Of a stretch of DNA of 37,205 nt, positions 1 to 37,205 are shown in pieces. The notes under the pieces were generated by a model. It did not search any database, had not been told where the DNA came from, and was given only the letters and a program-made list of their open reading frames with translations. Within the stretch, counting starts at the first letter, position 1; the number at the start of each line of letters is the position of its first letter. The position numbers and the translations under genes were made by a program. Source of the stretch: Gammaproteobacteria bacterium. Lineage in GTDB: Bacteria; Pseudomonadota; Gammaproteobacteria; Ga0077554; Ga007554. Location of the stretch: positions 1 through 37,205 of the forward strand of contig JAKFXX010000017.1 of NCBI GenBank assembly GCA_021731145.1, read 5' to 3'.

Positions 1-579
1 CGGCATCGTGTCTGAGCTATCGGCATCGGGCGGAGATTCTTGAGACCCTCCAGACACATTGTTTACCTGCTCTTGATTTTCTGGCGGCTTCGTTTCACAG
101 TGCTTCATACCCGGAACGATCACACAGGTTTCTGGTCAAATTTTACCGGGCACACTGCAAGAGACATGATTCCGGCGCGGCGTCAAAAAATGGTAACCGG
201 CTGCTGCCAAAATGGCGTCGAAGCGAAGCAGACGTGCCTCCGCCCGGCAATATGGATACTAGTACATGAACACATAAATTGTGCAGCGTAATGCCGCACG
301 ATTGTAGGTCGGCCTTCAGGCCGACATGTCTGGCTAAAGCCAGACCTACATGGGATGCGGATCATGTTTCGTAATTTATAATTTCATGTGCTAGCGATGG
401 CTTGCCGGGGTATGGAAACCGCGGGTTTAGGGCGAGATATATAGTGAGCAAGACACCCCGCCATCGTCAGTAGTTGGCCCGTGTTTTGCTTGAAAATAGA
501 CAAGGGAATGGTGCCCGCGCTTAAATGAGTCCGTGGGTAACCTGCGCGTCAGGCGGCATATCGCAACGAGGTGATCAGT
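1..579. other. Gene-free leading region
   Basis: No convincing coding region is present in these 579 bases. The short open frames have no recognisable protein, no good ribosome binding site and no agreement with each other. A long minus-strand open frame that enters from 1473 and ends at 427 is the shadow of prkA. The only clear structure is the inverted-repeat element at 304-349. The leader of prkA must lie in the right-hand part, but I could not settle on a convincing -35/-10 pair. Confidence 0.6.
304..349. repeat. Cruciform-type palindromic repeat
   Basis: The 46 bases contain two adjacent perfect hairpins, GTCGGCCT/AGGCCGAC (308-325) and GTCTGGCT/AGCCAGAC (328-345). They are enclosed by an outer GTAG/CTAC pair (304-307 and 346-349), so the whole folds as a three-way junction. 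Extragenic palindromes beginning GTAGGTCGG and ending ACCTAC are known from many proteobacterial genomes. This one resembles that class and is not a terminator, because no T run follows it. Confidence 0.75.
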
Positions 580-2502
580 ATGAATATTTTCAACAGCTAC
601 ATATCCCGCTACGAAGAGAGCAAGCAGGAGGAGATGTCCTTGCAGGAGTATCTGGAACTCTGCAAGAAAGAACCTTCCGCCTACGCCAGCGCGGCAGAGC
701 GGATGTTGATGGCGATAGGCGAACCGGAAACACTGGACACCCAGACCGACCCGCGCCTGAGCCGACTTTTTTCCAACAAGGTGATCAAGATCTACCCCGC
801 CTTCCGCGAATTTTACGGCATGGAGGAGACCATCGAGCAGATCGTCGCCTACTTCCGCCATGCGGCCCAGGGGCTGGAAGAGAGAAAGCAGATCGTCTAC
901 CTGCTCGGCCCGCCTGGCGGCGGAAAATCGTCGCTGGCAGAAAAGCTCAAGTCGCTGATGGAGAAGATGCCGTTCTACGCCATCAAGGACTCGCCTGTCA
1001 ACGAATCGCCGCTGGGGCTGTTTTCGCCAGTGGAAGATGGACAGATCCTTGAGGAAGACTACGGTGTGCCACGCCGCTACCTGCCTGGCATCATGTCGCC
1101 GTGGGCGGTGAAGCGCTTGCACGAATTCAATGGCGACATCACCAAGTTCAGGGTGGTGAAGCTGCATCCCTCGGTGCTGGAGCAGACCGGCATAGCCAAA
1201 ACCGAGCCAGGCGACGAGAACAATCAGGATATCTCCTCGCTGGTCGGCAAGGTGGACATCCGCAAGCTGGAGCAGTATTCCCAGGACGACCCGGACGCTT
1301 ACAGCTATTCCGGCGGCCTGTGCCTGGCCAACCAGGGCCTGCTGGAATTCGTCGAGATGTTCAAGGCGCCGATCAAGGTGCTGCACCCGCTGCTCACGGC
1401 CACCCAGGAAGGCAACTATAAGGGTACGGAAGGCTTTGCCGCGATCCCCTTCAACGGCATCGTGCTCGCTCACTCCAACGAGTCCGAGTGGACCTCGTTC
1501 AAGAACAACAAAAATAACGAGGCCTTCCTCGACCGCATCTATATCGTCAAGGTGCCCTATTGCCTGCGCGCCTCCGACGAGGTAAAGATCTACCAGAAGC
1601 TGCTCAAGAACAGCTCGCTGTCGCAGGCCCCCTGCGCGCCGGGCACGCTGGAGATGATGGCGCAGTTCGCGGTGCTATCGCGTCTCAAGGAGCCGGAGAA
1701 TTCGAACATCTACTCCAAGATGCGTGTCTACGACGGCGAGAATCTGAAGGATGTCGACCCCAAGGCGAAGTCCTATCAGGAATACCGCGATTACGCCGGG
1801 GTGGACGAGGGCATGAACGGTTTGTCGACGCGTTTTGCGTTCAAGATCCTTTCCCGCGTATTCAATCACGACACCGTCGAAGTCGCGGCCAATCCGGTGC
1901 ATCTGCTGTACATTATCGAGCAGCAGATCGAACAGGAGCAGTTTCCGCCTGATATCATGGAACGCTATCTTGCGTACCTCAAAGGGTACCTCGCACCGCG
2001 TTACGCCGAATTTATCGGCAAGGAGATACAGACGGCGTACCTGGAGTCATACTCCGAGTTCGGCCAGAACATCTTCGACCGCTACGTCACCTATGCTGAT
2101 TACTGGATCCAGGATTCAGAATACCGTGACCAGGACACCGGCGAGATCTTCGACCGGGCCGCGCTGAACGGGGAGCTGGAAAAAATCGAAAAGCCCGCGG
2201 GCATCAGCAATCCCAAGGATTTCCGCAACGAGATCGTCAATTTCACGCTGCGCGCGCGTGCCGCCCTCGGCGGCAAGAACCCGGCGTGGACCAGCTACGA
2301 AAAGCTGCGCGTGGTGATCGAGAAGAAGATGTTCTCCAGCACGGAAGATCTGCTGCCGGTGATCTCCTTCAACGCCAAGTCCTCCACCGAGGACAAAAAA
2401 AAGCACGAGGACTTCGTGGCGCGCATGGTGCATAAGGGATATACATCAAAGCAGGTGCGACTGCTGTGTGAATGGCATCTGCGTACCCGCAAGTCGTCGT
2501 GA
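580..2502 (+). CDS. prkA: PrkA family serine protein kinase (YeaG)
   Basis: This 640-residue protein is nearly the same length as E. coli YeaG (644) and aligns from the first residue (MNIF...). The N-terminal AAA-type domain carries a P-loop, GPPGGGKSS, at residues 110-118; the C-terminal third is the PrkA kinase domain. Family members phosphorylate serine residues and act in stationary-phase, nitrogen-starvation and stress responses in the cytoplasm. I chose ATG 580 over the in-frame GTG at 571 because AGGTGA (569-574) is a well-placed ribosome binding site for the ATG and overlaps the GTG. It is the first gene of a three-gene unit with yeaH and spoVR, a conserved association. A 204-base gap holding a repeat separates it from yeaH. 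Confidence 0.95.
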   Translation: MNIFNSYISRYEESKQEEMSLQEYLELCKKEPSAYASAAERMLMAIGEPETLDTQTDPRLSRLFSNKVIKIYPAFREFYGMEETIEQIVAYFRHAAQGLEERKQIVYLLGPPGGGKSSLAEKLKSLMEKMPFYAIKDSPVNESPLGLFSPVEDGQILEEDYGVPRRYLPGIMSPWAVKRLHEFNGDITKFRVVKLHPSVLEQTGIAKTEPGDENNQDISSLVGKVDIRKLEQYSQDDPDAYSYSGGLCLANQGLLEFVEMFKAPIKVLHPLLTATQEGNYKGTEGFAAIPFNGIVLAHSNESEWTSFKNNKNNEAFLDRIYIVKVPYCLRASDEVKIYQKLLKNSSLSQAPCAPGTLEMMAQFAVLSRLKEPENSNIYSKMRVYDGENLKDVDPKAKSYQEYRDYAGVDEGMNGLSTRFAFKILSRVFNHDTVEVAANPVHLLYIIEQQIEQEQFPPDIMERYLAYLKGYLAPRYAEFIGKEIQTAYLESYSEFGQNIFDRYVTYADYWIQDSEYRDQDTGEIFDRAALNGELEKIEKPAGISNPKDFRNEIVNFTLRARAALGGKNPAWTSYEKLRVVIEKKMFSSTEDLLPVISFNAKSSTEDKKKHEDFVARMVHKGYTSKQVRLLCEWHLRTRKSS

Positions 2503-2530
2503 TGTGTGACCAAAAGATGCGAGCGTAGGT

Positions 2531-2667
2531 GTAGGCTGGGTCAAGCGAAGCGGACCCAACATTGCTGCAGGGCGCGACTCGTTGGGTCCGGCGCTTGCGC
2601 GCCTTCGACTGCATGGATGCAGGAGGTAGGGCAACGCATGGAGCAGTTGCCGAGACCCAACCTACGC
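2531..2667. repeat. Composite GTAGG-TTGGGTC palindromic repeat between prkA and yeaH
   Basis: This element fills most of the prkA-yeaH gap. It opens with the 35-base unit also found at 9211 and 11797 (GTAGG, then CTGGGTC, loop AAGCGAAGCG, then GACCCAAC and ATTGC). It closes with the reverse complement of the unit's beginning (GACCCAACCTAC, 2654-2665). An internal TTGGGTCC (2583-2590) and nested short palindromes such as CTGCATGGATGCAG lie between. The two opposed ends make it look like a paired, BIME-like arrangement. It could fold in the prkA-yeaH transcript and affect relative expression, which is inference. Confidence 0.75.
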
Positions 2668-2706
2668 GCGGCATGGCCTCAAGTTAACGGAATCAGGAGC
2701 CGACCC

Positions 2707-3969
2707 GTGGCGCAATTTATCGACAGACGATTGAACGGCAAGAACAAGAGCGCAGTCAATCGCCAGAAATTTATCCGGCGCTTCAAGGGCCAGATAAAAA
2801 AGGCGGTGGGCGATGCCATGTCTGGCCGTTCCATCACAGACATGGAGCGTGGTGAGAAGATCAACATTCCGGCCCGGGATATCTCGGAACCGGTGTTCGG
2901 TCACGGCTCCGGTGGCAAACGCGAGGGCGTCCATCCCGGCAACTCCGATTTCGTAACGGGTGACCGCGTATCACGCCCACCCGGCGGGGGAGGTGGCGGC
3001 AAAGGGAAAGCCAGCAACAGCGGCGAGGGCGAGGATGAGTTCAGCTTCGAACTGTCGCGCGAGGAATTTCTCGACCTGTTTTTCGAAGACCTGGAATTGC
3101 CCGACCTGATCAAGACGCAACTGGCCAAACAGGTGCAGTATAAATCGGTACGCGCTGGTTATACCTCCGACGGCGTGCCCAGCAACCTGAATGTGGTGCG
3201 CTCGATGAAGAGCTCGCTGAGCCGGCGCATCGCTACACGCAACCCTTACACCCGTCGTCTGCGCGAGGCCGAACAGGCGCTGGAGCTGCTGTTGGCCACG
3301 GAAGGCGAGGGTGGCGCGCGGGTCATTGCGCTGCAAGAGGAGATCCTCCGGCTAAAGGCCAAAATCCGCGCGATTCCGTTTATCGACACCTTCGACCTGA
3401 AATACAACAACCGCGTCAAACAACCGCAGCCTACGACGCAGGCGGTGATGTTTTGTCTGATGGATGTGTCCGGCTCGATGGATGAGGGCAAAAAGGACAT
3501 GGCCAAGCGCTTCTTTACTCTGCTATATCTGTTCCTGACACGCAGCTATGAAAGGATCGAGCTGGTGTTCATCCGCCATCACACCGTCGCCAAGGAAGTC
3601 GACGAACAGGAGTTTTTCTATTCACGCGAGACAGGCGGCACGGTGGTGTCGAGCGCGCTGGAAATGATGCATGACATCATCAAGGAGCGTTACCCCTCGT
3701 CGGAGTGGAACATCTACGGCGCGCAGGCCTCCGACGGCGATAACTGGACCGACGATTCACCGATCTGCCGCGACATCCTGATTAACGCCATCATGCCGAA
3801 CGTGCAGTATTACGCCTACATCGAGATCACCGAAGAAAATCATCAGGGGCTGTGGCGCGAATATCTGACCGTGAAGCGGTCCTGCCCGAATTTCGCCATG
3901 CAGCATATTACCGAACCTACGGATATCTATCCCGTGTTTCGCAAACTCTTCCAGAAAAAGCTGGTGTGA
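2707..3969 (+). CDS. yeaH: YeaH/DUF444 family protein with VWA-like domain
   Basis: The 420-residue protein is close to E. coli YeaH (427) and matches it from the N-terminus ([12 protein letters not shown]). A basic N-terminal region, a glycine-rich linker (about residues 91-105) and a C-terminal von Willebrand A-like domain are visible. The latter has the metal-site motif DVSGS at 253-257. Its biochemical role is unsettled; the gene always travels with prkA and is thought to act with the kinase. I chose GTG 2707 because CAGGAG (2694-2699) stands seven bases upstream and the family N-terminus starts here. The open frame runs on upstream to 2506 through the repeat element, which would give an implausible extension. 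The next gene starts two bases after its stop. Confidence 0.93.
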
Positions 3970-3970
3970 C

Positions 3971-5470
3971 ATGGAAAAGCGCGTGTTGTCCGAAACATCC
4001 GAGTGGACTTTCGATCTGCTCGACACCTATCACAATGAGATTGCCCGTGTCGCCGCACATTACAAGCTTGACACCTATCCCAACCAGATAGAGATCATCA
4101 CCGCTGAACAAATGATGGACGCCTACTCCTATGTAGGCATGCCGGTGGGCTATGCGCATTGGTCGTTCGGCAAGCAGTTCCTCGGTGTCGAACAGCGTTA
4201 CCGGCGCGGCCAGATGGGCCTGGCGTATGAGATTGTCATCAACTCCAGTCCGTGCATCGCTTACCTCATGGAAGAAAACACCATGATGATGCAGGCCCTG
4301 GTGATTGCCCATGCCGCTTACGGTCACAACTCCTTTTTCAAGGGCAATTATCTGTTCCGCGCCTGGACCGATGCGGAGTCCATCGTCGACTATCTGCTAT
4401 TCGCACGAAACTACATCGCCGAGTGTGAACAGCGCTATGGCGCCGATGAGGTCGAGGCGGTGCTGGATTCCTGTCACGCCCTGATGAATTACGGCGTGGA
4501 CCGCTACAAACGGCCGGCCCGTCTCTCTCTGCAAGAGGAGCAGCAGCGGTACAAGGAGCGGGAAGAGTATCTGCAATCGCGCATCAACGACCTGTGGCGC
4601 ACCGTGCCGGTGACAGACAAGCGCGCCAATGTGCATGAAGAAGAGCATTTTCCGGCGGAACCGCAGGAAAACCTCCTCTATTTCATCGAGAAAAATGCCC
4701 CGCTACTGGAGCCGTGGCAACGTGAGGTCGTGCGTATCGTCAGAAAAATGGCGCAATATTTCTATCCGCAGCGCCAGACCCAGGTAATGAACGAGGGCTG
4801 GGCGACCTTCTGGCACTATACCATCCTCAATACCCTGTATGATGAAGGCCTGCTCAACGACGGCTTCATGATCGAATTCCTTCAGTCCCACACCAACGTG
4901 GTCTATCAACCGCCGTATGACAGCAAGTACTACAGCGGCATCAATCCCTATGCGCTGGGTTTCGCCATGATGAGCGATATCCGCCGCATCTGCGAGCATC
5001 CCACCGACGAGGACAGGCACTGGTTCCCGGATCTTGCAGGCAGTGATTGGATCAAATCGCTGGATTTCGCCATGCGCAACTTCAAGGACGAGAGCTTTAT
5101 CGCGCAATACCTGTCACCCAAGCTGATACGCGACCTGAAGCTGTTCTCTGTGCTTGACGACGACGCAGACAATCAATTGGAAATCTCGGCGATACATGAC
5201 GAACGCGGCTACCGCTACATCCGCCAGGCACTCGCCGAAAATTACAACCTGGGCAACCGCGAACCCAACATCCAGGTCTACAACGTCAATCGCCGCGGCG
5301 ACCGCTCGCTGACATTGCGCCACATCCAGCACAACCGGCGCCCAATGAACGACGACGCCGACGAAGTGCTCAAGCACCTCGCCCGGTTATGGGGCTTCAC
5401 CGTGCGCCTGGAAACCGTGCATGAGGATGGCGAGGTGGAAGTGACGCACGAATGTCGGAGAGGGGATTGA
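3971..5470 (+). CDS. ycgB: SpoVR family protein (YcgB)
   Basis: The 499-residue product belongs to the SpoVR family (E. coli YcgB about 510 residues). The family is named for a Bacillus cortex-formation gene, but it is widespread in non-sporulating proteobacteria, where its function is not established. The conserved NEGWATFWHY segment (about residues 276-285) is present. The start ATG lies one base after the yeaH stop, so the two are surely co-translated. The prkA-yeaH-spoVR set is often one operon. The gene converges on the DUF3135 gene with only 11 bases between the stops and no visible terminator. Confidence 0.93.
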   Translation: MEKRVLSETSEWTFDLLDTYHNEIARVAAHYKLDTYPNQIEIITAEQMMDAYSYVGMPVGYAHWSFGKQFLGVEQRYRRGQMGLAYEIVINSSPCIAYLMEENTMMMQALVIAHAAYGHNSFFKGNYLFRAWTDAESIVDYLLFARNYIAECEQRYGADEVEAVLDSCHALMNYGVDRYKRPARLSLQEEQQRYKEREEYLQSRINDLWRTVPVTDKRANVHEEEHFPAEPQENLLYFIEKNAPLLEPWQREVVRIVRKMAQYFYPQRQTQVMNEGWATFWHYTILNTLYDEGLLNDGFMIEFLQSHTNVVYQPPYDSKYYSGINPYALGFAMMSDIRRICEHPTDEDRHWFPDLAGSDWIKSLDFAMRNFKDESFIAQYLSPKLIRDLKLFSVLDDDADNQLEISAIHDERGYRYIRQALAENYNLGNREPNIQVYNVNRRGDRSLTLRHIQHNRRPMNDDADEVLKHLARLWGFTVRLETVHEDGEVEVTHECRRGD

Positions 5471-5481
5471 ATGAGGATTGG

Positions 5482-5859
5482 TCACGCAATGGGCTTGGTG
5501 GCCTTGAAAGGCAATACTGTGGCGGATTCCAGCGGTTTGCTGTCTGGCCGTTTTTTAGAAGAGGGATAGGATTCCAGTTCTCCGAGCAAGAGCAGGGCGT
5601 TCAGCAATCCCTTTTCTCCGTATACGGAGTCCCACATCCTGTTGAACAGGCGCATGCAGCCCTGCATGGGGTTGCTGCACTTTTGCAGCTCCATATCAAT
5701 GCTCCACTGCAGGCCGCGAAGGCGCTGTTGGCGCTCCTCGGGGGCGCTTGTTATAACGCTTTCTATTGCATCCCTGCGCCGCACGGCAAAGGCCTCTGGG
5801 TCAGTCTTCGCTAGCGTCATCCATTCATCAAAATCAAATGAAGATGGAGGGTGGCTCAT
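5482..5859 (-). CDS. DUF3135 family protein
   Basis: This small protein of 125 residues begins MSHPPSSFDFDEW and resembles the DUF3135 family, which is found in gamma- and betaproteobacteria and has no known function. It has no signal peptide or membrane segment. A central stretch is rich in arginine and glutamine (about residues 40-60), and a conserved-looking segment, CSNPMQGCMRLFNRMWDSVY, follows. I chose ATG 5859. A TTG at 5892 would add 11 residues but has no better ribosome binding site. The gene lies downstream of slyD on the same strand, separated by a strong hairpin (5913-5943), so it may have its own promoter or depend on read-through. Confidence 0.7.
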   Translation of the reverse strand: MSHPPSSFDFDEWMTLAKTDPEAFAVRRRDAIESVITSAPEERQQRLRGLQWSIDMELQKCSNPMQGCMRLFNRMWDSVYGEKGLLNALLLLGELESYPSSKKRPDSKPLESATVLPFKATKPIA

Positions 5860-5912
5860 GTTTTGTGTCCGCAGTATTTCCTGGTTTAACAATGCCCAGC
5901 AGGGGAAAGCAC

Positions 5913-5943
5913 GCTAAAAACACCTGGGTACGGTGTTTTTAGC
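5913..5943. terminator. Bidirectional-type terminator hairpin downstream of slyD
   Basis: A perfect 12-bp inverted repeat, GCTAAAAACACC / GGTGTTTTTAGC, has a seven-base loop. Read on the minus strand it follows the slyD stop (5957) directly. Each arm carries a run of five A or T, so it can act as an intrinsic terminator in either direction. Confidence 0.7.
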
Positions 5944-5956
5944 GCTTTACAGCCGC

Positions 5957-6439
5957 TTAATGATGGTGATGTTCGCCGGTGTGGGCATGGCCGTGGCTGA
6001 TCTCTTCGGCGGTCGCCGGACGGATATCCACGACTTCGACATCAAAGTGCAGGATCATGCCCGACAACGGGTGATTTCCATCCAGGGATACGGAAGAGTC
6101 GGAGATGCTCACCACGGTGAAGATGATGTCGCCTTCCGGGCTGTCCATGGACACGCGGTCGCCCGGGGCAAGATCGGCATCCGGGGGGAATTGTGACAAG
6201 GGGACATCGATTGCCGCTTCGGGGTTCCGCTCGCCGTAGCCCTGCTTGGGGTGAACGATAACGTGGGTCTTTTGACCGGCTTCGAGTCCTTCCAGGCCAC
6301 TTTCCAATCCGGGAATAATATTGCCGTGTCCGTGCAGGTAGCTAAACAGCTCGCCCTCTTCGGTGCTGTCGAGGGTGTCGTTGTTTTCGTCAGTCAGCAG
6401 ATAGTGCATGGAGACTACCATGCCGTTGGCTATTTTCAT
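5957..6439 (-). CDS. slyD: SlyD-like FKBP-type peptidyl-prolyl isomerase
   Basis: This 160-residue protein has the SlyD arrangement: an FKBP half-domain, an inserted chaperone flap (about 70-120), and the closing FKBP strand with the DGNHPLSGMILHFDVEV signature. A short histidine-rich tail ends in four histidines (HGHAHTGEHHHH) and could bind nickel or other metals; it is much shorter than in E. coli SlyD. The enzyme catalyses prolyl isomerisation and acts as a folding helper in the cytoplasm, and in some species it aids nickel delivery. ATG 6439 is supported by GAGGAT a few bases upstream, whereas the longer open frame to 6487 has no such site. It follows slt on the same strand. Confidence 0.93.
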   Translation of the reverse strand: MKIANGMVVSMHYLLTDENNDTLDSTEEGELFSYLHGHGNIIPGLESGLEGLEAGQKTHVIVHPKQGYGERNPEAAIDVPLSQFPPDADLAPGDRVSMDSPEGDIIFTVVSISDSSVSLDGNHPLSGMILHFDVEVVDIRPATAEEISHGHAHTGEHHHH

Positions 6440-6475
6440 GCGGATATCCTCAGGAATTGAAATTTTAACGCAAAA

Positions 6476-6481
6476 ATTATA
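6476..6481 (-). promoter_or_regulatory. Candidate -10 box for slyD
   Basis: On the minus strand TATAAT lies about 37 bases before the slyD start, in the 64-base gap after slt. The -35 region is poor, so this is only a candidate. It sits inside an imperfect CGCAAA/TTTGCG dyad. Confidence 0.35.
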
Positions 6482-6503
6482 CCGCAATTTGCGAAAAAAC
6501 GCC

Positions 6504-8486
6504 TTATTGGCGCATCCCGCCGCCTGAAATATCTCCCGCGATCAGTGGATTACCCGAAGCAACCGCCGCCGTGCCCACCGGCAACATGATGCGTGACAAA
6601 AGGGTTGGGCTGCTGCCCAGGCGTTGCTGGTAAATCACGGTATAGGTCAACACACGGCGCACATAGTCGCGCGTCTCCTTGAAGGGGATATTTTCCACCC
6701 ACAGGTCCGCTGCGATCACGCGGTCTTGCGGCAACCATTGTTTTACCCGGCCCGCGCCTGCGTTGTAGGCGGCGGTGGCCAGCACGGCGTTGTTGTCGAA
6801 AGTATCCAGACGGCTGCGCAGGTAGGCGGCGCCGAAACGGATGCTGGTGTCCGGCAACAGCAGGTCACTGGGATTGCCGAGGCGGGTTTTCAGTGATTTG
6901 GCGATCATCCCGCCGGTGGCGGGCATGATCTGCATCAGTCCCAAGGCGCCGACGGGCGAGCGCGCATCCGGCACAAAGGCGCTTTCCTGGCGCAGGATGC
7001 CGTACACCCAGGCGGGGTCGATGTCGCGATCCCTGGCCTGGGATTCGACCCGTTCGCGGTGCTCAAGGGGGAACAGCAGATCCAGGTCATCCTGGCGCGG
7101 GGCACGCGCCACGGTGAAGATGGCGCGGTCGTGCCAGCCCCAGTCATACGCCAGTTTGGCGGCACGCAGAAGCTGTGCTTCGTTCATGTCGCGGGTGACG
7201 TAATTCCATTCGCGGCGCGAATCCGCCGTGCGTCCCAGCACATGGAATTCGCGGGAGCGCATTACGCCGGGTATCTGTTCCAGCGCGGCAAGCTCGACTG
7301 CGGGAAAGGACAGGGGGCGATGAGTCAGCGCATAGGGCGTGCTCATGCGGTCGGCGGCAAGAAAACCGTAATAATCGCGGCCGGATACCAATTCGGCGTA
7401 CAGCGGTGCGGCTTCATTGGCAAAGCCTAATTGTTCGAGGGCGCGCGCGCGCCAGTAGCGCCAGCGGGGGAGAATGCGCTCCTCTTCATTTAACTGTTCT
7501 ATCCAGCGTCGTGTGGCACTCCAGTCGCCATCGTTGAGCGCCAGCAATATCCGTTTTTCACGCACCTGGGTGTCTTCCTGGGCGGAAGTGAGCGCCTCCA
7601 GCCTCGCCCGCGCCCCCGGCTGTTTCTGGGAAACGAGTGCCAGGGCCAGTACGCGCTGCACAGTGTTGCGCTCATCCATGGTAAAGGCATGGCGCGTGCT
7701 GGTGTCATCCCAGGTTGTCGCAGCCCTCGCCGCATCGCTACGCGCCATGCGCTTGATGCCGTGGGCAAGAATCAATGGTATGACGGGCTGATCACCCTCA
7801 AAACGCGCAGTGTTGAGGATCAGTTCCGGCTTTTCGTGAACCTGTATCCACAGATCCGCCCAAGGCTGCTCATCCGGTGCCACAAACCGGCCCAACGCGC
7901 GCGCCACATCAATCTGGCCCGCCTCCAGCGCCAGGCGCAAACGCTGCCACACCAGGTCTCTGGTCATGCCTCCGGCGGCGCGCCACGCATCAAATACGCT
8001 GTCACAGGCAGCGGGCTGGGAGCGCCCCGATAGCCATAAAGTTTCGATTTTCCGGAGCGCTTCGCTGTTATTGCCGGTTTCCAGATAGGCCTTGCGGTAG
8101 AGGCATTGCATCCCCACATCGCCGGTGGGTATATAGGTGCTTATTAATTCATCCCAGCGGTTGCGCTCGGCGAGGAGTTGCAGCCACGCGGCACGCAGAC
8201 GGGGTGCGAGCGGGGTATCAGGAAAATCCCGCAGAAAGGCGAGCACTTCCGCCGCGTCGGCCTTGTCGAGGCGTGGCTGCAAATCCTGGTAGAGGAGGTA
8301 GGGATAAAGGGGATAATCGCGCAGCGTTGAGAGCAAGCGCTGAAATTCGGGCTGGTTGCCCTGCTTCAAGGCACGTTCGGCGGCCTCGAATCCGGCGCGT
8401 TGCTGGGCAATGTCGGGGGCGGCGCAGACCAAGGTAGTCCACAACGCACCCAGCAGAACCATCATGTATTTTGTACTGCGGAACAT
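6504..8486 (-). CDS. slt: Soluble lytic murein transglycosylase (Slt70 type)
   Basis: This 660-residue exported enzyme cleaves the glycan strands of peptidoglycan to form 1,6-anhydromuropeptides in the periplasm. The N-terminus (MFRSTKYMMVLLGALWTTLVCAA) is a clear signal peptide. A long alpha-helical superhelix follows, and the C-terminal lysozyme-like domain contains the catalytic glutamate E501 in RQESAFVPDARSPVGALGLMQ, the SLT family signature. The length matches E. coli Slt70 (645). ATG 8486 has a good GGAGGAAA ribosome binding site; the frame runs to 8528 without a better start. The gene diverges from the HIT gene, with an 18-bp palindrome between them. Confidence 0.95.
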   Translation of the reverse strand: MFRSTKYMMVLLGALWTTLVCAAPDIAQQRAGFEAAERALKQGNQPEFQRLLSTLRDYPLYPYLLYQDLQPRLDKADAAEVLAFLRDFPDTPLAPRLRAAWLQLLAERNRWDELISTYIPTGDVGMQCLYRKAYLETGNNSEALRKIETLWLSGRSQPAACDSVFDAWRAAGGMTRDLVWQRLRLALEAGQIDVARALGRFVAPDEQPWADLWIQVHEKPELILNTARFEGDQPVIPLILAHGIKRMARSDAARAATTWDDTSTRHAFTMDERNTVQRVLALALVSQKQPGARARLEALTSAQEDTQVREKRILLALNDGDWSATRRWIEQLNEEERILPRWRYWRARALEQLGFANEAAPLYAELVSGRDYYGFLAADRMSTPYALTHRPLSFPAVELAALEQIPGVMRSREFHVLGRTADSRREWNYVTRDMNEAQLLRAAKLAYDWGWHDRAIFTVARAPRQDDLDLLFPLEHRERVESQARDRDIDPAWVYGILRQESAFVPDARSPVGALGLMQIMPATGGMIAKSLKTRLGNPSDLLLPDTSIRFGAAYLRSRLDTFDNNAVLATAAYNAGAGRVKQWLPQDRVIAADLWVENIPFKETRDYVRRVLTYTVIYQQRLGSSPTLLSRIMLPVGTAAVASGNPLIAGDISGGGMRQ

Positions 8487-8550
8487 CAGGTTTCCTCCGC
8501 CAGCACTCTTTAAACCGACACGGCACATCCTTGTTATCGTCCTGAAAAGC

Positions 8551-8568
8551 GTTATGCTTTAGCATAAC
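8551..8568. promoter_or_regulatory. 18-bp palindrome between divergent slt and HIT genes
   Basis: GTTATGCTTTAGCATAAC is two perfect 8-bp arms around a TT centre. It lies 65 bases before the slt start and 72 before the HIT gene start. The size and location suit an operator for a dimeric regulator. No cognate regulator can be named. Confidence 0.45.
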
Positions 8569-8639
8569 CCGCAACGCGTCGCGATACAAATTAAGGCGCG
8601 CGCTCAAACAATAAGACAACAAAAAAGGATGCTCATTCC

Positions 8640-9047
8640 ATGTCCGCATGCCCTTTATGTCATCCCACGCAGGAGACGGTGCTCTGGAGCGACGGCCAGT
8701 GCCGCGTCATACTCGTAGAGGATGCCGCTTATCCTGGGTTTTGCCGGGTTATCTGGCAGGCCCATGTGAAAGAAATGACCGATCTTGCCCTGGCGCAACG
8801 GCATGATCTGATGTCCGTGGTGTTTGCGGTGGAGCAGGCGCTGCGTGAAACCCTGCGGCCGGACAAGATCAATCTGGCGTCGCTCGGCAACCAGGTGCCA
8901 CATCTGCACTGGCACGTCATCCCGCGTTTTGCGGACGACCCCCACTTTCCCGATCCTATCTGGGCCGCAGCACGGCGCGAGGGCCGGGCGCGGCAGGTGG
9001 ATGTGGAGCGGCTCAGGCAGGCACTGGCAAGGCGGATTCCTGCATAA
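8640..9047 (+). CDS. HIT family nucleotide-binding protein
   Basis: The 135-residue protein carries the histidine triad H88-L-H90-W-H92 followed by VIPR, the active site of nucleotide hydrolases and transferases of the HIT family. Two cysteines near the N-terminus (CPLC) may bind metal, as in several bacterial HIT proteins. The precise substrate cannot be told from sequence; a branch with diadenosine tetraphosphate or AMP-amide hydrolase-like activity is possible. AAGGA about 10 bases upstream supports ATG 8640. It is a single gene, divergent from slt and convergent with kdsD. Confidence 0.88.
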   Translation: MSACPLCHPTQETVLWSDGQCRVILVEDAAYPGFCRVIWQAHVKEMTDLALAQRHDLMSVVFAVEQALRETLRPDKINLASLGNQVPHLHWHVIPRFADDPHFPDPIWAAARREGRARQVDVERLRQALARRIPA

Positions 9048-9210
9048 TCCTAAAAAACTCAGTTATCCACGTTGTCACGAAAAAACACGAAAATATTCAA
9101 TCGCATATCGTGTGTTACTTGCCGCCCATCCGGTGAATTGCTGAGGCGGCCCATGTTTTTGTTTTATTTACTGAGTTTCGTGTTTTTCGCGGACAAAAAG
9201 TTCGATTAAC

Positions 9211-9245
9211 GTAGGTTGGGTCAAGCGAAGCGGACCCAACATTGC
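9211..9245. repeat. GTAGG-TTGGGTC palindromic repeat, copy 2
   Basis: This 35-base unit has a perfect 8-bp stem, GTTGGGTC/GACCCAAC (9215-9222 and 9233-9240), around the loop AAGCGAAGCG. It is followed by ATTGC. It lies between the convergent HIT and kdsD genes. The stretch before it (9050-9210) has an imperfect inverted pair of CACGAAAAAACACG-like sequences and no gene. Confidence 0.8.
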
Positions 9246-9250
9246 ACTCA

Positions 9251-10255
9251 TCAAACCACGCCCGCGCGCAGCAGGTCGTGCATATTCAAGGCGCCAACCA
9301 GCGCGCCGTTCTCATCTACCACCAGCAGCGCGCTGATCTTGCAGGTTTCCATGATGGCGAGTGCCTCGGCAGCGAGTTTGTCGGCGCGCACGGTTTTGCC
9401 GTTACGGGTCATCACTTGGGCGATGCCGGTGCTGTGCACGTCTAACTCGTGATCCAGCGCGCGGCGCAGGTCGCCGTCGGTGAAGACGCCGATGGCGCGC
9501 CCTTGCTCGTCGACTATCGCCGTCATGCCCAGCCCCTTGCGCGACATCTCCACCAACGCCTCCTTGAGCAGCGCGTCCTCGCGCACTTTGGGGATGGCAT
9601 CGCCGGTGTGCATGATGTCATTTATCAGCAGCAGCAGACGCCGCCCCAGCCGCCCGCCGGGATGGGAGCGCGCAAAGTCCTCGGCGGTAAAGCCGCGCGC
9701 TTCGAGCAGTGCGACAGCCAGCGCATCGCCCATCACCAGCGTTGCCGTGGTGCTGGAGGTGGGCGCCAGACCGAGCGGGCATGCCTCCTGTTCGACGCTG
9801 ACATCGACATGCACCGTCGCGGCGCGCGCCAGCGTGGAGCGCGGGTTGCCGGTGAGTGCGATCAAGGGCACGCCCAGCCGCTTGATCAGTGGCAGGATGG
9901 TGAGGATCTCCTCGGTTTCACCGGAGTTGGACAGCGCCAGCACCACGTCCTTGGCGGTGATCATGCCCAGGTCGCCGTGGCTCGCCTCGCCGGGGTGCAC
10001 GAAAAATGCCGGGCTGCCGGTGGAGGCAAGCGTCGCCGCGATCTTGCCGCCGATATGGCCGGACTTGCCCATACCGAGCACCACGATGCGCCCCTCGCAG
10101 GCCAGCATGTATTGGCAGGCCTGGACGAAGTTGCCATCAATGCGCGAGACAAGCGCAGACACCGCCCGCGCTTCGGTTTCGATCACCGCCAGCCCGAGTC
10201 GTTGCAGTTTTTTCGCTTCAATTTGCGCATCCTGCGGCGCGGATTTTAAAGTCAT
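9251..10255 (-). CDS. kdsD: D-arabinose 5-phosphate isomerase
   Basis: The 334-residue enzyme interconverts ribulose 5-phosphate and arabinose 5-phosphate, the first step toward Kdo for lipopolysaccharide, in the cytoplasm. An N-terminal SIS sugar-isomerase domain (about residues 35-170; VLGMGKSGHIGGK and ALSNSGETEE are visible) is followed by two CBS domains (about 205-265 and 270-330). The length fits E. coli KdsD (328). I chose ATG 10255 (MTLKSAP) because AAGGAT lies upstream; the frame extends ten residues further. In many genomes kdsD sits with kdsC and lptC. Here it instead follows ubiA by 33 bases on the same strand. Confidence 0.94.
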   Translation of the reverse strand: MTLKSAPQDAQIEAKKLQRLGLAVIETEARAVSALVSRIDGNFVQACQYMLACEGRIVVLGMGKSGHIGGKIAATLASTGSPAFFVHPGEASHGDLGMITAKDVVLALSNSGETEEILTILPLIKRLGVPLIALTGNPRSTLARAATVHVDVSVEQEACPLGLAPTSSTTATLVMGDALAVALLEARGFTAEDFARSHPGGRLGRRLLLLINDIMHTGDAIPKVREDALLKEALVEMSRKGLGMTAIVDEQGRAIGVFTDGDLRRALDHELDVHSTGIAQVMTRNGKTVRADKLAAEALAIMETCKISALLVVDENGALVGALNMHDLLRAGVV

Positions 10256-10288
10256 TTCAAGAATATCCTTGCGTATCAATGACAATTT

Positions 10289-11155
10289 TTAAAAAAGATA
10301 ATCCAGCACTATGCCACAAAATATCGCCGCGCCGAACCAGTTGTTGTTGAGAAACGCCTTGAAGCAACCCGTCGCCTCGCGGTTTCTCATCAGGTGTTGC
10401 TGGTAAATGCCCAGCCCGGCAGCAACGGTGAGGCCAATATAATACGCCAGCCCCATTTCCACTTGCCTGCCGATCAGCAACATCGCCAGCATAAACAAAA
10501 TCTGGATGGCGCCGATGATCAGCCGGTCGGCGTCGCCAAACAGGATCGCGGTGGATTTAACGCCGATCTTCAGGTCATCGGGACGGTCCACCATGGCATA
10601 CATGGTGTCGTAGGCGGTGGCCCACAGCACGGTAGCGGTGAACAGCAGCCAGGCGACTTTGGGCATCTCGCCCGTCTGCGCCGCGAACACCATCGGCACC
10701 GCCCAGCCGAATGCCATGCCCAGCACCACCTGCGGCAGATGGGTGTAGCGCTTCATGAACGGATAAACCGCCGCAAGCAGCACGCCAATCAATGACAGTA
10801 AGATGGTCAGCCGGTTCATCAGCAACACCAGCGCGAAGGCCGTCAGGCATAGCGCAACGAACAGGGTAAGCGCCTCCCGGGGCGAGACGCGCCCGGCGGC
10901 GATGGGTCGGTCACTTGTGCGGGCCACGTGCGGGTCGATGTCCCGGTCCGCGTAATCGTTGATCACGCACCCCGCCGAACGCATCAGCACCACGCCCAGC
11001 ACGAACACGGCGAACACCAGCAGGTTGGGATGGCCCGCACCCGCGATCCACAATGCCCACAGCGTAGGCCACAGCAACAAAAGGATGCCGATGGGCCGGT
11101 TGAGCCGGGTCAGGAGCACATATTGATGCAGGCGCGCTTTGATGTCAGGGTTCAT
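10289..11155 (-). CDS. ubiA: 4-hydroxybenzoate polyprenyltransferase
   Basis: This 288-residue integral membrane enzyme attaches the polyprenyl chain to 4-hydroxybenzoate in ubiquinone synthesis. The two aspartate-rich prenyl diphosphate and Mg-binding motifs are visible: NDYADRDID at residues 66-74 and [13 protein letters not shown] in the second half. About eight or nine hydrophobic segments surround them. ATG 11155 overlaps the last 11 bases of ubiC, which indicates translational coupling. The TTG at 11161 is less likely. It acts on the product of its upstream neighbour UbiC. Confidence 0.96.
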
Positions 11156-11699
11156 TTTCAAGAAGATCCGGCAAAAATATCTCGCTCACCAGCAGCGGTT
11201 TGTCTCGCAGATAAAACACCGAGCGCCTGCCCCAAATCTCATCCGGCTTATGTTCCAGCGCCTGTGTGGCCATCCTGAACACCGGGCTCCCTGCGGCAAG
11301 ACACGCCACTTCCACCTCGCTGCGGCGCATGGATTTATCGGCGAACAGCATCTCTCCCAGCGGCTTGCTTCCCAGATGCGCCAGCCGCCGCTGCGGCCCG
11401 CTCAAGGTACGCAATGGAATCACTGTGCGTGCAAACACCCAAGGCCGCCCGTCGCACAATAAATACACCATGCGCACCACGGCGGCCTCATGCCCACGCA
11501 TCCTCAGTGCCACGCGCTCATCACGCAGCGGGCGGGCTTGCGCCTCGCTCACCACCCGCACCTGAAAGCGCCCATGACACGCCTGCCGCAAACGCTGTGT
11601 CAGCGAGCTTGTATCGAACAGCCAGGACGACAAATTTGGCGGCACAATACCGCGCGGCAGATGGCGTCGTGGGCGCCATGCCACAGCGAGTTCTCGCAT
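11145..11699 (-). CDS. ubiC: Chorismate pyruvate-lyase
   Basis: The 184-residue enzyme converts chorismate to 4-hydroxybenzoate and pyruvate, the committed step of ubiquinone synthesis. Family motifs present are [27 protein letters not shown] and the C-terminal [22 protein letters not shown], which includes the glutamate used in catalysis. It is longer than E. coli UbiC (165) because of an insertion between the PLGEMLF region and WGRRS. The start is uncertain: ATG 11699 has a weak ribosome binding site, and GTG 11720 would add seven residues. Its 3' end overlaps ubiA. A repeat element (11797-11831) separates it from recG. Confidence 0.92.
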
Positions 11700-11796
11700 C
11701 TTTAAATTTATTGCCGCCACTTAGTAATTTTCCGCAAGCGTTTTTTTGTTAGGCCATGCTTGATCGCGACATACGAAAGTCATAGAGATCTCAAAT

Positions 11797-11831
11797 GTAG
11801 GTTGGATCAAGCGAAGCGGATCCAACATTGC
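11797..11831. repeat. GTAGG-TTGGATC palindromic repeat, copy 3
   Basis: This is the same 35-base unit as at 9211, with the same loop AAGCGAAGCG. The stem is GTTGGATC/GATCCAAC (11801-11808 and 11819-11826). The G-to-A change in one arm is matched by C-to-T in the other, so the pairing is kept. It lies between recG and ubiC, ending seven bases past the recG stop. Confidence 0.8.
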
Positions 11832-11838
11832 TCCGGAA

Positions 11839-13959
11839 TCAAACCTCCCCATACTGCGCCGCTTCTCCCAGCCAGCGGTTGATCAACGGCGGCACGCGCT
11901 CGGGATAGTGCTGCAATAACAGCTCCGCGGCCTGCTCGATTTTTGGGATCAGCGCCTGGTCGCGCACCAGATCGGCGATGTGCAATTGCAGCATGCCGCT
12001 CTGGCGTGTGCCCAGCACCTCGCCCGGCCCGCGCAGCGCCAGGTCGCGGCGCGCGATTTCAAAACCGTCGTTCGTTTCGCGCAATGCCGCAAGGCGCGCG
12101 CGGCCGTCCCGTGAAAGTGGCCCATGATACATCAAAATGCAGCTGCTTTTCTGCGCGCCGCGCCCCACCCGACCGCGCAACTGATGGAGCTGCGCAAGTC
12201 CCAGGCGCTCGGCGTTCTCGATGATCATCAGGCTGGCGTTGGGCACATCCACGCCCACCTCGATCACCGTGGTCGCCACCAAAAGATCCAGCTCGCCCGC
12301 CTTGAATGCGGCCATTACCTGTGCCTTTTCGCTGGTCTTCAGACGCCCATGCACCAGCCCGATACGCAGCTCCGGCAAGGCCTCGGTCAGTTGCACTGCG
12401 GTATCGGCGGCGGCCTGACACTGCAATGTCTCCGACTCTTCGATCAGTGTGCATACCCAATAGGCCTGCCGCCCGGTGCGGCAGGCGCCGCGCACGCGCT
12501 CCACCACCTCGGCGCGCCGCGTGTCCGGCACCACCACCGTTTCCACCGGCGTGCGGCCCGGCGGCAGCTCGTCGATTATCGAACTGTCGAGATCGGCATA
12601 GGCGGTCATCGCCAGCGTGCGTGGGATCGGGGTTGCGGTCATGATCAACTGATGGGGGTGACGGCCTTGCTGATTGCCTTTCTCGCGCAAGGCGAGGCGT
12701 TGGTGGACGCCGAAGCGGTGTTGCTCATCCACCACGATCAGCCCCAGGCTGGCGAACTCGACGCCCTCCTGAAACAGCGCATGGGTGCCCACCGCCACAG
12801 CAGCCTGTCCCGACGCGAGCCGCTCCAGCATCGTGCGGCGCGCCTTGCCCGGCTGCTTGCCCGACAGCCATGCGATCTCCAGCTCCAGCGGTGCCAGCCA
12901 GCGCGTGAAATTTTGCAGATGCTGCTCGGCCAGCAGCTCGGTCGGCGCCATCACCGCCGCCTGGAATCCCGCCTCCACCGCGTGCAGCACAGCAAGTGCC
13001 GCGACAATGGTTTTGCCCGACCCGACATCGCCCTGCACCAGCCGCTGCATCGGGCTGGCGCGGCGCAGATCCCGCACGATTTCGCCGATCACGCGCTGCT
13101 GTGCGCCGGTCAGCGCAAACGGCAGGCTATCCAGCAGCGATTTCATCAACCGGCCCGGCGCATTCAGTTGCGGCGCGCGGCTTGCCTGTATTGTATTGCG
13201 CAGCAGACGCAGACTGAGGTGATGGGCGAGCAGCTCCTCAAAGGCCAGGCGCTGCTGCGCCGGATGGCTACCCTCCTGCAACATAGCCAGCGGCGCATCC
13301 GGCGGCGGGCGGTGGACATACGCCAGCGCATCCAGCAGCGGCGGCAGTTTGAGACGCGCAAGAATTTCGGCGGGCAACAACTCTTGCAGCCCCGGCTCGC
13401 CCGCAGCGAGATCCAGCGCAGCGCTGCTTAGCGCACGCAAGGTATACTGCTGCACGCCCTCGGTGGCCGGATAAACCGGCGTCAGGCACTCATCCACCGC
13501 CGTTGTCGCATACCCTTGTGCATCGGGCACCGCGTCAGCAATGACACGGTATTCGGGATGCACCATCTCCAGCATTGCCGGTCCGGCGCGCACCTCGCCG
13601 AAACAGCGCACCATTACACCGCGCGCCAGCCCCGCATGCTGTTGCGCCGAGAAATGGAAAAACCGCAGCAGAATACCGCCGCTGCCGTCAGCTATGCGCA
13701 CCAGCAACATGCGGCGCTTACCGAGCTTGATTTCGCTTAACTGCACCTCGCCCACAATCACCGCCTCATCACTCACCCTCAAGGTTCCGATGGGTACCAC
13801 GCGAGTACGATCCTGATAACGCAGAGGAAGGTGAAACAGCACATCCTGCACCGTGCGAAGACCGAGCCGCGCCAAACGCTCCGCCATGCGCGGACCGGCG
13901 CCTTTAAGTGCGGTGACGGGCAGGGACTCCAGGGGGGGCTGTGAAGGCGTCTTGTTCAA
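11839..13959 (-). CDS. recG: ATP-dependent DNA helicase RecG
   Basis: The 706-residue helicase remodels stalled replication forks and branch-migrates Holliday junctions. An N-terminal wedge domain with OB fold (about 1-270) is followed by the helicase core. That core has Walker A GDVGSGKT (about residue 310), the DEQHR box, TATPIPRTL and QLRGRVGRG. The length is close to E. coli RecG (693). The start looks like TTG 13959, since no in-frame ATG precedes the conserved LPVTALKGAGP segment; this and a poor ribosome binding site suggest modest translation. An integron integrase gene ends 22 bases upstream on the same strand, so recG may be read from its transcript. Confidence 0.95.
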   Translation of the reverse strand: MNKTPSQPPLESLPVTALKGAGPRMAERLARLGLRTVQDVLFHLPLRYQDRTRVVPIGTLRVSDEAVIVGEVQLSEIKLGKRRMLLVRIADGSGGILLRFFHFSAQQHAGLARGVMVRCFGEVRAGPAMLEMVHPEYRVIADAVPDAQGYATTAVDECLTPVYPATEGVQQYTLRALSSAALDLAAGEPGLQELLPAEILARLKLPPLLDALAYVHRPPPDAPLAMLQEGSHPAQQRLAFEELLAHHLSLRLLRNTIQASRAPQLNAPGRLMKSLLDSLPFALTGAQQRVIGEIVRDLRRASPMQRLVQGDVGSGKTIVAALAVLHAVEAGFQAAVMAPTELLAEQHLQNFTRWLAPLELEIAWLSGKQPGKARRTMLERLASGQAAVAVGTHALFQEGVEFASLGLIVVDEQHRFGVHQRLALREKGNQQGRHPHQLIMTATPIPRTLAMTAYADLDSSIIDELPPGRTPVETVVVPDTRRAEVVERVRGACRTGRQAYWVCTLIEESETLQCQAAADTAVQLTEALPELRIGLVHGRLKTSEKAQVMAAFKAGELDLLVATTVIEVGVDVPNASLMIIENAERLGLAQLHQLRGRVGRGAQKSSCILMYHGPLSRDGRARLAALRETNDGFEIARRDLALRGPGEVLGTRQSGMLQLHIADLVRDQALIPKIEQAAELLLQHYPERVPPLINRWLGEAAQYGEV

Positions 13960-13981
13960 TGGCGTATAGAGTAGGCGGGTA

Positions 13982-14956
13982 TTACAACAAATCCAGCGGA
14001 CTGTTTACACCCTTGCCACCCTTGTTCAGCACGTGCGTATAAATCATCGTAGTGCTCACGTCATTGTGGCCGAGCAGCTCCTGAACAGTGCGGATATCAT
14101 AGCCAGATTGTAGCAAATGGGTGGCGAAGGAATGGCGCAGGGTGTGCGGTGTAGCGGGCTTGACGATCCCGGCAGCATGTACCGCGCGCTTCACCGCCCT
14201 CTGCAAGCCCTTCTCGTCCGTATGATGGCGCCGCGTAGCATTCGAGCGCGGGTCAAGGGAAAGTCGGCTTGAAGGAAAGACATATTGCCAGCCCCACATC
14301 TTCCCGCCATTGGGGTATTTGCGATTAAGCGCGTTAGGCAGATAAACCTCGCCGTAGCCCGCCGCCAGATCCTCATCGTGCAGCCTCTTGACCCGCTCGA
14401 TATGCGCGCGCAACGGTTCGATCAGCTTAGCGGGGAGCATCGTCATACGATCCTTTTGTCCCTTGCCATCACGAACAATCAACTCGCCGCGCTCAAACTC
14501 AATATCTTTTACCCGCAACCGCACACATTCCAGCAACCGCAACCCCGCCCCGTACAAAAGGCTCGCCATCAACCACTGCGACCCTTCCAGCCGGTCCAGA
14601 AGTGATCTCACCTCGGCATGAGTCAACACCACTGGCAAGCGCTGCGGCACCCTGGCCTTCGTCACGTTATCCAGCCAAGGCAGGTCAATCTCCAATACCT
14701 CACGGTACAAAAACAGCAGCGCACTTTTCGCCTGATTCTGCGTCGAAGCCGCAACATTGCCTTCCACCGCCAAGTGCGACAAAAAAGCCTCCACCTCCTG
14801 CGCCCCCATCGTCGCCGGATGTTTTTTTTGATGAAATAAAATGTAACGCTTAACCCAGTCGAGATATGCACGCTCGGTACGGATGCTGTAGTGTTTTACC
14901 CGGAGTTTCGCCTGGATTTGCTCTAATAATTTGGGTGGATTTTGAGTGTGTGGCAT
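13982..14956 (-). CDS. intI: Integron integrase (IntI-type tyrosine recombinase)
   Basis: This complete 324-residue tyrosine recombinase catalyses cassette recombination between attI and attC sites. Catalytic residues are all present: R140 (GAGLR), K168 (GKGQKDR), H271 and R274 (HTLRHSFAT), H297 (LLGHND) and Y306 (MIYTHV). The IntI-specific extra segment, [20 protein letters not shown] and [11 protein letters not shown] (about 211-245), separates it from XerC/D and phage integrases. ATG 14956 fits the family N-terminus. ATG 14989 would add 11 residues and has GGGA four bases upstream. It is read away from the region where attI and cassettes should lie (15000 onward), and no cassette is recognisable there. 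It shows no frameshift or stop, so it may still be active. Confidence 0.95.
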
Positions 14957-14989
14957 AGAAAAAACCGAAGGCGCGCTAAAAAATAGCAT

Positions 14990-15315
14990 TGGTCCCAATA
15001 AAATAATATTGTCATTGATTTTAAATAAAAAGTGTAGTTAAATCCAGTTTTAGACGACAGTCCGGCATAATTTTAAGTATTTTATTTGTTTTGTTGGCGC
15101 GTATGACGACAGTCGAGCGAGTTGCGAAATTGTCGTCGATTTGGGCTTGATGCGTTTTTACTTCCGTGAAGAAGCGAGACGCAAGGCGATGAGGATGGTA
15201 ATCCACGGTTGCGATGGTGGTCTCGGCGATTTGATGGCCGTTTTGCCGGAATTCGGACAAGCCTGGAGTGCCGCCAGAGGCCGACAGAGCGGTCATTCAG
15301 GAAAAACCGTGCGTG
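14990..15315. other. Integrase upstream region, possible attI, no gene
   Basis: These 326 bases are AT-rich at the left end and hold no convincing gene; a 91-codon minus-strand open frame (15296-15021) matches nothing I know. GTTAAAT at 15037-15043 fits the GTTRRRY core of an attI site in the expected place and orientation. GACGACAGTC occurs twice (15053-15062 and 15105-15114), and the second copy can pair with TGTCGTC at 15131-15137. The right part may be the non-coding end of the decayed IS. Confidence 0.4.
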
Positions 15316-16357
15316 CTACGTAATCAACCGCAGCAACTGATCAGCGGAGAGCACCAGAACGCCAAGCATCAGGTGCGCGACCACCTTGGCGTGGCCGCGC
15401 ACGCGCACGAAGTTCGCCCCGAATTCATCTTTCACAGACGCGCGTTGACGCGCTCGGCCTCATGCGGGGCACAACGCGCTTCACCCCGCCGCGTGGGTCA
15501 TTGTCACCTTGTATGCTTTACGGTGATGTGATCGATCAGCGGTACGTGACCGAGGTCGCGGCTGTGCTGACGGATCAGGGGACTGCAATAGGCGGTGTCC
15601 ATCAGATCGTAGAGACTGGTGACGCGCTGAGCACTGAGCGTGGCGGGCGGCAGGGCGACCTGAGAGTCATGGGTACTGGCGGAGATGAGCGCCGCGCTGA
15701 TGGGGATCTGGCCATCGACCACATCCAGATGCAGCTTGTATCCGATCCACGTTGCTTTGAAGCCTTGGCTGTTGGTCTTGCTGCCCGCACCGCACGCCTG
15801 AGGCAACCCGGCGAGCATGGCGGGCAGGGACAATCCCGGCCGCCTGCCGTTCAATGCGGGTCGGCTCCGCATCTGGGCGTACGTCACCTTTGCATGGACG
15901 GCCACGTTTGCGCTGCGCTGCGGGAGTCGCGGCTTTGGCACGCTTCAGCGGTTTCTCGCGGGCTTCGATGACGGTGGAGTCCCGGGCGATATGGCTGATC
16001 AACTGATCGGACAACTGAGCTTTGATCAGCGCTTCATGGGCTTGTTGCATCAGCCCTTGCGCAGAAAACTCCTTGAAGGCCCGTGAGAACAGGTGCTCAC
16101 CGGGCATCTTTTTCTTGCGCAGATCGAATCTGCACAACTGTCGCAGCGTTGTATCCAACGCCAAGCGGTCCACCAAGGCTACCGTCGTCGGCACCAGCGC
16201 ACGTGCCAGTGCGGCGCGTTCGTGCGGCGGACGTCCGATGAGCCCTCGCCACGACGGCACGAAGCGCTCGATTTCGATCGTCTCCCAGATGCGCAGCAAC
16301 TGCTGCAGCTTTGGAGTAAAAAGAGCGAATGAAATTGCGAAAGACGTTGGCGTAGAT
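15316..16357 (-). pseudogene. Decayed DDE transposase (IS remnant)
   Basis: Pieces of one transposase can be read on the minus strand in several frames. The N-terminal part reads TPKLQQLLRIWETIEIERFV to about 15790. Another frame continues with WIGYKLHLDVVDGQIPISAA, SLYDLMDTAYCSP and LGHVPLIDH to a stop at 15504. The C-terminus (EFGANFVRVRGHAKVVAHLM, ending at 15316) is in yet another frame, reached after an apparent two-base insertion near RVNARL. These motifs are typical of IS4/IS5-like DDE transposases. No start codon remains, and a stretch before RVNARL appears deleted. No matching terminal inverted repeats or target duplication were found, so the ends are approximate. It is inactive. Confidence 0.85.
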
Positions 16358-16537
16358 TAACATTCATGGGCGGGTGTGATGCTTGATTTAGACAACTTGC
16401 ACTATGCCTTCAATGGTAGCACCGCACTTCTTTTTTTGCCCCTTCGCGGCAAGAAATTTCCGACAGATGGGGAATTACGCAACTACCTCTATAGTCGGAC
16501 ATTTAACCTGAAAAACTTTATGGTATTCTGGTCAACC

Positions 16538-17329
16538 ATGTTCAATCATCTACGAGAAGATATCCGCTGCGTTTTCGACCGCGACCCGGCGGCGCGCACC
16601 ACATTCGAGGTGCTGACCACTTATGCGGGCGTGCATGCGGTGTTGTTTCACCGTCTCAATCATGCCCTGTGGGGCGCCAATCTCAAGTGGCTGGCGCGTT
16701 TTCTTTCGATGCTCGCGCGCTGGTTGACAGGGGTCGAGATCCATCCTGGCGCCAAGATCGGTCGGCGCTTCTTCATTGATCACGGCATGGGTGTGGTGAT
16801 CGGCGAGACGGCAGAGATTGGCGATGATTGCACGCTGTATCACGGCGTGACCCTGGGCGGCACAAGCTGGAAGGCGGGCAAGCGCCATCCCACGCTGGGC
16901 AACGATGTGGTGGTCGGGGCGGGCGCCAAGGTGCTGGGGCCAATCACTATTGGCGACGGCGGGCGTGTTGGTTCCAACGCCGTGGTGGTAAGGGATGTTC
17001 CGCCCGGTGCGACGGTGGTTGGCATCCCGGGGCGGATCGTGCGCGCCAAGGATAAAGTGGAGTCAGACCAGCGGCGGCGTGCCTTCGCGGAAAAGATCGG
17101 TTTCGATGCCTATGGCACGACGCAGGACATGCCCGACCCTGTGGTGAACGCGGTCAATGCCATGCTCGACCATATCCATGCCCTGGACAGCAGGGTGGAG
17201 CAGATGACCCAGGAGATCAGGAAGTTAGGCGGCAATGTGGAGGGCGCTGCGCTGCCCGGTCTTGAGCAGTGTGAGATCAACGAACCGACAAGTGGCGAGC
17301 GTGGCCAGGAGCCATTGATCCACCCGTAA
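16538..17329 (+). CDS. cysE: Serine O-acetyltransferase
   Basis: The 263-residue cytoplasmic enzyme acetylates serine to O-acetylserine, the sulfide acceptor in cysteine synthesis. An N-terminal helical part is followed by the left-handed beta-helix of hexapeptide repeats. The repeats carry the active-site region [18 protein letters not shown] and the HGVTLGG and KRHPTLG motifs (about residues 80-130). ATG 16538 matches the family start (MFNHLREDI); the frame is open to 16376 but that part has no family similarity, and the ribosome binding site is weak. The C-terminal ~70 residues extend past the catalytic core, as in Pseudomonas-type CysE. Cysteine made through this enzyme is the substrate of the desulfurase encoded two genes downstream. 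Confidence 0.94.
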
Positions 17330-17344
17330 CCACCGTAAAGGCGG

Positions 17345-17368
17345 CAATGAGGGCGCAATGCCTCATTG
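17345..17368 (+). terminator. Hairpin after cysE, weak terminator
   Basis: CAATGAGG and CCTCATTG form a perfect 8-bp stem with an eight-base loop, 16 bases after the cysE stop. It is followed by TCATCTT rather than a full T run. It may terminate cysE transcription partially before the iscR promoter. A separate 12-bp palindrome, CGGTGATCACCG, follows at 17378-17389. Confidence 0.45.
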
Positions 17369-17394
17369 TCATCTTCACGGTGATCACCGGGAGA

Positions 17395-17425
17395 TAGTTG
17401 ACTATTTTTATCAACTAAGTATAAT
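17395..17425 (+). promoter_or_regulatory. iscR promoter with overlapping IscR operator
   Basis: TTGACT (17398-17403) and TATAAT (17420-17425) are separated by 16 bases. A perfect dyad TAGTTGA-N9-TCAACTA (17395-17401, 17411-17417) overlaps the -35 box and spacer. The known IscR type 1 site begins with ATAGTTGACT and covers the same part of the isc promoter in other gammaproteobacteria. Autorepression by cluster-loaded IscR is therefore expected. The transcript would start about 47 bases before the iscR ATG. Confidence 0.85.
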
Positions 17426-17478
17426 GATTTTTGTGGTTATTTCCCCCTCCAAAGACTAAGGCTACCAGGAAGACACAG

Positions 17479-17952
17479 ATGAGATTAACAACGAAAGGTC
17501 GTTATGCAGTCACCGCCATGCTCGACCTGGCGGTTCATGCCGTGAATGCTCCGGTGCCATTGGCCGATATTTCGCAACGTCAGGGTATATCGCTGTCCTA
17601 TCTTGAGCAGCTTTTTGCCCGCCTGCGCAAGGAGGGTTTAGTGGACAGCGCCCGGGGTCCAGGCGGCGGTTACAAGCTAAGCCGTTCTGCGGCTGAAATT
17701 AGCGTGGTGCAGGTGATCAGCGCGATTGATGAGACGGTCGAAGCGACCCGTTGCGGTGGCTTGGCCAACTGTCAGGACGGCGAGCCTTGCCTGACGCACG
17801 AGCTGTGGACCGATCTGAGCCGCCAGATCTATGACTTTCTTAGCGGTATCAATCTCGCTCAACTGGTGGAGCGCCGCGAAGTTAAAGAGGTCGTGGTGCG
17901 CCAGGATTTACTGCAACGCGGGCGCATTGTGGGTGGCGCGCTAGCAAGCTGA
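17479..17952 (+). CDS. iscR: Fe-S cluster-sensing regulator IscR (Rrf2 family)
   Basis: The 157-residue DNA-binding protein senses Fe-S status and controls cluster-assembly genes. A winged helix-turn-helix (about residues 1-70) begins with the family's [11 protein letters not shown]. The [2Fe-2S] ligands C92, C98, C104 and H107 are all present at the E. coli positions. AGGAAG six bases before ATG 17479 decides the start; the frame is open 16 codons further upstream, but that part lies in the leader. It is preceded by its own promoter and operator and is followed by iscS after 40 bases. Confidence 0.96.
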
Positions 17953-17992
17953 TCTTGTTGGCTTTGATGGCGCGCGCTGGCGGGGTGGGTTA

Positions 17993-19237
17993 GTGGCTGT
18001 GTATCTTGACCATAATGCGACCACGCCGCTGGACCTGCGGGTGCTGGAGGCCATGCTGCCCTATCTGCGGGATCATCATGGCAATGCCTCCAGTGTCCAC
18101 GCCTATGGCCGGGTGGCGCGCAATGCCATCGACCAGGCGCGCGAGCAGGTCGCCGTCCTGGTCAATGCCCAGTCGTCGCAGGTGGTATTCACCGGCTGCG
18201 GCACAGAGGCCAATAATCTTGCGCTCAAGGGTGTGGCGGCGCGGCTGGCGGCTGGACGTATCGCGGTGAGCGCCGTTGAGCACGCCTCGTTGTTTGGCCC
18301 TGCGCGCGCACTGGAGCGGCAGGGTTGGATCATTGACACCGTCGCGGTAGACGATCAGTGCCGGGTGTCAATGGCTTCATTGTCCGAGGTGCTCAGTCAT
18401 ACACCCCGAATCGTTTCGGTCATGATGGCGAACAACGAAACCGGCACGATTCAGGATATACCCGCCATCAGCGCGCAAGCGCGCCGCGTTGGCGCCATCA
18501 TGCACACCGATGCCGTGCAGGCCGCAGGCAAGATCCCTGTTGATTTTCCTGCCAGCGGCGCCCATCTCATGAGTCTCTCCGCGCACAAACTGTATGGCCC
18601 TAAAGGCGTCGGTGCGCTGATCGTCGACAAGTCCCTGGAATTGGAGCCTTTGCTGCATGGCGGAGGGCATGAAATGGGGCGGCGCGGCGGCACTGAAAAT
18701 GTTGCTGGAATTGTAGGATTTGGCGCGGCGGCGGAGCTGGCGCTCAACGAGTTGGCAGCGCGCAGCACCCATCTGTACAAGCTGCGGGATTTGCTTGAGA
18801 CCGGCTTGCGCGAACTGTCCGGCGTGGTGATCTTCGCCGCACAGGGATGTGCAAGTGCCATGGGCGGTCGCTCCCGGCATCCTGCCTCCCGCGACACTAG
18901 TGCATCCATGCACGTCGCAGGACGCGCAGGAATGGCCGCCGAGCGCTTGCCTAACACGGTGCTGATCGGTGTTCCGGGTATTGATGGTGAATCGCTGTTG
19001 ATGAATCTCGATCGCAAAGGTATTGCTGTTTCCAGTGGTTCGGCCTGCGCTAGCGGCAGCGGCGAACCCAGTCATGTGCTGCTGGCGATGGGCGTCGATC
19101 CCGACTTGGCGCGCCGCGTGATTCGCGTCAGCCTTGGACAGGGAAATACGCCGGAAGATGTGCTGCGGTTCACCGCAGTGTTGCGTGAACAGATTGACTA
19201 TTTGCAGGCCACGGCGCGCAGCGCCTGGAATACGTAG
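17993..19237 (+). CDS. iscS: Cysteine desulfurase (IscS/NifS family) with repeat insertion
   Basis: The PLP enzyme takes sulfur from cysteine, giving alanine and a persulfide for Fe-S assembly. PLP lysine K199 ([10 protein letters not shown]) and the persulfide cysteine C352 ([17 protein letters not shown]) are present. Unusually, residues about 285-315 are not family sequence: they are encoded by a palindromic repeat lying between FAAQ and [10 protein letters not shown]. Without it the protein would be about 384 residues, shorter than E. coli IscS (404) and closer to NifS-like enzymes; it lacks the usual IscS C-terminal tail. GTG 17993 is the start, with GGGTGGG upstream. The insertion lies before the catalytic cysteine loop in a surface region, so activity is probably kept. 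No iscU follows; iscA starts 11 bases later. Confidence 0.93.
18845..18934 (-). repeat. Palindromic repeat inserted in frame in iscS
   Basis: About 90 bases inside iscS are unrelated to the gene family. Their reverse complement aligns over about 45 bases with the bamB-upstream repeat (26193-26243): both share ACGTGCATGGA, then T or C, GCACTA, and a CGCGAG/GCAGGA-like continuation. The element contains GTGCATCCATGCAC and a GTCGC...GCGAC pair. Its length is about a multiple of three and it has no stop in this orientation, so iscS stays open. The exact edges are uncertain by a few bases. Confidence 0.75.
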
Positions 19238-19248
19238 GGGTAAAAGCG

Positions 19249-19572
19249 ATGAGTATTACATTAACAGCGGCCGCAGCCGACCATGTCCGGAAATTCCTGA
19301 TCAAGCAGGGCAAGGGTGAGGCGTTGCGTCTCGGTGTCAAGACCAACGGCTGCTCGGGATACGCCTACACGGTGGATGTCGCGGAGCGGATTGAGCCGGG
19401 CGATAAAGTGTATGAGGATCATGGGGTGAAGGTCGTGGTTGATCCCAAGAGCCTGCTTTATCTGGCCGGCATGGAGCTTGACTATGTGAAGGAAGGATTG
19501 AACGCGGAGTTCAAGTTCAACAACCCGAACGTCAAAAATACCTGCGGTTGCGGCGAGAGTTTTAGCGTTTGA
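19249..19572 (+). CDS. iscA: A-type Fe-S carrier protein IscA
   Basis: The 107-residue A-type carrier binds iron or Fe-S clusters and passes them to target enzymes. The three ligand cysteines are present: C35 (TNGCSGYAY) and the C-terminal pair CGC (C99, C101). The length matches E. coli IscA (107). It starts 11 bases after the iscS stop and ends before a strong terminator (19633-19667), so it closes the iscR-iscS-iscA unit. In the usual order iscU would lie before it and hscB, hscA and fdx after it; none is present. Confidence 0.94.
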
Positions 19573-19632
19573 TGAGCCTCGGTGATTGCCAGTGCCTCAT
19601 CAACCGATTAAACTAGAAAAGATTTTTTCACA

Positions 19633-19667
19633 GACAAGCCCGCGTTTGTTCGCGGGTTTGTCTTTTT
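19633..19667 (+). terminator. Intrinsic terminator after iscA
   Basis: GACAAGCCCGCG pairs with CGCGGGTTTGTC (12 bp, one G-T pair) around a six-base loop, followed directly by TTTTT. It lies 61 bases after the iscA stop and before ndk. It separates the isc unit from the ndk operon. Confidence 0.9.
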
Positions 19668-19694
19668 ACCTCATTTATTGCTGGAGAATTTGTA

Positions 19695-20126
19695 ATGGCT
19701 GTCGAACGTACCCTGTCCATCATCAAGCCCGATGCCGTTGCCAAGAATGTAATCGGTGAAATTTACAGCCGTTTTGAAAAAAACGGGCTGCGTATCGTCG
19801 CTGCAAAAATGGCGCAACTGACGCGCGCGCAGGCCGAGGCATTTTACGCCGTGCATAAAGAGCGTCCGTTTTTCAATGATCTGGTGAGCTTCATGATCAC
19901 CGGCCCGGTGATGATCCAGGCGCTGGAAGGCGAAAACGCCATTGCCAAGCACCGTGACCTGATGGGCGCCACCAACCCCAAGAATGCCGCGCCAGGCACC
20001 ATCCGCGCCGATTTCGCCGATAGCGTGGAAGAGAACGCAGTGCATGGTTCCGACGCGCCGGAGACGGCTGCGCAGGAAATCGGATTTTTCTTCAAGCCGG
20101 AAGAAATGTGTCCGCGCACACGCTAA
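19695..20126 (+). CDS. ndk: Nucleoside diphosphate kinase
   Basis: The 143-residue kinase moves phosphate from ATP to nucleoside diphosphates through a phosphohistidine. The active-site histidine is H117 in ENAVHGSD, and the N-terminal [10 protein letters not shown] is typical. The length equals E. coli Ndk. TGGAGA before ATG 19695 is a good ribosome binding site. It is the first gene after the isc terminator. Its stop is followed directly by the next start codon (rlmN), so the two are coupled. Confidence 0.97.
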
Positions 20127-21263
20127 ATGGTTTCGACTTTTCCTGAGCCTGTGATGGAAACGCAACTGAAAACCAATTTGCTGGGATTGGACCGGCAATC
20201 CATGGAAGCCTTCTTCGTCGGCATCGGCGAGAAGGCTTTTCGTGCTACCCAAGTGCTGCAATGGATACACCAAAATGGTGTCGATAACTTCGACGCCATG
20301 ACCAATATCAGCAAGGATCTGCGCAAGCGCTTGCAGGAAGTCACCGAGATCAAGCCGCCGGAATTGGTCTTGGAGCAGGCCTCGGCGGATGGCACGCGCA
20401 AATGGCTGTTGCGTCTGGACAGTGGCAACTGCATCGAGGCGGTGTTCATCCCGGAGCGTGATCGCGGCACTTTATGCGTGTCTTCGCAGGTAGGCTGCGC
20501 GCTGGATTGCAGCTTTTGCTCCACCGCACAGCAGGGCTTTAACCGCAATCTCACTGCTGCCGAAATCATCGGCCAGGTCTGGGTGGCAAACCGTGCGCTG
20601 GGCAAGGATCCAAAAGGTGAACGCATCATCACCAACGTGGTGCTGATGGGCATGGGCGAGCCGCTGCTGAATTTCGACAACGTGGTCAAGGCCATGAATC
20701 TGATGATGGACGACTTCTGCTATGGCCTGTCAAAACGCCGCGTCACACTGAGCACCGCAGGCGTGGTTCCGGCGCTGGACCGGCTGCGCGAGGTGACCGA
20801 TGTGGCCCTGGCGGTATCATTGCATGCGCCGAATGACGCGCTGCGCAACGAGCTGGTGCCGCTCAATAAAAAATATCCGATCCGTGAATTGCTCGATGCC
20901 TGCAAGCGTTATCTGGCAGGCAAGCCGCACAGCAGAATTACCTTTGAATATGTCATGCTGGACGGTATTAACGATAGCCCGCAGCATGCCCGCGAGCTGA
21001 TCAAGCTGCTACAGGACGTGCCGTCCAAGATCAACCTGATCCCGTTCAATCCCTTTCCTGGTACGCGCTATGCGCGCTCCGGCGATGCGGCGATTTTACG
21101 TTTCCGCGATATGCTGATAAACGCCGGTTATACGACCATCACGCGCAAAACGCGTGGCGATGATATTGATGCCGCGTGTGGGCAGTTGGCAGGCAAGGTG
21201 ATGGATCGCAGCAAGCGCAAAATACGATTGATGGCCGCCGAACATGTGCGGGCGGCAGGATAA
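20127..21263 (+). CDS. rlmN: 23S rRNA/tRNA adenine-C2 methyltransferase RlmN
   Basis: This radical SAM enzyme methylates C2 of A2503 in 23S rRNA and A37 in some tRNAs. The [4Fe-4S] motif C124-x3-C128-x2-C131 ([11 protein letters not shown]), the MGMGEPLLN motif and the methyl-carrying cysteine near residue 352 ([12 protein letters not shown]) are present. The product is 378 residues from ATG 20127, which abuts the ndk stop. ATG 20154 ([11 protein letters not shown]) is an alternative that fits the conserved core equally well. Its cluster makes it a likely client of the iscR-iscS-iscA unit just upstream. pilW starts immediately after its stop. Confidence 0.96.
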
Positions 21264-22016
21264 ATGAACGCGCGGTGGTGGCTATCCGGTTTACTGGCGC
21301 TGGCGCTGGCGGCATGCACTCAGCAGCCGCTGCGAAGCGGATCTGGGCAAGGTGATTCGCTTGCCCAGATTTATACCAACCTTGGGCTTACCTACTTACA
21401 GCAAGGCAAGCGCGAACTGGCGCTGGAAAAGCTGCAACGTGCCGTCGAGGCCGACCCTGATCTGCCTGCTGCCAACCACTATCTCGCGGAAACTTACCAG
21501 CAGCTTGGACAAATAGAAAAGGCTGAGCAGTATTTTCGGCGTGCGGTAAAGCTGGATCAGGAAAATCCGATGTTGCGCAATAATTTCGGGGCGTTTTTAT
21601 GCGGACACGGCAATCGCGATGAGGCTGAACAGCAATTTTTGCTGGCGGCCAAAAATCCCCGTTATGAAACGCCCGAGCTGGCCTATGAAAATGCCGGCAC
21701 GTGCGCTCAGCGTATCCCCGATGCGGAAAAAGCGGAGCAGTATTTCCGCACGGCATTAGGCATTAACTCTAAGCTGCCGCGCACGCTCCATCAAATGGCT
21801 GCACTGAGTTATGACAAGCAACGCTATCTTCCGGCGCGTGCATATTTGCAGCGCTATCTGGAAGTCGCGCGACACACGTCGCAGAGCCTGTGGCTGGGCA
21901 TTAAAATAGAGCGTGCGCTCGGCGATGATAGCGCTGTGGCCAGCTATGCGGCGCAGCTCAAGAGTAATTTCCCTGATTCCGAGGAGACCCGGTTGTTGGA
22001 AGCGGAGCAGAAATGA
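21264..22016 (+). CDS. pilW: Type IV pilus biogenesis TPR lipoprotein PilW/PilF
   Basis: The 250-residue outer-membrane lipoprotein serves as pilotin for the PilQ secretin in type IV pilus assembly (PilF in Pseudomonas, PilW in Neisseria). The signal sequence ends with the lipobox LAAC, making C18 the lipidated residue. The mature part is a run of tetratricopeptide repeats (about residues 35-200), such as AQIYTNLGLTYLQQGKRELA. It starts directly after the rlmN stop, and its own stop overlaps the rodZ start as ATGA. No other pilus gene is in the window; this position between rlmN and rodZ is conserved. Confidence 0.92.
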   Translation: MNARWWLSGLLALALAACTQQPLRSGSGQGDSLAQIYTNLGLTYLQQGKRELALEKLQRAVEADPDLPAANHYLAETYQQLGQIEKAEQYFRRAVKLDQENPMLRNNFGAFLCGHGNRDEAEQQFLLAAKNPRYETPELAYENAGTCAQRIPDAEKAEQYFRTALGINSKLPRTLHQMAALSYDKQRYLPARAYLQRYLEVARHTSQSLWLGIKIERALGDDSAVASYAAQLKSNFPDSEETRLLEAEQK

Positions 22017-23011
22017 CAGTGGATGTAATACCCGATTTTGAGAAGCGGCCCGAAGAAGCCGCCGGTGTGCCTGGCCCGGTAGCGGATGTCACCGGGCCAG
22101 GGCGACGTTTGCGCGAGGCACGCGAAGCGCTCGGTCTGAGTCAGACCGACGTGTGTCGGCAGTTGCATCTTGAACCCAAGATCATTGCCGCGCTGGAGAC
22201 GGACGACTATAAGAAACTGCCGCCACCCACATTCGTGAGCGGCTATCTGCGCAACTATGCCCGACTGGTGAACCTGCCGGTTGAAGTGGTGATGGCGGAT
22301 TACGAGCGCCTTGGTTTTGTCACGCAACCACCCGTGCGCCTGGGCACCACTGCCAATAAAAAATCCGAGCACAAAAGCGACAAAGCGGTGCGGATTACCA
22401 GCTATCTGATTGCGCTGGTGGTGATCGTGGCGCTGGTGGTGTGGTGGCAATATCAAGAGAACTCGGATCCGCAAACGGACACCGCTCCTGATGGTGCCGC
22501 GCAGTTCTTGCCCGAAACCCCATCGGAGCTACCGGCCCAGCCGCTGGTGCCGCAGCCTCCTGAAGCAATAAGCCCGCCCGGCGTGGAAAATAGTGCTGCA
22601 CAGCCGTTGCCTGTTGCGCCAGGAGCCGCTGGGCAGATACTGCCGCAGCCGGGTGCTGCACCGGCGGCTCCGGCACCATTGCCGCAGTCATCGTCGTCCG
22701 TACCCGTCGTCATACCAGCGCAGCCAACCCCGCCTCCTTCGGGTTCACTTGATCACGCTACCGTTCAGTTGCGTTTTGAGGCGGATTCCTGGGTGGAGGT
22801 CAACGATGCCAATGGAAAGCGCTTGTTTTATGCAATGGGAAAGGCGGGGGAGATAAAGTCCCTGAAAGGCCCTGCACCGTTTGATGTTGTGCTGGGTCAC
22901 GCGCCGGCGGTGAAGATCGAATATAATGGCGTTCCTTTTGACCAGAAGCCCTACACCCGCGGTGAAGTGGCGACTTTTACTCTCGGCAAACCAGTAGAGA
23001 CCACACGTTAA
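22013..23011 (+). CDS. rodZ: Cytoskeletal shape protein RodZ
   Basis: RodZ links the MreB cytoskeleton to the wall-synthesis machinery and keeps rod shape. The 332-residue protein has a cytoplasmic helix-turn-helix domain (about 28-95, [19 protein letters not shown]), one membrane segment (about 128-147) and a proline- and alanine-rich linker (about 150-245). A periplasmic DUF4115 domain (about 250-325) ends it. Its start overlaps the pilW stop by four bases, and ispG begins one base after its stop, so it lies in a tight operon. The length fits E. coli RodZ (337). Confidence 0.94.
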
Positions 23012-23012
23012 C

Positions 23013-24104
23013 ATGCACCAGGACAGTCCTATCAAGCGCCGCAAGTCGCGTCAGATCTGGGTGGGCAAGGTTCCTGTCGGGGGCGATGCGCCGATTGCCG
23101 TGCAGAGCATGACCAACACCGAAACCTGTGACGTGGCGGCGACTGTGGCGCAGATCCGCGCCCTGCAGCGCGCCGGCGTTGATATCGTGCGGGTGTCGGT
23201 ACCCTCCATGGATGCCGCCGAGGCGTTTGGCATGATTCGCAAAGAAGTGGATGTGCCGCTGATCGCGGATATACACTTTGATTATAAAATCGCGTTGCGC
23301 GTGGCGACCCTGGGCGTCGACTGCCTGCGCATCAATCCCGGCAACATCGGGCGCGATGATCGGGTGCGTGCCGTGGTTGATGCCGCTCGCGACAACAACA
23401 TTCCCATTCGCATCGGTGTGAACGCGGGTTCGCTGGAAAAAGACCTGCAAAAGAAATATGGCGAGCCGACGGCGGAGTCGCTGGTGGAATCCGCCATGCG
23501 CCATATTGATATCCTGGACAAGCTGGATTTTCAGAATTTCAAGGTCAGCCTCAAGGCCTCCGAAGTATTCATGACGGTGGCCGCGTATCGCATTCTGGCC
23601 GGACAGATCGAGCAGCCTCTGCATCTGGGCATCACCGAGGCGGGAGCGTTGCGTGCGGGCACTGTGAAGTCCGCTATCGGCCTGGGTATGCTGCTGATGG
23701 ACGGCATCGGCGATACCCTGCGCGTATCGCTGGCGGCGGACCCTGTGGAAGAGGTCAAGGTCGGTTTCGATATCCTCAAGAGCCTGCGCTTGCGCAACAA
23801 GGGGATCAACCTGATTGCCTGCCCGTCCTGCTCGCGCCAGGAGTTCGATGTGATCGGCACGGTAAATGCCCTCGAGGCGCGCCTGGAAGATATCCTGGAG
23901 CCGCTGGATGTCGCCGTCATCGGTTGCGTGGTCAATGGCCCCGGCGAGGCGAAGGTGGCTCATATCGGTCTGGCGGGCGGCTCACCGAACCTGCTGTATA
24001 TCAATGGCAAACCGGCGCGCAAGCTCAGCAATGAAGAGCTAGTGGATGAGCTGGAGCGCGAAATCCGCGCCAAGCTGAAAAAATCATCAGGAGATATCAT
24101 GTAG
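23013..24104 (+). CDS. ispG: 4-hydroxy-3-methylbut-2-enyl diphosphate synthase IspG
   Basis: IspG (GcpE) reduces methylerythritol cyclodiphosphate to HMBPP, the penultimate step of the MEP isoprenoid pathway. The 363-residue protein has a TIM-barrel domain and a C-terminal [4Fe-4S] domain. The cluster ligands C270, C273 (CPSC), C305 and E312 (CVVNGPGE) occupy the same numbers as in E. coli. It depends on Fe-S supply and shares the pathway with Dxs, encoded further right in the window. One base separates it from rodZ. A palindromic stretch separates it from hisS. Confidence 0.97.
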
Positions 24105-24109
24105 ATGTA

Positions 24110-24158
24110 GGGGCAGGCCTTGCGCCCGCCCGCCACCCGTGGTTACCCACAGGTGGCG
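24110..24158. repeat. Hairpin-rich element between ispG and hisS
   Basis: The 74-base gap holds an imperfect GGGCAGGC/GCCCGCCC pair (24111-24131). A long hairpin follows, in which CGCCACC, c, GTGG pairs with CCAC, a, GGTGGCG (24131-24158; 11 pairs, one mismatch) around the loop TTAC. No T run follows, so it is more like an extragenic palindrome than a terminator. Confidence 0.6.
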
Positions 24159-24178
24159 CTCCTGCAACACATACCATC

Positions 24179-25450
24179 ATGGCTAAAACCATCCCAGCAA
24201 TCCGCGGCATGAATGACATTCTGCCGGACCAAGCCGCCTGCTGGCGGTTTGTCGAAGACAGCGCGCGAGTGGTTTTGACCGGCTATGGTTATGGCGAAAT
24301 CCGTCTGCCGGTGGTGGAAAAGACCGAACTGTTCGCCCGTACCTTGGGCGAGGTCACCGATATTGTCGAGAAAGAGATGTACACCTTTCTCGACCGCAAT
24401 GGCGACAGCCTCACCCTGCGCCCGGAAGGTACCGCCAGTTGCACCCGTGCCGCCATCGAGAGCGGCCTGCTGCACAATCAGGTGCAACGCCTGTGGTACC
24501 AGGGGCCGATGTTCCGCCATGAGCGCCCGCAACAGGGGCGTTATCGCCAGTTTCACCAGATCGGTGCCGAAACCTTCGGTATGGCAGGGCCGGACATCGA
24601 CGCCGAACTGATACTGGTTACCGCCCGCCTGTGGCGTACGCTGGGCTTGCAGGACGATCTGGTGCTGCATCTGAATTCGCTGGGCACGGCAGACGCGCGC
24701 AGCGTCTACCGTACGCAACTGGTGGAGTATTTCTCTGCGCACGTCGAACAGCTCGACGAAGACAGCCTGCGGCGCCTGCACGCCAATCCGCTACGCATCC
24801 TGGATAGCAAGAATCCGTCGCTGCAAGTGTTGATCGAGGGCGCGCCGCGCTTCCTGGATATGCTGGACAGCGAATCACGCGAGCATTTCGAGAAATTGAA
24901 AGCGCTGCTCGATGCTGCCGGGGTGCGTTATGTGGTGAATCCGCGCCTGGTGCGTGGACTGGATTATTATGGAAAAACCGTGTTTGAATGGGTCACGGAT
25001 CGTCTTGGTGCGCAGGGCACGGTCTGCGCAGGTGGGCGCTACGATGTGCTGGTTGAAGAGCTGGGTGGCAGGCCCACCCCAGCGGCGGGTTTCGCCATGG
25101 GTGTCGAGCGCCTCGTCGCCCTGCTGATAGAGCGCAGTATAACGCTACCCGCCGCGTTGCCCCATGCCTACCTGGTGGTAAGCGGCGATGAGGCGGAGCG
25201 GCAGGGCATTCTGCTTGCGGAATCGCTACGCGACCGCGTGCCCGCTTTGCGCCTGCAAGTGAATTGCGGCGGTGGCAGCTTCAAAAGCCAGATCAAGAGG
25301 GCGGACAAGAGCGGTGCTGCGTATGCCCTCCTGCTCGGCGAGGACGAAGCGGCGCGGCGCGAGGTGAGCATCAAGCCCCTGCGTGAAGACCGTCCGCAGC
25401 AGAACGTGTCTCAGGCGGAATTGGCGGATTATTTGGCGAAATTATTATAG
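24179..25450 (+). CDS. hisS: Histidyl-tRNA synthetase
   Basis: This 423-residue class II synthetase charges tRNA-His. Motif 2 ([20 protein letters not shown]), the histidine-specific [15 protein letters not shown] and [13 protein letters not shown], and motif 3 ([11 protein letters not shown]) are present, followed by the C-terminal anticodon-binding domain (about 325-420). The length equals that of E. coli HisS (424). ATG 24179 has no strong ribosome binding site, but [16 protein letters not shown] is the family start. Its place between ispG and yfgM is conserved. Confidence 0.97.
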
Positions 25451-25464
25451 ATCAAACTGCTAGC

Positions 25465-25489
25465 GGGGACAGGATTAAGGCCCGTCCCC
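25465..25489. repeat. Hairpin between hisS and yfgM
   Basis: GGGGAC and GTCCCC form a perfect 6-bp outer stem with an inner GG/CC after one mismatch, 14 bases past the hisS stop. No T run follows. It could attenuate transcription into yfgM or be another small extragenic palindrome. Confidence 0.5.
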
Positions 25490-25509
25490 CACATTTAGAG
25501 GGTTAGTGC

Positions 25510-26142
25510 GTGGAAGGCTACGTATCAGAAAACGAACAACTCGAATCTTTCAAGCAATGGTGGAAGAAACACGGCAAATTGGTCACTGCGGGTGTAGTGC
25601 TTGGCATAGCCGTGCTGGCGGGCAGCCAATGGTGGCGGCATAATCAAACGGCTCAGTCCGAGGCCGCTTCCGCCGAATATCAGCAGCTTGTGGCGGGCCT
25701 TACCAAGAATAACGCGCAAGTGGTTCAGGAACGCGCATCGCACATCATCAGCCAATATAGCAGCACACCCTATGCCGCGTTCGCCGCTCTGGCACTGGCC
25801 AGGACCAAGCTGGATCAGGGCGACAGTAAATCCGCGCGTACCCAGTTGCAATGGGTGCTGGATCACAGCGATCAATCCGGCGTGCAGAATATAGCGCGGC
25901 TGCGCCTGGCAAGAATCCTGTTCTCCGAAGGGCAGAACGCCCCTGCGTTAGCCATGCTCAATGTCGTCGAGTCTGGCGACTTTGCCATGCAGTACGAGGA
26001 ATTGAAGGGCGATATCCAGGTTGCGTTGGGCAAGCCCAGCGAGGCGCGCGCCGCTTACACCAAGGCGCTCGCCGCGCTGGAGCCGGGCGCTGCCGAGCGC
26101 GCGCAGTTACAGATGAAGCTAGATGACCTTGGAGCCAAATAA
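25510..26142 (+). CDS. yfgM: YfgM family Sec translocon-associated protein
   Basis: The 210-residue inner-membrane protein has one membrane segment near the N-terminus (about residues 23-40, VTAGVVLGIAVLAGSQWW) and a periplasmic TPR-like domain. YfgM in E. coli (206 residues) associates with SecYEG and the chaperone PpiD and is linked to outer-membrane biogenesis. GTG 25510 is the likely start, with GAGGG upstream and the family N-terminus (EGYVSENEQLESFKQWWKKHG) following it. Its stop lies at the first base of the tandem repeat that precedes bamB. Confidence 0.93.
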   Translation: MEGYVSENEQLESFKQWWKKHGKLVTAGVVLGIAVLAGSQWWRHNQTAQSEAASAEYQQLVAGLTKNNAQVVQERASHIISQYSSTPYAAFAALALARTKLDQGDSKSARTQLQWVLDHSDQSGVQNIARLRLARILFSEGQNAPALAMLNVVESGDFAMQYEELKGDIQVALGKPSEARAAYTKALAALEPGAAERAQLQMKLDDLGAK

Positions 26143-26243
26143 CGTGCAGGGATGCACTAATCCCGCAAGCGCAGGACGCGCAGGAGCGGGGAACGTGCAT
26201 GGACGCACTAATCCCGCGAGCGCAGGACGCGCAGGAGCGGGGA
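26142..26243 (+). repeat. Two tandem 51-bp repeats before bamB
   Basis: Two copies start at 26142 and 26193, each 51 bases, and differ at only four positions: three near the beginning and one at 26168/26219. A third copy begins (ACGTG, 26244) and breaks off. Each contains a GTGC...GCAC palindrome and the pair GCAGGACGCGCAGGAGCGGGG. Because 51 is a multiple of three, the frame stays open through both. The last GGGGAA (26239-26244) provides the ribosome binding site for bamB. The unit is related, in reverse orientation, to the insertion in iscS. Confidence 0.85.
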
Positions 26244-26251
26244 ACGTGTCT

Positions 26252-27418
26252 ATGCGCGGCAAAGCAGGCATCTTGCTGCTGGCCCTCCTTGCCGGGGGTT
26301 GCAGCAGCATCATGACACCGGACAGAGAGCCGCCGCCCAAGCTGACTGCATTGGACGGGGGCTTGCCGGTGCATGCGCTCTGGTCAACCAGCTTTGGCGC
26401 GAAACTGGAAGGCCAATACCAGCGTTTCGCCCCCATCGTGGAAGGGGGCAAGCTGTTTGTTGCGGACGGCGAGGGGCGCGTGGCCAGCCTGGACGCCGCC
26501 AGCGGCAAGACCTTATGGATTGTCGAAACCAAAGCCAAAATCTCGGCGGGATTGGGTAGTGGCGAAGGCTTGCTGCTCGCTGGCACCCGCAATGCCGAAG
26601 TGCTGGCCTTGCGCAAGGATGATGCCGCAGTGGCGTGGCGCAGCCCGGTATCCAGCGAAGTACTGGCCCCGCCACGCGCTGCCGAGGGCGTGGTCGTGGC
26701 GCGCACGGTGGATGACAAAGTGCTTGCGTTGGACGTCAAAAACGGCAATCGCTTGTGGATGCAAGGGCAGACTGTCCCCATCCTCACCTTGCGCGGTACG
26801 GGTGCGCCGCTGGTCTCGGGAGACAAGGTCATCGTGGGATTTGCCAACGGCAATCTTGCGGCGTTCAGTCTGGCTGATGGCAAGACGTTGTGGGAGGTCA
26901 GAATCGCCGCCCCCCAGGGGCGTTCCGAACTTGAGCAAATGGTGGATGTCGATGCAGACCCGGTCATCATGGACGACGTTGTTTATGCCGTGTCTTTCCA
27001 GGGGCGACTCGCCGCCGTGGCGCAGGACACGGGCCGTCTGCTCTGGGCACGCGATATGTCATCCTTTAACAACATCGCCGTCGACAAAGACAAAATCTAT
27101 GTCACGGACAGCGAAAGCCAGGTATGGGCGCTTGATCGCACCAACGGCGTGGCGCTGTGGAAGCAGGACAAACTGGGCGGCCGCGGCCTAACCGCGCCGG
27201 TCATTCACGGCGATTATATTGTGGCGGGTGACATCGAAGGCTATCTGCACTGGCTGGCGCGCGATGACGGCCGTTTTGTGGCGCGTTACAAGACGAATGA
27301 CTCGGTCATAACGGTTGCCCCGGTGGTCGCGGGCGACACCCTGTATGTGCGCGGCAAGAATGGTGTTTTGGGCGCGATAGCCTTGCCTGGAGCAGCCCAC
27401 AGCTCCCCCTCTCCTTGA
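26252..27418 (+). CDS. bamB: Outer-membrane assembly lipoprotein BamB
   Basis: BamB is an eight-bladed beta-propeller lipoprotein of the BAM complex that inserts beta-barrel proteins into the outer membrane. From ATG 26252 the product has 388 residues (E. coli 392), with a lipoprotein signal MRGKAGILLLALLAGGCSS and lipidated C17. The -3 residue of the lipobox is alanine rather than leucine, which is slightly atypical. PQQ-type repeats such as GKTLWIVETKAKISAGLGSG run through the mature part. The frame is open upstream to ATG 26123 across the tandem repeats, but a start there would bury the signal peptide. yfgM-bamB-der is a conserved order. Confidence 0.94.
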   Translation: MRGKAGILLLALLAGGCSSIMTPDREPPPKLTALDGGLPVHALWSTSFGAKLEGQYQRFAPIVEGGKLFVADGEGRVASLDAASGKTLWIVETKAKISAGLGSGEGLLLAGTRNAEVLALRKDDAAVAWRSPVSSEVLAPPRAAEGVVVARTVDDKVLALDVKNGNRLWMQGQTVPILTLRGTGAPLVSGDKVIVGFANGNLAAFSLADGKTLWEVRIAAPQGRSELEQMVDVDADPVIMDDVVYAVSFQGRLAAVAQDTGRLLWARDMSSFNNIAVDKDKIYVTDSESQVWALDRTNGVALWKQDKLGGRGLTAPVIHGDYIVAGDIEGYLHWLARDDGRFVARYKTNDSVITVAPVVAGDTLYVRGKNGVLGAIALPGAAHSSPSP

Positions 27419-27441
27419 ATAGAGGGGGTAGTCACCCCCTC
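27405..27441 (+). promoter_or_regulatory. Competing hairpins at the bamB end
   Basis: AGAGGGGG (27421-27428) can pair perfectly with CCCCCTCT upstream (27405-27412) or, minus its first base, with CCCCCTC downstream (27435-27441). The two hairpins exclude each other. The upstream arm lies inside the last codons of bamB, so ribosomes finishing bamB would mask it. No T run follows, so the element is attenuator-like in geometry only. Confidence 0.4.
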
Positions 27442-27544
27442 ATACGCTTCACCCCTTTTCAACGGGCCATCCAACAGTTTGCTATACTTTGCCTTAACTT
27501 CCTCTTTTACGTCTTACTAACCGGCATATTCTCCCAAATCTCAA

Positions 27545-28930
27545 ATGAAACCTGTTATCTCCTTGGTAGGCCGTCCCAATGTCGGCAAATCCACGCTATT
27601 TAACCGCCTGACGCAATCGCGTGCCGCGCTGGTGGCCGATCAGCCTGGGCTGACCCGTGACCGCATCTATGGCGCGGGCAGAATTGGTGACCGGCCCTAT
27701 ATCGTTATTGATACTGGCGGCCTGAGCGGCGAGCGGGATGGCATAGACAGCCTGATGGCTGAACAGGCGCGGCTCGCCATGCAGGAGTCGGATATCATCC
27801 TGTTCCTCGTCGATGGCCGTGCCGGCATGACGGCAGGGGACGAAGAAATTGCAAGGCGGTTGCGCCAGCTTGGCAAACCGGTATACCTCGTGCTCAACAA
27901 GGCCGAAGGCCTGGAAAGTGCGATTGTAGGCGCTGAGTTTCAGGCGATGGGGTTGGGCCAGCCCTACCCGGTGTCCGCCACGCATGGCGACGGCGTTGGG
28001 CGTATGATGGAAGTTGTGCTGTCTACCCTGCCCGTCGAACTGGAGGAGGCGGCACAGCCTGGCATCAAGATTGCCGTCGCTGGGCGCCCCAATGTGGGTA
28101 AATCCACCCTCGTCAACCGCATCCTCGGCGAGGAGCGCGTACTGGCCTTCGATTTGCCCGGCACCACGCGTGATAGCGTCTATATTCCCTTCGAGCGCGG
28201 CGGGCAAGATTACACGCTGATCGACACGGCGGGCATCCGGCGCCGCCACAAAGTGACCGAAGCGATAGAAAAATTCAGCGTAGTGAAAACCCTGCAAGCG
28301 ATTGAAGAGTCACATGTAGTGATCCTGGTGCTGGACGCCACTGCGAGTATCACTGACCAAGACGCCAGTCTCGCCGGTCTTATTCTCGAAAGCGGCCGGG
28401 CGCTGGTGATTGCCGTCAATAAATGGGATGGCCTGGATGCAGAGCGCCGCATCTATCTCAAGCGCGAGCTGGAGCGCAAACTGCCGTTTCTCGACTTCGC
28501 AGGGGTTTACTTTATTTCCGCATTGCATGGCACGGGTGTCGACAAGCTGCTTGCCGCCGTGGACAACGCGCATCGCTGCGCCACCCAAAAACTATCAACC
28601 CCGCAATTGACGCGCCACCTGGCCGACATCATCGCCCAGCATCAGCCACCACTGGTGCATGGCCGCCGCATCAAGCTGCGCTATGCCCACCAGGGCGGGC
28701 AAAATCCGCCCGTCATCGTGATTCATGGCAACCAGGTCGACTCCGTGCCCGACACTTACCGGCGCTATCTCTCCAACGCCTTCCGCGTCATTCTCAAGAT
28801 TGAAGGCACGCCAGTGCGCATAGAATTCAAAGGCAGCGAGAATCCTTATCGCGAAAAAAAGAATGTCCTCAGCCAGCGCCAGCTCGACAAACGGCGGCGC
28901 TTGAAAAAGCACATCAAAAAATTTAAATAA
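27545..28930 (+). CDS. der: Ribosome biogenesis GTPase Der (EngA)
   Basis: Der has two GTPase domains in tandem and helps assemble the 50S subunit. The 461-residue product shows G1 motifs GRPNVGKST at residue 8 and again near 180. It also shows DTGG and DTAG G3 motifs, NKAE and NKWD G4 motifs, and a C-terminal KH-like domain ending in a basic tail. The first G4 motif has glutamate where NKxD has aspartate; I recall the same NKAEG form in other proteobacterial Der proteins, so it is probably not a defect. ATG 27545 has a poor ribosome binding site. The 126-base gap after bamB may hold its promoter. It ends the long plus-strand block. Confidence 0.97.
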
Positions 28931-28949
28931 TCCTACGGCTGAAGCGGGT

Positions 28950-28971
28950 GTGTCCGATAGTGGCAGGACAC
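28950..28971. terminator. Hairpin between convergent der and folE2
   Basis: GTGTCC and GGACAC form a perfect 6-bp stem around ten bases in the 48-base gap between the two stops. The stem is short and no T run is evident, so termination activity is uncertain in either direction. Confidence 0.4.
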
Positions 28972-28978
28972 CCCCGGT

Positions 28979-29803
28979 TTACAGTTCCAGGGCTTTGTCT
29001 CGCTCAATCAGCGCATACGCCGAGTGATTGTGAATTGATTCGAAGTTCTCTGACTCCACAACATAGGCCGTGATGCGCGGATCGTCATTCAAGCGCGCGG
29101 CAACGTCGCGCACCATATCTTCGACGAATTTGGGGTTTTCATAGGCGCGTTCGGTGACGTATTTTTCGTCCGGGCGCTTGAGGATGCCGAACAGTTCGCA
29201 GGAGGCCTCTTTCTCCACGGTGTCGATCACCTCCTCAATCCACACAAACCCCTCGGTGCGTACATTTACGGTAACGTGAGAGCGCTGGTTATGGGCGCCG
29301 TATTTGGAGATTTCCTTGGAACAGGGGCACAAGCTGGTGACCGGCACAATAACCTTGATGGACGTGGTGGACTTTCCGCCAGTGATCTCGCCGATCAACG
29401 TGACGTTATAATCCATCAGGCTTCTCACGCCTGATACCGGCGCGGTTTTGTTGACGAAATACGGGAATGTCATTTCGATATGCCCGGATTCGGCGGCGAG
29501 CAGCGTCGCCATTTCGGATAGCATGTCCTTGAACGACGCCACGCTGATTTCGCGTTCGTGGTGATTAAGAATCTCCACGAAGCGCGACATGTGTGTACCC
29601 TTGAAATTGTGTGGCAGTCTCACATACATGTTGAAAGTGGCGATGGTGTGCTGCTCGCCGTCGCTGCGATCCTTGACGCGCACCGGGTGCCGGATGTCTT
29701 TGACCCCTACCTTGTCGATAGCGATGCGCCGCGTATCCGGGCTGCCCTGGACATCGGCGATGTTGGCGGCGGGCTGGCTGATGTTTTGTTTCACGGTGCT
29801 CAT
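28979..29803 (-). CDS. folE2: GTP cyclohydrolase I type 2 (FolE2)
   Basis: FolE2 (GCYH-IB) converts GTP to dihydroneopterin triphosphate, feeding folate and queuosine synthesis. It is the variant that does not require zinc and is often Zur-controlled. The 274-residue protein carries the family's active-site cysteine region C159-P-C161 ([10 protein letters not shown]) and the C-terminal [10 protein letters not shown] motif. ATG 29803 has GAGGAA upstream. It starts five bases after the queD stop, so the two form an operon, and QueD acts on its product. I saw no obvious Zur site. Confidence 0.95.
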
Positions 29804-29808
29804 AGTGG

Positions 29809-30189
29809 TTATTCCTCGGTATAGCGCACACAGGCGCGCTCGGTTTCCCACAGGGTGACCGCGCTTACTTTCAACACGCTGGTATTCAGCGTGTTGGACA
29901 GCTCTTTGTAAAAATAGCTCGCGATGTTCTCGGCGGTCGGATTGATTTTGTCAAACGGCGGGATATCGTTCAGGTAGTAGTGATCCAGGCGTCCCGCCAG
30001 TTCGCGCGCCGTATTCTTGATGACTTTGAAATCAAGGCCCATGCCGACCTCATCCAGCGCGGTGGCGCACACTTCGACTTCGAGTTTCCAGTTATGACCG
30101 TGCATACGGCTGCACGCACCAGGGTAATCCCGCAAGGTGTGGGCGGCGGCGAAATCAGTCGCGACTTTAAGGGTGTAACGGGGGCTCAT
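29809..30189 (-). CDS. queD: 6-carboxytetrahydropterin synthase QueD
   Basis: The 126-residue zinc enzyme of the PTPS family makes 6-carboxytetrahydropterin from dihydroneopterin triphosphate for queuosine. Zinc ligands H17, H30 and H32 and the catalytic cysteine C26 ([11 protein letters not shown]) are present, as is the C-terminal [13 protein letters not shown]. The absence of a larger pterin-reductase partner and the length fit QueD rather than a eukaryotic-type PTPS. It lies upstream of folE2 in one unit and follows dxs by 18 bases, so all three may be on one transcript. Confidence 0.93.
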
Positions 30190-30207
30190 AAAATAAACTT
30201 GACTGAT

Positions 30208-32106
30208 TTAGTGGGAATTTAACCGGATTGGGGCGGTTTGGCAAGCCCCTTCTCCGAAATGACGGGTGACGGTGCGGATAATTCCATTGGAATCAAGGCC
30301 ACACTCAGCCAGCAATTGCTCTCTGGCGCCTTGCTCGATAAAGCTGTCAGGCAAGCCAAGATTGACTATGGGGCATTGGATGCCGTGTGTTGCCAGACAT
30401 TCGTTGACAGCGCTGCCCGCTCCGCCCATCACGGCGTTTTCCTCAATCGTGATGAGCAGCTCGTGTTCGCGGGCGAGCCGTAGCACCATCTCCTCGTCCA
30501 ATGGCTTCACGAAGCGCATGTTGGCGACAGTTGCATTAATTTTTCCGGCGGCATCCAGGGCGGGCGTGACCATGCTGCCAAAGGCAAGAATAGCGACCTT
30601 GGAGCCTTGCCGACGTAGATCCGCCTTGCCGATGGGTAGCGCAGACATCTTTTTCTGGATGGCAACGCCAGTTCCCGCGCCGCGCGGATAACGCACCGTT
30701 GCGGGGCCGCTGTACTGAAAGCCGGTGTAGAGCATCTGGCGGCACTCATTTTCGTCAGCGGGCGCCATGATGACCATGTTCGGTATGCAGCGCAGAAAGC
30801 TCATATCGAAGCTGCCCGCATGGGTAGGTCCATCAGGGCCGACCAGACCGCCCCGGTCGACAGCAAACAACACCGGCAGGTTCTGTATGGCGACATCATG
30901 GATCAACTGATCATAGGCGCGCTGCAAAAACGTCGAATAAATGGCCACCACTGGCTTCATGCCGTCGCATGCCAGCCCTGCGGCGAGGGTGACGCTGTGC
31001 TGCTCGGCAATGGCGACATCGAAATAACGTGCCGGATAGCGCTGGGAAAATTCCACCAGGCCAGATCCTTCGCGCATTGCCGGAGTGATGCCGATCAGAC
31101 GTTCATCAAGCGCCGCCATGTCGCAAAGCCATGCACTGAAGACCTGGGTGTAGGTCGGGCCACCGCTGGAGGCGAGCATTTCACCCGTTTCCGGCTCGAA
31201 AGGCGGTACTCCATGGTAGGCGCAAGGGTTTTGTTCCGCAGGCGTGTAGCCTTTGCCCTTTTTGGTGACAACGTGCAGGAACTGCGGCCCTTTCAGGGAG
31301 CGCAAGTTGGTGAGCGTCTTGACCAGGGTGGGGAGGTCATGGCCGTCGATGGGGCCTATGTAGTTGAAGCCCATCTCCTCGAACAGCGTGCCGGGAACGA
31401 TCATACCCTTTACATGCTCTTCCGCGCGGCGCGCCAGCTCCCACACGGGGGGCATCACGCCCAACACCTTCTTACTGCCTTCGCGTACTGTTGAATAAAG
31501 CTTGCCGGATAGCACGCGCGCCAGATAATGCGACAACCCCCCCACGTTAGGCGAGATCGACATATCGTTGTCGTTGAGGATTACCAGCAAGTCAGGGCTG
31601 ATGTCACCTGCGTGATTAAGCGCCTCGAAGGCCATGCCTGCGGTTAGCGCGCCGTCGCCAATGATTGCCACCGCCTTGCGGTCGATGCCCTGCTGGCGTG
31701 CCGCCAAGGCCATGCCGAGCGCGGCGCTGATGGATGTGCTGGAATGGCCGACGCCGAAGGTGTCGTAAGGGCTTTCACCGCGCTTGGGAAAGCCCGCCAG
31801 GCCGTCTTTCTTGCGCAGCGTACCCATCTGCTCGCGGCGGCCGGTGAGAATCTTGTGGGGATAGGTCTGGTGGCCCACATCCCACACCAGACGGTCTTCA
31901 GGTGTGTTGAAGACATAATGCAGGGCGATAGTCAGCTCCACCGTGCCCAGTCCCGCAGACAGGTGCCCGCCGGTACGGCTCAATGTCTGGATCAAAAAGC
32001 CGCGCAACTCCTCCGCCACCTGGACGAGTTGCGACTCAGGGAGTCTGCGCAAGTCTTCCGGGGAGTTTATGGACTTCAGCAGCAGGCAATGGTTTTGATC
32101 GGGCAT
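30208..32106 (-). CDS. dxs: 1-deoxy-D-xylulose-5-phosphate synthase
   Basis: Dxs condenses pyruvate and glyceraldehyde 3-phosphate in the first, flux-setting step of the MEP isoprenoid pathway. The 632-residue protein (E. coli 620) has the thiamine diphosphate motif GDGALTAG...ND, and the catalytic glutamate of [15 protein letters not shown] begins the transketolase-like pyrimidine domain. The C-terminal transketolase domain closes it. ATG 32106 has only a weak ribosome binding site. A candidate promoter lies 37 bases upstream. queD begins 18 bases after its stop. Confidence 0.97.
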
Positions 32107-32142
32107 CTTGCGGGCGGCCGGTTAAGTAAAAGTAAACTATAC

Positions 32143-32171
32143 ATTATCTTAGGCTGCCCGTGGGGTTGCAA
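32143..32171 (-). promoter_or_regulatory. Candidate dxs promoter
   Basis: On the minus strand TTGCAA and GATAAT are spaced by exactly 17 bases, with the -10 box 37 bases before the dxs start. The fit to the sigma-70 consensus is moderate. No operator is visible. Confidence 0.5.
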
Positions 32172-32250
32172 GGAATATCGTGTTGTGGCTTGAGGGTGAT
32201 GAGTATGGAGGCAGCGTTTCCCTGCCCATCCGGCGGAAAAGGGGGTGAGC

Positions 32251-33348
32251 CTATCGGCTGTGGCCCAATTGCCCACCTTTGCCCTGCACAGCCATTTCTA
32301 CTGTATCAAGGGCATGGTTGGCGTCCATGCCGCCCACTATATAGATGGCATTTTTATGTATCGCCACGGCAGCGGCGCTTCTCGCAGCCTTCATCTGCGA
32401 AGTAAATGACCAGTCACCCACCTGGCCGTTCGCGTCAACCGGGGCGAATTCCACACTGTCCAGCCGGAATTGCCCATCATGTCCGCCCATCATATAAATA
32501 TAGTTGTTCATCGCAAATGCAGTGGCGATGAAGCGCGGTGTTTGCAGGGAGGTTGGCTCGATGCGCCAGGGCTGAAGTGCTCCGTCGTTGCCGATGGATG
32601 TCATCTCCACGTCGCCATAGCTGACTTTCTGGGGGTCCCTGACGTGTCCGCCCAGCAGGTAGATCTTGTCGCCGAGAATGGCGGCAGAGTGGATGTAACG
32701 GTCAATCACGGACTCTTCCTTCTCCAGTTGCCAGCCACCGAGCGTGCCGTCCGCATGAATTTCGGCGCGTTCCACGGACTTGAGGAAGATACCGTTGTAA
32801 CCGCCGATGGCATAGATATGGTTTTTGTATTTCACCGTCTTCAGCCCGCGCCGTGGTGTGGTGAGATAATTTTCGAGCTGCCACGGCCCCAGGCTGCCAT
32901 CGGGATTGATGCGTGCCTTTTCCACTGAGGCGATGGGCTGGTTGTCGTCCCCGCGCGGGCCAGTCGCACCGCCGAGCGCGTAGAGATAGCCGTTCATGGT
33001 CACGGCAGCGAGATAGAAGCGCCCTTCGAGCAGGCTGGAGGTAGTTTGCCATTCGCCCAGTGTGCCGTCGGGATTGATGCGGGTAAATTCGACTTCCTTG
33101 ACGTATTCGTCATCGTCATTGATGCCGCCCACCACATACAGATAATCGCCCGCCACCACCGCTGCCAGCGCGCGCCTTGGGAAATGAAAGCTATTAACCG
33201 GCTTCCAGCCGCTGACCCAGCCGGGATCGTTCTGTGGCGTAGCACTGCTGTTGAATAGCAGAAGCATGAGTGCGGCGATGAGTAGCGCACCAATGCCGGG
33301 CAGCAGCAGTGATGCGTTCTTGTTTGATCTGGGTGGATTGTCCTGCAT
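32251..33348 (-). CDS. Membrane-anchored Kelch-repeat beta-propeller protein
   Basis: The 365-residue protein starts with a short basic cytoplasmic tail and one membrane segment (about residues 13-32). Six Kelch-type repeats follow, each ending in a strand such as YLYVVGG or HIYAIGG and followed by a DGTLG-W link. Six repeats suggest a six-bladed propeller facing the periplasm. No catalytic motif is seen; function is unknown, and protein or sugar binding is the usual role of such folds. ATG 33348 (MQDNPP) is preferred over TTG 33366. It follows no obvious operon: dxs lies downstream after 144 bases, and the str operon is divergent. Confidence 0.85.
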   Translation of the reverse strand: MQDNPPRSNKNASLLLPGIGALLIAALMLLLFNSSATPQNDPGWVSGWKPVNSFHFPRRALAAVVAGDYLYVVGGINDDDEYVKEVEFTRINPDGTLGEWQTTSSLLEGRFYLAAVTMNGYLYALGGATGPRGDDNQPIASVEKARINPDGSLGPWQLENYLTTPRRGLKTVKYKNHIYAIGGYNGIFLKSVERAEIHADGTLGGWQLEKEESVIDRYIHSAAILGDKIYLLGGHVRDPQKVSYGDVEMTSIGNDGALQPWRIEPTSLQTPRFIATAFAMNNYIYMMGGHDGQFRLDSVEFAPVDANGQVGDWSFTSQMKAARSAAAVAIHKNAIYIVGGMDANHALDTVEMAVQGKGGQLGHSR

Positions 33349-33418
33349 ACGGGTAGTGTATCCCAAGGTTCAAGGCGCATCACCCCAGTTAAATGTGGCC
33401 GGCGGTCCGCAATATCTT

Positions 33419-33448
33419 TTGACGTTGCGGCCAGCCCGGCCCTATACT
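33419..33448 (+). promoter_or_regulatory. Candidate promoter of a short transcript
   Basis: TTGACG (33419-33424) and TATACT (33443-33448) are spaced by 18 bases. The predicted start coincides with ATG 33455, which opens a 26-codon frame ending at 33535. The hairpin at 33573-33610 would close a transcript of about 155 bases. Whether anything is made is unknown. Confidence 0.45.
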
Positions 33449-33572
33449 TTGAATATGAACTTTGTCCGCGTCGGCGATCCAGGTGGTGCGCGCGACACGT
33501 TGGTGCTGTTTATTAGTTTGCGCAAGAGCGGCTAGAATTGCGCGCGGGCATATGCCGGATACATTTTAGCGG

Positions 33573-33610
33573 AAAATCCCCGCATTCCAGGCCATCCCTT
33601 TGGGGATTTT
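33573..33610 (+). terminator. Inverted repeat before the str promoter
   Basis: AAAATCCCC (33573-33581) and GGGGATTTT (33602-33610) form a perfect 9-bp stem around 20 bases. The 3' arm ends in TTTT, and on the other strand the same holds, so it could terminate from both sides. It lies 34 bases before the -35 box of the rpsL promoter. Confidence 0.55.
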
Positions 33611-33643
33611 GCATTTCAGTATGGTTTTGTCATGGAATCCTGC

Positions 33644-33672
33644 TTGACATATGGGTGTCGACTCCCTAGAAT
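33644..33672 (+). promoter_or_regulatory. str operon promoter
   Basis: A perfect TTGACA (33644-33649) and TAGAAT (33667-33672) are spaced by 17 bases, a strong sigma-70 pattern as expected for ribosomal genes. The leader to rpsL would be about 135 bases. It is the only strong promoter seen before rpsL. Confidence 0.8.
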
Positions 33673-33813
33673 CTCCGCTTCTTTGATGGGCCGTTGTAGA
33701 ACCTCCGGGCTGTCGTTGTAAATTCTTGGGCATTCCGCGCTAGTTGTCGCCGTTTTCAAGTGGCGCGCAGGGATGTTCGTTTGTGTCTGTTTTGTGCGGG
33801 AGTTAGTAAGCTA

Positions 33814-34188
33814 ATGGCAACAGTTAATCAGTTGGTGCGCAAACCTCGGGTGCAGCAAAAGGTCAAAAGCAATGTGCCTGCGCTGGGTGAAAGCCCGCAA
33901 AAGCGCGGTGTGTGCACGCGTGTTTACACAACCACGCCTAAGAAGCCGAATTCCGCGATGCGCAAAGTGGCGCGTGTTCGCCTTACCAATGGTATGGAAG
34001 TGAGCAGCTACATTGGCGGGGAAGGTCATAACCTTCAGGAGCACTCCGTGGTTCTGATCCGTGGCGGTCGTGTGAAGGATTTGCCGGGTGTTCGCTACCA
34101 TACGGTGCGCGGCAGCCTTGACACCTCCGGCGTAAGTGCCCGTCGCCAAGGCCGTTCGAAGTATGGGGCAAAGCGTCCCAAGTCGTGA
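33814..34188 (+). CDS. rpsL: 30S ribosomal protein S12
   Basis: S12 sits at the decoding centre and controls accuracy of codon reading. The 124-residue protein (E. coli 124) has the conserved [18 protein letters not shown] and [13 protein letters not shown] loops. The lysines of these loops, whose changes give streptomycin resistance in E. coli, are unchanged. ATG 33814 is the family start ([12 protein letters not shown]), with GGGAG eleven bases upstream. The open frame extends 18 codons upstream without similarity. It is the first gene of the str operon. Confidence 0.98.
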
Positions 34189-34243
34189 TCTTTAGGTAAA
34201 AGATTAATTTTCGTAAACACCAGAATCGAATGCAGGTGAGACG

Positions 34244-34714
34244 ATGTCGAGAAGAAAAGTAGCTGTCAAGCGAGTTGTAATCGCCGATCCCAAGTACGGA
34301 AGCGAGACGCTGGCCAAGTTTATTAACGTGATCATGGAAAGCGGCAAGAAGTCCGTTGCCGAGAAGATTGTTTACGGTGCGCTTGACCAGTTGGCCAAAA
34401 AAGGCCGTGGCGATGCGCTGGATGTGTTCAGTCAGGCGCTCGACAATGTTCGTCCGTTGGTCGAGGTGAAGTCCCGCCGTGTTGGTGGTGCTACCTATCA
34501 GGTTCCCGTTGAAGTGCGCCCCTTGCGCCGCAACGCCTTGGCGATGCGCTGGCTGGTGGACTCTGCGCGGAAGCGCGGCGAAAAATCCATGGGTTTGCGT
34601 CTGGCGGCTGAAATCATGGATGCCTACGAGAGTCGTGGCACCGCAGTGAAGAAGCGCGAAGATACGCACCGCATGGCGGAAGCCAATAAGGCGTTTGCGC
34701 ATTACCGCTGGTAA
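34244..34714 (+). CDS. rpsG: 30S ribosomal protein S7
   Basis: S7 binds 16S rRNA early in assembly of the small subunit head and contacts tRNA in the E site. In E. coli it also represses str operon translation by binding the rpsL-rpsG spacer. The 156-residue protein has the standard [10 protein letters not shown] start and the [12 protein letters not shown] and MRWLV segments. AGGTGAG upstream of ATG 34244 is an excellent ribosome binding site. The 55-base spacer to rpsL could hold a similar S7 site, though I could not fold it. Confidence 0.98.
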
Positions 34715-34767
34715 GTATAAAAATTTTCGTTTGTTTGATGTCTGTATAATTGAAGGATTGCTGAGTC

Positions 34768-36870
34768 GTGGCCCGTACAACCCCTATTGAGTGTTACCGC
34801 AATATCGGCATCATGGCCCATATTGACGCCGGTAAAACGACGACCACCGAGCGTGTTTTGTACTACACCGGTGTCTCTCACAAGATTGGTGAGGTGCATG
34901 ACGGTGCCGCCACCATGGACTGGATGGAGCAGGAGCAGGAGCGTGGCATTACCATTACCTCTGCTGCTACCACCTGCTACTGGAAGGGTATGGCCAGTCA
35001 ATTCCCGCCGCATCGTATCAACATCATTGATACCCCGGGTCACGTCGATTTCACCATTGAGGTGGAGCGTTCGTTGCGCGTGCTGGACGGCGCTTGCGCC
35101 CTGTTTTGCGCCGTAGGTGGCGTGGAGCCACAGTCTGAAACCGTATGGCGTCAGGCCAATAAGTATCGCGTGCCACGCGTTGCTTTTGTCAATAAGATGG
35201 ACCGTGCTGGCGCTAACTTTTTGCGTGTTGTCGAGCAGATTCAGAAGCGTCTTGGTGCCAATCCCGTGGTTATGCAGCTTCCTATCGGGGCGGAGGAGCG
35301 CTTTGAAGGTGTGGTCGACCTCGTCAAGATGAAGGCCATCCATTGGGATGAGGCGAATATGGGCATGAGCTTCAAGGAAGGCGAGATACCCTCCGAGATG
35401 GTTTCCGCTTGTGAAGAGTGGCGCGAGAAGTTGATTGAAGCCGCCGCCGAAGCTGACGAAACGCTGATGGAGAAATACCTTGAGGGTGGTGATCTTTCCG
35501 TTGAGGAGATCAAGAAGGGCGTGCGTGCCCGCACCTTGAGGAATGAAATCGTCCCCGTGCTATGCGGTTCTGCGTTCAAGAACAAGGGTGTCCAGGCGAT
35601 GCTGGATGCCGTGATCGAATACTTGCCCGCACCTACCGACGTAGAAGCGGTCAAGGGGCTGCGTGATGATGCTGCTGGTTCCGAGACGGAGCGTCAGCCT
35701 TCCGATACAGAGCCGTTTGCCGCGCTGGCATTCAAGATTGCTACCGACCCCTTTGTGGGAACGCTGACCTTTTTCCGCGTGTATTCGGGCGTGCTGAATT
35801 CTGGCGATACGGTATACAACCCGATCAAAGACAGAAAAGAGCGCATTGGCCGCTTATTGCAGATGCACGCCAATCACCGTGATGAAATCAAGGAAGTGCG
35901 TGCTGGCGATATCGCCGCTGCCGTAGGTCTGAAAGATGTCACTACCGGCGATACCTTGTCAGACCTGAAAAATGTTATCATCCTGGAACGGATGATCTTC
36001 CCTGAGCCGGTGATTTCCCAGGCGCTGGAGCCAAAGACCAAGGCCGACCAGGAAAAGATGGGTATTGCACTATCCAAGCTTGCTGGTGAAGATCCTTCTT
36101 TCCGTGTTCATACCGATGAAGAAACTGGTCAGACCATCATTTCCGGGATGGGCGAGCTCCATCTGGAGATCATCGTCGACCGCATGAAGCGTGAGTTCAA
36201 GGTTGAAGCCAACGTTGGAGCGCCACAGGTTGCATACCGTGAAACGATCCGCAAGAGCGTTGAGCAGGAAGGCAAATTCGTGCGCCAGTCCGGTGGTCGT
36301 GGTCAGTACGGACATGTCTGGTTGCGCATCGAGCCGCAGGAGCCGGGCGCGGGTTATCTGTTCGTCAATGCTATTGTTGGTGGTACGGTGCCACGCGAAT
36401 ATATCGCCCCTGTCGATAAGGGTATTCAGGAGCAGATGAAGAACGGCGTCATCGGGGGTTTCCCCGTGGTTGATGTCAAAGTCACACTGTTCGACGGTTC
36501 TTACCACGATGTGGACTCCAATGAAATGGCGTTTAAGATCGCCGGTTCAATGGGCTTCAAGGAAGGCGCCCGTAAGGCGAGCCCTGTATTGCTTGAGCCG
36601 ATCATGAAGGTTGAAGTGGTTACTCCTGAGGACTATATGGGTGATGTCATGGGCGATTTGAATCGCCGTCGCGGTATCGTTCTGGGTATGGATGATTCGC
36701 CGTCCGGCAAGTTGGTTCATGCCGAAGTGCCATTGGCGGAAATGTTTGGTTATGCTACCGATTTGCGCTCCGCTACGCAGGGTCGTGCGACTTATGCGAT
36801 GGAGTTTGCCAAGTATAATGAAGTGCCGGCGAGTATCGCTGAAGCCGTGATTAAGAAAGCATCGGCCTGA
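34768..36870 (+). CDS. fusA: Elongation factor G
   Basis: EF-G drives ribosomal translocation with GTP and, with RRF, recycles ribosomes. The 700-residue protein shows all GTPase motifs: G1 AHIDAGKTT (about 17-25), the switch [22 protein letters not shown] and GSAFKNKG. Domains II to V follow, including the domain IV segment [19 protein letters not shown] 34768 is the start that fits the family (MARTTPIE); its ribosome binding site is only moderate. It lies in the usual position between rpsG and tuf, 53 bases after rpsG. Confidence 0.98.
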
Positions 36871-36901
36871 AAATTGTAATTAATTTAAGAGGTAATGAAC
36901 C

Positions 36902-37205
36902 GTGTCCAAGGGAAAGTTTGAGCGTACCAAGCCGCATGTTAACGTAGGCACGATTGGTCACGTAGATCATGGTAAGACCACGTTGACGGCAGCGTTGACG
37001 AAAGTAATGGCGGAGCGTCATGGCGGTGAATTCAAGGCCTATGACCAGATCGACTCTGCTCCTGAAGAGCGCGCGCGTGGCATCACCATTGCCACCGCGC
37101 ACGTCGAATATGAATCCGATGCCCGTCACTACGCGCATGTTGACTGCCCCGGCCATGCCGACTACGTAAAGAACATGATCACCGGCGCGGCGCAGATGGA
37201 CGGCG
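36902..37205 (+). CDS. tuf: Elongation factor Tu, 5' part
   Basis: Only the first 101 codons are in the window, and the gene runs off the end. EF-Tu brings aminoacyl-tRNA to the ribosome. The fragment shows the G1 loop GHVDHGKTT, the switch region [16 protein letters not shown] and the G3 region [24 protein letters not shown] 36902 is the start, with AGAGG nine bases upstream; the nearby ATG 36895 runs into a stop after eight codons. It follows fusA by 31 bases. Confidence 0.97.

Follow-up and report, generated by a model that had tools for sequence, protein, structure and literature searches.

How a cysteine desulfurase came to contain a segment that its family lacks, and what kind of DNA encodes that segment, are the questions raised by this locus. 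The window, by which we mean the whole stretch of 37,205 nucleotides analysed, belongs to genome G000, which was compared with its relatives G001 to G007; through identical DNA, five of these correspond to the uncultured genomes Ga0074134 (G001), NC_groundwater_614 (G002), Ga0077554 (G004), nzgw583 (G006) and SW_26 (G007). The iscS/nifS-like desulfurase ORF occupies positions 17993-19237 of the plus strand and encodes 414 residues, among them the catalytic cysteine in the SGSACAS loop, Cys352 (codon 19046-19048), at the position given by the initial annotation. Pfam Aminotran_5 matches this ORF with an E value of 8e-78, split over two stretches, and the phmmer alignment with solved desulfurases ends at residue 281 and restarts at 313; remoter matches are interrupted at about 283|315, and the insert is absent from the orthologues of G002, G003, G004, G005 and G007. 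The proposal that the segment has no family counterpart and lies between normal flanks is therefore borne out, and no distant homologue was found to carry it at the desulfurase site. Its extent, first placed at 18845-18934, was drawn slightly too narrow: the insert is exactly 102 bp long (18835-18936, codons 281-315) and adds 34 codons. The gene had also been called essential-looking; it is indeed unbroken in frame, and a pairwise dN/dS of 0.13-0.14 against same-genus orthologues, a value that spans more than the time since insertion, looks like that of a maintained gene, but it is not the sole desulfurase of the genome, as contigs C17, C4 and C35 carry additional NifS/IscS-like ORFs. An AlphaFold model of the desulfurase, built from a two-row alignment only, reached a mean pLDDT of 38 and was left unused. 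The effect on partner docking that the initial annotation suggested stays a conjecture.

The insert consists of two 51-bp units, one nested within the other. The inner unit (18866-18916, plus strand, GGTCGC...CACGTC) is the canonical element, matched by the profile with an E value of 1e-15, and the outer unit that carries it is the element in reverse complement, its first part (18835-18865, minus strand, module B') holding the inverted second hairpin and conserved linker and its second part (18917-18936, minus strand, module A') the inverted first hairpin. The corresponding alleles can be read in the relatives: in nucleotide alignment the empty site of five of them reads ATCTT|CGCCGA, the sister species G001 has exactly 51 bp more, the outer unit alone, and G000 has exactly 102 bp more, followed by a 9-bp deletion within a short direct repeat in the flanking DNA. 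Precisely the inner 51 bp (18866-18916) is lacking in G001, so that the simplest order of events would place the outer unit first and the inner unit second; the alleles could also reflect the reverse course, in which G001 precisely lost its inner unit. Both chance similarity and assembly error were rejected because the alleles are common to separate genomes. It is from these alleles that we infer movement of the element, and the empty sites agree with the initial annotation that a mobile small repeat entered the gene in frame; the single insertion that it envisaged has to be replaced by two successive, nested ones. We consider it highly probable that the iscS segment comes from a short, non-autonomous mobile element with a 51-bp unit, present here twice.

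It is, by comparison, very improbable that selection maintains the segment as an adaptation by which the desulfurase tunes the docking of sulfur acceptors. It does precede the strand that runs to the Cys352 loop, and two species have the outer unit, but the identical peptide recurs in the same frame in the unrelated proteins YhdP, an LVIVD-repeat protein and UvrA, two species of the same genus have no segment and G001 lacks its inner half. Three Fe-S assembly genes of a single genome carry the element, namely iscS in the window, nifU (L010) and sufB/sufD (L009), an observation made post hoc.

The 51-bp unit is sharply delimited and structured. An alignment of 102 copies of 51 bp, 95 of them distinct, yielded the consensus GGYCGCTCC-[GGCA TCC TGCC]-TCCCGCGRCACTN-[GTGCA TCCM TGCAC]-RKC, and information falls steeply beyond positions 1-51, save for a following G. 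A closing stem (positions 2-6 with 26-30) encloses an inner hairpin whose arms are 11-14 and 18-21 and whose loop is TCC; the second hairpin pairs 35-39 with 44-48 across a TCCM loop. Both hairpins point in the same orientation, and the linker between them, CACTN, is unpaired, yet its first four bases are almost invariant. Covariation supports these stems as read from the aligned copies: pair 3-29 is standard in 92 of the 95 copies (shuffle maximum 78), pair 37-46 in 94 (maximum 83) and pair 12-20 in 86 (maximum 70), pairs 36-47 and 13-19 also exceed every shuffle, and the counts for hp1 are approximate because a second subtype is out of register in the shuffle test. That subtype has GCGCA TCC TGCGC in place of the inner hairpin, again with a TCC loop (by eye). 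Folded as single-stranded DNA, the inner iscS unit reaches -11.3 kcal/mol (z -3.0) and the consensus a z of -4.0, and the minimum-energy fold is the covarying structure. No Rfam 15 model matched positions 18700-19050 up to an E value of 1. In some units, such as L011 and L231 (valS), an 18-bp repeat of the AGAGCGACAGCGAAGGGT type, a multiple of three, sits in the hairpin loop.

Copies of the element are dispersed through the genome. A 90-bp query returned 42 matches at E <= 1, or 41 apart from itself, and 27 below 1e-6, 26 of them elsewhere, which is far above chance. The initial annotation had aligned the reverse complement of the insert with a repeat before bamB; this alignment was recovered at 26193-26239 (79% identity, E 0.005), and the repeat proved to be a tandem pair of 51-bp units from this family on the minus strand, one lying after the end of a yfgM-like ORF and ahead of bamB (26141-26191) and a second, 94% identical to it, upstream of bamB (26192-26242). 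These tandem units (26141-26242) carry a compensating exchange at stem pair 2-30, C-G in place of G-C (by eye), and the bamB locus of G003 has a nested form (L070).

Similar series of empty and filled sites were found in other genes when genomes of the genus and family were compared. The uvrD gene has 51 bp in G000 and G001 and is empty in four other genomes; site a of valS has 51 bp in G000 and G003, 69 bp in G001 (51 plus the 18-bp repeat in the hairpin loop) and is empty in three; hrcA has 51 bp in G002, is empty in G004 and G007 and in G000 reaches 102 bp, the additional unit being central. Inserts confined to G000 measure 120 bp at site b of valS and 102 bp in a P-type ATPase gene, and at sufB a rearrangement of the flank kept the insert length from being read exactly. 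A cbiA-like gene is empty in G001 and holds 51 bp in G000 and G002; in G003 (L254, G003:C7:1670766-1671336) it holds a tandem pair plus one extra base and the ORF is split, and the element can thus break a gene as well. Within the genus, sites filled in G000, G001 and G003 and empty in G002 occur beside sites filled in G000 and G001 and empty in G002 and G003. Such mixed patterns would fit precise loss; recombination or sorting could also produce them, and these alternatives are retained because the tree of the four species is unstable, with IQ-TREE supports of 44 and 61 that are at odds with FastTree.

These sites also define how the element inserts. Target duplication never exceeds 1 bp (uvrD, valS, hrcA and cbiA), and a G usually follows the insert. 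In nested composites the inner unit begins 19-28 nt into the outer one, and it is inverted in all 15 detectable cases (P 3e-5 against a coin toss), a count to be read with the proviso that direct nests might be lost faster. Nesting within the palindrome that is always inverted, together with tandem duplicates (L131, cbiA in G003 and upstream of bamB), could be produced by template switching during replication plus gene conversion among the hairpins, with no dedicated enzyme and with only in-frame products being kept; we regard this explanation as improbable, given that at unrelated unique sites the inserts are exact blocks of 51 bp whose ends are constant and which lack the homology to the flanks expected of template switching. 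Two further loci (L172 and L186) have copies between the two halves of an apparent CGTC-type REP (ATTCCCGC...GCGGGAAT), again an insertion into a hairpin loop (by eye). In aat, the 51-bp unit lies within another 51-bp palindromic insert, and the latter occurs alone in G003. This insert (ACCGCTCCTGCGTTTCCGGCACTT...CCGCCATCCATGGCGGTC; L243 in G003 and L020 in G000) is a different palindrome, also in frame, and pieces resembling it recur by another copy of the element (L005); judged from these sequences, another intragenic palindrome family probably exists.

The fetched DNA contained 217 distinct copies, and 72 ORFs of at least 200 residues held a copy with at least 45 residues on either side, a list that takes in orthologous insertions and some spurious ORFs. 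Most of the host ORFs scanned are known proteins by Pfam, often with the element between or within the matched domains. Named by our reading of their Pfam families, the hosts include polA, dnaG (twice), uvrA, uvrD, recG, priA, valS, cysS, gltX, prmA, hrcA, sufB, nifU, queC, lpxK, waaA, pcnB, psd and gcvT, and they are mostly housekeeping genes. Frame use is strongly uneven: 24, 19, 17 and 10 of the 72 fall in four frames and one each in the remaining two (binomial P 1e-10 against one third), and the two avoided frames carry TAG when base 34 is A. Length matters as well. The ratio of genic to non-genic copies is 60:44 for 51-bp units, 6:38 for 52-bp units and 0:7 for 53-bp units (Fisher 2e-8), where lineage and length are partly confounded in that the 52-bp copies are mostly from Candidatus Thiodiazotropha; extragenic positions account for almost every unit of 52-54 bp, the 52-bp genic class being small (n=6). 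Because 51 bases are 17 codons, an insertion adds residues and leaves the gene unbroken, and with four of the six frames open, many genic insertions give 17 or 34 additional residues and persist.

What moves the unit? Its exact length, constant ends, conserved fold and conserved unpaired linker, together with the lack of target duplication, point to an enzyme that reads a folded strand. We suggest a model whereby an enzyme supplied in trans would recognize the folded strand of the unit, excise or copy it and join it to the target, in a manner akin to TnpA-REP/IS200-type enzymes or other single-strand nucleases; hosts would then retain in-frame copies at tolerant places and lose the remainder. 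Counts on the two replication strands are 19 and 18, so that there is no replication-strand bias and a strict lagging-strand mechanism is not favoured. A more specific version of the model, that the unit is a REP/REPIN-class element moved by a RAYT (TnpA-REP) tyrosine transposase of the same genome, seems to us rather unlikely, if less so than template switching. Each of the eight family genomes encodes Y1 transposases, G000 having ten such genes, and enzymes of this kind act on short hairpins and recognize folded single strands in a strand-specific manner (PMC8266576). Copies do not, however, flank the RAYT genes consistently: of 30 Y1-transposase loci scanned, only two had a significant copy nearby. 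Nor is copy number tracked by RAYT number, the strand bias is absent, a Y1-transposase gene is itself disrupted by a copy (L025), and column statistics of the 51-bp alignment revealed neither GTAG nor its listed variants adjoining either hairpin. In L025 (G000:C4:158332-158710) the unit splits the gene between HIDYIH and NPVKHG, with a TAG stop at the junction and the empty state deduced from the protein motif. Within the window, three copies of a different, 38-bp palindrome of the GTAGGTTGGGTCAAGCGAAGCGGACCCAACATTGC type (2528-2565, 9208-9245 and 11794-11831) do have GTAG, like classical REPs.

An integron attC site was also considered because the window holds an integrase-like ORF, and it was set aside, as the ends of the unit have no GTT core (by eye). 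The ORF in question (13982-14998, minus strand, 338 residues) resembles an integron integrase-like tyrosine recombinase, judged by eye from its translation; near it, two overlapping ORFs (15504-16299, minus strand) appear to be a frameshifted, decaying IS transposase.

The family extends well beyond this genome. All seven family members examined have copies, from one to more than 40 apiece; G004, G007 and Thiodiazotropha Th1 are copy-rich genomes and G005 is copy-poor. The element was found in 24 of 185 Gammaproteobacteria genomes sampled and, its own genome aside, in 2 of 200 genomes of a whole-phylum sample, both from one family of another class; for distant genomes the copy counts are minimum values, since up to four candidates were scored per genome. 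Candidatus Thiodiazotropha, Sedimenticola, Rhodanobacter and Gilvimarinus were among the matches listed for an exact 27-base core in GTDB species genomes. In Candidatus Thiodiazotropha (L091, L162, L195 and other JAHXHR loci), a 52-bp form occupies the centre of a longer intergenic repeat that is amplified and of which copies without it also exist. As to plasmid and phage carriers, PLSDB and INPHARED gave no match and IMG/VR one exact core match.

Comparison with known systems sets the 51-bp family apart, and we found no description of it in the open-access literature searched, a scope outside which most subscription papers fall. The likeness to Rickettsia palindromic elements noted at the outset holds for behaviour: as the sources describe them, those elements (Ogata et al. 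2000, 2002), about 150 bp long and some with CGTC tags, are likewise small, dispersed palindromic repeats in frame within many unrelated housekeeping proteins, and replication and repair genes are frequent hosts of both these and intragenic REPs (PMC10969869, PMC3733652). By the same descriptions, the present element differs in its 51-bp unit, its two hairpins of the same orientation, its occurrence in Gammaproteobacteria and its exact empty, 51-bp and 102-bp alleles. GTAG and CGTC REPs (Di Nocera et al. 2013, PMC3733652) are also short stem-loops with dimers and grouped forms, some inside DNA repair and tRNA-synthetase genes; their stems and loops differ, however, and most are reported to be intergenic, whereas a large part of the 51-bp copies is genic. 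A CGTC REP is defined by a terminal CGTC, an 8-9 bp stem starting with A-T pairs and a short tail such as CCA; the 51-bp unit ends in C-R-K-C (K = T or G) and its stems are 4-5 bp long and G-C rich. REPINs, in which two REPs in inverted arrangement are associated with a RAYT gene, are similarly short, structured and non-autonomous, and their movement is attributed to a trans-acting enzyme (PMC3116915, PMC8266576), but the hairpins of the present unit share one orientation and consistent linkage to a RAYT gene was not found among the 30 Y1 loci scanned. Unlike those of classical MITEs, the two ends of the unit (GGYCGC and CRKC) do not form inverted repeats, and any target duplication is at most 1 bp. 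Fungal mitochondria contain double-hairpin elements, which are short mobile hairpin-forming units. Repetitive hairpin-forming elements have also been surveyed in sponge mitochondria (PMC2800124). The present element is like these in being short, mobile and hairpin-forming, a likeness by description only to elements that are organellar.

Together, we propose tentatively, and as a view that may well need revision, that the unit belongs to a class-wide, structure-recognized 51-bp family that a candidate single-strand recombinase moves and perhaps precisely removes, that its length is held at 17 codons for life in genes and that it repeatedly adds peptide modules to core proteins of Gammaproteobacteria. 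In-frame palindromic elements are best known from Rickettsia, and here empty, single and nested alleles can be read directly. With an exact unit, a fold backed by covariation and many sequenced relatives, the mobilizer, the target rule and the cost to host proteins become testable. For annotators and protein modellers, inserts of 17 or 34 residues in polA, uvrD, valS or iscS of these bacteria may stem from one repeat.
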